Assembly (NCBI RefSeq): GCF_023566055.1
Contig: NZ_JALIQP010000004.1
Location: 186,001 to 250,000, forward strand
Length of the DNA: 64,000 nt
Direction: 5' to 3'
From: Halosolutus amylolyticus
Lineage (GTDB): Archaea; Halobacteriota; Halobacteria; Halobacteriales; Natrialbaceae
The notes beneath the pieces are model-generated. The model was not told where the DNA came from. It made no database searches and worked only from the letters and a program-made list of their open reading frames with translations. This document shows positions 1-64,000 of the stretch, in pieces. Both the position numbers and the translations under genes were made by a program. The stretch's first letter is position 1; each line of letters opens with the position of its first letter.

Positions 1-501
1 GTCCCGCCGGTCCCGGAGGTCGACGACGGCGGTCGCGAGCACCGTCGATCGATCCTCGAGGTCGTCGGTCCGGTCGAGCAGGTGCTCGAGCACGTCTTCG
101 AAGTTGTCGAAGCCGCCGGTGACGGTCTCCTCGAGCGTCCCCAGGTCGGCCTCGAGGTCGGCCACCGCCTCCGCAGTCGCGTATTCGTCGTGATCGTGGG
201 CCGCCGGCGCTTTCGCGTCGGTTTCTCGCTTGACCTGGACGACTCGCGATCGGACGTCCTCGAGCAGTTCGACGAACTCCTCGCGCTGGGCGTCGAGTTG
301 GCCCTGGAGGTCGTCGACGTCGTCCCGATCGACCGGGTCGACCTCGTCGTCGGTGGCGATCGCGTGTGCTGCCGTCACGAGGCGTCGACAGACGTCGTCG
401 CGCGTCTCGTCGCGTCGATCGGCCGTGTCGGCCACCCAGTCGTCGACCTCATCCGGCAACGCGAACGAGACTCCGCCATCGTCGTGATCCTCGCTCGCCA
501 T
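1..501 (-). CDS. Coiled-coil protein, partial (C-terminus beyond window)
   Basis: The reading frame starts at the ATG complementary to 499-501 and runs open to base 1, so at least 167 codons are present and the C-terminus is missing. The first 45 residues look like a CopG/ribbon-type or short helical domain (VSFALPDEVDDWV). The rest is an acidic, heptad-rich stretch that should form a long coiled coil. No signal peptide or membrane segment is visible. It is followed upstream, on the same strand, by the RecA-like ATPase at 613-1449, about 110 bases away. I do not recognise a named function; a DNA-binding or structural role is only a guess from the N-terminal pattern. Confidence 0.75.
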   Translation of the reverse strand, partial: MASEDHDDGGVSFALPDEVDDWVADTADRRDETRDDVCRRLVTAAHAIATDDEVDPVDRDDVDDLQGQLDAQREEFVELLEDVRSRVVQVKRETDAKAPAAHDHDEYATAEAVADLEADLGTLEETVTGGFDNFEDVLEHLLDRTDDLEDRSTVLATAVVDLRDRRD

Positions 502-612
502 CTACGCACAGTTCGGACGACGCTCTCTTAAGGATTATTGCAGATCACGTCGGTCGACACGTGCCGGTCAGGCCAGCCACGGATCCCCGATCGGTCGCGG
601 TCCGGCCACCGG

Positions 613-1449
613 CTACCTGATCTTCCGGACGTTGCTGATGTCGAACCCGCCGTCGTGGATCTCGGTCTCGAACCGGACGATGTCCTCGTCCTCGAGCCGC
701 GAGAGCACGCCACGGAACTGTTCGACGACGAGCGTCCGGGCGCGTTCCGAGCCGCCGCTCTCCCACTCGAACAGGAGCGTGCCGTCGGTTGCTTCCTTGA
801 GCCGTCCGAGCTCCGTCGGCCCGAGCAACTCGGAATTGACGAGCAGGAGGATGACGCCGCCCCAGCGATGGGATGCGCGGGCGAGTCCCTTGAGCAAGAC
901 GGTCAGGTCCGACCAGTCGAGCCGATCGTCGGCCGCCGCGATCAGGTCGGTGACGGAGTCGATCACGACGAGGCTGTTCGCCGCGTTCTCGGTGAGGTAC
1001 GTCCCGAGCGCTTCGAGCACGTCGCTCCGATCGTTGCGATCGCCCAGTGCCGTGATGTCGGCCGTCCGCTCGGCGTACCACTCCGTCGGCACCGGCGTCA
1101 GCTGAAAGTACTCGGCCGCCAGTTCGAAGAAGTCGACGGCCGCCAGCCCCGAATCGACGAGTTCGTCGTCCATGACGAACCCCATCTCGTCGTGGACTGC
1201 GTCGCGCTCGTCGGTAAACGAGACGTAGTGGACCTCCTCCGGCAGGGTCGCCCGATCGCCCAGGTCCCCGTAGTAGAGGTCGAACTGCTCCGGATCGCTT
1301 CGCGCGAGGCCGTTCATCGCCGCGCACGTGTAGCAGAATTCGCGGGCGCCGGCACCCGATTCGCCGGCGAGCAACACGACGCTTCCCGCCGGTGCCCCGC
1401 CGCCGATCGTCCGATCGAGTCGCGACACGCCCAGCGGCATCCGCTCCAT
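613..1449 (-). CDS. RecA/KaiC-like ATPase domain protein with degenerate P-loop (HTR-like)
   Basis: This 278-residue protein has the layout of the archaeal RecA-superfamily (KaiC/RadA-like) single-domain ATPases. It has a GGG-containing lead-in at 16-18, a P-loop-like segment at 28-38 (AGESGAGAREF), and a Walker B strand at 159-170 (SLVVIDSVTDLI, Asp164). The P-loop lacks the usual GK(S/T), because Lys is replaced by Ala-Arg. ATP binding is therefore doubtful and the protein may be a pseudo-ATPase. Similar haloarchaeal proteins are annotated HTR-like or RAD55-family. Met4 is an equally possible start. The function is unknown; a signalling or gene-regulation role is plausible from family precedent (GvpD, KaiC) only. 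Confidence 0.8.
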   Translation of the reverse strand: MERMPLGVSRLDRTIGGGAPAGSVVLLAGESGAGAREFCYTCAAMNGLARSDPEQFDLYYGDLGDRATLPEEVHYVSFTDERDAVHDEMGFVMDDELVDSGLAAVDFFELAAEYFQLTPVPTEWYAERTADITALGDRNDRSDVLEALGTYLTENAANSLVVIDSVTDLIAAADDRLDWSDLTVLLKGLARASHRWGGVILLLVNSELLGPTELGRLKEATDGTLLFEWESGGSERARTLVVEQFRGVLSRLEDEDIVRFETEIHDGGFDISNVRKIR

Positions 1450-1611
1450 ACGCCTCGGTTCGTCCAGACCTGCTTACCTGTTGTGGCAGCCGATCGTCTC
1501 ACCAGGCGGACGGATTCTCGAGAAATCTCGCCGAGTCCCCCGAACGCGGCACGCCCTCGTTCCGGAGCCGGCCGAGAGACGCATACTGATCGGGTCGTAT
1601 CCGGTCACCAG

Positions 1612-2847
1612 CTATACTCCGTCACTCGCGGGTCCGTGTCCGGTATCTCTCATGTACTCGTCGAGGGTTTCCGCGAGCGTCGTCGCGAACGCCTCGTCGT
1701 TGACGTCGGTCTCCATCTCGAGGAGTTCGACGTCGTCGTCGAGCGACGACCGCAGCGCATCAAACAATGCTGCGTCAGCTTCTGGGTCGTGGAAGTCCTC
1801 GCCCTCGACGTCGATCGCCGAGACACCGCCGAGCGGGAGCGCGAGCGCCGTCGGTCCCGTCGCGGCGTTGAGTTTCTCGGCGATGATCTCCCCGAGTTCG
1901 GCGTTCTCTTCGGGCGTCGTCCGCATGAGTGTCACCTGCGGGTTGTGGACGTGGAACGTCCGCCCCTCGAACGCCTCGGGCACCGACTCGCGCGGACCGA
2001 AGTTGACCATGTCGAGTGCGCCCGTCGAGACGACCTGCGGGATGCCCTCGTCGCCGGCCGCCTCGAGTCGATCCGGGCCGGCGTTGAGCACGCCGCCGAC
2101 CAGTTCGTCGGCCCATTCGGTCGTCGTGACGTCCAGCACGCCGTCGATGACGCCCTCCTCGACGAGCGACTCCATCGCGCGGCCACCCGTACCGGTCGCG
2201 TGGAAGACGATCGTCTCGTAGCCCTTCTCCTCGAGTCTCTCGCGGGCCGTCTGCACGCAGGGCGTCGTGACGCCGAACATCGTGATGCCGATCGTCGGTC
2301 GGTCCTCGACCTCGACGTCGGGTTCGTTCGCGACCATCCCGACCATCGCGAGGGCGGCGTTGGCGATGACCTGCCGCGAGAGTTGATTCAGCCCCTCGAT
2401 GTCGGCGACCGAGTACAGCATCATGATGTCCTGGGACCCGACGTAGGGCTCCGTATCGCCGGAAGCCATCGTCGAAACCATGAGTTTCGGAACGCCGACC
2501 GGCAACGCCCGCATCGCCGTCGTCGCGATCGAAGTGTTGCCCGACCCGCCGAGACCGAGGACGCCGTCGAGAACTCCCTCGTCGTGTAACCGCTGGGCGA
2601 TTTCGGCTGCCCCGTTGCCCATCGCTTCCATCGCTTCTCCGCGATCGGCCTCTTCCTGCAGTTCCTCGAGCGTCGTCCCTGCCGCCTCGGCGACGTCGCT
2701 CGCGGACGTCTCCGCCTCGAACCCCGGTTCGCCCACGACGCCGGTGTCGACGACGTGGACGTCCACGCCCTGGGCTTCGACGACGTCCCTGGCGAAGCCG
2801 ATCTCCTCGGCTTTCGTGTCCAGCGTGCCGACGATGACGACGCTCAT
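1612..2847 (-). CDS. UPF0261 / Tm-1-like ATP-binding domain protein
   Basis: The protein has 411 residues. It carries the UPF0261 N-terminal signature GTLDTKAEE at 7-15 and a glycine-rich GLGGSGNTSIATTAMRALP segment near residues 98-116. This family is the N-terminal half of tomato Tm-1, which binds ATP and inhibits tobamovirus replication. Its native enzymatic role in prokaryotes is not established. The start codon overlaps the stop of the upstream cupin gene by 4 bases (ATGA), so it is the last gene of a tight three-gene operon. The first gene of that operon encodes the TIM-barrel protein that in Tm-1 is the C-terminal half. The length is normal for the family. Confidence 0.9.
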   Translation of the reverse strand: MSVVIVGTLDTKAEEIGFARDVVEAQGVDVHVVDTGVVGEPGFEAETSASDVAEAAGTTLEELQEEADRGEAMEAMGNGAAEIAQRLHDEGVLDGVLGLGGSGNTSIATTAMRALPVGVPKLMVSTMASGDTEPYVGSQDIMMLYSVADIEGLNQLSRQVIANAALAMVGMVANEPDVEVEDRPTIGITMFGVTTPCVQTARERLEEKGYETIVFHATGTGGRAMESLVEEGVIDGVLDVTTTEWADELVGGVLNAGPDRLEAAGDEGIPQVVSTGALDMVNFGPRESVPEAFEGRTFHVHNPQVTLMRTTPEENAELGEIIAEKLNAATGPTALALPLGGVSAIDVEGEDFHDPEADAALFDALRSSLDDDVELLEMETDVNDEAFATTLAETLDEYMRDTGHGPASDGV

Positions 2848-3284
2848 GGATCGGATTCCCCCTCCCCGACGTGTTCTGCAGTCGGCAACTCCCCTGCCGG
2901 GACGATCTCACACTCCGGAAGGTCGGCCAGCACGTCTTCCGGCCCGGGCGGTGCGTACACGGCCAGGAGGAGCAAGGGTTCCCAGCCGGTGTTGACGGTC
3001 CCGTGTTCGACCCCTTCCGGGACGAACACCATCTCGCCCGCCGTGATCTCGCGCGTCTCGTCCGCGACCTCCTGCTCGCCCGTTCCCCGGAGGACGTAGA
3101 GTATCTCGTCGCTTTCGGGGTGGGTGTGTCGTTCGTGACCCTTGCCCGGTTTGAGTTTCACCACGCCCGCGCTGAAGCGATCGCCGCCGGTGACCGCGGG
3201 CGTGCTCAGCCACTTGAGGACGCCCCAGTCGAACACCTGGCTCTCGACGTCGTCCGGTTCGACGAAGTACGGTATCTCGGTCAT
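2844..3284 (-). CDS. Small cupin protein
   Basis: This is a 146-residue single-domain cupin. The two cupin motifs are visible: a first motif with His-x-His and a glutamate-containing stretch (ERHTHPESDEILYVLRG, about residues 53-69) and a second with PEGVEHGTVN (about 92-101). Together they supply the His and Glu ligands of a metal site. The ATG at 3282-3284 was chosen because it lies 2 bases after the upstream gene's stop and yields a normal cupin N-terminus. A longer in-frame extension would run into that upstream gene. It sits between the TIM-barrel and UPF0261 genes, suggesting an accessory or ligand-binding role in the same pathway. The substrate is not predictable. Confidence 0.9.
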   Translation of the reverse strand: MTEIPYFVEPDDVESQVFDWGVLKWLSTPAVTGGDRFSAGVVKLKPGKGHERHTHPESDEILYVLRGTGEQEVADETREITAGEMVFVPEGVEHGTVNTGWEPLLLLAVYAPPGPEDVLADLPECEIVPAGELPTAEHVGEGESDP

Positions 3285-3286
3285 GG

Positions 3287-4120
3287 TCAGAACTCGATCG
3301 ATTTGAATTCGCGGGCCTGGTTCTCGATCGCCTCTTCGGTCGGAAGACGTTCGAGGCTGGACGCGCCGAAGAAGCCGACGACGCCCTCCGTATTGTTCAG
3401 GACGTACTCGGCGTCGTCGGGCCACGCGATCGGGCCGCCGTGACAGATGACCAGGACGTCCTCGTCGACGTCCGTGGCCGCGTCGTGGTGAGCCTGCACT
3501 CGCTCCGCGGCCGTTTCCAGGTCGAGCGCCGTTTCGGCACCGATGTCCCCCGAGGTCGTCAGCCCCATGTGCGACACGATCACGTCGGCCCCGGCTTCGG
3601 TCATCTCGCGGGCCTGGTCCTCGCTGAAGACGTACGGGCACGTCAGCATGCCCTGTTCGGACGCCTCCCGGATCATGTCGACCTCCTTGTCGTACCCCAT
3701 GCCCGTCTCTTCGATGTTCTGCCGGAACTGGCTGTCCTCGTCGATGAGGCCCACCGTCGGGAAGTTCTGGACGCCCGAGAACCCGCGTCGTTTGAGGTCC
3801 TCGATGAAGACGTCCATCTGCCGGAACGGATCGGTTCCGTTGACGCCCGCGAGAACGGGCGTGTCCTCCACCACCGGCAACACCTGCCGGCCCATGTCGA
3901 GAACGATCTCGTTTGCGTCGCCGTACGGAAGCAGGCCGGCCAGCGAGCCCCGGCCGTTCATTCGGTACCGTCCCGAATTGTAGATGATCAGCAGGTCGAC
4001 GCCGCCGCGCTCGGCGAACTTCGCCGACATCCCCGTCCCCGCGCCGGCGCCGACGATCGGCTCCCCGCTCGATACGGTCTCGCGTAGCCGCGTCAGCGAT
4101 TCCTCGTGTGTGAATGTCAT
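3287..4120 (-). CDS. TIM-barrel phosphoenolpyruvate hydrolase-like protein (Tm-1 C-terminal half)
   Basis: The 277-residue protein belongs to the TIM-barrel signal transduction / PEP hydrolase-like family. It shows GAGAGTGMSAKFAERGGVD near the N-terminus, a GVNGTDPFRQM segment, FPTVGLIDE, and CHGGPI near the end. In plants and fungi the same fold is fused behind a UPF0261 domain; here the UPF0261 partner is a separate gene at 1612-2847. The start at 4120 is preferred over an ATG at 4156. A TATA-like box at 4163-4170 predicts transcription starting near 4138, downstream of the longer start. It is the first gene of a three-gene operon. Its real substrate is unproven. Confidence 0.9.
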   Translation of the reverse strand: MTFTHEESLTRLRETVSSGEPIVGAGAGTGMSAKFAERGGVDLLIIYNSGRYRMNGRGSLAGLLPYGDANEIVLDMGRQVLPVVEDTPVLAGVNGTDPFRQMDVFIEDLKRRGFSGVQNFPTVGLIDEDSQFRQNIEETGMGYDKEVDMIREASEQGMLTCPYVFSEDQAREMTEAGADVIVSHMGLTTSGDIGAETALDLETAAERVQAHHDAATDVDEDVLVICHGGPIAWPDDAEYVLNNTEGVVGFFGASSLERLPTEEAIENQAREFKSIEF

Positions 4121-4162
4121 GCGATAACGTATGCCGACCATCTCCTGTCTATTCAACGTTCC

Positions 4163-4170
4163 TATAAATA
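4163..4170 (-). promoter_or_regulatory. TATA-like box for the Tm-1-like operon
   Basis: TATAAATA on the plus strand (TATTTATA on the minus strand) lies about 45 bases before the chosen ATG. Archaeal transcription normally begins about 25-27 bases downstream, giving a leader of roughly 15-20 bases. Confidence 0.6.
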
Positions 4171-4206
4171 TGCTGGTACGTCAGGGCTGACACGGCTGCG
4201 GTGCCG

Positions 4207-4485
4207 TTACCCGCCGGGTCGCCTGAACGTGTAGGTCACGTCGTCGGCGTCGATCGTGAGCGCTCCTGCGTCGTGGTCCACCACGAGTTCAACCGCTCCG
4301 TCCTGCTCGAACTCGTGGAGCGGCATCCCCGTGCTGACGCGTCCGTTTCGCGTCACCTCGACGCGTGCGGATCCGAAGTCGATCCGAATCCGATCGTCTT
4401 CGGCGGTCACGTTCCCGGTCTCGCCGAACCGGCGCAGTTCGTCACGCACCGTTTCCCAGTTGGTGAGTGGGATGCGTGTTGCCAT
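4207..4485 (-). CDS. Haloarchaeal hypothetical protein, 92 residues
   Basis: This small soluble protein alternates short beta-strand-like segments with charged turns (RVEVTRNGRVS, VELVVDHDAGALTI), suggesting a compact beta-sandwich. It has no cysteine cluster, signal or membrane segment. An ATG at 4503 would add six residues. The ATG at 4485 is preferred because MATRIPLTNWETV is a typical cytosolic start. It precedes the Tm-1-like operon on the same strand, but the TATA-like box between them indicates separate transcription. I do not recognise a family. Confidence 0.7.
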   Translation of the reverse strand: MATRIPLTNWETVRDELRRFGETGNVTAEDDRIRIDFGSARVEVTRNGRVSTGMPLHEFEQDGAVELVVDHDAGALTIDADDVTYTFRRPGG

Positions 4486-4893
4486 ATGCTGGTATACGGC
4501 CACCGTGAACTACTAGTGCCGGGGTGATCAGGGTCGTTCTTCCCCGTCGACGAACGGGATCGGATGGACTCTCCGGAATAACTGGCCGACGCCCGTTATC
4601 TCCACGTTCGGACGAATCAACCTCGCAGTAGGTAGTAACACGACTTTTTTACTCGGACTGGATTGCGAAACTCGCGGTCAGTACAGGCCGAGCAGTTACC
4701 GATCTCACCAGTACCTGTCAAAAACCACGTGCTGAATACAGAGGATAAGTTCAGTGCGTCGGCTTCGTTTGTTCCACACCGAATCCGATGAACTAGCCGT
4801 TCAGTAGACCTGCATATTGACTACATCTTCATTCCAGACACCACTGAAGTAACCCAAGCGCCATATTGTGAATAGCGAGCCACCTGCACCAAC
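4486..4893. other. Intergenic stretch without a supported gene
   Basis: About 400 bases, more AT-rich than its surroundings, with a poly-T run near 4642. No reading frame has haloarchaeal codon character. It contains one copy of the intergenic repeat described at 4716-4792. Confidence 0.6.
4716..4792. repeat. Dispersed intergenic repeat, copy A
   Basis: The segment begins TGTCAAAAACCACGTGCTGA and continues through CTTCGTTTGTTCCACACCGAA. It aligns over about 75 bases with 6184-6262, and more weakly with 8343-8385 and 6872-6915. Confidence 0.65.
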
Positions 4894-5253
4894 TTACAAC
4901 TCAACTGGCTCGTTGAGATTCGGATCGATATCGAGAATCGCGGATAGATGAGGCTGTAACTGGTCGAACTGTTCCGTTGGTTCCACGACGTTCCGTTCCG
5001 AATCGTATTCGATGACTCCTGCCGATTCTAACCTCGGAATGTGCGTGTGGGATATCGAGACTCGAATTTCCGTTAGCACCGCTTCAGAAGCGTTGGTAAC
5101 TGGCGTATGATGATTGTAGGTAAGAATCGTTCTCCTGAGGTCATTCACCGTCAATGAACGCTGCTCTTCTGCGAGTACCGCCAGGATGATGCGACGGTGC
5201 TCATCACTACACAGGTCGAGAACCGTGTCGAATGTGATGCGTCTCTCGCTCAT
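4894..5253 (-). CDS. Winged-helix DUF7344-like transcriptional regulator
   Basis: The 119-residue protein looks like the haloarchaeal DUF7344 winged-helix family. It has an N-terminal helix containing LDLCSDEHRRIILAVLAEE, a middle helix-turn region, the hallmark HTHIPRLESAGVIEYD recognition-helix and wing segment near residues 68-85, and a short acidic tail. It should bind DNA in the cytoplasm; no ligand or target can be predicted. A second protein of the same type lies at 6327-6662, with an HTH-10 regulator between them, so this is a small regulator cluster in an AT-rich region. AT-rich, promoter-like sequence (ACTAAATAG, CTTAAAAG) lies 40-60 bases upstream. Confidence 0.85.
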   Translation of the reverse strand: MSERRITFDTVLDLCSDEHRRIILAVLAEEQRSLTVNDLRRTILTYNHHTPVTNASEAVLTEIRVSISHTHIPRLESAGVIEYDSERNVVEPTEQFDQLQPHLSAILDIDPNLNEPVEL

Positions 5254-5320
5254 TGCGTCATCTTCAGAAACCTGCCCGAATTACTCACACTATTTAGTAC
5301 CCAACATACTTTTAAGTACC

Positions 5321-5980
5321 CTACCGAGAGGGAGCCGATACATCGGATAGCGTACTTCCGAGGATGTGCTTGATTCCACGCCGGAGTCTGGATGCGACGG
5401 CCTGCTGTGTGATACCGAGTTCGTCGCCGATTTCTTTCATCGTTGCTTCACGCGGGGATTCGAAGTAGCCGCGCTCGTAGGCGAGCACCAACGCTTCTTG
5501 CTGGGTATCGGTCAGTGCAGCCTCGGTAGCCGTCTCGATTGGCGTGAGCGCGCGCAGTTTCGTGATCATGATCGGGATGCCTACCTCCCGACACCGGGGT
5601 TGGAAATCAGCAATATCACCACGGGTGTCACCACGAATATCGAACGTCCACTGCTTGTTCGTCCCGACGGCTTCGATGAGCGTGACCTGCGTCTCAGTCA
5701 GCGTGGTTAATACGTCGTCGTAATCCATCGCCCACTCGACGCGCAACAGATGCTCGTCTTCGACGGAGTCGACGAACTGGATTTCCTTCACGCCCGGGTG
5801 CTCCGAGAACGCCCCTTCGACATCGTCAACAGCGGTTCCCCGAACCCAGAAGTACGGGATCACCACGTCTCGGGCAGGGATAATCCGCTCCAGTTCGACC
5901 GACACATCCGGCAGTTTCTCGAACACCGTCCCTAGCGGGAATTTCTCGGACGGTACCGTAAAGGAAGCCTCTGTAGCCAT
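5321..5980 (-). CDS. HTH-10 (bacterio-opsin activator type) transcriptional regulator
   Basis: The 219-residue protein has an N-terminal sensor-like domain of the bacterio-opsin activator family (about 1-150) and a C-terminal HTH-10 domain (about 160-215). The HTH carries the usual LTDTQQEALVLAYERGYFE and IGDELGITQQAVASRLRRG pattern. It should be a DNA-binding regulator without its own PAS/GAF domains. The start at 5980 is preferred over 6040. A TATA-like box, TTATATAG near 6024-6031 on the minus strand, sits between the two, so an mRNA from it would not include the longer start. It lies between two DUF7344-like genes on the same strand. Confidence 0.88.
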   Translation of the reverse strand: MATEASFTVPSEKFPLGTVFEKLPDVSVELERIIPARDVVIPYFWVRGTAVDDVEGAFSEHPGVKEIQFVDSVEDEHLLRVEWAMDYDDVLTTLTETQVTLIEAVGTNKQWTFDIRGDTRGDIADFQPRCREVGIPIMITKLRALTPIETATEAALTDTQQEALVLAYERGYFESPREATMKEIGDELGITQQAVASRLRRGIKHILGSTLSDVSAPSR

Positions 5981-6087
5981 CGTCCAAACGGAGGTGCCCT
6001 GAGCGTAAATACCCACCACGAGGCTATATAACCGAGTCACGAACAGATTCGCGTTTCATGTTGGCCACCGACTCGGTATGTATTTGC

Positions 6088-6262
6088 CCTGTACTGAGCG
6101 ATCACCTCTTCACAAATCGATTCTCCACCCGTGCAGCATTCGCGTTGTGTATCTCGCATACCTCACTCGGTCTCTCCAACAGTTGTCAGAAAGCGCGTGC
6201 AAGATACAGAGAATGAGTTCTGCACGACGACTTCGTTTGTTTCACGCCGAAATCGGTGAACC
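6088..6262. repeat. Dispersed intergenic repeat, copy B
   Basis: The copy starts with the 13-base string CCTGTACTGAGCG at 6088-6100, found identically at 6774-6786. Its second half, 6184-6262, aligns with 4716-4792 (TGTCAGAAA, ATACAGAG, CTTCGTTTGTTTCAC). No protein-coding signal is visible. Confidence 0.6.
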
Positions 6263-6326
6263 ATCCGCACACTACACGTGCTTATGTACCGGTAGGTTCG
6301 CGCACAATGGGTTCGAGATACTGTCT

Positions 6327-6662
6327 CTATTCGCTAAATACCTCTAATACATCTTCCAGCCATTGTTGGACTGATTCATGGCCATGATATCGGATGGTGT
6401 TACTTCGATGCTCAAACTCCAGCCACCCTCTTGATTGCAGTTTTGGCAGATGGGTATGTCTGAGCAGGAGTGATAGTTCTTCACGGTCTTTATTTGGAAC
6501 TCGCGCCCCGATGTGAGCGACCAATTCATCGACCGTAGCGGTCTTTCCGCTACTGTGATTTTCGAAATAGTGGATAGTCTCCCGCCGGACACTCTCACCC
6601 AGCGTATCCATAAGCTGGTCTATCATCGGTGCCTTATCTGGATAGCATCCCGCGGAATCCAT
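6327..6662 (-). CDS. Winged-helix DUF7344-like regulator, second copy
   Basis: This 111-residue protein matches the layout of the 4894-5253 product. It has an N-terminal MIDQLMDTLGESVRRETIHYF helix, a hinge, and the HTHLPKLQSRGWLEFEHRSN recognition-helix and wing segment, then an acidic tail. The two share the family pattern but are clearly diverged. The ATG at 6660-6662 fits a leaderless transcript: TTTATTG lies about 28 bases upstream. A start further upstream would place the TATA-like box inside the gene. The ATG at 6626 (MIDQLMD) is the main alternative. It probably binds DNA. Its DNA is less GC-rich than the core genes, which suits an accessory origin. Confidence 0.8.
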   Translation of the reverse strand: MDSAGCYPDKAPMIDQLMDTLGESVRRETIHYFENHSSGKTATVDELVAHIGARVPNKDREELSLLLRHTHLPKLQSRGWLEFEHRSNTIRYHGHESVQQWLEDVLEVFSE

Positions 6663-6773
6663 GTTGCCAGTTACCACACAAGGATCAATAAAGCATATGT
6701 AAATAATCATATGTGAGTCCTCTTCTTCTCGATTCAGGCAGTACAGTTTTGGCCCGCACTGAACACTACTCAT

Positions 6774-6915
6774 CCTGTACTGAGCGTTCGACTCGCCACG
6801 CTGATCGCGCTCACCCGAGTGGCACATTCGCGCCCTGAGTTCAGCATTCACCAAACGAACTATTCGACAGCTGTCAGAATCACCGTGACCGATTCAGAGG
6901 ATGTAGTCAGCAGTA
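6774..6915. repeat. Dispersed intergenic repeat, copy C (weak)
   Basis: It begins with the same CCTGTACTGAGCG string as copy B. It contains CTGTCAGAATC and GATTCAGAGGATG at 6871-6902, resembling the core of copies A and B but much diverged. Confidence 0.45.
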
Positions 6916-7025
6916 GCGAAACAGTCCAGTTCGGAACGGACGCCCGATGCCCCTCGAACGGTTCTCGGCCCCGACGAGCGCTCAAAATCCGGGCTCATGG
7001 TGTCCGGTCGTAAAGCTATCAATCG

Positions 7026-8120
7026 CTACGTCTCGACAGCATTAAGGGAGACAGCCATCCGCTGTCGATGTGGTTCGAACCCGAGTTTCTCGTAGTACGC
7101 CATTGCTCGTTCGTTATCCGCTTCCACGCCGAGTGAGAGTTCGCCACAGCCTTCCTCACGTGCATACTGCATCGCCCGGGAAACGAGATGGTCGGCAAGC
7201 CCCGATCCTCTGTAGGTGGTGCCGACGTACAGGTTTCCGATGAAGAGCCGTTCCGGCGGGTCAAGGAACCGGTCACTCGGTTCGAGTCCGGCATTCAGCC
7301 AACCGGCGAACACGGCGTCAGTCTCGGCGAGGGAGGCTGTCGCGTCTTCACTATCGTCGAGAGCAACCCAACATCGCCTGTCCGGCACGTCGTACTCTTC
7401 GAGGAGTTCCTCGACCAGTGCGTTCCGGTCGATGTCCTGACTGAGGTGGTGCTCACCGACGGCGGCACCGAGATCTCGCCAGAATGGGAACCAACACTCC
7501 TCAACGAACCGGTGCATGACGTCTTCTTCGACCCGGACCCGGCGGAGGTGGACTGACGAGTGAGCACCGGTCATCGGTTCACTGGCACTGACGTCCAGCG
7601 TGACATCTTGCAACGGCACACGCATCCCGAAGCCCTGGACCTCGAAGCCACGCTTCTCGCAGTAGGCCATCGCCCGCTCGTTCTCGGTCGCGACGTCGAG
7701 TGTCAGCTCTGCACACCCGTCCTCTCGCGCCTGCTGTCTCACGCGTGCCATCAGGTCATCGGCGAGACCTGTCCCCCGATAGGATTTCCGCACCCAGATA
7801 TCACTGACGTGGAGCCTGTCAGGCCAGTCGAAATATTGCGGAGACGGCTCAAGCCGTGTCTGCACGAACCCGGCGACCGTCGCGTCGTCTGCCGACAGTG
7901 ACACCGGTGGGTCGTCACCGGCGTCGAGAGCGACCCACAACCGGTTCGATGGTGAATCGAGCAGGTCGAGGTGGAACTCGACTACCTCCTGTCTATCGAG
8001 GTCGTCGATCAGGGAATGCGAGTCCACCGTTTCACTCAACTCCTCGTGATAGGGAATCCAGCACATCTCACTGTAGCGCCGGAGGGCGTCCGCTTCGGTG
8101 CGAACCCGACGAATATGCAT
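7026..8120 (-). CDS. Tandem GNAT-family N-acetyltransferase
   Basis: The 364-residue protein consists of two GNAT domains in tandem, about residues 1-180 and 190-360. Each carries the acetyl-CoA binding motif A region: SYRGTGLADDLMARV in the first half and TYRGSGLADHLVSRA in the second. Each is followed by an ENERAMAYxEKxGFE-type motif B. The halves are similar along their whole length (both also have an RRVRxExD opening and a CWxP(Y/F) segment), so the gene arose by internal duplication. The acceptor substrate is not predictable; both domains keep the P-loop-like arginine-glycine motif, so both may be active. The gene stands alone on the minus strand. Confidence 0.9.
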   Translation of the reverse strand: MHIRRVRTEADALRRYSEMCWIPYHEELSETVDSHSLIDDLDRQEVVEFHLDLLDSPSNRLWVALDAGDDPPVSLSADDATVAGFVQTRLEPSPQYFDWPDRLHVSDIWVRKSYRGTGLADDLMARVRQQAREDGCAELTLDVATENERAMAYCEKRGFEVQGFGMRVPLQDVTLDVSASEPMTGAHSSVHLRRVRVEEDVMHRFVEECWFPFWRDLGAAVGEHHLSQDIDRNALVEELLEEYDVPDRRCWVALDDSEDATASLAETDAVFAGWLNAGLEPSDRFLDPPERLFIGNLYVGTTYRGSGLADHLVSRAMQYAREEGCGELSLGVEADNERAMAYYEKLGFEPHRQRMAVSLNAVET

Positions 8121-8417
8121 ACAGGCACGTCAGATCGCCCACCCTTGAGCATTAGGGTCGTGTGTCAGTGCCTTACGTGGGGCCATAGGACTGTACGGAA
8201 GCACTTGAAACACCAGTTTGGTAGCCGGTAGCGGTCACTCCGCGAGAGTGCTGTTCAAACGAGGCGGTGGGGACTAACGGGATTATCGCGTAACCGATAT
8301 GCGCTATCTATTCAGCAGACCTCGATCGAACCACTGAATCACTGTCAAGAGCGGCGTGTTGCATAGAGAGGGTGAGTACAGCAGCGAAGTTGAGTGCGGT
8401 TGGTCGCAGATCCTGCA
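8121..8417. other. Intergenic stretch with repeat copy D
   Basis: No supported gene. Positions 8300-8319 (TGCGCTATCTATTCAGCAGA) resemble 8912-8928. Positions 8343-8385 (TGTCAAGAGCGGCGTGTTGC and following) resemble the core of copies A and B. Confidence 0.5.
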
Positions 8418-8825
8418 CTAGTTGACACTGTATAGATATAAATAGATCGCACAGACAGCAAGTATCGCTTCAGCAGCTTTTGTAATAATCGCGATCGGAT
8501 TGATGGTTCCTTCCACGTAGAACGCTTCTACACCCCATCCCTGTATCGCGAAGAGCGCGAGAATCGTTACGATCGAGTAGAGGGCCGCGACAAGAAAGAG
8601 CCACCGGCGCCAAAACCGGGATAGATACAGAATTGCCCCTCCTACAAAGCCGAGTCCGTTGAGAATGAAAAGAACAGCAAGTAGCACACTAAACTCGATA
8701 GCGTTCGTAGATGCCAACAAATGTAGAACGCCCGTTATGAGTGCCATGAGTACAGCGAGATACCCGATTGGGTTGGACGGACGGGTGAACGTCGAAGCCG
8801 AGTTCGTTGTACGGTTCGTTTCCAT
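8418..8825 (-). CDS. Small four-helix membrane protein
   Basis: The 135-residue protein has four hydrophobic segments, roughly residues 21-42, 47-70, 74-96 and 104-130. Short polar loops separate them and the N-terminal tail is polar (ETNRTTNSASTF), probably cytoplasmic. This fits the small haloarchaeal multi-span proteins of the DUF7475 type, but I am not certain of the family. The ATG at 8823-8825 was chosen because TATTTTTG lies about 27 bases upstream, placing this start at the 5' end of a leaderless mRNA; the alternative at 8840 would precede it. No partner gene is adjacent. The function is unknown. Confidence 0.8.
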   Translation of the reverse strand: METNRTTNSASTFTRPSNPIGYLAVLMALITGVLHLLASTNAIEFSVLLAVLFILNGLGFVGGAILYLSRFWRRWLFLVAALYSIVTILALFAIQGWGVEAFYVEGTINPIAIITKAAEAILAVCAIYLYLYSVN

Positions 8826-8911
8826 AGTTGCAATATGCACAGTACAATCAAAAATATGCTGGTGTGATCATCGAATCAGCATCGTGAAACTCGGGACATA
8901 ACTGTTCCATC

Positions 8912-8928
8912 TGCGCTATATGTTCAGC
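8912..8928. repeat. Dispersed intergenic repeat fragment E
   Basis: TGCGCTATATGTTCAGCA resembles 8300-8317 with only a few differences. It lies in the 250-base gap between the membrane protein and the GHMP kinase gene. Confidence 0.4.
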
Positions 8929-9075
8929 ACGGGGTACTGAACATTATCTGAACTGACACAAACTTCGACGCTCCGTTCGCAGTCGGATTTTCCGGATCGA
9001 GCGGTGCAGTTTCAGTCACTGTTCCGAATAGCGAACTCGTGCTCCCGACTGCTGCCGGGATCGCGACTACCGTCG

Positions 9076-10065
9076 CTATTCTGTTGCCGGATCGCTACCA
9101 CCGATCTGCGCACCGTCGGTCCCAGCGCGTGCGAGAATCACGTCCCCGTCGAGTCCTCGATCGGCGATCGCGTTCCGGGCCGCGCCCGCAGCCTCGTCGG
9201 CGTGTGCCGCGTCGGTGACGCCGTAGACCACCGGTCCCCACGAGGACTGGCCGACGCCGGTCAGGACCGGACAGGCCTCGAGCGCCTCGACGAGTTCGCC
9301 TGCCGGCGGCCGGAAGACGCCGCCCTGGGCGTCCGCGTACCACGCGCCGTTCTTGCGGCCAATCTCGGCGATCGCCTCGCCGAACGCCTCGAGGCGGCCC
9401 TCCGCGGCGGCCGGGAGCAGCGTCCGGGTGACGACGCCGGCGATCTCGTCGGCGATCGCCGGATCGGCGCGCTCGACGACGGCGCGCATGCTGGCGTCCT
9501 CTTCCTCGCCGTTGCGGCCGGGGTCGGCGTCGGGGACGACGACGAGGAATCGCCACTCGGGGGGCAGGTCGTGGCGGGCGACGACGGGCGGGACCGTCCA
9601 GTCGCCCTCCGCGGGCGGGTCGGTAGTGAACCGGCTCGTCGGGTGGCCGGCGTCGACGACGAAGCCGCCGTCCTCGAAGGTCGCGACGCCGATGCCGCTC
9701 CTGCCGCCGCGTCCCATCGCAGGCGCGCGTTCGCGAACCCGCGGATCGCGGCCGTGGGCCCGTGCGGTCGCCGTCAGGATCGACAGGGCGAGCTGGGTGC
9801 CGCTTCCCAGCCCGACGTGCCGGGGCAGGCGCTCCTCGAGTTCGATCGCGACGCCGGGAACGTCGAGCACGGCCGCTGCTCGCTCCGCGTACTCCCGGAC
9901 CAGCGGGTCATCGGTCTCGACGCCGGACGCGGGTTCGGCGGTGACGGTCACCCGCGGCTCCGCGAGGCCGAGCCCGATCCCGCCATAGAGGCGCTCGCGG
10001 GCGAGCGAGAGGTTCTGGAAGCCGACGTGGAGCCGTGCACCCGCACTCACCGTGATCGTCGCCAT
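9076..10065 (-). CDS. GHMP-family kinase, beta-RFAP synthase-like
   Basis: The 329-residue protein belongs to the beta-ribofuranosylaminobenzene 5'-phosphate synthase family, which shares the GHMP kinase fold. Visible are the N-terminal SAGARLHVGFQNLS, the family motif RLYGGIGLGL (about 25-34), and the GHMP phosphate-binding loop PRHVGLGSGTQLALSI at 81-96. In methanogens the enzyme condenses p-hydroxybenzoate or p-aminobenzoate with PRPP in methanopterin synthesis. Haloarchaea use folates, so the role here is uncertain; a modified pterin or folate pathway is inferred only. The ATG at 10065 was chosen because it directly precedes the conserved start. It is divergent from the glycosyltransferase at 10224. 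Confidence 0.88.
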   Translation of the reverse strand: MATITVSAGARLHVGFQNLSLARERLYGGIGLGLAEPRVTVTAEPASGVETDDPLVREYAERAAAVLDVPGVAIELEERLPRHVGLGSGTQLALSILTATARAHGRDPRVRERAPAMGRGGRSGIGVATFEDGGFVVDAGHPTSRFTTDPPAEGDWTVPPVVARHDLPPEWRFLVVVPDADPGRNGEEEDASMRAVVERADPAIADEIAGVVTRTLLPAAAEGRLEAFGEAIAEIGRKNGAWYADAQGGVFRPPAGELVEALEACPVLTGVGQSSWGPVVYGVTDAAHADEAAGAARNAIADRGLDGDVILARAGTDGAQIGGSDPATE

Positions 10066-10223
10066 GTCAGTGTCGGCGGGTAGGCAAGCCCACCGGAAGG
10101 GGGTTTCGACGCTGGCAATCACTGGCGGGAGCGGGGCGTGCAGCCGCGGTGGCCGTGAGGGGCTGGCGCTCGCGACACCAGCGATCGGCGCGATTATATC
10201 GCCCGCGGCGACACGCTCGACCA

Positions 10224-10925
10224 ATGGCAGACGCCTCGGTCGTCGTCCCTGCCTGCGAGGAGGCCGATCGGCTCGATCGGACCCTGGACGCGCTCGCGAC
10301 CCAGCGCTTCGACGGGGCACTCGAGGTGATCGTGGTCGCTACCGGGCGGGAGACGCTCGCGGTCGCCCGCGACCACCCCCGGGTCGATCGGGCGCTGGTC
10401 GACGAGCGATGCGACGGGCCCGGCCCGGCCCGGAACCTCGGCGCGAGCGTCGCGAGCGGCGACGTGCTGTGTTTCACGGACGCGGACACGATCGTTCCGT
10501 CGACCTGGGTTCGCCGCCACTACCGCCACTACGCGATCCCGACCGTCGTCGGCGTCGGCGGGCCGCTCCGGGCCGGCACGGACGATCCCCTGCATCCGCT
10601 CGCCTTTCGCGTCCTCTCGGACTGGTGGTACCGGCTCAGCTGGCCCGTCGGCTTCGTCCAGCAGCCGGGGCCGAACTGCAGCGTCCGCCGATCGGCCTTC
10701 GAGGCGATCGATGGCTTCGACGAGTCCCTCGCCTTCCTCGAGGATACGGACCTCTCCCTCCGGCTCAAACGGCGGGGGACGGTCGTCTACGATCACACCT
10801 GTCCCGTGGCGACCTCACCCCGTCGGCAGGAGCGGGAGGGGTACGTCGGCCTCTTCCTCACGAACCTGGTGGGCTATCTCCGGTACGCGCTCCCCGGAAC
10901 GACCCCGATCCGGCCGTACTTTTAG
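10224..10925 (+). CDS. Family 2 glycosyltransferase
   Basis: The 233-residue protein has the GT-A fold signature of family 2: VVVPACEEADRLDRTLDAL near the start, the metal-binding DxD as DAD at 86-88 (CFTDADTIVP), and an acceptor-side FLEDTDLSLRLKRRG segment around residue 175. The C-terminus ends in a hydrophobic helix (YVGLFLTNLVGYLRYALPG), suggesting membrane association. It should transfer a sugar from a nucleotide or dolichol donor, perhaps in lipid or glycoprotein glycosylation. The ATG at 10224 is supported by TTATAT about 30 bases upstream. No glycan cluster surrounds it. Confidence 0.9.
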   Translation: MADASVVVPACEEADRLDRTLDALATQRFDGALEVIVVATGRETLAVARDHPRVDRALVDERCDGPGPARNLGASVASGDVLCFTDADTIVPSTWVRRHYRHYAIPTVVGVGGPLRAGTDDPLHPLAFRVLSDWWYRLSWPVGFVQQPGPNCSVRRSAFEAIDGFDESLAFLEDTDLSLRLKRRGTVVYDHTCPVATSPRRQEREGYVGLFLTNLVGYLRYALPGTTPIRPYF

Positions 10926-10991
10926 CCCGATCGGCGGAGGGGGTCCGACCCAATCGTTTACTATCCCTGCGGTGGTCAGGGCTGGTACCAA

Positions 10992-12134
10992 ATGGCACAA
11001 CACACGGATCGAATCCCGGTCACCGTGCTCAGCGGGTATCTCGGTGCCGGAAAGACCACCCTCGTCAATCACGTCCTGTCGAATCCGGGTGGACGCGAGA
11101 TCGCCGTCATCGTCAACGACATGGGAGAAGTAAACGTCGACGCGGACCTGATCGCCCGCGAAAACGAGGACGACGGCATCGTCGATCTCTCGAACGGCTG
11201 TATCTGCTGTCGGCTGCAGGGAGATCTACTCGAGGAAGCCCGACGACTCGCGCAGGAACGGGAGTTCGAGTACCTGCTCGTCGAATCCTCCGGGATCAGC
11301 GAACCGATCCCCGTGGCCCAGGTGTTCACCGAGGGAACCGACGCGAGCGACATCGATCCGACGGAACGCTTCCGGCTCGACACCATGGTGACCGTCCTCG
11401 ACACGTACGGGTTCTGGAAGGAGTTTGACGCCGGCGAAACGCTTCCGGAGCACGCCCAGCCCGACGAGCGGCGACCGCTGAGCGAGGTTCTCGTCGAGGG
11501 AATCGAGTTCTGTGACGTGCTCCTGATGAACAAGACCGACATGGTTCCCGACGACGTCGTCGACGAAATCGAGACCGTCGTCGATCGGCTCCAGCCCCGG
11601 GCCGAGCGGGTCCGCACGAGTTACTGCGAGGTCGACCCGGACCTCGTGCTGGGGACCGGCCGCTTCGACTTCGAGGAGGCGAAACGATCGCAGGGGTGGA
11701 AACGCGAACTCCGCGGTGAGGGGCACGGTCACGACCACGGCGAGACAGACGCTGCCGGACACGACGGTCACGCTCACGAGCAGCGCGCCGCCGATCTCCA
11801 CGGCGTCTCGTCGTTCGTCTTTCGCGCCGACGCGCCGTTTCGGCCCGACGAACTGGCCGACTGGCTCGAAGAGTGGGACGGCTCGATCGTCCGGGCGAAA
11901 GGCGTCTGTCACGTCGCCGGTCACGACGAGGTGATCGGGCTCAGCCAGGCCGGTCCGGCGGTGCAGGCGGGGCCGATCGGCGAGTGGCGACCCGACGACG
12001 ATCGGCGGACCCAGCTGGTGTTCATCGGCAGGGGGATGGACGAAGAACGGATCCGAGAAGAACTCGAGGCGATGGTCGTCGACGCGGCGGCGGGGATCGA
12101 GGACGAGGAGTGGACGGAGCCGTTCCCGCTATGA
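10992..12134 (+). CDS. CobW/G3E-family metal-chaperone GTPase
   Basis: The 380-residue protein has the G3E GTPase P-loop GYLGAGKTT at 15-23, the metal-binding CICC at 70-73, an ESSGIS switch-like segment, and an NKTDMV guanine-specificity motif near residue 178. A His-rich linker around residues 237-262 (GHGHDHGE, HDGHAHE) and a C-terminal CobW domain complete the layout. Such proteins use GTP hydrolysis to hand metals, usually zinc or cobalt, to target enzymes. The metal cannot be told from sequence. Neighbours give no client enzyme, but a small Cys-containing protein overlaps the 3' end on the other strand. Confidence 0.92.
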   Translation: MAQHTDRIPVTVLSGYLGAGKTTLVNHVLSNPGGREIAVIVNDMGEVNVDADLIARENEDDGIVDLSNGCICCRLQGDLLEEARRLAQEREFEYLLVESSGISEPIPVAQVFTEGTDASDIDPTERFRLDTMVTVLDTYGFWKEFDAGETLPEHAQPDERRPLSEVLVEGIEFCDVLLMNKTDMVPDDVVDEIETVVDRLQPRAERVRTSYCEVDPDLVLGTGRFDFEEAKRSQGWKRELRGEGHGHDHGETDAAGHDGHAHEQRAADLHGVSSFVFRADAPFRPDELADWLEEWDGSIVRAKGVCHVAGHDEVIGLSQAGPAVQAGPIGEWRPDDDRRTQLVFIGRGMDEERIREELEAMVVDAAAGIEDEEWTEPFPL

Positions 12135-12284
12135 CTCGAGTTCGTCGCTCAGTTCGTCCCAGGACTCGTGAAAGCCGTGGGTCGACTGGGTCGTCGCTTC
12201 CGCGATCGCGTTCTGGTAGACGTCGTCGTACTCGAGCAGCTGCCCCCATCCGTCGGTGAACGAGTAGTTACAGTACTGGCACAT
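12129..12284 (-). CDS. Small CxxC protein, 51 residues
   Basis: The frame begins MCQYCNYSF and ends in an acidic helix (HESWDELSDELES). The single CxxC could bind a metal as a dimer or with a partner. It ends 6 bases inside the convergent CobW gene. Starts at 12311 or 12416 would give longer versions, but the sequence before MCQYC has poor haloarchaeal protein character. The function is unknown. Confidence 0.6.
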   Translation of the reverse strand: MCQYCNYSFTDGWGQLLEYDDVYQNAIAEATTQSTHGFHESWDELSDELES

Positions 12285-12457
12285 GGCGCGGGATAGCACC
12301 GTCGCCGACATACGCTTTTCCGTCCTCGCTTCCGAACCCGTCCGCTCGAACTGGAGACGATCGATCGTGGGTGCCGATTCGACGGGCGATCCAACAGACT
12401 CATATCCGTGTGCCATCGAGGGGCGCTATCTGACGGCTTCCGCCGGGAGAACGACCA

Positions 12458-12625
12458 ATGAATACGAATCGAAACGGCGCGTACGTTGGCAGTGCGACAG
12501 ACGTCGTCGAACGATCCTGTGATCACTGCGACTGGCACGCAGTCGACGATAGCTATCCCGCCCTGATCAAGCGGTACCAGAACCACCTTCGAGCAGACCA
12601 CCCGCGAGTCTGGCTTCGCCGATAG
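12458..12625 (+). CDS. Small zinc-finger-like protein, 55 residues
   Basis: The frame runs from the ATG at 12458 to a TAG at 12623-12625. It encodes a CDHCDWHAVDD segment followed about 15 residues later by QNHLRADHPRVW. This CxxC...HxxxxH spacing is that of a single zinc finger and is common in haloarchaeal micro-proteins. The product is 55 residues, soluble and without a signal. Such proteins in Haloferax affect growth and stress phenotypes (general knowledge). The target here is unknown. Confidence 0.65.
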   Translation: MNTNRNGAYVGSATDVVERSCDHCDWHAVDDSYPALIKRYQNHLRADHPRVWLRR

Positions 12626-12651
12626 CAGTCGGAACGGGTGTCTCGCATTTC

Positions 12652-12804
12652 TCACGAGAACCAGAGGTCCGCGACGAGAACGTGAAAGAACCAGCCCACG
12701 AGCGCGAGGGATCCGGTTACGAGCAGGAGAGGCGGGTGACGAAGGTAGTGGAGAACGCCGATACCGACGGCGAGAAACCAGAGGACGATAGAGGGTCGTT
12801 TCAC
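12652..12804 (-). CDS. Small membrane protein, 50 residues, GTG start
   Basis: The minus-strand frame starts at GTG (12802-12804) and ends at TGA (12652-12654). It encodes two hydrophobic segments, about residues 5-19 (SIVLWFLAVGIGVLHY) and 25-45 (LLLVTGSLALVGWFF), joined by RHPP. No ATG is available upstream before an in-frame TAA. Codon choice fits halophilic coding DNA. It is probably a two-span membrane micro-protein; the function is unknown. Confidence 0.5.
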   Translation of the reverse strand: MKRPSIVLWFLAVGIGVLHYLRHPPLLLVTGSLALVGWFFHVLVADLWFS

Positions 12805-12921
12805 ACCTGTCGGTTCTTCAGCAAGTTGTTATCGATCGTTGCGGGTTCGCTACTCAACGCATCGGCTCTCCGCGCTGTGGACGGCGATCGACGACGCGGA
12901 AAAAAGTGATCCTGTTGCGGA

Positions 12922-14088
12922 TCAGGGTTCGAGCAGGACTTTGGTGACGCCTTCCTCGCGATCGTCGAACTTCTGGTACATCTCGGGTGCCTCCTCGAGG
13001 TCGACGCGATGCGAGACGACCCAGCTCGGGTCGGCGCGACCCTCGATGATCATGTCCCGCAGCTGGCGGTTGTACTGCTTGACGTTACACTGACCGGTGC
13101 CGAACTTGTGGCCCTTCTCGAAGAGTTTCCCGAAGTCGATGCCGAGTCGGCCCTGGGCCGCCATCTCGTCGGGAGCACCCGGGTCGGACGGGACGTACAG
13201 CCCCGGAACGCCGATCTCGCCGGTCGGCCGGACCGTCTGGATCAACTGGTTGAGTACGACGGCCGGGTTCTCGCGAGCGGGATCGTACGCGTCGTCGCCT
13301 GGATCCGTCTCGGGATCGATCGCCTGGTAGCCGACCGCGTCGACCCCCTTGTCGACCTCGTCGCCGTGTTCCTCGACGATCTGGTCGACGGGATCGCCCT
13401 CTTCGAAGTTGATCGCGTGCGCGTCGCAGTGATCTTCCGCGAGTTCGAGCCTGCTCGGGACCCGATCGACGACGTAGATCTCCGAGGCTCCCTGGATCTT
13501 CGCGCTGTAGGCGGCCATCAGCCCGACCGGCCCGCCCCCGTAGATCGCGATCGATTCGCCGGGGTTCAGGTTCGCCAGCCGCGTCCCGTGCCACCCCGTC
13601 GGGAAGATGTCCGCGAGCAGCGAGAACGCGTCCTCGTGTTCGTCGCCCTCGGGGAGTTTGAGCGCGTTGAAGTCGGCGTAGGGGACGCGGAGTTTCTCGG
13701 CCTGGCCACCTTTGTACGGCCCCATCGCGACGTAGCCGTACGCGCCGCCGGCGAAGCCGGGGTTGACGTTGGTACAGAATCCCGTATAGCCGTCCTCACA
13801 GTTCTGACAGAAGCCACAGGCGACGTTGAACGGCATCACGACGCGATCGCCCTCTTCGAGCGTGGTGACCGCGTCACCGACCTCGCTGATGATTCCCATG
13901 TTCTCGTGTCCGAAGACGATGCCCGGGTCCGCGGCGGTTCGGCCCTCGTACATGTGGAGGTCCGACCCACAGATACACGTCGTCGTGATGTCGACGAGGA
14001 CGTCGTTCGGATGCTGGATCTCGGGTTCGTCCACTTCTTCGACCGCCACGTCGTGCGGCCCCTTGTATACGACAGCGTTCATTGACAT
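12922..14088 (-). CDS. Zinc alcohol dehydrogenase, glutathione-independent formaldehyde dehydrogenase type
   Basis: The 388-residue medium-chain dehydrogenase has a catalytic zinc site around CICGSDLHMYEGR (Cys40) and GHE (60-62). The structural-zinc cysteines are at 91, 94, 97 and 105 (CGFCQNCEDGYTGFC). The Rossmann loop YGGGPVGLMAA is at 183-193. The inserted segments and length match the glutathione-independent formaldehyde dehydrogenase branch, which oxidises formaldehyde with NAD. The DNA begins ATGTCAATGAAC, so the start may be either the first ATG or the one two codons later. It is divergent from YqeC. The aldehyde substrate in vivo is not certain. Confidence 0.9.
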   Translation of the reverse strand: MSMNAVVYKGPHDVAVEEVDEPEIQHPNDVLVDITTTCICGSDLHMYEGRTAADPGIVFGHENMGIISEVGDAVTTLEEGDRVVMPFNVACGFCQNCEDGYTGFCTNVNPGFAGGAYGYVAMGPYKGGQAEKLRVPYADFNALKLPEGDEHEDAFSLLADIFPTGWHGTRLANLNPGESIAIYGGGPVGLMAAYSAKIQGASEIYVVDRVPSRLELAEDHCDAHAINFEEGDPVDQIVEEHGDEVDKGVDAVGYQAIDPETDPGDDAYDPARENPAVVLNQLIQTVRPTGEIGVPGLYVPSDPGAPDEMAAQGRLGIDFGKLFEKGHKFGTGQCNVKQYNRQLRDMIIEGRADPSWVVSHRVDLEEAPEMYQKFDDREEGVTKVLLEP

Positions 14089-14252
14089 TAGTTATCGCAC
14101 CACTGGGTCACACCACGATCGATACTGTAAACCTTCTTGTGAACCTCCAGCGGGCCGTTGCTAACAACTCTCGTACCTGTCGAGCGGATCGATCGATCGC
14201 GACAGTGGTCCGACCACGTACACTGACGGATCGTCACACGAAAGGAATGCGT

Positions 14253-15014
14253 ATGGAACTCACGCGAGCCCTTGCCGCGGACGCCGGACTGACCTGCGTG
14301 GTCGGCGCGGGGGGCAAGAAGTCGACCCTCTACGCGCTCGCCGATCGGCTCGATCGGGCGGTCCTCACGGCGACCGTCCGCATTCCGATCTTCGATCGAC
14401 AGGTCGCGACGGTACGGGTGACGGACGATCCAGTAGGCGCGCTGGCGGCACGTCGTGGGAGCGGCGGGGGAGCGCAGGAGTGGCCGCTCGGACTCGTCGC
14501 CGATCGGGAGGGAGACAGGTACGTCGGCTACGATCCCGCGACCGTCGACGAAATCGGGGCCGCGGACGCCCCGGAGCACGTCCTGGTCAAGGCCGACGGG
14601 GCCCGGACGCGGTTTCTCAAAGCGCCCGGCGACCACGAACCGCAACTGCCCGCGACCGTCGATACGGTCATCGCTATCGCCAGCGTCCACGCCGTCGGTG
14701 AACCGCTCGACGAGGGAGTCGTCCACCGGCCCGATCGCGTCGCCGCGGTCACCGGTCGAACGCCGGGCGAGCCGATCGAGCCCGCGGACGTCGCGGCGAT
14801 TCTGACGAGTCTCGACGGCGGCCTGAAAGACGTCCCCGACGACGCCACCTACGTCCCGCTCCTGAACATGGTCGACGACGAGGCGGACCTGGCCGTCGCT
14901 CGCGAGGTCAGTCGACGGGTCCTCGATCGGAGTGACGGGGCGGACGGGCGCGTCGATCGGGTCGTCCTGACGAGCATGATCGCCGACGAGCCGCTGGTCG
15001 AGGTCCGCGAGTGA
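14253..15014 (+). CDS. yqeC: YqeC-like selenium/molybdenum cofactor protein
   Basis: The 253-residue protein carries the YqeC P-loop-like segment CVVGAGGKKSTLYALA at 15-30, plus VLVKADGARTRFLKAP and an FxDVPDDA-type C-terminal region typical of the family. YqeC proteins are linked to selenium- or molybdenum-dependent hydroxylases, and their exact reaction is not settled. The ATG at 14253 was chosen because AAAGGA lies 6-12 bases before it; an ATG at 14247 adds two residues. The next gene, 73 bases downstream on the same strand, is MobA-like, which supports a molybdenum-cofactor maturation role for the pair. Confidence 0.85.
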   Translation: MELTRALAADAGLTCVVGAGGKKSTLYALADRLDRAVLTATVRIPIFDRQVATVRVTDDPVGALAARRGSGGGAQEWPLGLVADREGDRYVGYDPATVDEIGAADAPEHVLVKADGARTRFLKAPGDHEPQLPATVDTVIAIASVHAVGEPLDEGVVHRPDRVAAVTGRTPGEPIEPADVAAILTSLDGGLKDVPDDATYVPLLNMVDDEADLAVAREVSRRVLDRSDGADGRVDRVVLTSMIADEPLVEVRE

Positions 15015-15086
15015 CTGCGGGGGAAACCGGCACCCGGAGCGTCCTCGAGCCAGGTTCTTATACGACGGGTCCGCCTAGCGACGAGT

Positions 15087-15725
15087 ATGGGATCCACCAG
15101 TACCGGTCGCGGGTCACTCGGGGGCGTCGTCCTGGCGGGCGGCTACTCGACCCGTTTCGGCGAGACCGACAAGGCCGTCGCCGACCTCGCCGGCGAACCG
15201 ATGATCCGGCGGGTCGTCGATCGACTCGCAACGGTCGCGGACGACGTCGTCATCAACTGCCGGGACGAACAGGTCGATGCGATCCGGGACGCACTATCGG
15301 GCTGTGACACCGCGATACGGTACGCGACCGATCCCGTTCCCGATCGGGGTCCGCTCGCCGGAATCAGGACCGGTCTCGACGCCGTCGACCGGGAGTACGC
15401 GGCGGTCGTGGCCTGTGACATGCCGTTCGTCGATCCCGACCTGCTCGCGTTGCTTGCCGATCGGGCCGACGGTCACGACGGCGCGGTCGTCCAGCTCGAG
15501 GACGGCTGGTACCAGACGACGCAGGCGGTCTACCGGGCTAGCACGGTTGCGGACGCCTGCGAGGCGGCACTCGACTCCGAGGACACCCGCATCCTGGCCG
15601 CACTCGATCACGTCGACGTCGTCACCGTTCCCGAGGACGACCTCGACGAGATCGACCCGGCCACCTTCGAGAGCATCGACACCCGGGAGGCGCTCGCGGA
15701 CGCCGAACGGCAGTTCGAGGCGTAG
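15087..15725 (+). CDS. mobA: Molybdenum cofactor guanylyltransferase (MobA-like)
   Basis: The 212-residue nucleotidyltransferase has the N-terminal GTP-binding signature VVLAGGYSTRFGETDKA at 14-30, PDRGPLAGI at 85-93, and the metal-binding CDMPFVDPDLL at 110-120. It should attach GMP (or another nucleotide) to molybdopterin in the cytoplasm. TTATA about 29 bases upstream supports the chosen ATG. It follows YqeC on the same strand. No molybdoenzyme lies within the window, so the client is elsewhere. Confidence 0.9.
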   Translation: MGSTSTGRGSLGGVVLAGGYSTRFGETDKAVADLAGEPMIRRVVDRLATVADDVVINCRDEQVDAIRDALSGCDTAIRYATDPVPDRGPLAGIRTGLDAVDREYAAVVACDMPFVDPDLLALLADRADGHDGAVVQLEDGWYQTTQAVYRASTVADACEAALDSEDTRILAALDHVDVVTVPEDDLDEIDPATFESIDTREALADAERQFEA

Positions 15726-15778
15726 CGAGCGGTCGTCGATCGATCGCGGCGGCTCGACGACGATCGTGCGAGGATAGC

Positions 15779-15820
15779 GTTGCTCCGGAGGAGCAACGAG
15801 ACGGAGGCGGCGAAGCCGCC
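15779..15820. terminator. Two GC-rich hairpins between convergent mobA and ilvD
   Basis: GTTGCTCC/GGAGCAAC (15779-15786 with 15790-15797) and GGCGGC/GCCGCC (15806-15811 with 15815-15820) form two stems with 3-base loops. A bidirectional terminator or a repeat element is likely. No poly-T tract follows. Confidence 0.45.
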
Positions 15821-15833
15821 GACGAGAGCGACC

Positions 15834-17570
15834 TCAGTCTTGCTTCGCGCCGGGGTTCGTCACGGCACCGTTGGCCGCGGAGTCGAACGTCTGCCCGTAC
15901 TTCGCCAGCACGCCGCTCGTGTAGGCGGGTTCGGGATCGTCGCGCTCCTCGATGCGGCGCTCGATCTCCGCCTCGGAGAGGTCGACTGAGAGTTCGAGCG
16001 CGTCGATGTCGATCGTGACGGTATCGCCGTCCCGGAGCGCGGCGATCGGGCCGCCGACGGCGGCTTCCGGTGCGACGTGGCCGATCGAGAACCCGCGCGT
16101 GGCGCCGGAGAACCGACCGTCGGTGAACAGTGCGACGTCCTCGGCGTGGCCCTGCCCCGCGACGGCGCTCGTGACGCCGAGCATCTCCCGCATGCCGGGC
16201 CCGCCCTGTGGCCCCTCGTTACGGATGGCGATGACGTCGCCGGATTCGACGTGCCCCTCCTGGACGTACTCCATGGCCTTCTCCTCCTCCTCGAAGACCC
16301 GGACGGGGCCCTCGTGATGGAGGTGGTCTTCGCCGGTGATCTTGATGACCGCGCCCTCGGGCGCGAGGTTGCCCGTCAGGATGCGGATGGCACCCCGCTC
16401 GTGGATCGGGTCGTCGACGGTCTCGAGGAAGTCCGCGTCGAGGTCGTCGATCCGCGGCGGGTCGACGCGCTCGATCGCCTCGGCCATCGTCTCGCCGGTG
16501 ACGGTGAGTGCGTCGCCGTGCAGGAGGTCGGCCTCGAGGAGTTCGCGCAGGACGACCGGGACGCCGCCGACCTCGTGGAGGTCGTTCATCACGCGCTCGC
16601 CACCGGGCTGGAGGTCGGCGATCTTCGGCGTGGATCGACTGATCTCGTTGAAGTCCTGGATGTCGAGGTCGACGCCGGCCTCGGCGGCCATCGCCAGCAG
16701 GTGGAGGACGGCGTTGGTCGACCCGCCGACCGCGACCTGCAGGGAGATGGCGTTCTCGAAGGACTTCCGCGAGAGGAAATCCGAGGGACTGCGCTGGTCC
16801 TGGACGGCCTGGACGGCGAGTTCGCCGCTCTCGCGGGCGACCTCGTACCGGTCCTCATCCTCCGCGGGCGGGGACGAGGAGCCGAGCGGCGCGAACCCGA
16901 TCGTCTCTGAGATCGAGGCCATCGTGTTGGCGGTGAACATGCCGCCGCAGGAGCCGGCACCCGGGCAGGCGTTGCGCTCCATCTCGTCGAGTTCGTCCTC
17001 GGACATCTCGCCGTCGGCGACCGCACCGACGCCCTCGAAGACGTTCTGGATGGTGATCTCGCGGCCCCCGTGCTCGCCGGGCATGATCGACCCGCCGTAG
17101 AGGAAGACGCTCGGCAGGTCAGTCCGGATCGCGGCCATCATCATCCCGGGCATGTTCTTGTCGCAGCCGCCGATCGTCACCAGTCCGTCCATGCGCTCGC
17201 CGAACGCGACGAGTTCCACGGAGTCGGCGATGACCTCCCGCGAGATCAGCGAGGCTTTCATCCCCTCGGTCCCCATCGAGATGGCGTCGGAGATAGTGAT
17301 GGTGCCGAACTCGATCGGCATCCCGCCGGCCTCGTCGATGCCGTCGTAGGCGGACCCCGCCACGTCGTCCAGGTGAACGTTACAGGGCGTGATGTCGGCG
17401 GCGGGGTTGGCGACGCCGATCATCGGCGAGGACAGGTCATCGTCGTCGTACCCCATCGCGCGGAACATAGCACGGTGGGGTGCTCGTTCGACCCCTTCCG
17501 TGACCTCGTTGCTCGGCAGTTCCTCGGGTTTGCCCTCCGCGGGCGATCGATCCGTGGGCCGTTGGCTCAT
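15834..17570 (-). CDS. ilvD: Dihydroxy-acid dehydratase
   Basis: The 578-residue protein is a full-length IlvD/Edd-family dehydratase. Iron-sulfur ligands are visible as TPCNVH (Cys63), GGCDKNMPG (Cys136) and [17 protein letters not shown] (Cys202 and Cys208). It converts 2,3-dihydroxy-isovalerate and -methylvalerate to the 2-oxo acids in branched-chain amino acid synthesis. The ATG at 17570 was chosen because the conserved start follows closely and TTTAAG lies about 30 bases upstream. A longer frame to 17630 lacks promoter support. No other ilv gene is adjacent. Confidence 0.95.
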
Positions 17571-17985
17571 ACCCGGAGGGATGGAACCTCTGCGCTTAAA
17601 GGCCCCGGATACCGTGACCGCCCACGTCAAGCCGCCTCCGAACAGGTTCGGCCGATTCGTCCAGTGGGGTGTGATACTGCCGGACAGAAGTCAAGGGAGA
17701 GAATTCGCCGGACGAGAACGGCGAATTCTCACAATAGTTCTGCCCGACAGTAGAGCGGGGTGGGCCGCCGATCGACGCGTCGGAATCGTCGGCCGCCAGC
17801 GCCCGCACTATACGGTCTGCCGTATCGAGTTCCCCGGAGCAACTGCAGGACGGCCCCGGTTGCGCCGGAACTGACGGACAGGAGTCCGTATGATCCAGAG
17901 CGAAAATTCCACGTTACCCAGACCTTTCGCTATCTTGCAGGAGCCTTTCCCTGACTGGTCACGGAGTACCACGGGACCCAGATCT
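17571..17985. other. Intergenic region between ilvD and a small zinc-type gene
   Basis: About 415 bases with no supported gene. It contains the ilvD promoter, a perfect GAATTCGCCG / CGGCGAATTC inverted pair at 17701-17710 and 17719-17728, and the degraded palindrome at 17810-17892. Confidence 0.55.
17810..17892. repeat. Dispersed double palindrome, degraded copy
   Basis: It has the same order as 21382-21463: ATACGG arm, CCGGAGCAACTGC, then GGTTGCGCCGG, and finally GGAGTCCGTAT. The left-arm sequences have drifted. Confidence 0.6.
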
Positions 17986-18141
17986 ATGTACAAATACTGT
18001 CTCGATTGTGGGTGGCAGGCCAGTTCTGAAGAGGGGTACACGGAACGGGAGGTGTCGAAGGAGGCGATCGAGCACTTCGTCGAGACGGGGCACACGGTCG
18101 AGTCCTTGCGGCTTCCGCCGCCGACGATCCTGGAAAACTGA
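17986..18141 (+). CDS. Small CxxC...HxxxxxH protein, 51 residues
   Basis: The ATG at 17986 starts MYKYCLDCGWQAS. About 18 residues later comes EHFVETGHTVE, giving a likely zinc site from CLDC and two histidines (HFVETGH). The product is short and soluble, ending in a PPPTILEN tail. A longer frame from 17890 would read through part of the degraded palindrome and lacks protein character. It is convergent with the beta-propeller lipoprotein. The function is unknown; it resembles haloarchaeal zinc-finger micro-proteins. Confidence 0.72.
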   Translation: MYKYCLDCGWQASSEEGYTEREVSKEAIEHFVETGHTVESLRLPPPTILEN

Positions 18142-18183
18142 CGATCGTGCCGGCAGGACCGCCGCCCGTCGGGACGGCGGCGA

Positions 18184-19389
18184 TCACGCGTCGCCGGAGA
18201 GTCCGGAGAGGTCGAACTCTCTCTCGATCTCGAACGTTCCGGTCTCGAAGTCGGCGTCGATCGCGACGATCCTCTCGCCGCCGATCACGTCGACGTGGAT
18301 CGTCTCGTCGTCCGGGGTGACGCCGGCGAAGTGCGAGCCGGGTCCGGTATCGAGTTCCGAGACGGTCTCGCGATCGTCGACGGATACGATTCGGGTCGTG
18401 GCGCCGCTGGTGTTCGGAATCACGGCGTATCGGAACTCGGAGTCGAACGCGACCGTGTGCGGGGTATCCTCCTCGCTGTCGCCGAGCGAGCGGTCGGCCA
18501 CGACCGCGAGATCGCCCTCGCCCGCCGGCTCGAGGACGTAGAGGGTCGCCGTGCCCTGGTCGATCGCCCACACCTCGTAGTCGCCGCCGTCGCCGGGGAC
18601 GAGACCGATCCCGTGGAAGTCGCTGGCGTCGTTGCCCGCGTCCGGCTGGACCGTCCCGAGAGGCTCGCGTTCCGCGACGTCGACGACCGCGACGCCGGGT
18701 TCGTCGCCCGCGATGGCGTGGGTCGCCGATTGCGGATTCGGGCCGCGAGTCGTCACGTACGCGTACGCTCCGTCCGGCGCGATCGTCACGGTGTCGGGCG
18801 AGGAAGCGACGGCGTCGATCTCCGCGACGATCTCGTCGGTCCCGGTGTCGATCACGATCGCGTCGTCGGTGTCGCGGTTGACCATCCACAGTTCCTCGGC
18901 GTCCGGCGTGAACGCGACGCCGTGGGCGTCCGCGCCGGCGCTGTCACCGCTCGCGAGCCGTTCGTGGCGCTCCGTGTCGTACACCCACCACTCGCCCGCG
19001 GGTTCGGTTTCGGCGGTATCGGCGACGCCGCCGTTGAGGTACAGTTTGGGCTCCTCGGGGTGGGCGATCGCCCCGTAGTTCGCGGGGACGTCCGGGAACG
19101 CGGTCTCGATCTCGAACGTTTCGACGTCGACCACCAGCACGCCGGCGTCGCCGTAGCCGGGACCGAGCGTCACGTAGGCGTACCGACCGTCCTGCACGTA
19201 GTCGTGACTGATCGGGCCGACGCTGTCGAACCCCATCGTGCCCGGGTCACCGTCCTCGGCGGTCGCGTCGTCGTTGCGGACGTCGTCGCCCTCGTCGCGC
19301 TCGTCACCCTCGTCACCCAGACAGCCAGCGAGCGCGATCGCTCCGCCCGTGGCCTGCAGAACGCGCCGTCGAGGGAGTCGTCCCGTCAC
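18184..19389 (-). CDS. Tat lipoprotein with YncE-like beta-propeller
   Basis: The 401-residue protein has a twin-arginine signal with lipobox: RRRVLQATGG then AIALAGC, Cys23 being the expected lipidation site. An acidic spacer leads to beta-propeller blades with the repeated pattern of a hydrophobic strand, DxxxxEIV and a glycine-rich turn (VLVVDVETFEIETAF, AIVIDTGTDEIVAEI, IVAIDADFETGTFEI). This matches YncE/surface-antigen propellers, which sit outside the cell membrane and bind proteins or metals. A lipoprotein of the P19 type is transcribed divergently at 19530, suggesting a shared surface role. The ligand is not predictable. Confidence 0.85.
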   Translation of the reverse strand: MTGRLPRRRVLQATGGAIALAGCLGDEGDERDEGDDVRNDDATAEDGDPGTMGFDSVGPISHDYVQDGRYAYVTLGPGYGDAGVLVVDVETFEIETAFPDVPANYGAIAHPEEPKLYLNGGVADTAETEPAGEWWVYDTERHERLASGDSAGADAHGVAFTPDAEELWMVNRDTDDAIVIDTGTDEIVAEIDAVASSPDTVTIAPDGAYAYVTTRGPNPQSATHAIAGDEPGVAVVDVAEREPLGTVQPDAGNDASDFHGIGLVPGDGGDYEVWAIDQGTATLYVLEPAGEGDLAVVADRSLGDSEEDTPHTVAFDSEFRYAVIPNTSGATTRIVSVDDRETVSELDTGPGSHFAGVTPDDETIHVDVIGGERIVAIDADFETGTFEIEREFDLSGLSGDA

Positions 19390-19529
19390 GTCCGATCGGT
19401 GGCCGCCGGGCGATCAAAACACCTTCGCTACCGCGGTGACCGGGCGACACGCGGTGGTGATGGCTGCAGGAGATCCGACGGCGATCAGGAGGTATAATGG
19501 CTCGCGGGCCGTACGTACGCGGACGACGA

Positions 19530-20678
19530 ATGAACCGTCGACGAGTGCTGTCCACCGGCGCGGCGATCGGCGTCTCCACCTGTCTGGCCGGGTGTTTCGG
19601 CGGCGACGAGGAGGAATCCGACGCGGAGAACGATCCCGGCGGCGAGCGCGGCGAGGACGCCGATGGCGGCTTCGCGACGATGGCCCGCGTCGAGGACCCG
19701 CCGGACGCGGTCTACCTGCCCTCCCACCGCGACGGGATGATCGGCCTGGAGACGGTGCGGGCCGGCGACGTCGCCATCGCGCCGATGTTGTCGATCCCCC
19801 ACTCCTTCTGGATCTGGCCGGGGCCGGAACGGGTCGATCCCCCGCCGAACGACGCCGTCCACCTGATGGTGTCCGTTCGGGATCCCGAAACCGGGACGGT
19901 GCTCCCGGTCGACGCCAGCGCGGCGATCGAGGTCTCGAAAGACGGGGCAGTCGTCTCGGATAAGCGTCCGTGGACGATGCTCTCGCAGGGGATGGGGTAC
20001 CACCTCGGCGACAACTATCGGATCGAGGGGAACGGGACGTACACGGCGACCGTCTCGCTCGGCCCGATCGCGGACGTCCGCCTGACCGGCGCGTTCGAGG
20101 GCCGGTTCGACGAGCGGGCGACGGCGACGATCGAGTTCGAACTCGACGACGAGCGACGGCAGGAACTCGTCGACCGGAGCGCGTACTTCGACGAGGATCG
20201 CTGGGGCGATCGGGAGGCCGTGTCGCCGATGGGAGACGGCCACGACGGCCACGCGATGCCGTACTCGTCCCTGCCGCCGGCCGACGACCTGCCGGGGACC
20301 CTCCTCGGCGAGCCGACCCACGACGACGGCGTCTACGTGACGACGCTGCTGCCCGCGGGCTCACGGTTCGTCGACGGCGACGAGCGCTACCTCGTCGTCT
20401 CACCCCGGACGCCGTACAATGACTGCGTTCTGCCCCAGCAGTCCCTCTCGATGCGACTCGAACGTGACGGGGAGACGATCGAGGAGGCAGACCTCACGGC
20501 GACCCTCGACGACGAACTGGGGTTTCACTACGGAGCCCCGGTCGCGGAGCCGCGGGCGGGGGACGAACTCGTCGTCTCGGTGGACACGCCGCCGCAGGTC
20601 GCCCGTCACCAGGGGTACGAAACCGCCTTCCGGTCGACGGGCGATCTGTCGATCGAACTCGAGGAGGGGGTGTCGTAA
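19530..20678 (+). CDS. Lipoprotein with P19/Tp34-like iron-transport domain (DUF7350-like)
   Basis: The 382-residue protein begins MNRRRVLSTG with lipobox Cys22 (VSTCLAGC), so it is a Tat-type lipoprotein. The following domain, with VRAGDVAIAPMLSIPHSFWIWPG and a GDGHDGHAMPY motif, resembles the P19/Tp34 family of periplasmic iron-binding proteins, which use Met and His ligands. A second beta-rich domain follows (about 230-380). TATAAT at about 19492 places transcription after the longer possible start at 19497, favouring 19530. The next gene starts with GTG 2 bases after the stop, so they form an operon. The iron role is inferred from fold resemblance. Confidence 0.78.
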   Translation: MNRRRVLSTGAAIGVSTCLAGCFGGDEEESDAENDPGGERGEDADGGFATMARVEDPPDAVYLPSHRDGMIGLETVRAGDVAIAPMLSIPHSFWIWPGPERVDPPPNDAVHLMVSVRDPETGTVLPVDASAAIEVSKDGAVVSDKRPWTMLSQGMGYHLGDNYRIEGNGTYTATVSLGPIADVRLTGAFEGRFDERATATIEFELDDERRQELVDRSAYFDEDRWGDREAVSPMGDGHDGHAMPYSSLPPADDLPGTLLGEPTHDDGVYVTTLLPAGSRFVDGDERYLVVSPRTPYNDCVLPQQSLSMRLERDGETIEEADLTATLDDELGFHYGAPVAEPRAGDELVVSVDTPPQVARHQGYETAFRSTGDLSIELEEGVS

Positions 20679-20680
20679 CC

Positions 20681-21382
20681 GTGAGCCGTACGGCGCGCGC
20701 CCTGTCGATCGCCCTCGTCGTCGTCGTAGTCACAAGCGTCGCGACCGTCGGGTTCGCCGGGATGGGGGGCGCAAGCGACAGCGCGACGATCCTGGAGGTC
20801 GAACCGGAGACGGCCCAGGCGCCCCCGGGCGAGACGATCCACGTCGCGATCCGACTGTACAACGACGGCGGCTACGGAGGGGTCGGCGTCGAACGCGTCG
20901 CGTTCGGGGTCGAGTACGATAGCGACGTCCTGACGATCGACTCGATCACTCGCGGCCCCTGGCTCGAACAGGGCAACGAGACGGAGATCGTCACCGAGGT
21001 CGACGTCGACGAGGCGGCCGGCTACGCCGTCGTCGAGCAGTACCGCGACCCCGTCGCGGGCGGCGCGGCCGGCAACGATCGCGCGGCGACGGTCACGTTC
21101 ACCGTCGCGGAGGACGCCGACGGTGCGAGTTCTCCGGTGAACGTGACGGACGTCGAAACCGAGTTGACCACCGACTGGCCCCAGACCGCGTTCACCCACA
21201 ACGGGAGCGTCTCCGTCGCGGCCGACGGCGACGTCGTCGACGCCTCGCCGCCGGAGCGAACCCTCGATTACGAGGCATCGACCGACGACGGCGGCAGCGA
21301 TTCGATCCCCGGCCTCGGCGTCGTCGCCCCCCTCGTGGCACTCGCCGTACTCGCCGGGATCGCGGCGTTCCGGCGGGACTGA
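20681..21382 (+). CDS. Exported cohesin-domain-like protein with C-terminal membrane anchor
   Basis: The 233-residue protein starts at a GTG 2 bases after the previous stop. It has a Sec-type signal (ALSIALVVVVVTSVATVGFA). It then has a beta-sandwich resembling cohesin domains (SATILEVEPETAQAPPGETIHV ... GVEYDSDVLTIDSI ... TVTFTVAEDA). A Ser/Asp-rich linker follows, then the C-terminal IPGLGVVAPLVALAVLAG with RRD, which looks like a PGF-CTERM-type archaeosortase signal but lacks the strict PGF. It is co-transcribed with the P19-like lipoprotein and is probably a surface partner of it. The binding partner is unknown. Confidence 0.78.
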   Translation: MSRTARALSIALVVVVVTSVATVGFAGMGGASDSATILEVEPETAQAPPGETIHVAIRLYNDGGYGGVGVERVAFGVEYDSDVLTIDSITRGPWLEQGNETEIVTEVDVDEAAGYAVVEQYRDPVAGGAAGNDRAATVTFTVAEDADGASSPVNVTDVETELTTDWPQTAFTHNGSVSVAADGDVVDASPPERTLDYEASTDDGGSDSIPGLGVVAPLVALAVLAGIAAFRRD

Positions 21383-21463
21383 TACGGATTGCTGTAAGTC
21401 ATTTCCGGCGCAACCGCGATCCGGGCGGCGGTTGCGCCGGTACATCGTTACAGCAATCCGTAT
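21382..21463. repeat. Dispersed double palindrome, best copy
   Basis: The outer arms ATACGGATTGCTGTAA (21382-21397) and TTACAGCAATCCGTAT (21448-21463) are perfect complements. The inner arms CCGGCGCAACCGC (21405-21417) and GCGGTTGCGCCGG (21428-21440) are also perfect. It starts at the last base of the upstream gene's stop codon and lies between convergent genes. Related copies are at 44412-44484 and 17810-17892. Confidence 0.9.
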
Positions 21464-21521
21464 GAAGCCGCCGCTCGCGGGGTGTTTTTCTGTTCGCGGA
21501 ACGGATATGCCGATCGGCCGC

Positions 21522-21953
21522 TCATCCGCGCCGCTCGAGAATCCGATCGATGATCAGCCGCGTCGACAGCAGTTCGTCCTCGTCGCCCGGTTCGCGGCCG
21601 CTCGCGCGCTCGACGGTACAGTCGATGCCGCGGCGATCGAGTTCCGCCTCGATCGCGTCGGCGTCGTGGTGCTGGTCGTGCCCCAGCGCGATCACGTCGG
21701 GATCGATCTCCTCGATCGGGACGAAGATGTCCTCTTCGTGGCCGAGGATGGCCTCGTCGACGGCTTCGAGCGCGCCGACGACGTCCCGGCGCTGTGTCGC
21801 CGGGCAGATCGGCGCTTCCTTGTGGTCGACGTTCGCCTTCCGGGCGACGATGACGATCAGTTCGTCGCCCATCGCCGCGGCCTCTTCGAGGTAGTGGACG
21901 TGGCCGGGGTGGAGAATGTCGAAGGTCCCCTGGGCGATCACCGTCCGCGTCAT
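21522..21953 (-). CDS. ribL: Archaeal FAD synthetase (RibL-like)
   Basis: The 143-residue protein is a single nucleotidyltransferase domain of the glycerol-3-phosphate cytidylyltransferase-like family. It has [14 protein letters not shown] at 9-22, [14 protein letters not shown] in the middle, and a C-terminal ISTR-type STRLIIDRI. This size and the family match archaeal RibL, which makes FAD from FMN and ATP. The ATG at 21953 directly precedes the conserved [11 protein letters not shown]. It faces the JAMM gene on the same strand, 52 bases away. Confidence 0.92.
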
Positions 21954-22005
21954 GGCGACGTCCACCTCGCCGTCCCGTGGCCGTTCGGGCCGTCGGTTCT
22001 CACGG

Positions 22006-22503
22006 TCATCCTCGCAGTTCCTCGTCGATGTCCGCCTGTGTGAAATCGAAGAACTCCTCGGTGTCCGGGAGGTCGACGTCGAGGACGTTCAGGGTCGTCG
22101 GCTGACCCTGTGAATCGAAGGCTTTCCAGTTGGTTCGGCGGTAGGGCGCGCCGATGATGACGTGGACGCTTCCCCGGCCGAACGTCTCGAGGTCCGCGCT
22201 GCTCGGTCGGATGACCCCGTTCGGGTGCGAGTGAATGCTCCCGAGCGCCTTCACGTCGTTCGGAATCTGGCTCGTCTTGACGGTCGCGCTCACGCTGTTC
22301 GACTCGGTCCCCGGCACCACGAGAATATCCGTGATGACGAGGCCGTCCCGATCGAGTCCCAGTCTGTCTGCCTCGGTTCCCCGGAGAAACCCCATGTACT
22401 CGTCGGGATGGGTGGCCTCCGAGGACTCGAGGGCGAACTCGAGGGTTTCCTCGGCGATGCCGAGGATCTCGTTCGAGCGAAACAGCGCGTCGAGCAGCCC
22501 CAT
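22006..22503 (-). CDS. JAMM/MPN-domain metalloprotease-like protein
   Basis: The 165-residue protein carries a complete JAMM metal site. Glu35 lies in PDEYMGFL, and [14 protein letters not shown] at 91-104 supplies His91, His93 and Asp104. Such proteins are zinc peptidases; archaeal members remove SAMP or ubiquitin-like conjugates or act in sulfur transfer. TTTAGC about 28 bases upstream supports the start. This one has a longer N-terminal helical lead ([18 protein letters not shown]) than the minimal domain. No SAMP, E1 or sulfur-transfer gene is adjacent, so the substrate is open. Confidence 0.88.
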
Positions 22504-22578
22504 GTCCCTACCTGTGGGCTTGCCGTTGCTAAACGTTCCGAAAGGGGACCCCGTCGATCGGGGGTTCGATCGATCGGG

Positions 22579-22983
22579 TCAGGCCCCCTCGCCGTCCTTC
22601 CGGACGATCCCGTCGAACGTGCCGTACAGCACGTCCTCGTCGTCCTCGTTGGTGCAGACGGCGGAGCACTTGAGTTCGTAGTGGCGATCGGTCTCGGTGA
22701 CCCGATCGACCACCATTCGACAGGTGATCGTCTCGCCCGTTCGGACCGGCCTTCGAAACTCGAACTCCATGCTGCGGGCGATGTAGCTCATGTCGCCGCC
22801 GATCTTGGTCGGTAACGTGGCCGTGAGCAACCCCTGGACGATCAGCCGGCCCTCCTCGTCCGGTTCCGTATGAATGGCCTGTTGATCGCCGGAGAGTTCG
22901 CCGAAGTCGCCGACGTCCTCGCGATCGAACGTCCGCTCGTAGATGTACTCGTCACCTTCCGCAGGCGGGGATGAGATGGGCAT
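22579..22983 (-). CDS. MaoC-like hot-dog dehydratase/thioesterase
   Basis: The 134-residue protein has the hot-dog fold signatures of the MaoC family: REDVGDFGELSGDQQAIHTEPDEE with the catalytic Asp-x4-His arrangement (Asp33, His38), and LIVQGLLTATLPTKI. It likely hydrates or dehydrates an acyl-CoA or acts as a small thioesterase in the cytoplasm. GTTACAAG about 33 bases upstream is a possible TATA-like element. It is followed by the JAMM gene on the same strand about 75 bases away. The specific acyl substrate is unknown. Confidence 0.85.
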   Translation of the reverse strand: MPISSPPAEGDEYIYERTFDREDVGDFGELSGDQQAIHTEPDEEGRLIVQGLLTATLPTKIGGDMSYIARSMEFEFRRPVRTGETITCRMVVDRVTETDRHYELKCSAVCTNEDDEDVLYGTFDGIVRKDGEGA

Positions 22984-23151
22984 GCAGGAAGCGTTTCGCC
23001 GGTCGATCTTGTAACTGGCGTGCGAGGAACTCGCAAGATCTGGGCAGTCCGTCGCGATTCGATCGCGGTTCCGCCCGGAAATCCGGCTCGATCGATCGCT
23101 CGTCGCTTCTTGACAAGGGTTATACGCGACCGTCTCAAATTACGGGCCAAG

Positions 23152-25056
23152 ATGACACCCACGCCCGCCGGGAATGCCGGCGCAGACGACGGGGATTCCG
23201 TCGTTTACGATCTCGCGGCAGAGTGTACCGCAGAGGACGTCGAAGGGGACACACCCTATCTCGCCGAAATCAACGGTATCGTCGACTACGGCGTCTTCGT
23301 CGATCTCTCCGAATCCGTCTCCGGACTCGTCCACGAGTCCGTTCTCGAGGGCACCTTCGCCGTCGGCGACGAACTCGTCGTCGAACTCGAGAGCGTTCGC
23401 GACAACGGCGACATGGCGTTCCAGCCGGCCGACGTCGAGGAGTACACGCTCCAGAGCGTCGCCCACGACTACTCCCTGACCGGGACCGATCGGCTCGAGG
23501 CCAACGTCGGCGAGCAGATCCACCTCGAAGGAGAGGTCGTCCAGGTCAAACAGACCGGCGGCCCGACGATCTTCCACGTCGCCGACGAGTACGGCGTCGT
23601 CCCCTGTGCCGCGTTCGAGGAAGCGGGCGTCCGTGCCTACCCGAAAGTCGAGGTCGGTGACATCGTCCGCGTCACCGGCACCCCGGAACACCGCGAGAAC
23701 TCCCTGCAGGTCGAGGTCGACGGCCTCTCGAAACTCGACGGCGAGGACGCCGAGGAGGCCCGCGAACGGCTAGAGACGGCCCTCGAGTCCCGCGCCGAGC
23801 CTCACGACGTCGAACCACTGATCGACTGGCCGGCGTTCGAAAAGCTTCGACCCAACCTCCGCGAGGTCGCGAAACTGCTCCGGCGCACGGTGCTCGAGGG
23901 CCGCCCGATCCGCGTGCGCCACCACGCCGACGGCGACGGCATGTGTGCCGCCGTCCCGGTCCAGATCGCCCTCCAGCGGTTCATCGCCGACGTCCACGAG
24001 GACGACGACGCGCCACGACACCTCATCAAGCGCCTGCCCGCGAAGGCGCCGTTCTACGAGATGGAGGACGCGACGCGGGACCTCAACTTCGCGCTCGAGG
24101 ACCGCGAGAAGCACGGCCAGCAGCTTCCCCTCCTGCTCATGCTCGACAACGGCTCGACCGCCGAGGACGTCCCGGCTTACGAGACGCTGGCTCACTACGA
24201 CATCCCGATCGCCGTCGTCGACCACCACCATCCCGACCCCGATGCGGTCGGCGACCTGCTCGACGCCCACGTCAACCCGTACCTCCACGACGAGGACTAC
24301 CGGATCACGACGGGGATGCTCTGTGTCGAACTCGCGCGGATGATCTACCCCGACCTGACCGACGAACTCCGCCACGTCCCCGCCGTCGCCGGCCTCGCGG
24401 ACCGGTCGAAGGCCGACGCGATGGACGACTACCTCGACCTCGCCGCCGAGGAGGGATTCGACGAGGAGCGACTGAAGGACGTCAGTGAGGCGCTCGACTA
24501 CGCCGCGTTCTGGCTGCGATACAACTCCGGCGACCAGTTGATCGAGGACCTGCTCCACGTCGACAACGGCGACGAGGAACGCCACCGGGAACTCGTCTCC
24601 TTCTTCGCCGATCGCGCCCGCGCGGAAGTCGACGACCAGCTAGACGCCGCGATGGCCCACCTCGAACACGAGGATCTCGACAACGGCGCGCACCTCTACC
24701 GGATCGACGTCGAGAACTTCGCCCACCGCTTTACCTATCCCGCGCCGGGCAAGACCACCGGCGAGATCCACGATCGCAAGATCGAGGAGACCGGCGACCC
24801 GGTGATCACGGTCGGCTACGGGCCGGACTTCGCCGTCCTGCGCAGTGACGGCGTCCGACTCGACATCCCGCAGATGGTCTCGGAACTCGAGGAGGAGGTT
24901 CCGGGCGGAGGCGTCTCCGGCGGCGGCCACCTCGTCGTCGGTTCGATCAAGTTCGTCAAGGGCAAGCGCGAGGAGGTCATCGAGGCGCTGGTCGAGAAGA
25001 TGGAGGACGCCGAGATCGACGAAGAACTCTCGAGTGCGGCCCCGATCGACGACTGA
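23152..25056 (+). CDS. RecJ-like DHH-family phosphoesterase with S1 and OB domains
   Basis: The 634-residue protein starts with an S1 RNA-binding domain (about 35-90; YLAEINGIVDYGVFVDL, VSGLVHESVL). An OB-fold segment follows (about 118-190). The DHH core contains HADGDG at 258-263, LDNGS near 331, and VDHHH at 356-360. A DHHA1 tail has GGGVSGGGH. Archaeal relatives are exonucleases (GAN/RecJ-like) or nanoRNases acting in replication and RNA turnover. The S1 plus OB pair suggests RNA or RNA-DNA substrates. TTATAC about 33 bases upstream supports the start; a frame extension to 23020 lies before that box. The metal-binding residues are intact. Confidence 0.9.
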   Translation: MTPTPAGNAGADDGDSVVYDLAAECTAEDVEGDTPYLAEINGIVDYGVFVDLSESVSGLVHESVLEGTFAVGDELVVELESVRDNGDMAFQPADVEEYTLQSVAHDYSLTGTDRLEANVGEQIHLEGEVVQVKQTGGPTIFHVADEYGVVPCAAFEEAGVRAYPKVEVGDIVRVTGTPEHRENSLQVEVDGLSKLDGEDAEEARERLETALESRAEPHDVEPLIDWPAFEKLRPNLREVAKLLRRTVLEGRPIRVRHHADGDGMCAAVPVQIALQRFIADVHEDDDAPRHLIKRLPAKAPFYEMEDATRDLNFALEDREKHGQQLPLLLMLDNGSTAEDVPAYETLAHYDIPIAVVDHHHPDPDAVGDLLDAHVNPYLHDEDYRITTGMLCVELARMIYPDLTDELRHVPAVAGLADRSKADAMDDYLDLAAEEGFDEERLKDVSEALDYAAFWLRYNSGDQLIEDLLHVDNGDEERHRELVSFFADRARAEVDDQLDAAMAHLEHEDLDNGAHLYRIDVENFAHRFTYPAPGKTTGEIHDRKIEETGDPVITVGYGPDFAVLRSDGVRLDIPQMVSELEEEVPGGGVSGGGHLVVGSIKFVKGKREEVIEALVEKMEDAEIDEELSSAAPIDD

Positions 25057-25177
25057 TCGTCGCCGATCGATCGCGCTCCGCCCGCAAAGCATCGTCTCCT
25101 CTCCGTGATCGACGGCCAGCCGGTGGACCGGGACGAAACGATCGCTTCGTGGCCGGCGGAACACACCAATAGTACAG

Positions 25178-25675
25178 ATGACACCGACCGATCGACGCGA
25201 CAGTATCGAACCCGCGACCGTCGTCCTCGTCTCGGAGTCGCCGGACATGCGTCAGCGGACGCGGGAGGGGCTCGCGGACGGGTGTCCGATCGACCTCCAC
25301 GTCGTCGCCGCCGACGAAGCTCTCGCGTTTCTCGATCGGCGCGACCCGTTCGCCGACGCCCCGCTCGCGAGTCTCGTTCTGCTCGACGTCAGGGGACGCG
25401 TGGACGAGATCGGATTTCTCGAGGCGACCGCCGATGAGCCGTCCCTCGGGCGGATTCCCGTCCTCGTCCTCGGCGAGTCGCCAGCGGATCGGCCGTCGTC
25501 GGACGCGGATCCGGAGGGGACGGGACTCGACGTGGGCCAGTACTACGATCGTTACGCGAACGCGTACGTCCCGGTCCCGCCGGATCGCGACGCGTTCGCG
25601 GACGTGATGGATCGAATCGCGAGGTTCTGGGTGTCGACGGCGCGGCTCCCGAACCGGAACGATCGTCGCCGCTAG
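25178..25675 (+). CDS. Receiver-like protein, degenerate
   Basis: The 165-residue protein resembles a response-regulator receiver: VVLVSESPDMRQR at the first strand, LVLLDVRGRVDEIGF around the phospho-acceptor strand (LLDV, Asp68), and IPVLVLGES at the next. The acidic pair that normally binds magnesium is replaced by SES and the final Lys strand is not obvious. Phosphorylation is therefore doubtful, and it may be a pseudo-receiver. No output domain is present. The convergent gene at 25672 overlaps its stop by 4 bases. Confidence 0.72.
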   Translation: MTPTDRRDSIEPATVVLVSESPDMRQRTREGLADGCPIDLHVVAADEALAFLDRRDPFADAPLASLVLLDVRGRVDEIGFLEATADEPSLGRIPVLVLGESPADRPSSDADPEGTGLDVGQYYDRYANAYVPVPPDRDAFADVMDRIARFWVSTARLPNRNDRRR

Positions 25676-25995
25676 AACTGGTAGCGTCGCTCGTCGTCCA
25701 TCGTCGGGTACTGGTCCGCGCCGGTCATCTCCTCGAAGGTCATCCCGGAGAGGTACTCGTCGTAGGTGACGTCGTAGGTCGATCGCAGCTGGAAGTCGAG
25801 TTTGCCGCTGTCGACGGTCGTCTGGAACAGCAGGTGGATCGCCCGGCGGACGAGTTCGTCGGTGTCTTCGGGGTCGAGCGCGGCTTCGAGGAGAGCGAGT
25901 TCGTTGCGCGTCTCCCGATCGAGGCTGACGGCCTGTTCCGCCTCGATGTCGGCGTATCGCTGTTCTACGTCCTCGGTGAGATCGTCGAGGCTCAT
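25672..25995 (-). CDS. Haloarchaeal hypothetical protein, 107 residues
   Basis: The start at 25995 gives MSLDDLTEDVEQRYADIEAEQ, an acidic helical opening typical of cytosolic halophile proteins. Helical segments continue (NELALLEAALDPEDTDELVRRAIHLLFQ), followed by a short aromatic tail with YDVTYDEYLSG. A much longer frame is possible but its N-terminus is arginine-rich and out of character. No domain is recognised. Overlap with the convergent receiver-like gene is 4 bases at the stops. Confidence 0.75.
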   Translation of the reverse strand: MSLDDLTEDVEQRYADIEAEQAVSLDRETRNELALLEAALDPEDTDELVRRAIHLLFQTTVDSGKLDFQLRSTYDVTYDEYLSGMTFEEMTGADQYPTMDDERRYQF

Positions 25996-26128
25996 ACGGA
26001 AGCGGAGTCGAGCCGATCGGATAGCCTTTTCGTGGTCGCGGCGGGTCTCGCGTTCGGGAGGACGGCCCGATCGATCCCGGGACCGGCGACGGCGTGCAGT
26101 CGGTACACGCCCGATTCGGGCCGTGATC

Positions 26129-26431
26129 TCACCCGTCCGTGTCCGGCTCGAACTCGTCGGAATCGTCCAGTTCGAGGAGCGTGACGCTCCCGTCACTGTT
26201 CACCAGGACCACGTATCCGGCGTACTCGAAGCGAACCCTCCCGTTCGCGTCCTCTTTGCCCCGAAACAGTTCGTTCAGTGCCGACGGATCGGTGACCTCG
26301 TAGAGGGGCGGGCACTCGATCGGATCGATGCCCAGCGCGTCCGCGACGGCTCCGATCACTCGAATACTCGGATCCGGATCGTCCGTGAACGGTGGGTCGC
26401 TCTGACCTGCTGTCCTGTCACTCGTCCTCAT
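26129..26431 (-). CDS. HalOD1 output-domain protein
   Basis: The 100-residue protein resembles the haloarchaeal HalOD1 domain: VIGAVADALGIDPIECPPLYEVTDPSALNELF followed by VRFEYAGYVVLVNSDGSVTLLE. The domain is a predicted output or binding module in two-component-type systems. The ATG at 26431 starts MRTSDRTAGQSD; a longer frame to 26500 seems unlikely. A second HalOD1 protein, more than 12 kb away at 38562-38861, shows the same layout. The cellular function is unknown. Confidence 0.82.
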   Translation of the reverse strand: MRTSDRTAGQSDPPFTDDPDPSIRVIGAVADALGIDPIECPPLYEVTDPSALNELFRGKEDANGRVRFEYAGYVVLVNSDGSVTLLELDDSDEFEPDTDG

Positions 26432-26624
26432 GTGATTTCCGGTGCACGAGGCACCATGCGAACCGATATAACCGCACACCCACACAGGTATGTATGTCAC
26501 AGTACGTGTACGTTATCGCCGGCTCGATCTGCGGAGCGTGTACGTGGCGGGCGTGGGGTCAATCGACGCCGCGCTCACGTTCGCGATCAGTAGACGTAAG
26601 ACGGGCCACTCGCTAGGGCGATCG

Positions 26625-27581
26625 ATGAGCGACGTCGAGTCAGCGGAAGACGCCGACGCCGGCGAGGACGACCCGGAGTGGTCGCTTCCCGACGACCTCG
26701 CCGCGGCCCGGAAGGCGCTGATCGAGTGGTACGAGGCCGACCATCGCGCGTTCCCGTGGCGCGAGACCGACGACCCCTACGAGATCCTCGTCAGCGAGGT
26801 GATGAGCCAGCAGACCCAGCTCGATCGGGTCGTCGACGCCTGGGAGGCGTTCCTCGATCGATGGCCGACGACCGCGGACCTGGCGGCGGCCGATCGGGCC
26901 GACGTCGTCGGCTTCTGGACGGATCACAGCCTCGGCTACAACAACCGGGCGAAGTACCTCCACGAGGCCGCTACCCAGGTGGAAACGGAGTACGACGGCG
27001 CGTTTCCGACCGATCCCGACGGACTGCAGGACCTGATGGGTGTCGGTCCCTACACCGCGAACGCGGTGGCGAGTTTCGCGTTCAACGCCGGCGACGCGGT
27101 CGTCGACACGAACGTCAAGCGGGTCGCGTACCGGGCCTTCGACGTGCCGGACGACGACGCGGCCTTCGAGACGGCCGCGAACGACCTCATGCCCGCGGGC
27201 GAGTCGCGCGTCTGGAACAACGCGATCATGGAACTCGGTGGCGTGGCCTGCACGCAGACGCCGCGTTGCGACGAGGTCGGCTGTCCGTGGCGCGAGTGGT
27301 GTCACGCCTACCAGAGCGGCGACTTCACCGCCCCCGACGTCCCCACCCAGCCCAGCTTCGAAGGGAGCCGTCGCCAGTTCCGCGGCCGCGTGATCGGCAC
27401 CCTGCGGGAGTACGACGAACTCGCAATCGACGCGCTCGGCCACCGCATCCGGGTCGACTACGCCCCCGACGGCGAGTACGGTCGGGAGTGGCTCCTCGGC
27501 CTGCTCGAGGACCTCGCGGACGACGGACTGGTCGACGTCGATCGGTCGGGCGACGAGCCGATCGCCCGACTCCAGCGCTAA
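26625..27581 (+). CDS. mutY: A/G-specific adenine glycosylase
   Basis: The 318-residue protein has the MutY fold: FPWRETDDPYEILVSEVMSQQTQ, the helix-hairpin-helix LMGVGPYTANAVASFAF, and the catalytic-type VVDTNVKRV. A four-cysteine iron-sulfur loop CTQTPRCDEVGC...WREWC follows. The cysteine spacing is Cx5Cx4Cx5C rather than the E. coli Cx6Cx2Cx5C. A C-terminal winged-type domain ends the protein in place of a full NUDIX-like 8-oxoG reader. It should remove adenine mispaired with 8-oxoguanine. The start at 26625 (MSDVESAED) precedes the acidic N-terminus; the 45-residue upstream extension is arginine-rich. Confidence 0.92.
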   Translation: MSDVESAEDADAGEDDPEWSLPDDLAAARKALIEWYEADHRAFPWRETDDPYEILVSEVMSQQTQLDRVVDAWEAFLDRWPTTADLAAADRADVVGFWTDHSLGYNNRAKYLHEAATQVETEYDGAFPTDPDGLQDLMGVGPYTANAVASFAFNAGDAVVDTNVKRVAYRAFDVPDDDAAFETAANDLMPAGESRVWNNAIMELGGVACTQTPRCDEVGCPWREWCHAYQSGDFTAPDVPTQPSFEGSRRQFRGRVIGTLREYDELAIDALGHRIRVDYAPDGEYGREWLLGLLEDLADDGLVDVDRSGDEPIARLQR

Positions 27582-27646
27582 CCGGGAGCGCCGTCGGCCG
27601 GATCGAATGACGTATCTTTATCAGCGGCTGTCACGAAGAGTAACAT

Positions 27647-27886
27647 ATGTTCGAACGTGTAACACACGCGCTGAACCGCGCCCGCTACGCGGCGACCGGT
27701 GCTGCGATCGGGGCCTTCGTCGGTGGATTGATCAGTCGAAACGGCGCCAGCACGGGTGCGGCGATCGGCGCGCTGGTCGGCGCGACGGTCGGCGAGAAGC
27801 GAGGAGACGTCGACGCGGCCATCGAGCGAGTCGGTGACCTGAACGGCGGCCTGCGGTCCGGATCGGAGTCGGACGTCCGGGACTGA
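27647..27886 (+). CDS. Glycine-zipper small membrane-associated protein
   Basis: The 79-residue protein has an amphipathic N-terminus and a glycine-alanine zipper, GAAIGAFVGGLISRN then GAAIGALVGATVGE (about 18-50). Such segments usually span membranes or form helix pairs. A polar tail follows. TTTATC about 30 bases upstream supports the start. The function is unknown. It lies between MutY and an AEC transporter on the same strand. Confidence 0.75.
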   Translation: MFERVTHALNRARYAATGAAIGAFVGGLISRNGASTGAAIGALVGATVGEKRGDVDAAIERVGDLNGGLRSGSESDVRD

Positions 27887-27964
27887 CTCGTAGCCGCGAT
27901 ATCGCTCTTTTCGTCCGCGACTCGAATCCGAACGGTCAAACCCGCCAGTCGACTGGCGAAGCGT

Positions 27965-28873
27965 ATGGAGGTGCTTGTTCGACTGGTCGCCTTGCTGGTC
28001 GTGCTGTTGCTCGGCACGGGACTGCGGGCGATCGGCGTCCTGACCGCCGGCCGGACCGCTCGGCTGAACGCCGTCGCCTACTACGTCGCCCTCCCGGCGC
28101 TGATCGTCGTCTCGACGTACGACCGGGCGATCGACGACCTCCTCTCGCCGGCGCTGCTCGGGGGGCTTCTCGTCGTGCTGTTCGGGACGGCGGGGCTGGC
28201 CTGGGTCGTCCACCGGGGTCGGGAATCGAACGGTCGCCGGAGCGTCGCGATCGTCCAGTCGTACCACTCGAACCTGGGCTATCTCGGATTGCCGCTCGTG
28301 GCGGCGACGTTCGACGGCGCGGTGACGGCGATCGCGAGCGTCGTCCTCGGCGTCGTCTCGCTGATGCAGGTGCCCCTGACGATCCTCGTACTGACCTCCC
28401 TCAACGGGGCCGAGGCCGCCGTCGGCGACGAACTGCGATCGCTCCTGACGAATCCCGTGCTGGCGTCGTTGCTCGTCGGCCTCTCCATCGGGTCGGTCGG
28501 CCTCGCGGTTCCCGGCCCCGTCGTCGCCGGACTCGACGCGGTCGGGTCGCTCGCGCTCCCGCTCGCGTTGCTCTGCGTGGGGGCTTCGCTCCGCGTCGAC
28601 CTCCCGTCGATCGACGTCGGCGCGACCGCGGCCGTCGTCGCGCTCAAGATCGGTTGCATGCCGATGCTCGCGTGGGTCGTCTTCTCCGCGCTCGCCGTCG
28701 ATCCGGCCACGTTCGCCGCCAGCGTCGTGATGCTCGGGACGCCAACCGCCGTCTCGACGTACGTCTTCGCGAGCGAACTCGGCGGCGACACGGCCTTCGC
28801 CTCGCTGAACGTCTTCGCCACGACCGTCGCCTCGATCGGGACGCTGTTCGTGCTGATCGAACTCGTCGGATGA
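27965..28873 (+). CDS. AEC-family (auxin efflux carrier-like) permease
   Basis: The 302-residue protein has about ten hydrophobic segments in the AEC/malonate-permease layout (VRLVALLVVLLLGTGLRAIG, LNAVAYYVALPALIVVSTY, ... AVSTYVFASELGGD near the end). The paired half-repeat organisation and the conserved NLGYLGLPL are typical. It should export or import small organic anions across the membrane; the substrate is unknown. It is convergent with the nucleoside-recognition protein at 28974. Confidence 0.88.
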   Translation: MEVLVRLVALLVVLLLGTGLRAIGVLTAGRTARLNAVAYYVALPALIVVSTYDRAIDDLLSPALLGGLLVVLFGTAGLAWVVHRGRESNGRRSVAIVQSYHSNLGYLGLPLVAATFDGAVTAIASVVLGVVSLMQVPLTILVLTSLNGAEAAVGDELRSLLTNPVLASLLVGLSIGSVGLAVPGPVVAGLDAVGSLALPLALLCVGASLRVDLPSIDVGATAAVVALKIGCMPMLAWVVFSALAVDPATFAASVVMLGTPTAVSTYVFASELGGDTAFASLNVFATTVASIGTLFVLIELVG

Positions 28874-28973
28874 GAGCGTAAGCGGGCGGGCCCCTGGCGG
28901 TCGAATCCGCGGCTCCACTCCCCTCGACTCGCCCATCTTCGAACGGCCCGCCCGTCGCCCGATCGATCGGACC

Positions 28974-30077
28974 CTACAGGAGCAGGAAGCCAACGATCGA
29001 GACGGCGATGAAGACGGCTTTCAGGCCGACGTTGACGGCGATCACCTTCGTCCCGAACTCCGCGCCCCAGATGCCGTACTGGAACGGGATCGATCGCTTG
29101 ACCGTGCCGATAGTGAGCGAGACCAGACTCCCGACGAGCAGCGTGACGACCGCCTCCTCGGGGGTGAAGACGTCGCCGATCAGGGGTGCGATCGCGATCG
29201 CGCCGCTGGTCGGGTCGACGGTCGACACGAGGATCACGGGCACCGCGGCGCCAGGGAGGCCGATCAGTGCGGTGAGCGGTTCGGCGATCCCGGTCATGGC
29301 CTCGAGGTCGACGTACTCGAGGCCGACGAAGACCAGCGAGTAGACGATCGCAAGCCGCGGGACGATCGATCGGAGGCGGTCGCCGGTCTTGCCGGCGGCG
29401 TGGCGAACCGTTTCGCGGTGGGTGCGGGGTCCGTCGTCACCGTCTCCGTCCGGAGCGTCGGAATCGATCGAACCGCTGTCGTACTCGTAGCCACGCAGGA
29501 GGACGGCCCCGGCGAGCAGGCCGACGATCGTGATCGCGAGCGAGATGCCGGCGCGCGCACCGACGTACATGAGCCCGACCTGGAGGCCGAGAATGGGGAC
29601 GAGGACGGGGCCATAGTAGGTGACGATGTGCTGGAGGAAGCCGAAGAACGTGTTGACGACGACGGCGATCAGCGTCGCGCGATCGTCCAGCAGGCCCGAC
29701 TCGCGAAACTCGGCGAGCATGCCGTACCCCGCAGTGACCGAGACGGTGTTGGTGATGACTGCCGCGCCGACCTCCTCTGGAAGATTGGCGGGTTCGGTGA
29801 GGTATCGGCCCACGCGAGCGACGACGTCGACGAGCCCGTACGCGACGGCGAGATTCGCGAGTCCGACGCCGGCACCGATCAGGAGCGTGATGGTGGCGAT
29901 CCGCGGGAGAGCCTCCGATAGCAGGATCGAGACGATCGACGGCACACCGCCCGCTTCGAAGGCCGACAGCAAAGGGGCGTCGGATCGGGCAATCGTGTCG
30001 ACCGCGACCGATCGTCTCTCGCGGCCGACGAACGGCGACGTGACGGACGTGTCACGTCGACACGAGATCGGGTACAT
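28974..30077 (-). CDS. Nucleoside-recognition (Gate) domain membrane protein
   Basis: The protein, up to 367 residues, has about eight to ten membrane segments and the Gate-domain pattern seen in spore-maturation/nucleoside-transporter relatives (NTVSVTAGYGML, NTFFGFLQHIVTYYGP, STVDPTSGAIAIAPLIGDVFTPEEAVVTLLVGSL). The acidic loop between the halves (SIDSDAPDGDGDDG) is halophilic. Substrate and direction are not known. The start is uncertain: the ATG at 30077 lies inside the probable promoter of the divergent gene, and a GTG near residue 45 is possible. Confidence 0.82.
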   Translation of the reverse strand: MYPISCRRDTSVTSPFVGRERRSVAVDTIARSDAPLLSAFEAGGVPSIVSILLSEALPRIATITLLIGAGVGLANLAVAYGLVDVVARVGRYLTEPANLPEEVGAAVITNTVSVTAGYGMLAEFRESGLLDDRATLIAVVVNTFFGFLQHIVTYYGPVLVPILGLQVGLMYVGARAGISLAITIVGLLAGAVLLRGYEYDSGSIDSDAPDGDGDDGPRTHRETVRHAAGKTGDRLRSIVPRLAIVYSLVFVGLEYVDLEAMTGIAEPLTALIGLPGAAVPVILVSTVDPTSGAIAIAPLIGDVFTPEEAVVTLLVGSLVSLTIGTVKRSIPFQYGIWGAEFGTKVIAVNVGLKAVFIAVSIVGFLLL

Positions 30078-30106
30078 ATTTGCCGGTCCCGTTCGTTACA
30101 CCAGCC

Positions 30107-30694
30107 ATGTCCGATATCCACGTCGTCGCTATCAGTGGGAGTCTGCGCGACGCGAGTTACACCAGACGGGCCCTCGAACGGGTGCTCACCGCGGCCGATC
30201 GGGCCGGTGCCAGCACGGAATTGCTCGACCTCCGCGAGTTCGAGTTGCCGCTGTTCGACGCGGACGTCGACAGGGCTGACGCCGGGGACGCAGAGGTCCT
30301 CGCCAGACGGGTCCGGGAGGCGGACGCGATCGTGCTCGGGACGCCGATGTACCACGGCTCGTACTCCTCGCCGCTGAAGTCCGCCCTCGATTACTGCGGG
30401 TTCGACGAGTTCGAGGACAAGACCGTCGGCCTGCTGGCGGTGTCCGGCGGTGCGTTCCCCGTGACGGCCCTGGACCACATGCGATCGGTCTGTCGGGCGC
30501 TCAACGCGTGGGTGATCCCCCACGAGGCGGCGATCCCGAACGGGAGCGCGGCCTTCGAGGACGCTGAGTTCGTCGACCCGAAACTGGAGGAACGGGTCGC
30601 GACGCTCGGTCGGCGTGCGGTCCAGTACGCGACCATCGAACCGGATCCAGGGTCGTTCGAGGGCGATCAGAACGTGGGTGCGGAAGGAAAGTGA
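30107..30694 (+). CDS. NAD(P)H-dependent FMN reductase
   Basis: The 195-residue flavodoxin-like reductase has the phosphate-binding ISGSLRDASYTRRAL at 8-22, the GTPMYHGSYSSPLKSALDYC segment that contacts FMN, and LLAVSGGAFP. It should reduce FMN or quinones with NAD(P)H. The start is at 30107; ACATATTTG about 30 bases upstream is the TATA-like element. It is divergent from the Gate-domain gene. Confidence 0.92.
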   Translation: MSDIHVVAISGSLRDASYTRRALERVLTAADRAGASTELLDLREFELPLFDADVDRADAGDAEVLARRVREADAIVLGTPMYHGSYSSPLKSALDYCGFDEFEDKTVGLLAVSGGAFPVTALDHMRSVCRALNAWVIPHEAAIPNGSAAFEDAEFVDPKLEERVATLGRRAVQYATIEPDPGSFEGDQNVGAEGK

Positions 30695-30704
30695 AACGGG
30701 GTAC

Positions 30705-31349
30705 TCAGGGGTTCAGCAGTCGCTGAAACCGGTGCTGGTGGGCCAGAAATGAGAACAAGACGAAGACGAACACGCCGAGGTGGAGCGCGTCGATCCAGAC
30801 GACGAAGGAGGTGACGCCGAGCGAGAGCGCGGGCGAGGTCGCCGTCCACTCGACGAACCACGCCGAGACCAGCAACGTCGCCGCGCCGGCTGCCAGTAAC
30901 AGCGCGGGTCCGATCGGCGCGTCGGCGACCTGCGGGGTGATCCGGCAGCGGAAGACGCGCCGCTCGACGCTGAACTGGACGACCAGGATCCAGACGAGGA
31001 CGACCGTGGCGACGACGAGGCCGGGGACCCCGTCGATCAGTTCCGCCACCCAGAGCCAGACGACCCAGCCAGTCGTCAGCAACAGTGCCGCTCCCAGCCG
31101 TCGTGGCTGGATCAGATCGCCGTCGTCGCTGACCGTCATTCCGAAGACGCCGGCCCTGAGCAACGAGCCACAGAAGAGAATCCCGAGACCGGCGAGCGCC
31201 GTCGAGGTCGTTCGAGGGCCGATGACCAGGCCGAACCAGAGCCCGACGGCAAGGGTCTCGACCGCCGTCGCCGAGAGCGCCGCGGTCACGCCAACGACCC
31301 GCCGTCGGGTCGTGCGACCGAGCACCTCCGGCTGACGAATGACGCTCAT
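30705..31349 (-). CDS. Six-helix haloarchaeal membrane protein
   Basis: The 214-residue protein has about six hydrophobic segments: VVGVTAALSATAVETLAVGL, TALAGLGILFCGSLLRAG, LGAALLLTTGWVVWLWVAEL, LVVATVVLVWILVVQF, PALLLAAGAATLLVSAW and FVVWIDALHLGVFVFVLFSF. The C-terminus (AHQHRFQRLLNP) is cationic and probably cytoplasmic. The longer frame to 31646 adds an Arg-rich stretch without halophilic protein character, so the ATG at 31349 (MSVIRQPEVLG) is preferred. The family is not recognised. Confidence 0.8.
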   Translation of the reverse strand: MSVIRQPEVLGRTTRRRVVGVTAALSATAVETLAVGLWFGLVIGPRTTSTALAGLGILFCGSLLRAGVFGMTVSDDGDLIQPRRLGAALLLTTGWVVWLWVAELIDGVPGLVVATVVLVWILVVQFSVERRVFRCRITPQVADAPIGPALLLAAGAATLLVSAWFVEWTATSPALSLGVTSFVVWIDALHLGVFVFVLFSFLAHQHRFQRLLNP

Positions 31350-31754
31350 ACCTGCATACTTCGGGGCTACCGGTTTCGTTATGCGACGCTTTCCCATTCC
31401 CCCGACCGAGAGACGACGGAAACGGCTCTCTGCCGGGTGTTTCACGGGCCGAAATAGTGGATTTACTCGAAAGGGGATGGGGAATATCCGTCGGTAGCGG
31501 CTCCGAGGCGACCGTTCAGGATCTCCCCCATCCGTCGCCGAAAAAATCCCCCGGGATTCGACCGGGCCCGTGTCGGCGATCGGTGACCGTACGCGAGCCC
31601 CCCGTTCCGTGAACGGATCCGACGAACCGGCAGACGGCGGCGGCACGACCGGCGACGGACGGAACTGGTAGCCGACGTGTAACGTTCGGCCTGCTGGGTC
31701 GATCGATCGAAACGGTGGACAGAACTATGTACGGCGGTGTGGTCGGGGCGAATT
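31350..31754. other. Intergenic region between divergent membrane-protein genes
   Basis: About 400 bases with no supported reading frame. It presumably holds the promoters of both flanking genes; no clear repeat is seen. Confidence 0.55.
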
Positions 31755-32315
31755 ATGCCCGAGACGAAAGGACAGGACAGGACGTTGTACGAACTCGTCG
31801 TAAAGGAGGCAGTCGAAAAAGGGATGGACACGCCGCTCCGGGACTCGATTCTCGAGGGCGTCGAAGAATCCGGCGGTGGCGGGCCGGCGGGCGGGCGAGG
31901 ACTGCCGCTCGCGGGGGCACTGTTCGGCCTGGGGGCGGCCGTGGGCTTCCTCGCGGGACGACAGTCGACAGAACTCGAGGAGACGCCGCTGGAGGACGTC
32001 CAGGAGCCGGAGATCATCGAGGACGTCGTCGAAGACGTCGCGGGCGAGTCCGGGGAAGCGGACGTCTCGGCCGCGGATGGGGAATCCGAGGCCGAGGGAT
32101 CGCCTTCGCGACTCCCACGGATCATCATCACGCTCGGCGTGATCGCCGGTGCCGTCCTCCTTCGGCGTCGCCTCGGGGGCGGCGAGGAAGAGGAGTGGGA
32201 ACCGATCGAGGAGTTCGAACCGGCGACCAGTGCCGGGGTGGACGAGGAGGAAGAAGCGGCCGAGGCGGACGAAGGGGAGGAGACAGCCGACGAGGAGGAC
32301 GAAGAAGAGGAATAA
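31755..32315 (+). CDS. Acidic two-span membrane protein
   Basis: The 186-residue protein has two hydrophobic segments, GRGLPLAGALFGLGAAVGFLAG (about 47-68) and PRIIITLGVIAGAVLLRRRL (about 119-138). An acidic loop separates them and a highly acidic Glu-rich C-terminus follows (EEEEEWEPIEEF, DEEEEA). The N-terminal DRTLYELVVKEAVEKGMDTPLRDSI is a conserved helical module. It is probably a cell-surface or cytoplasmic-tail adaptor. The function is unknown. Confidence 0.8.
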   Translation: MPETKGQDRTLYELVVKEAVEKGMDTPLRDSILEGVEESGGGGPAGGRGLPLAGALFGLGAAVGFLAGRQSTELEETPLEDVQEPEIIEDVVEDVAGESGEADVSAADGESEAEGSPSRLPRIIITLGVIAGAVLLRRRLGGGEEEEWEPIEEFEPATSAGVDEEEEAAEADEGEETADEEDEEEE

Positions 32316-32447
32316 ACTGCCGAGCGACACGAATCCCGCGTACGCGTCGCCGATTCTCGATTTTTTCTGACGCGACCATCGTCGGAACCGATCGGGCCGT
32401 GGCCGACACCACGACTACTAAGAGGGCCACGCCGACACTGTGTGCCA

Positions 32448-33506
32448 ATGGAGACGACTCATCGCGTGTACGTCGGTGACGCCCGGGACCTGTCGGCAGT
32501 CGCCGACGACGCCGTCGAACTCGTCGTCACCTCGCCCCCGTACCCAATGATCGAGATGTGGGACGACCTCTTTACCGACCTCGATCCGGCCGTCGGCGAC
32601 GCGCTCGCGGCCGGCGACGGTCGAGCGGCGTTCGCGGCGATGCACGCCCAGCTCGATCGAGTCTGGGACGAACTCGAGCGGGTGCTCGTCGACGGCGGAA
32701 TCGCCTGTATCAACGTCGGAGACGCGACCCGGTCCGTCGACGGCAGTTTCCGGGTGTATCCGAACCACGCCCGGATCCTCGAGGCCTTCGAGTCGCGAGG
32801 GTTCGACCCCCTGCCGGACGTCCTCTGGCGCAAGCCGGCAAACAGCGCCGCGAAGTTCATGGGAAGCGGGACGCTCCCGCCCAACGCCTACGTCACGCTG
32901 GAACACGAGTACGTGCTCGTCTTCCGGAACGGCGTCGACAGCCGCGAGTTCGAACCGCGGGCCGATCGCCGGTACGAGGCGGCCTTCTTCTGGGAGGAGC
33001 GCAACCGCTGGTTCTCGGACGTCTGGACCGATGTTCGCGGCGAACTACAGGACCTCTCGGGTGACGCCGTCGACGACGACCTCCGCGACCGATCGGCGGC
33101 CTACCCGCTCGAGATACCCTACCGCCTGTGCTGTATGTACTCGGCCTACGGCGACACCGTTCTGGACCCGTTCTGGGGGACCGGGACGACGTCGCTGGCC
33201 GCGATGTGTGCCGGGCGACACTCGATCGGCTACGAACTCGAACCGGCGTTCCGCGAGGTGTTCGACGACCGGGTCGCGTCGGTTCCGGACCTCTCGCGAT
33301 CGATCGGCCGGGCGCGACTCGATCGCCACCGCGAGTTCGTCGCCGATCGCCGCGCGGACGGCAAGGACCTCTCCTACGAGGCCGACCACTACGACACCGA
33401 CGTCGTCACGAAGATGGAGCGGGGGATTCGCTTCCGCGAGGTGTCGTCGGTCGTCCCGTTCGAGGAGGGGTACTGGGCCGAACACGAACCGCTGTCGATC
33501 GAGTGA
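32448..33506 (+). CDS. Orphan DNA methyltransferase, N4-cytosine type (Zim/CTAG-like)
   Basis: The 352-residue methylase has the catalytic TSPPYPM at 28-34 (motif IV, SPPY as in N4-cytosine/beta-class enzymes). The AdoMet-binding DPFWGTGTT is at 240-248 (motif I), with a target-recognition region between. The catalytic motif precedes motif I, the beta-class order. No restriction endonuclease is adjacent, so it is an orphan. In Haloferax volcanii an orphan N4C methylase modifies CTAG, and this protein has a similar layout. CTAG specificity is an inference. The ATG at 32448 is preferred because CTACTAAG lies about 30 bases upstream. Confidence 0.9.
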   Translation: METTHRVYVGDARDLSAVADDAVELVVTSPPYPMIEMWDDLFTDLDPAVGDALAAGDGRAAFAAMHAQLDRVWDELERVLVDGGIACINVGDATRSVDGSFRVYPNHARILEAFESRGFDPLPDVLWRKPANSAAKFMGSGTLPPNAYVTLEHEYVLVFRNGVDSREFEPRADRRYEAAFFWEERNRWFSDVWTDVRGELQDLSGDAVDDDLRDRSAAYPLEIPYRLCCMYSAYGDTVLDPFWGTGTTSLAAMCAGRHSIGYELEPAFREVFDDRVASVPDLSRSIGRARLDRHREFVADRRADGKDLSYEADHYDTDVVTKMERGIRFREVSSVVPFEEGYWAEHEPLSIE

Positions 33507-33576
33507 GCCTCGTCGGTCGACGGAGGGCCGGCCGGGACCCACAGGATTATGAGCCACGCCTCACAGGATCGTGTGC

Positions 33577-35244
33577 ATGAACGTCGATCTCGATCGCTTC
33601 GACTCGCGCCGATCGACCGTCTACGCGAACCGCGGGATGGTCGCGACGAGCCAGCCACTCGCCGCGGAGGCGGGCGTGTCGATCCTCCGGGAGGGTGGAA
33701 ACGCGTTCGACGCCGCGGTGGCGACGGCGGCGGCGCTCAACGTCGTCGAACCGACCTCGACCGGTCTGGGCGGGGACGTCTTCGCGCTCTACCGGACCGC
33801 CGACGGCGAGGTGGGGGCGATGCGATCGTGTGGGGCCGCGCCGGCCGAGGCGACGATCGAGAACGTACGGAGCGCGCTCGACGCGGCGGATGCGGACACA
33901 CTCGATCGATACTATCCGGCGTCTCGGGGGTACGCCGTCGACGGCGACGCGAGCGGCGACGACCTCGAGATGCCGTTTCTGGGCCCCCACGCGGTGACGG
34001 TTCCCGGGACTGCCCGCGGCTGGGAGGCGACGATCCGTGAACTCGGTCGGAAGACGCTCGGCGAGGTGCTCCAGCCCGCGATCGAGTACGCGACCGAGGG
34101 GTATCCCGTCTCGCCGGTGATCGCGCACTACTGGCAGGGGGCCGAGAATCTCTTCCGGGACGAACACGCCCGCGAGGCGTACCTTTTCGACGGCGAGAGC
34201 CCCGACCCGGGCCAGACGGTGACCCTCCCTCGGCTGGGCGAGTCCCTGCAACAAATCGCCGAGGAGGGCGCGGACGCGTTCTACGAGGGTCCGATCGCCG
34301 ACGCGATCGTCGAGGAGATCCAGTCCGCGGGCGGGTTCATGGACCACGACGACCTCGAGTCCTTCGAACCCGAGTTTGTCGACCCCGTCAGCACCACCTA
34401 CAACGGGGCCGAGGTGTACGAACTGCCGCCGAACAACCAGGGGCTGATCGCGCTCGAGGCGCTGAACATCGCCGAGGCGATCGGTGCGGGCGATCACGAC
34501 TACGACTCGCCCGAGCGGGTCCACGCCTTCGCGGAGGCGACGAAACTCGCGTTTGTCGACGGCCACCACTACGTCACGGATCCCACCTACGAGGACGTTC
34601 CGCCGCTCGCCGACGAATCGTACGCGCGAGAACGGGCGCAGGCGATCGGCGAGACGCCGATCCAGGATCCCGCGGTCGGCGTGCCGAACGCGCACGCGGA
34701 GGACACGGACACCGTCTTGCTCACCGTCGGCGACGAGGAAGGGAACCTCGTCTCCTACATCAACTCCCGCTTCGCCGGCTTCGGGAGCGGACTCGTCGCC
34801 GGCGAGACGGGGATCGCGCTCCAGAACCGCGGGGCCTCGTTCTCGCTCGACCTGTCCCACCCGAACAGCCTCGAACCGGGGAAACGACCGTTCCACACGC
34901 TGGTGCCCGCGATCGCGAAACTGGACGCGGACGACTGGATGGCCTTCGGCGTCATGGGCGGGTACATGCAACCGCAGGGCCACGTCCAGGTGCTTTCGAA
35001 CATCGTCGATTACGGGATGGATCCGCAGGCGGCGCTCGACGCGCCTCGCTGGCGGTACCGCGAGGACGGGACGCTCGGCGTCGAGGAACGGCTCCCGAAC
35101 GCGGCGAAACTGGCCCGCAAGGGCCACGACGTCTCCGTCCTCCCGCCGGTCATGTTCGGCGGCGCCCAGCTGGTCCGCCGGCGGGGCGAGACGCTCACCG
35201 GTGCGACCGAACCCCGGAAAGACGGCACCCCGATCGGCTACTGA
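33577..35244 (+). CDS. Gamma-glutamyltransferase family protein
   Basis: The 555-residue protein is a GGT-family hydrolase: VATSQPLAAEAGVSILREGGNAFDAAVA (about 22-49), GLGGDVFALYR, and LPPNNQGLIALEALN. The autocleavage/catalytic region DTDTVLLTVGDEEGN sits near residue 370. Here the second Thr is the likely nucleophile and is followed by Val rather than the usual TTH. C-terminal GGYMQPQGHVQVLSNIVDYG is typical. It should hydrolyse or transfer a gamma-glutamyl group; haloarchaea make gamma-glutamylcysteine, a possible substrate. No signal peptide is seen. The start is ATG 33577, not the preceding GTG at 33571. Confidence 0.92.
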   Translation: MNVDLDRFDSRRSTVYANRGMVATSQPLAAEAGVSILREGGNAFDAAVATAAALNVVEPTSTGLGGDVFALYRTADGEVGAMRSCGAAPAEATIENVRSALDAADADTLDRYYPASRGYAVDGDASGDDLEMPFLGPHAVTVPGTARGWEATIRELGRKTLGEVLQPAIEYATEGYPVSPVIAHYWQGAENLFRDEHAREAYLFDGESPDPGQTVTLPRLGESLQQIAEEGADAFYEGPIADAIVEEIQSAGGFMDHDDLESFEPEFVDPVSTTYNGAEVYELPPNNQGLIALEALNIAEAIGAGDHDYDSPERVHAFAEATKLAFVDGHHYVTDPTYEDVPPLADESYARERAQAIGETPIQDPAVGVPNAHAEDTDTVLLTVGDEEGNLVSYINSRFAGFGSGLVAGETGIALQNRGASFSLDLSHPNSLEPGKRPFHTLVPAIAKLDADDWMAFGVMGGYMQPQGHVQVLSNIVDYGMDPQAALDAPRWRYREDGTLGVEERLPNAAKLARKGHDVSVLPPVMFGGAQLVRRRGETLTGATEPRKDGTPIGY

Positions 35245-35316
35245 TCGGCTCGACGACCGATCAGAAAAGCTGAAAATCGACGCGAGGTTTTTACGTGCAC
35301 CCCTCTCAGCGAGGAT

Positions 35317-38300
35317 ATGAACAGCGGTCTGGCGAGTCCGGAGCCGATCCCGGTGTGCGTCCTCGTCGTCGGTTCGGGGGACTGGGCCCGGCGGGTCTCG
35401 GCGGCGTTCGAGGACGACGAGATCACGATCAGCGGTCCCATCGCGGACGTCGACGACGCCGACCTCGCCGCGGCGGATTGCGTCCTCACGGACGACCGGG
35501 CCGTCCTCCCGGCCGTGGAATCGAAACCGGTGCTCTTCGTCGTCGATCCCGACGCCGACCGCGACGACGATCCCTTCGACGACGCCACCGACGTCGTCGC
35601 GACGCCGACGCTCGAGGACCCGTCGCTGCTCGCAAACCGACTCCGGCAGACGATCGAGTTTCACTCGACACGGGCGGCCGTCGAGCGTCGCGAGGAGTGG
35701 TTTCGCGCGCTCATCGAACGATCGTCGGACCTGCTCGCCGTTCTCTCGGCGTCGGGGCGGGTGACGTACGTCAGCCCGTCCGTAGAGCGGGTCGTCGGCG
35801 CCGAACCGACCGACCTGCTCGGGGACCACGTGATCGACGCCGTCCATCCCGACGACAGGGTCGACGTCGTCCAGGCGTTCGAGGCGGTCTGTGCGGACGA
35901 CCTCGGCGCGTCGCGAACCGTCGAGTACCGGTACCGGGACGACGACGACACCTGGGGCGTCTACGAGGCCGTGCTGACGAACCGGCTCGACGACCCGGTC
36001 GTCGGTGGCGTAATCGCCTCGATACGAGACGTGACGCAGTTCCACCGGGTTCAACAGGAACTCGGCGAGTCGTTCGAGCGGGTGACGGACGCGTTCTTCG
36101 CGCTCGACACCGAGTTCCGCTTTACCTACGTCAACGATCGAGCGGGGGAACTGATCGAGTTCGAGCCCGAGGAACTGGTCGGCCGGGAGTTCCTCGACGT
36201 GTTTCCCGGCATGCGAGGGACGGCGTTCGAGGAGCAGTCGCTCGAGGCGATGACCGAACAGGAGCCCCGCACGCTCGAACGGTACTACGACCCCTACGAC
36301 ATGTGGGTCGAGGCGCGGATCTACCCCTCCCGATCGGGCATCTCGGTCTACTTCCGCGACATCACGGACCGGGTCGAACGCGAGCGTGAACTCTCGGAGC
36401 GGACCGAACGGCTCCAGACCCTCGTCGAGAACGCCCCGATCATTCTCTACGTCCTCGACGAGGACGGCACGTTCACGCTCTCGGAGGGGCGGGGCCTCGA
36501 TAACGTCGGCATCGAACCGTCCGAGGTGGTCGGCGACACGATCTTCGAGGTGTTCGAGGACTATCCCGACATCCGGGAGGACGCGAGACGCGCCCTCGAG
36601 GGCGAGTCGGTCCACTGCCAGCGACGGGTCCGCGATCGCGTCTTCGAAAGCTGGTACCGGCCGATCACCACGGACGGGACGGTCGATCGGGTCATCGGCG
36701 TCGCGGTCGACGTCACCGAGCGGGTCCAGTACCAGGAGACGCTGAACGCCCTCCACGAGGCGACGAGTCACCTGCTCACGGTCGAATCCAAACAGGCCGC
36801 GTGCGAGTACATCGTCGACGTCGCGACCGAGGTCCTCGACATCGACAGCGTCGTCTACCGGTTCGACGAGCAGCACAACGAACTCGTTCCGGCGGCGTAC
36901 TCGTCCGCGTTCGAGACGACGATCGGGTCGCCGCGCCGTCTCGGGCCCGACGAGGGACTGGCGTGGCAGACGTTCGTCGAGGGACACCCGCGCGTCGTCG
37001 ACGACGTCGACGGCACCGACCGGTGGTTCGACGCGGCGACCGTCCGGAGCGCGCTCTACGTCCCGCTGGGCGAACACGGCGTGCTCGTGGCACTCTCGCC
37101 CGATTCGAACGCGTACGACGAGGAGACCGTCGAACTCGCGGACCTGTTCGCGACGACGGCCGAGGCCGCACTCGACCGGATCGGCCGGACCAGTCGACTC
37201 CACGACCACGAGCGCGAACTCAAACAGCAGAACATCCACCTCGAGCGACTGAACCACGCCAACCAGGTCCGCCAGGACATCGAACAGCTCCTCCTGATGG
37301 CCGACTCCCGGAGCGAGATCGAGGCGGGGATCTGCGACAGGCTGGCCGACCTCGACTCCTGTTCGATGGCCTGGATCGGCGAACCCGACCCGAGCGGGAA
37401 CCGGATCCGTTCGCGGTCCGTCGCGGGACTCGATCGGGGCTATCTCGACTCGGTTACGGTGACGACCGTCGACGACTCGGCCGCCGAACCCGCCGGTCGG
37501 ACCGCACGGACCCGGACGCCGACCTACGTCGAAAACGTCGCCGACGCGGTCCGGGACGGTGCCTGGCGTGCCGACGCCCTCTCACGGAACTTCCAGTCGG
37601 TGTACGCCGTCCCGCTCGTCTACGACGACTTCCTCTACGGCGTACTCACGATATACGGCGAGGACCGGGACGTCTTCGACGAAACGTTCCGGTCGACGCT
37701 TTCGGAACTCGGTGAAACCATCGCGTACGCGATCGACGCGGTCAAGCGCAAGAACGCGTTGCTGGACGACGAGCGGACGGAGATCGAACTGGAACTCGAG
37801 GAGGAGTCGATCCTGTGTCGGCTCGCGGCCCGACTCGACACGCGCCTGACCTTCGAGGGGGCGACGTCACGAGCGGACGGGTCGACGATCGTGTTCGTCG
37901 CCGCCGACCGGTCGATCGACGCCGCCGACCTCGACGACGCGGTAGCGGACGTCGACGGCATCGACCGCGTAGCGATCATCGCGGAGACGGCGGACCAGAC
38001 GCTGGTGCAACTCCAGTTCGCCGAGTCGTTCCTCGGGTCGATCGTCGACGCTCACGGTGCCACGTTGCGGTCGTTCACGACCGACGGGACGACGGCTCGC
38101 GCGATCGTCGACGTGCCGGACGCGATCGAGATCCGCGAGGTGCTGTCGGACGTCGAACGCCACGGGCTCCCGGTATCGATGGTCGCCCGTCGCGAACAGC
38201 CGACGGTCGAAGAGACGACGCTCGACGCTCGGAGTCGCAACGCCCTGCTCGAGACGCTTACCGATCGCCAGCGTGAAGTCGTCCAGACCGCCTACCACGG

Positions 38301-38454
38301 CGGGTTCTTCGAGTGGCCCCGCGAGACGACCGGCGAGGAGATCGCCGAGTCGCTCGACATTTCGCCGCCGGCGTTTCACAAACACGTCCGGACCGTCGAG
38401 GAAAAACTCCTCGCGGCGCTGTTCGATAGCACGAGCGGTGTTCCAGAGGGTTAA
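35317..38454 (+). CDS. Large multi-PAS/GAF HTH-10 regulator (Bat-like)
   Basis: The 1045-residue protein combines a receiver-like N-terminus (about 12-115, no clear phospho-Asp) with about three PAS domains (roughly 128-475) and two GAF-type domains (roughly 480-810). A bacterio-opsin-activator-type region follows (about 820-975), then a C-terminal HTH-10 (about 985-1035; LTDRQREVVQTAYHGGFFEWPRETTGEEIAESLDIS). It is a one-component sensor and DNA-binding regulator of the Bat family. TTTTTA about 28 bases upstream supports the start. The PAS/GAF ligands are unknown. A HalOD1 protein follows about 108 bases downstream. Confidence 0.92.
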   Translation: MNSGLASPEPIPVCVLVVGSGDWARRVSAAFEDDEITISGPIADVDDADLAAADCVLTDDRAVLPAVESKPVLFVVDPDADRDDDPFDDATDVVATPTLEDPSLLANRLRQTIEFHSTRAAVERREEWFRALIERSSDLLAVLSASGRVTYVSPSVERVVGAEPTDLLGDHVIDAVHPDDRVDVVQAFEAVCADDLGASRTVEYRYRDDDDTWGVYEAVLTNRLDDPVVGGVIASIRDVTQFHRVQQELGESFERVTDAFFALDTEFRFTYVNDRAGELIEFEPEELVGREFLDVFPGMRGTAFEEQSLEAMTEQEPRTLERYYDPYDMWVEARIYPSRSGISVYFRDITDRVERERELSERTERLQTLVENAPIILYVLDEDGTFTLSEGRGLDNVGIEPSEVVGDTIFEVFEDYPDIREDARRALEGESVHCQRRVRDRVFESWYRPITTDGTVDRVIGVAVDVTERVQYQETLNALHEATSHLLTVESKQAACEYIVDVATEVLDIDSVVYRFDEQHNELVPAAYSSAFETTIGSPRRLGPDEGLAWQTFVEGHPRVVDDVDGTDRWFDAATVRSALYVPLGEHGVLVALSPDSNAYDEETVELADLFATTAEAALDRIGRTSRLHDHERELKQQNIHLERLNHANQVRQDIEQLLLMADSRSEIEAGICDRLADLDSCSMAWIGEPDPSGNRIRSRSVAGLDRGYLDSVTVTTVDDSAAEPAGRTARTRTPTYVENVADAVRDGAWRADALSRNFQSVYAVPLVYDDFLYGVLTIYGEDRDVFDETFRSTLSELGETIAYAIDAVKRKNALLDDERTEIELELEEESILCRLAARLDTRLTFEGATSRADGSTIVFVAADRSIDAADLDDAVADVDGIDRVAIIAETADQTLVQLQFAESFLGSIVDAHGATLRSFTTDGTTARAIVDVPDAIEIREVLSDVERHGLPVSMVARREQPTVEETTLDARSRNALLETLTDRQREVVQTAYHGGFFEWPRETTGEEIAESLDISPPAFHKHVRTVEEKLLAALFDSTSGVPEG

Positions 38455-38561
38455 AGACTTAACCCCCGCTCGAAACTCGGCTTACACAGTTAACGATCAA
38501 TCTCTTTGCACCGAGTCCCAAACAGTTCGATTGTCTTCCAGCGTATGGGGGTACCTATCCA

Positions 38562-38861
38562 ATGACCGAAATGACTTCACGATCGCCGTCGATATCGACC
38601 GAGGAACAGTATGCCGTCCAGTACGATCGACTCGACGACGAACCACTCAGTGTCGCCGTCGCGGATGCCGTCGCGACGTTCTGTAACGTCGACGTTACCG
38701 AACTCGACCCGCTTCACTACGCGATCAACGCTGACGCTCTCGAACGACTCTTCGAGCCGCGGGCGGACGGGTTGCGATCGGGGGGGTCCGTAACCTTCGA
38801 ATACAACGATTGTCTGGTCACTGTCGATTCTAACGGCGAAATCAGAGTCGCCGACGCGTAA
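38562..38861 (+). CDS. HalOD1 output-domain protein, second copy
   Basis: The 99-residue protein shares with 26129-26431 the pattern SVAVADAVATFCNVDVTELDPLHYAINADALERLFEP followed by VTFEYNDCLVTVDSNGEIRV, the HalOD1 layout. It follows the large HTH-10 regulator on the same strand and may work with it. Single HalOD1 proteins have no established function. The N-terminal part MTEMTSRSPSISTEEQYAVQ is a short variable tail. Confidence 0.85.
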   Translation: MTEMTSRSPSISTEEQYAVQYDRLDDEPLSVAVADAVATFCNVDVTELDPLHYAINADALERLFEPRADGLRSGGSVTFEYNDCLVTVDSNGEIRVADA

Positions 38862-38986
38862 GACGCGTTTTTCGTATTCATTTCTCGCTGTTCGGTGCGG
38901 TTACTGGGTGGTGTATAAACACATTATATTGTAATTATCCACCACCCACAATCGATTTATAGGAAGCTCGTGTACGATTGTCAACC

Positions 38987-39094
38987 ATGGCAGATCAACG
39001 CACGCAGACGATGAAAGACGTCAGCCACACGCCGCCGAGCGGGGACTCCGTTACCAACGTGTGGCACCGGGGCGACGAATCCCACCCCGAGTGA
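38987..39094 (+). CDS. Tiny protein, 35 residues
   Basis: The frame MADQRTQTMKDVSHTPPSG, ending HRGDESHPE, is supported by GATTTATAGG about 33 bases upstream, the right place for an archaeal TATA box and leaderless start. It contains several His residues and no membrane segment. The stop is 15 bases before the convergent LolA-like gene's stop. It could be a genuine micro-protein or simply a promoter with a chance frame. Confidence 0.45.
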   Translation: MADQRTQTMKDVSHTPPSGDSVTNVWHRGDESHPE

Positions 39095-39109
39095 CCGTCC
39101 GGGGCCGAC

Positions 39110-40261
39110 TCACCGACAGTCGATCGAAGTAGCGATCGCGAGCAACGCGTCGACGCCGAGCGGTGCACTGACGTCGTAGTACTGACCGCCACACGTCCAG
39201 ACGAGCGTCGACATCGTCGGGAACTCGATGTGGGTCGCATCGATCGGGCCGACGGCCTCCGCGACGACCTCCCCGTACTCGAGCACGTCTAGTTCTTCGG
39301 TCGCCGTCTCGACGTAGATCGTCTTCTGCGGATCGTCCTCGTGCTCGTAGAACAGTGCCACGGCCGAGCCGTCGTCCTCGACGGTGACGTCGCGTCGTTC
39401 GTACTCCGCCGGTACCCGCGGGTCCGGGACGGACACCGACGCCGACGCCGCCGCGTCGGCCGGGGATTCGACCGTCGTCAGGTTCGCCGGCTCCGCCACC
39501 GTCGCGTTGGCCGGCGGTTCGAAGGCGAACCGATCGTCCGCGGGATCCGCGTCCAGTTTCAGTTCGTCGTACTCGACCGTGATCGTCGTCGGTTCGCTGC
39601 CGGGTCCGTCGAGTTCGATCCGCTGTTTGACCGGGAAGGACGTCTCCCGATCGATCCACCACCGCTCCCGCGTGATCGTCCGCTCGCCCGTCGCGTTCTC
39701 GCCGTAGGAAAGCGGGAGTACGTACTCGGTGTCGCCCACCTGCAGGCCGATCGAGCGTTCGATCGGCCGCTCGTCCGTCGCGTTCAACTCGACGACGTGG
39801 GTCTCCCACTGGCCGATCGTTTCGGTGCCCTGGTACGCGACGTCGTAACCCTCGAGTAGTTCGTCCGCGTCGGTCGCCCCCGATTCGGGCCCCTCGACCG
39901 GCCCCTCGTACCGCATCGCCGTGTCGTCCTCGGCGTCGTAGGTCCAGGTTTCGGACCCGTTACTGACGATCAGATCGCCCGGCGCTTCCGGCCCCGACGC
40001 CTCCAGGACCTCGCTCCGGTGCTCCATGGGAGGCCGCTCCCAGACCCGGACGGTCGTCGAGACGGTCCCGTTGCTCGCGTTCACCGTCGTGGTCCGCACC
40101 CCCTGCAGGCCGTCGACGGTCGCTCGTTCGTCGATCGCCGACTCGATCAGTTCGGTCCCGTCCGGCTCGCGATCGTCCCCGACGGGCATCGTACAGCCCG
40201 CCAGCACGAGCGCCAGCGCCGTGACGACGACTGCGGCTACCCGGACCCCACGCGTTTCCAT
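39110..40261 (-). CDS. LolA-like lipoprotein
   Basis: The 383-residue protein has a lipobox after a hydrophobic signal (VVVTALALVLAGC, Cys23). It then has an outer-membrane lipoprotein-sorting LolA-like beta-sheet domain (ELIESAIDERATVDGLQGVRTTTV ... WTYDAEDDTAMRYEG ... WIDRETSFPVKQRIEL). A C-terminal domain (DPRVPAEYERRDVTVEDDGSAV ... VWTCGGQYYDV) resembles an anti-sigma/RseB-like or DUF4367-type part. Haloarchaea lack an outer membrane, so the domain likely binds lipids or surface proteins at the cell surface. It stands alone, convergent with the tiny gene. Confidence 0.85.
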   Translation of the reverse strand: METRGVRVAAVVVTALALVLAGCTMPVGDDREPDGTELIESAIDERATVDGLQGVRTTTVNASNGTVSTTVRVWERPPMEHRSEVLEASGPEAPGDLIVSNGSETWTYDAEDDTAMRYEGPVEGPESGATDADELLEGYDVAYQGTETIGQWETHVVELNATDERPIERSIGLQVGDTEYVLPLSYGENATGERTITRERWWIDRETSFPVKQRIELDGPGSEPTTITVEYDELKLDADPADDRFAFEPPANATVAEPANLTTVESPADAAASASVSVPDPRVPAEYERRDVTVEDDGSAVALFYEHEDDPQKTIYVETATEELDVLEYGEVVAEAVGPIDATHIEFPTMSTLVWTCGGQYYDVSAPLGVDALLAIATSIDCR

Positions 40262-40384
40262 AGCGATCGCTTTTCGAGTTAGTCTTCTAACTGTTTCGAT
40301 CCGTCCGACTACAGGCAGGTCCTGGACGAGCGCGCCCTGTCCAGCAAACCGAGCGATCGGATCCAGGATCTCTCTTGCCGCACG

Positions 40385-40566
40385 CTCGCTGGCGCTCGCG
40401 CGAGACCGACCAGGTTCTCCGCCCCCGATCGGTTTCGGCGTGGCAACCCCTCTTCGACTCGGGGCGTCTTCGAAAAGTGCCGGAAGGGCTCCGAACCGCG
40501 GAACGACTCACAGCGTTCGTCTTTCCTGACTTCACCTCGCTTCGCTCGGTGAAGACCACCGGGTTC
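40385..40566. repeat. Degraded tRNA-Met-end/hairpin repeat units (left part of array)
   Basis: The order is a hairpin with CTCGC/GCGAG (40385-40389 with 40400-40404), a spacer with AGGTTCTCCGCC, then a degenerate tRNA-Met 3' end TGCCGGAAGGGCTCCGAACC at 40478-40497. A second hairpin CTTCACC/GGTGAAG (40530-40536 with 40548-40554) is followed by ACCACCGGGTTC. The same order is seen at 41541-41693. Confidence 0.8.
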
Positions 40567-40757
40567 GGAGCGAACCGAGCATGCTTCTCAGCGTTATCAG
40601 TAGCCGGTAATATGAATTCTTTATTCAGAGTGTTTCCTGAAACGTTCGGCCGTTGGACCGGTAACTGGTTGAGCGACTAACCATGCCTGCTGTTCGTCGA
40701 TGCAAAAGGATTTCTCGCCCCAACAGACTTATTGCGCTATATTGCGTTCTATTACAT

Positions 40758-41078
40758 ATGCCAATCAGCATCGACCGATTCGACGAAGAACCCGTGGACG
40801 CACTCGATATCCAGGAAGGGACGCACCCGTATCGACTACTGCGATTCCTCGCGGCCCACAGCGATCAGGCGTTCACGCAGACGGAACTCCACGAAGCGAC
40901 CGGCATCAAGCGCGGGAGCGTCGGCGCTGCACTCTCCCGCCTTGAGGATCGTGGCCTCGTTCGCCACCGCGGCCGATACTGGGCCATCGCCGAGGACGAC
41001 CGTCTCGCCTCCTACGCTGCACAGACGAACGCCAGTTCCGCTTCGACGACGGACGACTACTACGGCGACGAGGAATGA
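40758..41078 (+). CDS. MarR-like HTH protein, probable antitoxin/regulator
   Basis: The 106-residue protein has a winged-helix core (PYRLLRFLAAHSDQAFTQTELHEATGIKRGSVGAALSRLEDRGLVRHRGRYWAI) and an acidic tail. It overlaps the next gene by 4 bases (ATGA), and that gene encodes a MazF/PemK-like protein. This is the arrangement of a type II toxin-antitoxin pair in which the HTH protein represses the operon. TTATTG about 30 bases upstream is the likely TATA-like box. The pair sits between tRNA-Met-derived repeats, so horizontal transfer is likely. Confidence 0.8.
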   Translation: MPISIDRFDEEPVDALDIQEGTHPYRLLRFLAAHSDQAFTQTELHEATGIKRGSVGAALSRLEDRGLVRHRGRYWAIAEDDRLASYAAQTNASSASTTDDYYGDEE

Positions 41079-41410
41079 CGGACGTCTACGAGCGCGGCGC
41101 GGTCGTAAAAGGCCCCGATCTTCTCGCGGACCACGACTACCGGCCATACGTTTGCCTGAGTGATCGCACACACCCGTTCCACGACGAGGAAGCGCTCTAC
41201 GCGGCGGCTACGACGACGCGACGGGCGGTTGCTATCCCGCTCACCGACGAGGACTTCATTTCGGGCGGTTTACCGAGGGAGAGCTACGTAAATCCGTGGA
41301 CAGTCGTCACGATTCGGCATGTCGACATGGAACGCGAAGAGGGACACCTTGTCGAGGCGACAACAGAGACAATCGCTACCGAAGCTGCTGGATATCTCGG
41401 TGTTCGCTAA
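41075..41410 (+). CDS. MazF/PemK-like protein, probable toxin
   Basis: The 111-residue protein has the beta-barrel pattern of MazF-type toxins: YERGAVVKGPDLLADHDYRPYVCLSDRTHPFHDEE, then AVAIPLTDEDF and a VNPWTVVTIRHVDMEREEGHLVE strand set. The usual GDVV and RP-x-VV pieces are only partly kept. If active, it would cleave RNA. It is translationally coupled to the preceding HTH gene. No experimental support is available; it could be a non-toxic relative. Confidence 0.7.
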   Translation: MTDVYERGAVVKGPDLLADHDYRPYVCLSDRTHPFHDEEALYAAATTTRRAVAIPLTDEDFISGGLPRESYVNPWTVVTIRHVDMEREEGHLVEATTETIATEAAGYLGVR

Positions 41411-41540
41411 GAGCGCCGTTTCCCATGGCTCAGCGCCCTTACGAACCCCCGATCTCTATTCAGAGGACAGACTGAATAAGGAAATCGCGCTACCAACTAC
41501 TGTTATCACTCGTCTTCGAATCGTGATGCCTGTGAGAAGC

Positions 41541-41693
41541 ATGCCCGGGGAGGGCTCCGAACCACGGAAAGACTCACTCCGTTCGTCTTTCCTGCCTTGC
41601 GCTCACGACGTTCGCGCAAGACCACCGGGTTCTCCGCCTCCCCGGCCATTTTCGGTATTGCCACTCGTCCTTGACTCGTGGCGTCGTTGAAAA
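41541..41693. repeat. tRNA-Met-end/hairpin repeat unit next to tRNA-Met
   Basis: It begins with a 23-base exact copy (41541-41563) of the tRNA-Met 3' end at 41693-41715. A leader GAAAGACTCACTCC and a hairpin CTTGCGC/GCGCAAG (41596-41602 with 41614-41620) follow. Then come ACCACCGGGTTCTCCGCC and a spacer, and the real tRNA follows. The period is about 152 bases. Confidence 0.85.
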
Positions 41694-41844
41694 TGCCCGG
41701 GGAGGGCTCCGAACCCTCGATCTCCGCATGTCCCAGGTCCGAGGCTCGGCAGTCCTCTACGGGACACGGAGGCTTCCAAGGCGTACCGCACCGAATCTCT
41801 GAACCCTATGAGTGCGGCGCTATGTCCAGCTAAGCCACCCGGGC
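41694..41844 (-). tRNA. Elongator tRNA-Met (CAT) with a 77-base intron
   Basis: Read on the minus strand, the 5' acceptor GCCCGGG (41838-41844) pairs with CCCGGGC (41695-41701). The anticodon stem CCGCA/TGCGG flanks loop CT-CAT-A-A, giving anticodon CAT. The T-arm GAGGG-TTCGGAG-CCCTC is canonical. An intron of about 77 bases (41730-41806) interrupts after position 37, where archaeal introns are excised at a bulge-helix-bulge. Haloarchaeal elongator tRNA-Met genes are known to carry such introns. The exons total 74 bases; CCA is not encoded. Confidence 0.93.
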
Positions 41845-41956
41845 TCGTTCTCCCGTAGTGCGGTGCTATTCTTTAAGCTTCTCATTCGAGACCGTCGTGG
41901 GAAGTGGAGTCACAGCTACCCACGGATTTATGGCAGGGCCATACGAACTGCGGGGC

Positions 41957-43093
41957 ATGAGCGTTCCCGGCATCGTCCAGTCTACTCTCGATGGCGAGGA
42001 GATTTCGGCGCGAGTTTCTCTCGGCGGGGAAGACGAACTCTTCATCACCCCCACGAACACCATCATCTATCGCGCCGATGGGCTCCTGAGCGACGAATCG
42101 GTCGACAAATTCCCCCACGACGCCGATCGCCTCACCCTCTCGGAGGGGCGGCGCAAGACCAAGTTCACCCTCGAGTACGCCCTCGAGGGGACCACGGACT
42201 TCTCGGTTCCGGCGAGCAAGACCGACGCCGTGCTCCACCCCGTCCTCGCGGGCGTGTTGAACGGCAACGGCATCACGGACGCCGGCGAGACGGTCGCCAA
42301 GACCTACCGATTCAGCGAACTCACGCTGATCGTCACCAGCGATCGACTCGTCAAGCACATCGGGGAAGCCGTCTGGGACGATGACTACGAGGAGTACCAC
42401 TACGACGACGTGACGAACCTCGAATTCGAGGACGGGAGCGTCGCCACGCAGATCGTCCTCACCGTCGACGGCCGCCCCCAGCGGATCAAGGCCCCGAACG
42501 AGGACGCCAACGACCTTCGGGAACGGCTCCAGCGCGCCCTGTTCGAGTACCACGACGTCGAGTCGCTGGCGGAACTCAACGAGGTCGTGGGCGAGGACGA
42601 CGAGCCGGCGGCCGAGCGGTCCACCGGGACCGTCGACTTCGGTGACGGCGTCGATCCGCTCGACGCGGACCCGCCGGAGCCGGACGACCACGCTGACGAC
42701 GGCGAGCAGACGGTCACGACCGGGGCCAACCGGGCGGAATCTCGGTCCCAGTCGACCGACCCGCTCGCGAGCGACAGCGCGGTGCCGGACGCCGTCGACG
42801 CCAGCCGGGATCGCGATCGACCGGACGGGGCGGCTGATCGATCGCCCCGGCAGGACACCCCGGCGGAGAGTCGCGAGTCGACGGGAATCGATACGGACGA
42901 CCTGCTGGCGGCGGCCGGGAGTTCGTCGGACGTCGCGACGGAGCCGACGTCCGAGCCCGCAAGCGGTCCCGACCCCGAACTGCTCGACCGCCTCGAGGAC
43001 CTCGAGGCGGCCGTCGAACGCCAGAGCGATCGCATCGAGAAACAGCAACAGACGATCGAACAGTTGATCGCGGAACTGCGCCAGGGGCGGTAG
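41957..43093 (+). CDS. DUF7115-like protein with coiled-coil tail
   Basis: The 378-residue protein begins MSVPGIVQSTLDGEEISARVSLGGEDELFITPTNTIIY, a PH-like or DUF7115-type N-terminal domain. A second beta-rich part follows (TLIVTSDRLVKHIGEAVWDDDYEEYHYDD). The middle is a long acidic, disordered region. The C-terminal coiled coil has LEDLEAAVERQSDRIEKQQQTIEQLIAELRQ. TTTATG about 30 bases before 41957 supports this start over the upstream ATG at 41930 or 41858. A membrane-independent binding or scaffold role is likely; the partner is unknown. Confidence 0.85.
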   Translation: MSVPGIVQSTLDGEEISARVSLGGEDELFITPTNTIIYRADGLLSDESVDKFPHDADRLTLSEGRRKTKFTLEYALEGTTDFSVPASKTDAVLHPVLAGVLNGNGITDAGETVAKTYRFSELTLIVTSDRLVKHIGEAVWDDDYEEYHYDDVTNLEFEDGSVATQIVLTVDGRPQRIKAPNEDANDLRERLQRALFEYHDVESLAELNEVVGEDDEPAAERSTGTVDFGDGVDPLDADPPEPDDHADDGEQTVTTGANRAESRSQSTDPLASDSAVPDAVDASRDRDRPDGAADRSPRQDTPAESRESTGIDTDDLLAAAGSSSDVATEPTSEPASGPDPELLDRLEDLEAAVERQSDRIEKQQQTIEQLIAELRQGR

Positions 43094-43114
43094 GTGCGAT
43101 CGTCGCCGGGGGAG

Positions 43115-43537
43115 CTACTCGCGACCGGTCACCTTTCGAATGCACGAGGAGCCGAAGGGGCCGAGTTCGCCGGCCTCGAGGTCGATGAAGTAGCCCGTCG
43201 ACAGCCCCGAGCCACAGCGCTTGCAGGAGAAGTCCCCCTCTTTGGTGATCACGTCCTGCTCGAAGCGGACGTACTGGCGGCTCTTCGGGCGGACGATGCC
43301 GTCCTCCCGATCGATGATGCCCTGCAACTCGGCGCGATCGAGGATGGTCCGGGTTACCGTCGGATCGGTCGTCACCGTCTCGATGCGATCGACGACCGCG
43401 GGAAGCGGGAGCGACTCGTGTTCCAGCCGTTCGAGCAGTGCGAGGCCGAGTGCGACCCGATCGTCGGTCACGTCGTCGGCGGCGGTTCCACCGGTCCCTG
43501 GATCGACGTCGTCGGCGTCCTCGGGGTCGTCGGCCAT
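43115..43537 (-). CDS. DUF5830-like zinc-ribbon protein
   Basis: The 140-residue protein has an acidic N-terminus, a helical domain (DRVALGLALLERLEHESLPLPAVVDRIETV) with a wHTH-like VTRTILDRAELQGIIDREDGIVRPKS, and a zinc-ribbon CKRCGSGLSTGYF...GPFGSSCIRKVTG. It likely binds nucleic acid. It is convergent with the DUF7115-like gene and divergent from the VTT gene. The start at 43537 (MADDPEDADD) gives a typical halophilic N-terminus. Confidence 0.82.
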   Translation of the reverse strand: MADDPEDADDVDPGTGGTAADDVTDDRVALGLALLERLEHESLPLPAVVDRIETVTTDPTVTRTILDRAELQGIIDREDGIVRPKSRQYVRFEQDVITKEGDFSCKRCGSGLSTGYFIDLEAGELGPFGSSCIRKVTGRE

Positions 43538-43632
43538 CGTTGTCTCCTGTTTTCGCCGATCGAATAAACGTTGCGTCGCGCACCCCGAGACGAGGCACAA
43601 AGGCTTCGGTACTCGAGACGAAACTGCGATCG

Positions 43633-44412
43633 ATGTCGTCGGCGACCGGTCGGGCGATCGCTGGACTCCTTCTCGTCAGCGGCCTGGTCGCCGTGGGGAT
43701 GCTGGTCTCGCCGTCGCGGACGATCGAGACCGTCACGGGCCTCGCGTCGGACCCCTACCAGTTCGCGGTCGTCGTCGCGGGGCTCTATCTCGTGCGCCCG
43801 CTGTTCGCCTGGCCGACGACGCCGCTCGCGGTCGTCGTCGGCTACGGCTACGGCGTGGGTCTCGGCGTCCCGATCGCCCTGCTCGGCGTCGTCACCACCG
43901 TGATTCCCGTCTTCGTCGCCGTTCGTCGGCTCACCGGAACCGGGGCGGCTGCCCGCCAGGACGCTGGCACCGACGGCAGGGTCGAGCCCACGGCCGAGTC
44001 CGGACCGGCAACCCCGACAGTGGCTTTCGGCGGGGTGGCTGGGCGGGTTTTCGACCGGACTGGCACCGCGATCGATCGGTACTACGGCGTTGCCGGGCCC
44101 CTTCGCGGCGTCGTCGCGTCACGGCTGGCCCCGATCCCGTCGGACGTGGCGACGGCGACGGCGGCGGTCAGCGACGTTCGACTCCGTCACCTGGTGGTCG
44201 GGACTGCGATCGGCGAACTCCCGTGGACGGTCGCCGCGGTCGTCGTCGGCGCGTCGGCCGCGACGGTGACGACCGCCGGGCTCGGTGACGTCGGGATCCG
44301 TCTCACGGTCGGTTGTGCCATCGCGGCAGGCGTCTTGCTCACGGGACCGGTCTATCGCGTGGCCCGAACCCGGCGGGGATCGACGGAGTCGGGGCACGGG
44401 GCGGACGGCTGA
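43633..44412 (+). CDS. VTT-domain (TVP38/DedA-like) membrane protein
   Basis: The 259-residue protein has about five membrane segments in the VTT/SNARE-associated arrangement: AIAGLLLVSGLVAVGMLV, FAVVVAGLYLVRPLFAWPTTPLAVVVGYGYG, ALLGVVTTVIPVFVAV, then RYYGVAGPLRGVVASRLAPIPSDVATATAAV and IGELPWTVAAVVVGAS. The membrane-embedded proline-bearing motifs are present. Such proteins are linked to lipid scrambling or membrane homeostasis. A longer frame from 43438 is rejected. The stop runs directly into the palindrome at 44412. Confidence 0.82.
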   Translation: MSSATGRAIAGLLLVSGLVAVGMLVSPSRTIETVTGLASDPYQFAVVVAGLYLVRPLFAWPTTPLAVVVGYGYGVGLGVPIALLGVVTTVIPVFVAVRRLTGTGAAARQDAGTDGRVEPTAESGPATPTVAFGGVAGRVFDRTGTAIDRYYGVAGPLRGVVASRLAPIPSDVATATAAVSDVRLRHLVVGTAIGELPWTVAAVVVGASAATVTTAGLGDVGIRLTVGCAIAAGVLLTGPVYRVARTRRGSTESGHGADG

Positions 44413-44484
44413 TACGGATTGCTGTACCGGTGCAACCGCGGACGGGTCGCGGTTGCGCCGGCCACGACGTACGGGAGTCCGTAT
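44412..44484. repeat. Dispersed double palindrome, second copy
   Basis: ATACGGATTGCTGTA (44412-44426) and a degraded right arm ending TCCGTAT (44478-44484) flank the inner arms CCGGTGCAACCGCG (44427-44440) and CGCGGTTGCGCCGG (44448-44461). It abuts the stop codon of the VTT gene between convergent genes, exactly like 21382-21463. Confidence 0.85.
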
Positions 44485-44490
44485 GAACGG

Positions 44491-45015
44491 TCACCGACCG
44501 CCGATGTCTTCGACGAGCGAATCGCCCATGGCTTTCAGGTCCGACTCGAGTCGCTGGTAGGCCTCGGTGCCCTCGAGGTCGTCGACCGAGTGTTCGTCTT
44601 CGAGCGTCTCCATCTTGTTCGAGAGCGCCTCGAGTTCGCGGCGGCCGTCGTCGGAGTACCGCGATTGCACGCGGAGGTTCTCGATGATTCGGGTCAGTTG
44701 CACTCGCGTCACCGGTTTGGTGACGTAGTCGTCGATGTCGAGTTCGACGATGTCGAGTCCGGGATCGACGGCGGTGACCATGATCACCCAGCAGTCGTAT
44801 CCCTGCCGTCGGATTTCGTCGAGCACGTCGTCCCCGGTGGTGTCGGGAAGGTGGCGATCGAGCAGGACGACGTCGACGTTCCCGTGCATCTGTTCCAGCG
44901 CCGATCGGCCGTCGTAGGCGGTCAGGACGTCGTACTCTTCGTCGACCCACATCGCGTAGAGGTCCGCGAGTTCCTGCTCGTCATCGACGACGAGGATCGT
45001 CGGTTGTGTAGCCAT
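44491..45015 (-). CDS. HalX-domain response regulator
   Basis: The 174-residue protein has a complete receiver: acidic pair Asp11-Asp12 (VVDDEQ), phospho-acceptor Asp53 in VVLLDRHLPD, Thr81 in VMVTA-type strand (IMVTAVD), and Lys100 in DYVTKPV. A C-terminal HalX-type helical region follows (TRIIENLRVQSRYSDDGRRELEALSNKMETLE). Without a DNA-binding domain, it likely relays phosphate to partners. No adjacent kinase is present; the histidine kinase at 53881 is 9 kb away. Confidence 0.93.
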   Translation of the reverse strand: MATQPTILVVDDEQELADLYAMWVDEEYDVLTAYDGRSALEQMHGNVDVVLLDRHLPDTTGDDVLDEIRRQGYDCWVIMVTAVDPGLDIVELDIDDYVTKPVTRVQLTRIIENLRVQSRYSDDGRRELEALSNKMETLEDEHSVDDLEGTEAYQRLESDLKAMGDSLVEDIGGR

Positions 45016-45098
45016 GGAGGTGGTTCGTCCGTGACGACAGACCGTCGTCTTGTATCAGTTCCGCCGAACTCACGCACTGAGTCGTCCGATCGTCGACG

Positions 45099-45239
45099 TC
45101 AGGACTGCCAGAACGGGTCCGAGCAGTCGTAGACGACCCCGTGTTGTGGACAGACGTACTTGCAGTGGCGCCTGAACAGGGGCTGGTCACACCGGGGGCA
45201 GGGTCGTCCACCCTTCTCGGCTTCCTCGTCGTCGGTCAT
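45099..45239 (-). CDS. Small zinc-finger protein, 46 residues
   Basis: The minus-strand frame begins MTDDEEAEKGGRPCPRCDQP and continues with HCKYVCPQHGVVYDCSDPFW. Two CxxC-type pairs (CPRC, CKYVC) plus a later Cys and His make a likely zinc ribbon. CCTTACTACC about 30 bases upstream is a plausible promoter. It resembles the HVO_2523-type micro-proteins of Haloferax, an identification from memory. Cytoplasmic; target unknown. Confidence 0.75.
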   Translation of the reverse strand: MTDDEEAEKGGRPCPRCDQPLFRRHCKYVCPQHGVVYDCSDPFWQS

Positions 45240-45379
45240 CGCGGCTAGCTACTCGCGTCGGGGTAGTAAGGACTCGGAAAGGGGCGTCGAAAATCGATTC
45301 GGCTCGATCGCAGTTCCGTCCCGGCGTCACATCGAAACCGGACCGCCGTGGGGCCCGTCAGGAACGGTCTAACCGGGCC

Positions 45380-48300
45380 TCAGCACTCGCTCCAGCCACA
45401 GGACTCGCAGGTCTTGCAGCCTTCGGAGTAGTACAGCGACAGCGAGCCACAGTCGGGACACTCCGGCGATTCGCCGGCGTCGATGAGGTCCTGCGTGGCG
45501 TCGTCCGATTCGCTCGCGGCCGCCGCCCCGCCGTCGGTCTTGGGCCCGTCGGGGTCGACTGCCTCGGGGTCAGCCGACTCTTCCAAGGTCTGCTGGGTCG
45601 GATACGGCTTGTCGATCTCGTCCTCGAGATAGCGGCGCATCGCGGTCCCGATCGCGTCCGGGATCGACTGGATCTGTTCGCCCTTGTCCCAGGCGACCTT
45701 CGGCGAGCGGGTGCCACAGAGTTCGTCGACGATCTCCTCGGGGTCGACGCCCGAGCGCAGCGAGGTCGAGATGACCTTCGCCAGCGCCTCGGTGAAGGAG
45801 TTCGTGAAGCCTCCCGAGTGGCCGATATTCGCGAACAGCTCGAACGGCTGGCCCGTCTCGGGATCCTCGTTGATCGTCACGTAGACCTTCCCGTAGCCGG
45901 TGTCGATCCGCTGGCTAACGCCCTGGAGCGCGTCTGGCCGCTCGCGTTTCTCGGTGAAGTCGACGTGGACCGGTTCTTCGCCGTCGGCGTCGCCGACCAG
46001 CGAGTCGAGTTCCTCCTCGAGGACGTCCTGAACCTCCTCGCTCTCGAGGAACGCCTCGAGGCCGCCGAAGATCTCGTCGATCTGTTCGACCAGCGCCTCG
46101 GCGGCCTCGGTCTCGTCGGCGAAGTCGGTGTTTTTCGCACGCGTCGTCAGCACCTGCTTGCTGCGGGTGCCATCGCGGTAATACGTAACCCCCTTGCCGC
46201 CGTGCTCGTAGATGTACTCGAAGACGTCCTTGGCGTCCTCGACCGTCGAGTCGTTCGGCGCGTTGACGGTCTTCGAAATCGCGGAGTCGACGCCCTCCTG
46301 ACAGGCGACCTGCACGCCGGCGTGCTCTTTCGCCGAGAGGTCGCCGGTCGTGACGAACAGTTCGCCGATGGCGTCCGGCACCGTCGAGAGCCCCTCGACG
46401 CCGTTGAACTGGTTCGTCGCCATCTGCTCTTGAGCCTCCTCTTTCACCGCTTCGACGTCGATGTCGTTGTCCTCCAGCACCCGGAGGAAGTAGTCGTCGA
46501 ACTCGACGAGCATCTCGTCGCCCTGGACGTCGTCGGAGACGTTCTTGTAGTAGGCGACGTTGTAGATCGGTTCGCAGCCGCCCGTGGTGTTGCCGACCAT
46601 CGAGGTCGTGCCGGTCGGGGCGATAGTCGTCGTGTTGTGGTTCCGGATCGGGAACCCGTCCTCCCAGTCGTCGGCGTCGAGGCCGGTCTGGTGCTCGAAC
46701 CACTCGCAGTACTCGGTCGGGTTCGCGTACTTGGACTTGTCCCACTCGTCGAAGCTTCCGCGCTCCGTGGCGAGTTCGTGGGAGGTCCACTTCGACTCGT
46801 GATTGATGTGGGTCATCAGCTGGCGCGCGACCTCGTTGGAGGCCTCGCTGCCGTACTCCATGCCGAGCTGGATGTACAGCTGGGCCAGTCCCATGATTCC
46901 CAGTCCGATCTTGCGCATCTCCCGGACCTTCTGTTCGATCTTCTCGACCGGGAAGTCGCTCATCGTGACGACGTTCTCGAGGAACCGCGTTCCCATCTCG
47001 ATGCGGCGATCGAACTCCTCGAAGTCGACGGCGTCCGCGAGGAAGGCGTCGACGGCCTCGGCGAGCGAGTCGTACTCGTCGCCGTGCTCGTCGTACCAGA
47101 CGCGCCAGTCGGGCGCCTCGAGGTCCGCGAGCGTCGAGAGGTTGATGTGGCCGAGGTTACAGGCCTCGTACTCCTCGAGCGGCTGTTCGCCACAGGGGTT
47201 CGTCGCGAGGATGCGGTGGTCGGGGTGTTTCTCGACGTCGAAGGAGTGTTGCTTGTTGACGCGCTCGAGGTAGATGACGCCGGGTTCGCCGTTCTCGTGG
47301 GCGCCCTCGACGATGTCGTCCCAGAGCTCTTCGGCCGGGATCGACAGTTCCTCGCCGACCTCGACGTGCTCGGCGAGGCCGAACATCTCGTAGAGCTCCC
47401 TGGTCTCCTCGGTGGCGATGTGTGGCTCGCCCGTCCGGGGGTTGGTGAACGTGAACTCCTCGCCGTTCTGCAGGGCCTCCATGAAGTCGTCCGTGATCCC
47501 GACGGAGATGTTGAAATTCGAGAGGTGCCCTTCGACGGCGTTCCGGAGATGCTCGGGGACCCGGCCCTCGTCGTCGATGAGTTCGCGAGCCTCCTCCAGG
47601 GCTTCCTGGAAGGAGTTGTGCGTGAAGTCGTCGGGGTCGTTCAGGCGCAGCGTTTCGGCCAGCGAGACGTCCTTGTTCTTGGCGTGGATGAACTGGATGA
47701 CGTCCGGGTGGGAGACGCGCATGACACCCATCTGTGCGCCCCGTCGAGCGCCGCCCTGGGCGATCGTCTCGCACATCTGGTCGTACGTGCGCATGAACGT
47801 GATCGGCCCGGACGCGATGCCGCCGGTCGAGCCGACGGCGTCGCCGTAGGGACGGAGCCGCCAGAAGGCATAACCCATGCCGCCACCGCTCTGGAAGACC
47901 TGCGCGGCTTCCTTGGCGGTCTGGTGGATGTCGTCGATGTCGTCCTCGGGGGAGTCGACGAAACACGCCGAGAGCTGCTGGAGCTCGTCGCCGGCGTTCA
48001 TCAGGGTCGGCGAGTTCGGCATGAAGTCGAGGTTCTCCATCATCCCCTGGAACTCGTCGGCGACGTCCTCGACGTGGTCGCGGATGTCGTCGGGGAGTTC
48101 GGGGACGACGGTGTCGTAGGCGAACTTGTTGACGTTGTAGATAGACAGCGCCGTCTCGGCAGTGTCCCCTGCAGCGGTTCCAGCACCGAACACCTCCTCG
48201 GCGAGTTCGTCACGCCGCGGGTGGTCGGGCTTGAGCTGGTCCGGCGTGACCGTGATCTCGACGTCTCGCCGTTCGGCCTCGAAGACGGCCTCCGCGAGCG

Positions 48301-48493
48301 CGATGTTCTTGCTGACCCGGTCGAAGAGATCCTCCTGTTCCTCGACGAGGTCGCCGTCCGCGTCCTTGCGCAGGTAGCGCGCCGGGAGGATGTTGTGATA
48401 GGCGTTGTCCGTCAGCCGTTCCTCGAGCGTGTCGCCGTCGGTGCGCTTGATGGGAAGGGTGAGTTCTTCCGCGGAGAGTTCCGACTCGCTCAT
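45380..48493 (-). CDS. nrdJ: Adenosylcobalamin-dependent ribonucleotide reductase (class II)
   Basis: The 1037-residue protein is a full-length class II RNR. Visible are MPNSPTLMNAGDELQQLSACFV (first active-site Cys region) and NPCGEQPLEEYEACNLGHINLS. Further on are GLGIMGLAQLYIQLGMEYGSE, GTTSMVGNTTGGCEPIYNV and the C-terminal cysteine-rich tail CPDCGSLSLYYSEGCKTCESC, a redox/zinc tail. It makes deoxyribonucleotides from ribonucleoside diphosphates using B12. Length and layout match the NrdJ-Z-type archaeal enzymes. TTTTAAGG near 48600 on the minus strand may be its promoter, giving a leader of about 80 bases. Confidence 0.95.
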   Translation of the reverse strand: MSESELSAEELTLPIKRTDGDTLEERLTDNAYHNILPARYLRKDADGDLVEEQEDLFDRVSKNIALAEAVFEAERRDVEITVTPDQLKPDHPRRDELAEEVFGAGTAAGDTAETALSIYNVNKFAYDTVVPELPDDIRDHVEDVADEFQGMMENLDFMPNSPTLMNAGDELQQLSACFVDSPEDDIDDIHQTAKEAAQVFQSGGGMGYAFWRLRPYGDAVGSTGGIASGPITFMRTYDQMCETIAQGGARRGAQMGVMRVSHPDVIQFIHAKNKDVSLAETLRLNDPDDFTHNSFQEALEEARELIDDEGRVPEHLRNAVEGHLSNFNISVGITDDFMEALQNGEEFTFTNPRTGEPHIATEETRELYEMFGLAEHVEVGEELSIPAEELWDDIVEGAHENGEPGVIYLERVNKQHSFDVEKHPDHRILATNPCGEQPLEEYEACNLGHINLSTLADLEAPDWRVWYDEHGDEYDSLAEAVDAFLADAVDFEEFDRRIEMGTRFLENVVTMSDFPVEKIEQKVREMRKIGLGIMGLAQLYIQLGMEYGSEASNEVARQLMTHINHESKWTSHELATERGSFDEWDKSKYANPTEYCEWFEHQTGLDADDWEDGFPIRNHNTTTIAPTGTTSMVGNTTGGCEPIYNVAYYKNVSDDVQGDEMLVEFDDYFLRVLEDNDIDVEAVKEEAQEQMATNQFNGVEGLSTVPDAIGELFVTTGDLSAKEHAGVQVACQEGVDSAISKTVNAPNDSTVEDAKDVFEYIYEHGGKGVTYYRDGTRSKQVLTTRAKNTDFADETEAAEALVEQIDEIFGGLEAFLESEEVQDVLEEELDSLVGDADGEEPVHVDFTEKRERPDALQGVSQRIDTGYGKVYVTINEDPETGQPFELFANIGHSGGFTNSFTEALAKVISTSLRSGVDPEEIVDELCGTRSPKVAWDKGEQIQSIPDAIGTAMRRYLEDEIDKPYPTQQTLEESADPEAVDPDGPKTDGGAAAASESDDATQDLIDAGESPECPDCGSLSLYYSEGCKTCESCGWSEC

Positions 48494-48976
48494 GCGCGGG
48501 TCACCTCGTCGCTACCCCGCTGCCGCATACCGATTCTGGCGTGGGGCCGGGTCCTGTCTTGCATCATTCGTGACGAAGGTCTGGTATTCATGCATCCACC
48601 TTAAAATGTGTGATCCCATCCTACTTTGCTTGTAATAGTCCAATTCTGGTTGTATAGATGTTTCTGTTTTCTGTCGTGTTCGATGCGGAGCACGACCGGC
48701 GAAACGGGCGTCTCCTGTGCTGTGAGACACTACGTGGCCGACGGTCTTAACGATTTTCAGAGCGGCGTGAAAGTGGCCCCGATCGAACGTATTCGCCGTT
48801 CCCTCGCGTGGTTTTCTCTTTCACGCCGGTACCTCCGGTGATCTCGTCGGCGCCATCCGCTCGTCACGCCGTCGCCGGACGACTCGACCCGACGGGTCAG
48901 CGATCGACACACTCGTCGTCGACAGTGTGTCACAGTATCCAGAAAGATTACGTCCTTTCAGTGCGGGGATGGGTGT
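48494..48976. other. Intergenic region upstream of ribonucleotide reductase
   Basis: About 480 bases without a supported gene. It contains the likely nrdJ promoter (TTTTAAGG near 48600) and an AT-rich stretch at 48600-48680. No B12 riboswitch box was recognised by eye. Confidence 0.5.
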
Positions 48977-49162
48977 ATGATCGAACCACTGACATCGGGC
49001 TCGGCGATCCTCCTCGCGCTGGCAGTGCTCGCTGCCATCGCCGTCGCCATCGTCGCGATCCGAATCGCGATCAAACTGGCCATCCGCGTCGGCATCGTCG
49101 CCGCGATCGTCCTCGCGGCGCTCTGGGCAACCGGGACGCTCGAACTGCTCCCCGGCGTCTGA
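48977..49162 (+). CDS. Small membrane protein, 61 residues
   Basis: The 61-residue protein consists of a long hydrophobic helix pair: AILLALAVLAAIAVAIVAIRIAIKLAIRVGIVAAIVLAALWATG. The two Arg/Lys residues between halves suggest a hairpin or a single amphipathic span. The C-terminus LELLPGV is short. The start precedes a conserved-looking MIEPLTSGSA. The function is unknown. It lies in a promoter-poor region between nrdJ and trp. Confidence 0.65.
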   Translation: MIEPLTSGSAILLALAVLAAIAVAIVAIRIAIKLAIRVGIVAAIVLAALWATGTLELLPGV

Positions 49163-49318
49163 TCGTCCGATACGGATCGCATCGCGTCAACGTGGATCCG
49201 TGCCGACTACGAGACGGTTCTGGACCGTCTCCCCGTCGGATTCGCGTATCGCTTCTCCTGACGACGCGCGGTCGTGTTCGGTTCACGTCGCGAGAGGACA
49301 GTCCATAGTGCCGTTCGA

Positions 49319-49950
<632 letters not shown>

Positions 49951-49954
<4 letters not shown>

Positions 49955-51666
49955 CGGCCCACCTCCGGGGTCGTCTCGAGGTCCTCAACCGGGGTGTCCC
50001 TCGCGGTACCCGTCTCGGCCCCGTCGCGTTCGATCGCCTCGATCGCCGCGAGCACGCCGCCCATCTTCTTCTCGGTCTCCTCGTACTCGGCTTCGGGGTC
50101 GCTGTCCGCGACGAGTCCTGCGCCAGCCTGGACCGTGATCCGATCGGTCTCGGGTCGCGGCTCTCCCTCCCGCTCGCCTGCGGCGCGTGGCGCCGCGCCT
50201 GCTTCCACCGTAGCCGTCCGGATCACGATCGCGAAGTCGGCGTCGCCGGTCCAGGAGTAGTAGCCGACGCCGCCGCCGTAGAGTCCGCGGGGGTTGGCTT
50301 CCAGATCGTCGATGATCTCCATGGCCCGGATCTTCGGCGCGCCCGAGAGGGTTCCGGCGGGGAACGAGGCGCGGGTCGCGTCGAACGCGTCCGCGTCGGC
50401 CGCCAGGTCACCCGTCACGGTCGACTCGATGTGCTGGACGTGGCTGTACTTGAGGACGTTCATGAACTCGTCGACCCGGACGGATCCCGGTTCGGCGACG
50501 CGGCGCACATCGTTTCGTGCGAGATCGACGAGCATCGTGTGCTCGGCGCGTTCCTTCTCGTCGGCCAGCATCTCGCCCGCGAGTCGGCGATCCTCGACGG
50601 GACTCGCTCCCCGATCACAGGTGCCGGCGATCGGGTTCGCCATGACCTCGCGCCCGCGCACAGAGACCAGCGTCTCGGGGCTCGCGCCGACGACGGTGCG
50701 GTCGTCGTGCTCGAGCAGGTACATGTACGGCGACGGGTTCACGTCGCGCATGGCCTCGTAGAAGCCGATCGGATCGATCTCGCCGTACAGTTCCCGCGTC
50801 CGCGAGACGACGCCCTGGTAGATGTCGCCGTCGAGGACGTGCTCTTTCGCCCGCCGGACGCTCTCCTCGTACTCGGCTTTCGGCCCGGCGACTTCCGAGT
50901 CACGGACGAACCCGCCCGTCTCCGGGGGCTCGGCCTCACGGAGGGTGTCCGCGACCGCGGCGGCCTCCGATCGGAGCTCGTCGTAGACCGCGTTCGGGTC
51001 GTCGTCGGCCTCCAGTACCGGCGTGAAGACGAGCGAGACCGTTCCCTCGAGTTCGTCGAACGCGAGGGTCTTCGTGTTCAGGACGAACTGGGCGTCCGGG
51101 AACCGCGATTCGGGCCGCTCGAGACCCACCTCCTCGAGCCAGAGGTCGTAGACGGCGTCGTAGGCGATGAAGCCGACGAGACCGCCCTCGAGGTGCTGGC
51201 GATCGTGTTCCGGCAGGTTCGCGAGTCGGACGTCGGGGAGCGCACCCCGGAGCGCGTCGATCGTATCGCCCTCGACGTCGGGGTCGATCAGGTCGGTCGG
51301 GGCGTCCGCGGAGAGGGCCTCGACGGTCGTTCCCTCGGGGCCGACCGTCACCACGGCCTCGGGATCGTAGCCGACGTAGGAGAACCGGGCGTGGCGCTCG
51401 GCCTCGGCGGAACTCGGCCGGAACGCGCCGTCCGGGTCGCTCGAGGCCGTCTTTTCGGCGCTCTCGAGCAGGAACGCGTACGACGATCGGTCGCGGTCGC
51501 TCCCGTTCGATCGGCCGGTGAGCGCGGCGTACGCCGCCAGGGGTGACGTATCGAGATCGAACGTCGCGACGGCGCGGACGACCGCCGGGCGCTCCTCGCG
51601 TCCGCCCGCGTGGTCGATGAATTCGTCTCGATCGACGTCCAGCGTGGGGGTGTCGGAGTCGGTCAT
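49951..51666 (-). CDS. trpE: Anthranilate synthase component I
   Basis: The 571-residue protein is a chorismate-utilising enzyme. It shows the N-terminal domain with LEGGLVGFIAYDAVYDLWL and the catalytic core with SPYMYLLEHDDRTVVGASPETLVSVRGREV, IAGTCDRGASPVEDRRLAGEM, FPAGTLSGAPKIRAMEII and YYSWTGDADFAIVIRTATV. It converts chorismate to anthranilate with TrpG. Overlaps of 4 bases with both neighbours show tight translational coupling. The N-terminal region includes a halophilic insert around residues 40-70. Confidence 0.95.
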
Positions 51667-52322
51667 GGTGAGGAGGTGTGTACCGATCGGGTGGCGGTCG
51701 TCGCCCGGTCGACGAACGATCGCACGGCGTCGTCGTCCTTGACGCCTCCCTCGGCCTCGACGCCGCTCGCGACGTCGACGGCGAATGGATCGACGGTCCG
51801 GACGGCCGCCGCGACGTTGTCGGGGGTGAGGCCCCCGGCGAGGATCAGCGGCACGTCGAGATCGGTCGCGACGGCCCGGGTCCGCTCCCAGTCGTGCGTG
51901 TCGCCGGTTCCGCCGCCACCGTCGTCGCTCGTCGAATCGACCAGGAGGGCGTCGACGACGTCGTCGTACCGCGCGGCGGTCTCGGCCTCGTCGGCGTCGA
52001 TCGCCACCAGGATCTCCGCGTCGACGGCCGCACGGACCGTGGCGAGTTCCTCGACTGACAGCCCGCCGTGGATCTGGATCGCGTCGGGAGCGACCGCCTC
52101 GACGAGGTCGATCGCCTCCCCGGGCGTCTCCGGCATCGTCACCAGCACGCTCGTGACGAACGGCGGGACGGCCGCCGCGAGGGCCGCGGCCCGCTCCCGC
52201 GAGACCTCCCGCGGCGTGTCGACGGGCACGTCACAGATGATCCCGACGGCGTCGGCGCCGGCGTCGATCGCCGTCTCGAGGTCGTCGTCGGTGGTCAGGC
52301 CACAGATCTTCACGCGCGTCAT
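51663..52322 (-). CDS. trpF: Phosphoribosylanthranilate isomerase
   Basis: The 219-residue TIM-barrel enzyme starts TRVKICGLTTDDD, with the catalytic Cys7, and has IQIHGG and LILAGGLTPDNVAAAV, ending with SGVEAEGGVKD. It isomerises phosphoribosylanthranilate in tryptophan synthesis. It overlaps trpD and trpE by 4 bases on each side. Confidence 0.95.
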   Translation of the reverse strand: MTRVKICGLTTDDDLETAIDAGADAVGIICDVPVDTPREVSRERAAALAAAVPPFVTSVLVTMPETPGEAIDLVEAVAPDAIQIHGGLSVEELATVRAAVDAEILVAIDADEAETAARYDDVVDALLVDSTSDDGGGGTGDTHDWERTRAVATDLDVPLILAGGLTPDNVAAAVRTVDPFAVDVASGVEAEGGVKDDDAVRSFVDRATTATRSVHTSSP

Positions 52323-53347
52323 CGGCCGTCCACGTCCGCCACGGTTGGCTCCTGTCCCGTCCGGAGTTTTTCGAGCGTCCGCGCCGCGTCGCCAGAGTCG
52401 ATCGCCGCCCGTGCGGCGTCGGCGCCGGCCTGGAGGGAGTCGGCCTCGCCCGCGACGTAGACCGCTGCGCCGGCGTTCGCGAGGATGACGTCGCGTTTCG
52501 CGCCGGCCACGTCCCCCTCGACGATCCCGCGGAGGTCGGCCGCGTTCTCCGCCGGCGTTCCCCCCGCGATGTCCGCGATGTCGTGTTCGGCGAGTCCGAG
52601 ATCCGCCGGTTCGAGAGTGTACTCCTCGACGTCCTCGCCGTCGACCTCCGCGACGGCCGTCTCGCCGTGGATCGCGATCTCGTCGGTTCCCGCGCCGTGG
52701 ACGACCAGCGCGCGATCGACGTCCATTCGCGCGAGCGCGTTCGCGAGGACGGGGGCCAGGTCGGGATCGTAGACCCCGATGACCTGTGCGTTCGCCCCCG
52801 CGGGATTCGTCAGGGGGCCGAGCACATTGAAGATCGTCCGCATCTCGAGTTCGCGACGGGGGCCGATGACGGCCTTCATCGCGGGGTGGAACGCGGGCGC
52901 GTGCATGTAGCCGATCCCCCGCTCCTCGATCGAGGCCTCGACGGCCGACGGCTCGACGTCCAGCGTGACGCCGAGTTCCTCGAGCACGTCGGAACTCCCC
53001 GACGACGACGAGACCGAGTAGTTGCCGTGCTTGGCGACCGGCACCCCCGCGCCGGCGGCCACCATCGCGCTCGTCGTCGAGACGTTGATCGTGTCGTAGT
53101 CGTCGCCGCCCGTGCCGCAGGTGTCGACCAGCGGCGTCCGGTCGGGATCGATCGTCCGGGCGGCCGCGCGCATCCCCTCCGCGAAGCCGGCGATCTCGGC
53201 CTCGGTTTCGCCTTTCGCACGCAGTCCTGCCAGCAGCGCGCCGATCTGTGCCTCAGTCGCGTCTTCGAAGACGGCCGTCGAGGCCGCGCGAGCGTCTGCC
53301 TGTGAGAGATCCTCGCCGTCGGTCACCCGTTTGACGTACTCCTGCAT
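52319..53347 (-). CDS. trpD: Anthranilate phosphoribosyltransferase
   Basis: The 342-residue enzyme has the phosphoribosyltransferase motifs VDTCGTGGDD (about 79-88), the NVSTTSAMVAAGAGVPVAKHGN segment and GIGYMHAPAFHPAM. It attaches PRPP to anthranilate. The start at 53347 (MQEYVKRVTDGED) is preferred; a longer frame to 53461 would read through the AT-rich promoter region. It is the first gene of trpDFEG; trpA, trpB and trpC are not in the window. Confidence 0.95.
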   Translation of the reverse strand: MQEYVKRVTDGEDLSQADARAASTAVFEDATEAQIGALLAGLRAKGETEAEIAGFAEGMRAAARTIDPDRTPLVDTCGTGGDDYDTINVSTTSAMVAAGAGVPVAKHGNYSVSSSSGSSDVLEELGVTLDVEPSAVEASIEERGIGYMHAPAFHPAMKAVIGPRRELEMRTIFNVLGPLTNPAGANAQVIGVYDPDLAPVLANALARMDVDRALVVHGAGTDEIAIHGETAVAEVDGEDVEEYTLEPADLGLAEHDIADIAGGTPAENAADLRGIVEGDVAGAKRDVILANAGAAVYVAGEADSLQAGADAARAAIDSGDAARTLEKLRTGQEPTVADVDGR

Positions 53348-53420
53348 AGTGAACACCAATGTACGTAGTTGTCTTACAATGTCCAAATCAGTACATCCTA
53401 TTAAGGCTGTCGGAGGGTTG
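53348..53420 (-). promoter_or_regulatory. trpDFEG upstream region
   Basis: The AT-rich leader contains CTTAATAGG about 50 bases before the start, a possible TATA box. TGTACT and CGTACA flank the stretch between it and the ATG. TGTACA-like boxes are operators of TrpY in methanogens; a link here is speculative. Confidence 0.35.
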
Positions 53421-53528
53421 TGGGGTGGACTCGCGTACGGCGATCGATTCGAAACCTTCAATTACGGTGGCGGGCAACGAACGAGTGCAGACAAGGTGGC
53501 GACGGACGCCACGGAAGCGAAACCAGGC

Positions 53529-53603
53529 GGGTTGGTGGTCTAGTCTGGTTATGACACCTCCTTGACATGGAGGAGGCCGGCAGTTCAAATCTGCCCCAAC
53601 CCA
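53529..53603 (+). tRNA. tRNA-Val (GAC)
   Basis: The acceptor GGGTTGG pairs with CCAACCC, with A as discriminator at 53603. The anticodon arm is CCTCC-TTGACAT-GGAGG, giving anticodon GAC for GTC codons. The T-arm includes GGCAG-TTCAAAT-CTGCC. No intron is seen and CCA is not encoded. It lies between trpD and a histidine kinase. Confidence 0.95.
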
Positions 53604-53728
53604 CTAATTTTGCGCCGAACAATTCCGTGAGGCACAAATTCGTTACGTTCGGGAGATTTGAACTAGACCGAGGTTCTGCGAGCGACGCGAGCTGGTTCTC
53701 GGGCGTAGTTCAAATCTGCCCCAACCCA
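53604..53728. repeat. tRNA-Val 3'-end duplication with large hairpin
   Basis: A 22-base exact copy of the tRNA-Val 3' end (53582-53603) recurs at 53707-53728. Within the interval, AGATTTGAACTA (53654-53665) is a perfect complement of TAGTTCAAATCT (53706-53717). CCGAG/CTCGG (53668-53672 with 53698-53702) extends the stem, giving a large hairpin that overlaps the repeat. Confidence 0.85.
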
Positions 53729-53880
53729 GCGATCGGCTCCGTAACACGATCGCTTCGCGTCTCGTACCGATCGCCGGGGGCCGACGGTCGCCGGACGCGA
53801 TCGATCGTCCAGCCGCCGCGGGCGCGATCCAGTAGATGCAACGTAACTCCCATTAGTTCGACTCGCCATACGAGTGTATA

Positions 53881-56067
<2,187 letters not shown>

Positions 56068-56106
56068 TCGCGATCGCGACCGGTCGAACCGCCCGGATTC
56101 GGCGAC

Positions 56107-56832
56107 CTACCGCGAGAAGAGTCCGAGGAGTCGGCCCAGGAACCCGGTCGACTCGTCCTCGCCGGACGGGTCGTCGTCCTTTGCTTCGGAGTCGTCCGAG
56201 TCGCCGTCGGGATCGATCGACCCCGCGAGCGGGCCGGCGTCGTCCCCGAGGTCGTCGGCCCCACCGCCGGAGCCGGTCGAGGTCCCCGTCTCCGCTAGGT
56301 CGTCCATCGTGAGTTCCACGTCGTCGATCGCCGGCGTCGACTCGCGACCCTCGCCCGCCTCCGCGGCGCGGACGTCCGCACCGGTGACGGTCCCGCGCTC
56401 GACTCGATCGGCGAGGTCCGCGAGCGGGTCCTCGGCGGCGTCTGCGGCCGGCTCGTCGGGGTCGTCGATCGAATCGTCGGATTCGTCAGTCGGACCGTCA
56501 CTCGAGTCGTCCGTCTCGATCGTGTCGTCGACGTCCTCATCGACCGCTGCCGCATCGTCCCGGGCTTCGGTAGCGTCCTCGACCGACGACTCGTCCGGCG
56601 TGGACTCGACGTAGTCGCCCTCCAGTCGCGTCCTGGTGGCCGCATCGTCGCTCTCGGTGGCGTCCGTCGGGTTCGTCGCGTCGGTCTCGTTCAGGGAGTC
56701 GAGGATGTCGTCGACGCTCTTCTCGGAGACCACACGCTGCGGTCCCCCGCCCGGTTCGGAACTGTCCCCCTCGTCGGCCGACGACTCCGACTCGCGTCCG
56801 GACTCGGCCGCGGATGATCGTCCGTCACTCAT
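56107..56832 (-). CDS. Highly acidic haloarchaeal protein with amphipathic tail
   Basis: The 241-residue protein is very acidic and low-complexity. A conserved-looking VVSEKSVDDILDSLNE segment lies near residue 35, ADRVERGTVTGADVRAAEAGEGRE sits in the second half, and DDVELTMDDLAE follows. It ends in FLGRLLGLFSR, an amphipathic helix that could bind membrane or a protein partner. No catalytic motif is visible. The function is unknown; it may be an adaptor with intrinsically disordered parts. Confidence 0.75.
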   Translation of the reverse strand: MSDGRSSAAESGRESESSADEGDSSEPGGGPQRVVSEKSVDDILDSLNETDATNPTDATESDDAATRTRLEGDYVESTPDESSVEDATEARDDAAAVDEDVDDTIETDDSSDGPTDESDDSIDDPDEPAADAAEDPLADLADRVERGTVTGADVRAAEAGEGRESTPAIDDVELTMDDLAETGTSTGSGGGADDLGDDAGPLAGSIDPDGDSDDSEAKDDDPSGEDESTGFLGRLLGLFSR

Positions 56833-57006
56833 TGTCGTGGTGTGTCGACCGCGTGATCATAACGTTTCCCCTGCGGAGTCTGTTCAATTACCGAACGTGA
56901 CCCATCCCCGCCCGATCGTGTGGGCACGGTCCGATCGAACGTCGGTCGCGGGACCCGGCGATCGGCGGCGGACCGGGGTCGGGAGGCGACCCCTGCGACG
57001 TGGCGA

Positions 57007-57819
57007 TCAGTCGCCGGCGACGGAGTCCGCGGTCCGTTCTTCGGCGAGGGCGGGTCGCGAGAGGACGACGTTGATGACCGCGCCGAGGAGGATGAGGATG
57101 CCGGCGAAGTAGAGCCAGGTGACGAAGAGGAGGACGACGCCGACGGCCCCGTAGGCCGCGTACTGGCCCGCGTTGGCCGCGTAGAGCTGGAACCCGGCCT
57201 GGAGGATCGTCCAGCCGACGGCGGCGAAGAACGCACCGGGGAGGATCTCGCTCACTGCGACCGGGATCGGCGGGAGCACGTAGTAGATCGGCAGGAAGAC
57301 GAGCACGAGGCCGACGAGCAGCGTGAGCCAGCTCAGCGCACCCGCGAAGGGGATCGTATCGGCGGCGAAGCCGATGATCGTGCCGAGGACGACCATCAGC
57401 ACGAGCGCGCCGGCACCCGCGACGATGACCGCAAGTCCGTCGCGGATCTCGTCGACCAGCGAATCCTCGGCGACTTCGTCGTAGACCTTGTCGAACGCGA
57501 GGCTGAGTCCGCGAAAGACCTTCAGCGCACCCCACGAGGAGACGAGCAGTGCGACGACGGTCGCCTCGGTACGCCCGGATTCCGTCGTGAGCGCGTCGGT
57601 GACGAGTTCCTGCCCGGCCGGGGGGAGGAAGTCGCCGGCGACCACGACGAGTCGTTCGGCGGTCGCTTCGCCGCCGAGCAGAGAGCCGACGACGAGCGCG
57701 AGAAGCACCATCGGGATCAACGAGACGAACGCGTAGTAGGCGAACCCGGCCGCCAGGAACGTAATGTCGCGATCGCTCGCCGTCCTGTAGATCGCGGTGA
57801 GCGTCTCCGGAACCTCCAT
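57007..57819 (-). CDS. YihY/BrkB-family membrane protein
   Basis: The 270-residue protein has about six membrane segments in the YihY/BrkB arrangement: ITFLAAGFAYYAFVSLIPMVLLALVVGSLLGG, VALLVSSWGALKVFRGLSLAFDKVYD, GLAVIVAGAGALVLMVVLGTII, LTLLVGLVLVFLPIYYVLPP, and AYGAVGVVLLFVTWLYFAGILILLGAVINVV. The family is a predicted transporter or envelope protein. The start at 57819 (MEVPETLTAIYRTASDRDI) gives the usual family N-terminus; a longer frame to 57894 is less likely. The substrate is unknown. Confidence 0.9.
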   Translation of the reverse strand: MEVPETLTAIYRTASDRDITFLAAGFAYYAFVSLIPMVLLALVVGSLLGGEATAERLVVVAGDFLPPAGQELVTDALTTESGRTEATVVALLVSSWGALKVFRGLSLAFDKVYDEVAEDSLVDEIRDGLAVIVAGAGALVLMVVLGTIIGFAADTIPFAGALSWLTLLVGLVLVFLPIYYVLPPIPVAVSEILPGAFFAAVGWTILQAGFQLYAANAGQYAAYGAVGVVLLFVTWLYFAGILILLGAVINVVLSRPALAEERTADSVAGD

Positions 57820-57918
57820 AGGAGCGCTACGGTCTCCACCGCCAAGAACCTGAAACATCGTCGCACTGCGTGGGAGTTGCGACGCCACGGGCATCGCGGT
57901 GACGGTCGTCGGGCGGGG

Positions 57919-58674
57919 CTACCACTCGTGACAGAAGTTCTGGCTCGCGTAGACGGCCCCGTCGTCCGCGACGTAGACCCCGACGCCGGCTCGATCCCAG
58001 CCGTACGAGTCGTGTTCTTCGAGGATCGCCGCCCGGTGGTCCGTGGAGTTCATCCACTGGTCGACCAGTCCGGTCGCGACGGCTTCGGCGGTCTCGTACT
58101 CCGTGACGTCGTCTTCGTCGCCGGGTCGTTCGACGGGCCGATCGAGCCACGTCAGGGCGATGTTCTCGCCGTAGCCCTGGCAGTAGTCGTCGACGGCGGT
58201 GAACCGATCGTAGGGGCCCTCCCCGTCCGGGTTCGTGTGCGAGAAGTACTCTCGATCGGCCATGTCCCCGCTGTGGGCGCGCGAGACGGAGGCGACGGTG
58301 CCGTCCCACTCGAGGGGGTCGAGGCCGTGTTCGGCGCGTCGATCGTTCACTTCGGCGTGGACGAAGTCCTCGACGGTATCGGAGGAGACGGTTTCGACGT
58401 CGGTATCGTACGTCGAGACGCCGGGATCGGCGGGATCCGTGACGTCGGGGTTGCGCTCGCCGGCCGGCGGGGGCTCCGAACTGGGGTTCGATCGGGAGTC
58501 GATCTCGACGTCACCGATCTCGACGTCGTCGACGAACTGGGGAGCGATCAGGAACGATCCGAGGACGATCGCACACAGGAGCAGGACGGCGACGAGAAAC
58601 CGGACCACCGATCCCAGGAGGGCGCGGTCGTCGCGATCGTCGCCGTCGGACGGAGCGGTGTGACGGCCAGCCAT
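57919..58674 (-). CDS. Membrane-anchored CAP-domain (SCP/PR-1) protein
   Basis: The 251-residue protein has an N-terminal membrane segment (LLGSVVRFLVAVLLLCAIVLGSFLIA) and an acidic linker. The extracellular CAP domain follows: FVHAEVNDRRAEHGLDPLEWDGTVASVSRAHSGDMADREYFSHTNPDGEGPYDRF ... YGENIALTW ... DQWMNSTDHRAAILEEHDSYGWDRAGVGVYV. The CAP His/Glu pair is present (AHSGDMA; GYGEN). Its role is probably outside the cell membrane; the activity of archaeal CAP proteins is unknown. The start is the ATG at 58674. Confidence 0.88.
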   Translation of the reverse strand: MAGRHTAPSDGDDRDDRALLGSVVRFLVAVLLLCAIVLGSFLIAPQFVDDVEIGDVEIDSRSNPSSEPPPAGERNPDVTDPADPGVSTYDTDVETVSSDTVEDFVHAEVNDRRAEHGLDPLEWDGTVASVSRAHSGDMADREYFSHTNPDGEGPYDRFTAVDDYCQGYGENIALTWLDRPVERPGDEDDVTEYETAEAVATGLVDQWMNSTDHRAAILEEHDSYGWDRAGVGVYVADDGAVYASQNFCHEW

Positions 58675-58782
58675 CGTGCTATCGTTTCGGCGGGATCGAA
58701 TAAGGGTGCCGTGTTGGCTCGCAGCCGCTGACACATCCGTCGGCGCTGAAATGACGCATCCCTGTGATCGTTCAATCGCTCG

Positions 58783-59094
58783 TTATGTTGCCGGATCCGA
58801 CCCGAAGATCGTCTCGTGGATGCCGATGACGAGTCCGGGGACGACGGCCATGAAGAGGTGCTCCTCCAGCGGAATGCCGGCGACGTCGATCCCGGTCCGA
58901 AGCTTGATATCGAACACGCCGACTGCGAGCGTGTACCGGTCCCAGACGTAGGCGATCGGGTACAGGGCGGCGATCGTGACGGCCGCCTTCCGGAGGGCGT
59001 CGGCGCGCCACAGCAGGAGGGCGGCGACGGCGCCCCAGAACAGTTCGGTAGCGAGGTACGTGTACCGGCCGAGCACGCTGATGTCCGGTGCCAT
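58783..59094 (-). CDS. Single lycopene-cyclase-domain membrane protein
   Basis: The 103-residue protein has three hydrophobic segments and the lycopene-cyclase-domain motif PLEEHLFMAVV (around residues 76-86). The N-terminal YTYLATELFWGAVAALLLW is also characteristic. Known haloarchaeal lycopene cyclases contain two such domains in about 230 residues. This one has only one, like the CrtYc/CrtYd subunits of bacterial heterodimeric enzymes. It may form a dimer or need a partner elsewhere. No carotenoid gene is adjacent. Confidence 0.82.
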   Translation of the reverse strand: MAPDISVLGRYTYLATELFWGAVAALLLWRADALRKAAVTIAALYPIAYVWDRYTLAVGVFDIKLRTGIDVAGIPLEEHLFMAVVPGLVIGIHETIFGSDPAT

Positions 59095-59355
59095 ACGTCC
59101 GGTACGATGACACGATGCAAAAGCGCTCCGTCGGTCGCGATCGATTCCACGGGTGGCGCGCCGAGTTCGACCGTCGTGGGTCCACGGTCGCAGTTTCCGT
59201 CGACGGGCGGCGTTCGCCGGAGGGGACTCGCGGGACCGTCTCCGGCGCACAGTGGGTTCAGGTGGGCATTCGTAGGCGGCCGTCAGGTGAGCATGCGTCG
59301 GCGGCCCATGCTTGCCAAGGTTAAATACCTCCGCGGGCAAACACCCGACAGAAGG

Positions 59356-60513
59356 ATGAATATCGCTGATATCGCCACCCAGGATTACATCGAAGTCGAC
59401 GTCGGAACGCGCATGGGGAAGGTCCGTTCGACCTTCGAGAACGGCAACCCCAAAGGAATCATCGTCACGGACGATGGGGAGTACGAGGGCGTCATCAGCG
59501 AGCGAGAGGTCCTCCAGTCCCACGTCGAGGACGACGCCAAGGTAGCGGCGTTGATCAAACCCAGTCGGAACTCGCCGGCCCCCAAGGTCGATCGACAGGA
59601 GGACGTCAGGGAGACGGCGCGGGTCCTGATCGAGTCCAACGCGAAGGTCGCGCCGGTGTTCGAACACGGCGACCTCTGGGGCGTCATCACCGACGACGCG
59701 ATCCTCAAGGCGGTGCTCGACAACCTGGACACGCTCGACGTCGAGGACATCTACACCGACGATCCGGTGACCCTCCAGGAGGACGACGGGGTCGGAAAGG
59801 CGATCAACCACCTCCGGGAACACGGCATCTCCCGGCTCCCGGTGTTGAACGAGAACGGCTACCTCACCGGCGTCGTGACGACCCACGACATCGCCGACTT
59901 CGTCATCCGCGAGAACCACTCGACGACGACCGGCGATCGCGTCGGCGACTCCCAGCGACTGCTCGACGTCCCCGTCTACGACATCATGAACAGCCCCGTC
60001 GAGACGACCACGCTCGACACCAGCGTGAAGGCGGCCGTCGAGACGATGCTCGAACAGGATTACGCGGGACTGATGGTCACCCCACAGGACGACGATCGGA
60101 TCGTCATCGGCGTCCTCACCAAGACGGACGTCCTGCGAGCCCTGACCTACACCGAGGAGGACCACATGGACGTCCAGATCACGAACATCTCGCTGCTCGA
60201 TACGATCTCCCGCGAGTCGATCGTCGAGAGCATCCAGGACGTCGCCGACAAGTACCAGGACATGCAGGTCATGCACGCGCACGTCCGGTTCAAGGAACAC
60301 CAGGAGAAACTCCGCGGCACGCCGCTGATCTACTGCCAGATTCGCCTGCGGACCAACAAGGGCCAGGTCGCCGGCACCGGCGAAGGCTACGGCGCGGAGA
60401 ACTCGTTCCGGGTGGCGCTCGACAAACTCGAGCGGAACGTCCTCGAAGTGAAAGGCGTCACCAGCGACGAGGAGTACCGCGGCCAACTCCTGCGGAAACT
60501 CAACGAACTGTAG
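59356..60513 (+). CDS. Four-CBS-domain protein with ribosome-hibernation-like tail
   Basis: The 385-residue protein has four CBS domains (two pairs, about 1-120 and 125-260) with the pattern PVTLQEDDGVGKAINHLREHGISRLPVLNENGYLTGVVT. The C-terminal domain (about 275-385) has MQVMHAHVRFKEHQEKLRGTPLIYCQIRLRT and ENSFRVALDKLERNV, resembling ribosome-hibernation factors of the HPF/RaiA family. Archaeal CBS-hibernation proteins are a known combination. A nucleotide-controlled ribosome-silencing role is likely (inference). GAAGG just before the ATG and TTAAATA about 35 bases upstream support the start. Confidence 0.9.
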   Translation: MNIADIATQDYIEVDVGTRMGKVRSTFENGNPKGIIVTDDGEYEGVISEREVLQSHVEDDAKVAALIKPSRNSPAPKVDRQEDVRETARVLIESNAKVAPVFEHGDLWGVITDDAILKAVLDNLDTLDVEDIYTDDPVTLQEDDGVGKAINHLREHGISRLPVLNENGYLTGVVTTHDIADFVIRENHSTTTGDRVGDSQRLLDVPVYDIMNSPVETTTLDTSVKAAVETMLEQDYAGLMVTPQDDDRIVIGVLTKTDVLRALTYTEEDHMDVQITNISLLDTISRESIVESIQDVADKYQDMQVMHAHVRFKEHQEKLRGTPLIYCQIRLRTNKGQVAGTGEGYGAENSFRVALDKLERNVLEVKGVTSDEEYRGQLLRKLNEL

Positions 60514-60560
60514 TCGCGCCCGTCCGACGGACGGAGAGCGGATTTTCGATCGGCGTTCGA

Positions 60561-61325
60561 CTACAGACGCGCGCCGTCCTCGCTTCCCTCGATCCCGGAC
60601 TCGGTGATCCGGAACTGTACCGACTCGCCGGCCGCCTTCGATCGGTGCTTCTCGAGGGTCGCGCGACGATTCCCGCCGCGGAATCGCTCGACGCGGACCA
60701 CGGCTCCGGTCCAGTGTTCGAGCGTGTTCCCGCCGAGCGGGCGGGTCCGATCGGCGTCGGGATCCGAAAACACCTGGTTCGTCACCACGACGGCGAGGTC
60801 GTGTTTGCGCGCGAGCGAGAGGAGGTGCGTCACCTGCCGCGCGACCCGACGGAGCGCCTCGCCGTCGTCGCCCTCGCCGGTGCGTTCGAGGCGGTAGAAG
60901 CCGGTCGCGCTGTCGAGGACGATCAGATCGGCGCGATCGGCGAACTCCTCGGCGTCCCGGACGGCCTCGGCCTGTTCCTCGAAGTCGAGCGCCTCCTCGA
61001 TGACGATGCGAGAGGCGACCGCCTCGACGTCCTCGTCGGCGTCTTCGTCCCCGGCCGCGTCGATCCCGCCGATCCCGTCGGCCGGCGCGTCGTCCCCGAC
61101 GCGGCCCGAGAGCAACTGCTCGAACCGATCGACCGAGACCCCCTCGGTGTCGATGAAGACGGCGGTGCCGCCGTCGGCGGCGGCCTCGACGGCGGCCGAG
61201 AGCGCGATGTTCGTCTTCCCCGCCGCTGGCGGACCGTACAACTGCGTGACGGTCCCGCGTTCGAACCCCCCGCCAAGCAACTCGTCGACCGGGCCACAGC
61301 CGGTCGGGATCGCCTCGTCGGTCAC
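60561..61325 (-). CDS. radB: RadB, RecA-family recombination mediator
   Basis: The 254-residue protein has the RadB layout without the RadA N-terminal domain. The opening is TDEAIPTGCGPVDELLGGGFERGTVTQLYG, the Walker A is GPPAAGKTN at 31-39, Walker B is ADLIVLDSATG, and the late-domain sequence is VVVTNQVFSD. An acidic insert, GGIDAAGDEDADEDVEAV, lies near residue 84. RadB assists RadA in homologous recombination. The start is a GTG at 61325, the only one preceding the conserved start. It is divergent from the RNase H-like protein at 61486. Confidence 0.9.
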   Translation of the reverse strand: MTDEAIPTGCGPVDELLGGGFERGTVTQLYGPPAAGKTNIALSAAVEAAADGGTAVFIDTEGVSVDRFEQLLSGRVGDDAPADGIGGIDAAGDEDADEDVEAVASRIVIEEALDFEEQAEAVRDAEEFADRADLIVLDSATGFYRLERTGEGDDGEALRRVARQVTHLLSLARKHDLAVVVTNQVFSDPDADRTRPLGGNTLEHWTGAVVRVERFRGGNRRATLEKHRSKAAGESVQFRITESGIEGSEDGARL

Positions 61326-61485
61326 GGTTCGAGTTGGCGTCTGGCGTGCAAAAAGGCCCCGGAAGCGGATCGCGAGCGGTCCGATCGGCCCGCCGGCGAA
61401 CGGAACGCCCCTCGAGTCGATCACCGCGGTGGGCGGTCCGCGGCGGGTCGCGTACGTTTATTCGGCCCGGTCCCGAAGGACGAGC

Positions 61486-62250
61486 GTGATCGTCGTCGCT
61501 ACGGACGACTTCGAAGTGTACCACGGGGTCGTCAACGAACTTCGCGACCGGGGAACCGCGTTCACGACCGTCGAACCCGGTGAAGGATTGCCGGACGAGA
61601 CCGCGGTGGTCGTAACGGGCGCGGCCCACGCCGACGACTTCGCGGACGTGACGACGATCGTCGCCGATCCGGACGCGCCCCGGCGGGCGGTCGACCAGGC
61701 CCTGGCCGCGGTGCGTGGCGACGGCGGCCGGACGATCATCGGCGTCGATCCCGGTCGAAAACCCGGCATCGCCGTGCTAGCGGGCGAGATGGTCGTCGCC
61801 GCCTTCCAGGTCCCGCTGTCGGACGCCGTCGATGTCATCCAGCGGGAGGCGAGCGACGCACCCTCCCCGATCGTCCGGGTCGGCGACGGCTCCCGCCTCG
61901 AGGGGGCGCGGCTGGTCAACGACCTCGAGGACGTCCGGGTCGAACTCGTGGACGAAACCGGAACCACGCCCTATCTCGGCACCGGTTCGCGCGGGATAGG
62001 CGACGTCCTCGCGGCGGTCAACATCGCGCGACTCGAGGGCGAGGTCGTCGACGTCCGATCGATCGACCCCACCGAGGGGGAACTCCAGGTTATCAGGGAC
62101 CGATCGCGCGAGCAGAGCGAGACGAACCGGGCGATCGACGAACTGCTCGCGCGGCGGGTCGCCGCTGGGGAGTTGACGATCCAGGAGGCGCTGGCCGAAC
62201 ACCGCGGCGAGGGCGAGGAGCAGGACGAGTCGGACGACGCGATCGAGTGA
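61486..62250 (+). CDS. RNase H-fold (RuvC-like) predicted nuclease
   Basis: The 254-residue protein has an N-terminal alpha/beta domain (about 1-80) and an RNase H-type domain starting TIIGVDPGRKPGIAVLAG (Asp near residue 88 in the first strand). IVRVGDGSRLEGARLV and GIGDVLAAVNIARLEG (Asp in the last strand) follow. These match the acidic residues of RuvC/YqgF nucleases. An acidic tail ends the protein. TTTATT about 28 bases upstream supports the GTG start. Its divergent neighbour is RadB, suggesting a role in recombination or Holliday-junction processing. Activity is unproven. Confidence 0.82.
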   Translation: MIVVATDDFEVYHGVVNELRDRGTAFTTVEPGEGLPDETAVVVTGAAHADDFADVTTIVADPDAPRRAVDQALAAVRGDGGRTIIGVDPGRKPGIAVLAGEMVVAAFQVPLSDAVDVIQREASDAPSPIVRVGDGSRLEGARLVNDLEDVRVELVDETGTTPYLGTGSRGIGDVLAAVNIARLEGEVVDVRSIDPTEGELQVIRDRSREQSETNRAIDELLARRVAAGELTIQEALAEHRGEGEEQDESDDAIE

Positions 62251-62645
62251 CGGGTTGCCGGAATTGGTTCGAGCGAACGCCGTGGCACTATCTCCGACGA
62301 CCAATGACGGCAAAAACGAGTCGTCGAATATCGGTCGGTCAGACACGACCGGAACCCGTACGGCGGAAACGTTCTCTGCTTTAGGAGTGCCTCACGATCA
62401 TCGATGCGACGAGCATCACCACGAGCACGAGTCGATTTCGAACTCTATCGCCGACAGTGGCGAGGAGGGCTGAACCGATCGTACGAGGAGTTTGAGACGA
62501 CCGGGAGATCGACGAACATCGTTCCCGACGAGCTGACGATGGGCGGAGCGCTCGGAGGAGGTCACCACGAGGGCACTCGGTGGAGCCTTGACGCGAGTCG
62601 AACGAGACGATGCCTGTCGACGTCCGTAGCTACCGAATCCGGTTG
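62251..62645. other. Intergenic region without a supported gene
   Basis: About 395 bases. Two overlapping frames begin here (from 62255 and 62404), but the codon pattern is not convincing for either. No repeat was recognised. Confidence 0.5.
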
Positions 62646-63737
62646 CTATCGGGGACGCACGTCGTACTCGACGTCTACCTCGGCGGTACCGGACAATTTG
62701 AAATCGGCGATCGTTCCGTCGAACCAGTATGCGTCTACCGCACCTGCGTCGACGAAGCCTTCGACGGTGGAGTCGTCGATCGTGTCCGCCCTGTCGATCG
62801 AAGCGTCCCGGTACTCCGACTTGCTCACGTCGCCGTCGATCGTAAACGAATACCTGCTCTGGCTCGATGCGTCGGTTCCGTCGAACACGATCGCGTGTGG
62901 AAGCGTCACCTCACCGGTGTAGTCTTCGGGGTCGATCCGCTGGTCGTCGAGGTAGACGTGCGTGCCGCCCTCGCGGAACGTGAATTCGACGAGTTTACCT
63001 GACAACTGGTACCGGTGAACGTCGCGTTCGATCGTCCCTTTGGCGCGCCCCCCGGAGACGACCGTCGCGTCGTCGCCTTCGAGCACCTCGATCGAACCGT
63101 CCGTGGCGAGGTCGTATTCCGAGTGCGTGCCGTTACCGACGATCGTCACCACATGCGATTGCTCGCTGCCGTATTCGGCCGGATCCACCCGTTCACCGTT
63201 GACGGAAACGCGCGCCTGCCCGTCGACGGTGAGTTCTTCGAGGTCGCCGCTAAAGCGGTACGCGTCGCGCCATCCGGTGACGGTCCCGGTAACGCGGCCA
63301 CCGTCGATCGTATCCGCGTCACTGACGGACGCGCCGCCGTAGGTCGATTGTTCTACATCACCGGTAACGGTGAACTCGTACAGGCTCTCACCGGTGGTGC
63401 CGACACCGTCGAAAAGGATCGTATTTTCTAGCGGCGCATCTTCTGTCGGTTCCTCGTTGCCGGTCCCGTCGGTTCCGTCCTGCGTTCCACCGTACGCAGT
63501 CGTTCCGTATCCTCCCACCCCGTATCCGTCGTTCGTCTCCGACGCCGAGGCGGTTCCTGCAACGATCGGGATCGCGCTCATCCCAAGCAATCTGAGGACC
63601 GATCGTCGCTCAAGGCTTGATGGAGGTTCCGGTTGATTCCGCGTTGCGTTGTCGCCGTTCGGTTCTCCCGTGAACGTGTTCTGAGTTCTATCGATCGCGT
63701 CGTGCCGGGTCGTCGAACGGTCGCGTTCGGATACCAT
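62646..63737 (-). CDS. Exported protein with three internal repeats
   Basis: The 363-residue protein has a Tat signal after a polar N-terminus (ERRSVLRLLGMSAIPIVAGTASA) and a GYGVGGYGTTAYGG linker. Three beta-rich repeats of about 80-85 residues follow. They begin NTILFDGVGTTGESLYEFTV, VVTIVGNGTHSEYDLATDGS and AIVFDGTDASSQSRYSFTID. Each has a later Dx(T/S)(I/V) turn and a DxxRFSGDLxEL- or YQLSGKLVEF-type strand. It is probably a surface beta-sandwich protein; the ligand is unknown. The GC-poor upstream region holds a TATA-like ATATATCT. Confidence 0.85.
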   Translation of the reverse strand: MVSERDRSTTRHDAIDRTQNTFTGEPNGDNATRNQPEPPSSLERRSVLRLLGMSAIPIVAGTASASETNDGYGVGGYGTTAYGGTQDGTDGTGNEEPTEDAPLENTILFDGVGTTGESLYEFTVTGDVEQSTYGGASVSDADTIDGGRVTGTVTGWRDAYRFSGDLEELTVDGQARVSVNGERVDPAEYGSEQSHVVTIVGNGTHSEYDLATDGSIEVLEGDDATVVSGGRAKGTIERDVHRYQLSGKLVEFTFREGGTHVYLDDQRIDPEDYTGEVTLPHAIVFDGTDASSQSRYSFTIDGDVSKSEYRDASIDRADTIDDSTVEGFVDAGAVDAYWFDGTIADFKLSGTAEVDVEYDVRPR

Positions 63738-64000
63738 GTCTCGAGAGAGATATATTCACGTGTTCCTGTCTGATCATAGTCGATGGTATACACATAGACT
63801 GACTTTTTATGGGCAACTGAATTTCAATCGATCCGTTCGTTCCTACTGGCGCGTCGAGAAGCAAGTGCTGAGCCCCGATCGCATGAGAAAATGAATCTTC
63901 CGTAACAGGGCCGTTCGACGAAGACGGAGCTACGTTCAGATCGCTACATGGAGAATCGTACAAGTGAGGACTGACCGCCGTGGTATTCGGTGAACGGCGA

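Follow-up and report, generated by a model that had tools for sequence, protein, structure and literature searches.

Sequence analysis of a tRNA-Met repeat array interrupted by a TIR element and of related tRNA-end echo modules in Halobacteria

The window, that is the whole stretch of 64,000 nucleotides analysed here, corresponds to positions 186001-250000 of contig C4 of the Halosolutus amylolyticus genome (G000). It carries on the minus strand an elongator tRNA-Met (CAT) gene with an intron (41844-41694), for which "downstream" means decreasing coordinates. This gene was not called by ARAGORN and gave no Rfam match, evidently because of the intron, and it was matched in 60/60 of the relatives searched. 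Three copies of a unit of about 150 nt, all on the minus strand, were found behind the tRNA-Met; a wHTH/MazF-like gene pair interrupts the second, and the third is decayed. The last 21 nt of the tRNA (G53-N73, 41694-41714), named D1, are followed in unit 1 by a hairpin starting with a T-run, P0 (41651-41693; from the fold and from homologues), an inverted copy of the tRNA end, I (41628-41650; from inverted repeats I4/I15 and the fold), the hairpins P2 and P3 (41567-41625) and D2, an exact copy of tRNA nt 53-73 (41542-41562; from direct repeat and pattern search). In unit 2, the comparison with empty sites placed the first half of P0 at 41503-41541, where it is cut by the insertion, and the second half at 40584-40597. 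They are completed by I (40562-40583, placed from the sequence and from its row in the alignment of Met units), P2 and P3 (40500-40554, from an 85-nt repeat and the fold) and D3, a degraded direct copy of the tRNA end (40478-40497) belonging to the direct repeat family. Unit 3 (40380-40477), a 75% match to the unit, retains P0, I (40413-40431) and part of P2, and its direct copy is lost. The initial annotation had reported an exact repeat of 23 nt, 41541-41563 against 41693-41715, together with a degraded copy of the array; both were recovered, with a spacing of 152 for the former and as 85 nt at 40482-40566 matching 41548-41632 at 81%, with a spacing of 1066, for the latter.

The hairpins that had been proposed in the repeat unit were borne out by folding. 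The minus strand of 41541-41689 folds at -72.8 kcal/mol, compared with -51.7 ± 4.1 kcal/mol for shuffled sequences (z=-5.2), and the long stem of the unit is formed by I and D2. Across 25 Met units, 97.8% of the cells were paired in 19 consensus pairs, and two-sided changes occurred in 11 pairs against a shuffle mean of 6.9, a value of 11 being reached in 0/500 shuffles; compensatory changes among these units also support P2 and P3. In this test, as in all the permutation and shuffle tests reported here, the sequences were treated without regard to their relatedness. Homologous units are present at the same site in many relatives, and G023 has two near-identical units at its tRNA-Met. In two genomes in which the tRNA-Met ends with GCCCGCCCCGGCCA, the unit is altered to match. 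In G035 and G008 (L105 and L106), the acceptor and T-stem of the tRNA-Met are changed (GGCCGGG...CCCGCCCCGGCCA) and the inverted copy of the downstream unit is changed likewise. We rejected the possibility that the Met unit is a multi-copy mobile element, since blastn of its own genome gave matches at this locus only. A sequence like CACTACTCAAATTCTTTATATGCCC, which may be the left end of integrated elements, recurs behind the tRNA-Met end (L013, L018, L019, L021, L025, L026 and L030) or behind the unit D2 (L008, L009 and L011).

The insertion that splits unit 2 is a 905-bp element (40598-41502, plus strand) with the ends CAGTAG...CTACTG. It lies within the P0 hairpin and is flanked by a 4-bp duplication, TTAT at 40594-40597 on the left and TTAT at 41503-41506 on the right, both defined by the empty-site comparison. 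Its terminal inverted repeats (TIRs) are imperfect and of about 44 bp (44-column alignment), with a score of 18 that was reached by 0/5000 shuffles. When the element was removed in silico, the flanks rejoined as a unit that aligned across the junction to the L005 and L017 units. Uninterrupted units at the same tRNA in relatives, for example in G023 and G006, agree with the initial proposal that the cassette interrupts a repeat array. The left end of the element retrieved similar ends from other haloarchaea, and a pattern search found CAGTAG-type ends in 22/61 genomes with a reversed control of 0. Sister elements with paired ends enclose 173-1091 bp, with a different cargo or none, and show an NTAN duplication in most cases. 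A copy in Natrialba taiwanensis (L347) is 88.8% identical over 914 bp, from TIR to TIR, with unrelated flanks; a target duplication can no longer be made out clearly in this copy, and the second gene contains a stop. The element thereby combines TIRs, a fixed-length duplication, recurrent ends and a bounded second copy, as do TIR transposons and MITEs. These sequence features show that the gene pair travels as cargo on a non-autonomous TIR transposon of 905 bp with NTAN duplication, inserted in P0 of unit 2, and the earlier idea that it had been captured by integration at the tRNA had to be given up. The TA-centred target allows the guess that the family is IS630/Tc1-like. On its own, a transposon-borne toxin-antitoxin-like pair is ordinary. 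In G001, of the same genus, a 1091-bp element of the same TIR family (L116, 441-1531) contains a different HTH-type gene, and such ends may therefore often carry a small regulator or toxin-antitoxin-like cargo.

The two genes of the pair, which the initial annotation had rightly placed between the repeats, are both on the plus strand and overlap by 4 nt. The first (40758-41078) codes for a winged-helix protein of the MarR type, antitoxin-like (Pfam MarR_2, E=3.2e-10), and the second (41075-41410) for a 111-aa protein that is weakly MazF-like (phmmer MazF6/MazF4, E about 1). No match to the 111-aa protein was found in Pfam, NCBIfam or PADLOC, and its predicted model (pLDDT 44.7) was too poor for a structure search. 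The pair has the form of small overlapping genes with a DNA-binding partner and is conserved in many haloarchaea. A toxin-antitoxin identity is plausible and is placed no higher, because of the weak MazF likeness and the unusable model. The nearest homologues, with identity up to 96%, are found in other genera and at other places, in line with the mobility that had been suggested for the pair; no homologue was found in G001. The pair is not bound to the CAGTAG-type transposon, most of its other copies being without these TIRs. Halopenitus persicus has a homologue of the pair (L351, from 2410) that begins some 200 bp behind tRNA-Val(CAC), a tRNA at which no module was found.

Units of the same design were found behind many other tRNA genes. 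In these modules, D1 (tRNA nt 53-73) is followed by the P0 hairpin, the inverted copy I, one or more P2 hairpins and the direct copy D2, which is exact or near-exact and lies about 100 bases behind its own tRNA with no gene in between. The modules are always directly downstream of their tRNA and in its orientation. In four genomes, tRNAs were searched one by one for a copy of the own tail in the 330 nt downstream, allowing up to 3 mismatches over 19 nt; the filters left 28-43 tRNAs for each of the three relatives. Such copies were found at 20/46 tRNAs in G000, 12/43 in G001, 21/42 in G042 and 9/28 in G060 (28-50%, three families), the fair counts for G000 and G001 being 19 and 11 because one Asp match in each turned out to be another complete tRNA-Asp gene. 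The 3' ends of other tRNAs were found in 0/4716 comparisons with the same stretches in the four genomes (0/1608 in the own genome), and the upstream control of the own-tail search gave 4 matches. A second module of the window, on the plus strand behind tRNA-Val(GAC) (53584-53728), was detected by the own-tail scan and by a palindrome match (C4:239655-239716); it comprises the tRNA tail, P0, I (about 53645-53662), P2 and an exact D2 (53708-53728). The corresponding region extends over 53529-53728, with hairpins and the inverted copy before D2. Elsewhere in the window, ARAGORN reported on the minus strand (3817-3880) an undetermined tRNA with a 2-nt anticodon, which is probably false because it has no Rfam support.

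The borders of the modules are sharp. Over 52 units, D1 and D2 have a positional identity of 0.90-1.00 between G53 and N73, which falls to about the control level outside these limits. The inverted copy pairs preferentially with the D2 of its own tRNA (permutation p<5e-5, relatedness of the sequences being ignored), and P2 types are common to different tRNAs and to different families. Conserved GA-tandem hairpins are enriched behind D1 (44%) and D2 (34%), against 1-3% in shuffled sequences; a kink-turn reading of these hairpins was rejected, the 3-nt bulge being absent by eye. T-runs of at least 4 are found directly behind the tRNA in about one third of the module-bearing tRNAs. The palindrome GATTTGAA-N36..64-TTCAAATC was present in 14/19 sampled Halobacteria, with 1-12 matches per genome and a reversed control of 0, and 7/7 of its matches in the own genome are behind tRNAs. 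Outside Halobacteria, it gave eight single matches in 101 genomes, with the hairpin absent by eye. The search of the modules against the Rfam covariance models gave no match. For two P2 types, no viral carrier was found in viral_contigs (0 matches); plasmids gave tRNA-end fragments only and phages nothing. From these comparisons, the modules, which we call tRNA-end echo modules, clearly appear to be a feature of Halobacteria, each one matched to its own tRNA. They are apparently undescribed, as far as Rfam and the open-access literature go, no description having been found in the latter and subscription papers being outside this coverage. The initial description was in this respect incomplete, as it had overlooked the inverted copy in each unit, the fact that the cassette has TIRs and a target duplication, and the occurrence of such units at other tRNAs.

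The modules vary between close relatives. At Leu-CAA, G000 carries a module whose absence from G001 is precise, the sequence that follows D2 in G000 directly adjoining the tRNA in G001. At Ser-TGA, the array comprises five units in G096 (L358), with P0 and P2 types mixed, and two in its congener G047 (L359), and the combinations differ. Between genomes, D2 is 88% alike, the spacer 62% and shuffled spacers 54%, a contrast between D2 and spacer that is partly built in because the search rule favours D2. These cases indicate that modules have been gained and lost precisely and are able to form arrays.

A transposon-borne gene pair, echo modules and exchange at D would together give the best explanation of the whole, to which we attach an even chance. 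Its transposon part has against it that no autonomous transposase was found beside those CAGTAG-type ends that were examined. For the modules, we tentatively favour, at a little below even confidence, that D is an exchange core and that modules are exchanged by recombination at the tRNA end. They would join, leave and reshuffle via recombination between D copies. The conserved GTTC, located on the 5' edge of the T-loop, would be where the crossover takes place, and everything as far as N73 would be retained by selection because each event would rewrite the tail of a live tRNA; a module would therefore survive only at a tRNA whose tail matches. The I/D2 stem with P2 at its tip may be the folded single-strand form that gets recognised. 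A GTTC crossover with tail-restoring selection could account for both borders, the tRNA matching, the precise gain and loss, and the arrays. This reading draws on the own-tail copies in the four genomes against 0/4716 in the control, the G53 and N73 borders, the tRNA-specific inverted copy, the precise presence or absence at Leu-CAA, the mixed arrays of five and two Ser-TGA units in congeners, the P2 types common to different tRNAs and families, and the compensatory changes. It is weakened by the fact that the modules have neither a linked recombinase nor a known circular form, that an inverted copy is superfluous for a plain double-strand crossover and that the conserved GA-tandem loops equally fit an RNA role. 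A more specific form of it, an integron-like system at haloarchaeal tRNA genes in which a putative recombinase would insert, excise and shuffle gene-less modules at nt 53-73 through a folded single-strand site, rewriting live tRNA tails, seems unlikely. A folded single-strand site, as in integrons, would require an inverted copy specific to the tRNA, such as the modules carry. The core consensus of integrons is GTTRRRY; the modules do have inverted cores around a hairpin (I and D2 around P2), and their D begins with GTTC, off this consensus. The losses are also explicable by repeat-mediated deletion, as described in Haloquadratum, without any special enzyme (PMC3119063).

The main rival to exchange at D is an RNA trailer, which we regard as possible though doubtful. 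In a read-through pre-tRNA, I would pair either with tRNA nt 53-73, with P0 at the tip and the tRNA spoiled, or with D2, with P2 at the tip; D2 would act as a decoy end, protecting tRNA maturation or setting its timing, or as a mimic of the acceptor/T-arm helix for 3' processing. The constant position and orientation of the modules, the stable fold with its compensatory changes, the enrichment of GA-tandem hairpins after D1 and after D2, and an I that tracks each tRNA would all be expected of it, but the module is missing at the same tRNA in closely related genomes, D2 is exact even without pairing to I, and the T-runs at about one third of the module-bearing tRNAs may stop transcription before the module. 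Template switching at hairpins typically yields inverted and direct copies, and passive palindrome dynamics, in which such switching made the copies and slippage multiplies or removes them with no function or dedicated enzyme, would explain the presence of both kinds of copy, the array lengths that vary between congeners and the precise loss between direct repeats. Identical borders in 52 units and P2 types common to tRNAs and families are unexpected from random slippage, and we hold this explanation to be quite unlikely. The initial annotation had favoured scars of repeated integration, that is viruses or plasmids that came, went and left copies of the tRNA end; this reading is already weakened and now looks improbable. 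Direct copies of the tRNA 3' end, which are indeed present, are the usual trace of integration (PMC9897764, PMC8371274), and behind the unit D2 of L008, L009 and L011 lies an apparent left end of an integrated element, so that D2 may serve as an attachment site. Integration gives no reason for a tRNA-specific inverted copy or a common hairpin design, both of which the modules contain; it would have to affect 28-50% of the tRNAs, and SNJ2-type integrases have att cores of just some 13 bp, located at the acceptor end. An integrase remnant cannot fit in 90-150 nt. No integrase or remnant lies between the copies, unit 1 (152 nt) leaving no room for one and unit 2 containing only the TIR element with the gene pair, and none was detected by Pfam among selected ORFs nearby. 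The search for distal att copies of the elements behind tRNA-Met found none within 2 mismatches, and one 11-bp core at L210:7333. The copies are thus not scars special to tRNA-Met, being inverted as well as direct and present at many tRNAs of four genomes, and the att-like part of the earlier proposal is kept in play because recombination between copies remains likely.

The tRNA-Met array broken by a transposon is one case of this wider haloarchaeal feature. If the modules were functional, a large share of the tRNA genes of an archaeal class would carry an undescribed, structured element matched to the tRNA, with bearing on tRNA 3' processing, on the use of tRNA ends by integrating viruses and on how a repeat tracks the sequence of its own gene. 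The modules are directly testable in cultured haloarchaea.

Haloarchaeal MITEs that carry a passenger ORF are known, such as ISH2 (PMC3119063). The 905-bp element resembles them as a transposase-less TIR element on which an ORF can ride, with a fixed-length target duplication, and differs by its ends (CAGTAG...), its NTAN duplication and its wHTH/MazF-like cargo. With the tRNA duplications made by integrative elements, such as the tRNA-His island of Haloquadratum (PMC3119063) and those of SNJ2-type integrases (PMC8371274), the modules have in common that the 3' end of the tRNA recurs downstream of it as a direct copy. Those elements have kilobases with genes between the copies and usually occupy one or a few tRNAs per genome, whereas the modules are of about 100 nt, gene-less, with an additional inverted copy, and found at a quarter to half of the tRNAs. 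In Methanopyrus kandleri, about half of the tRNA genes are followed at 10 bp by a palindrome (PMC5217627). This is another archaeal case of a structured motif behind such a share of the tRNA genes, but it is one short common palindrome, without a copy of the own tRNA end, and reported in M. kandleri only. The attC sites and CALIN clusters of integrons, including those of Archaea (PMC9668308), are similar to the modules in their inverted core copies around a variable hairpin and in arrays that are gained or lost at a fixed end, and are distinguished from them in that the module units are gene-less, their core departs from GTTRRRY and their entry site is a tRNA.
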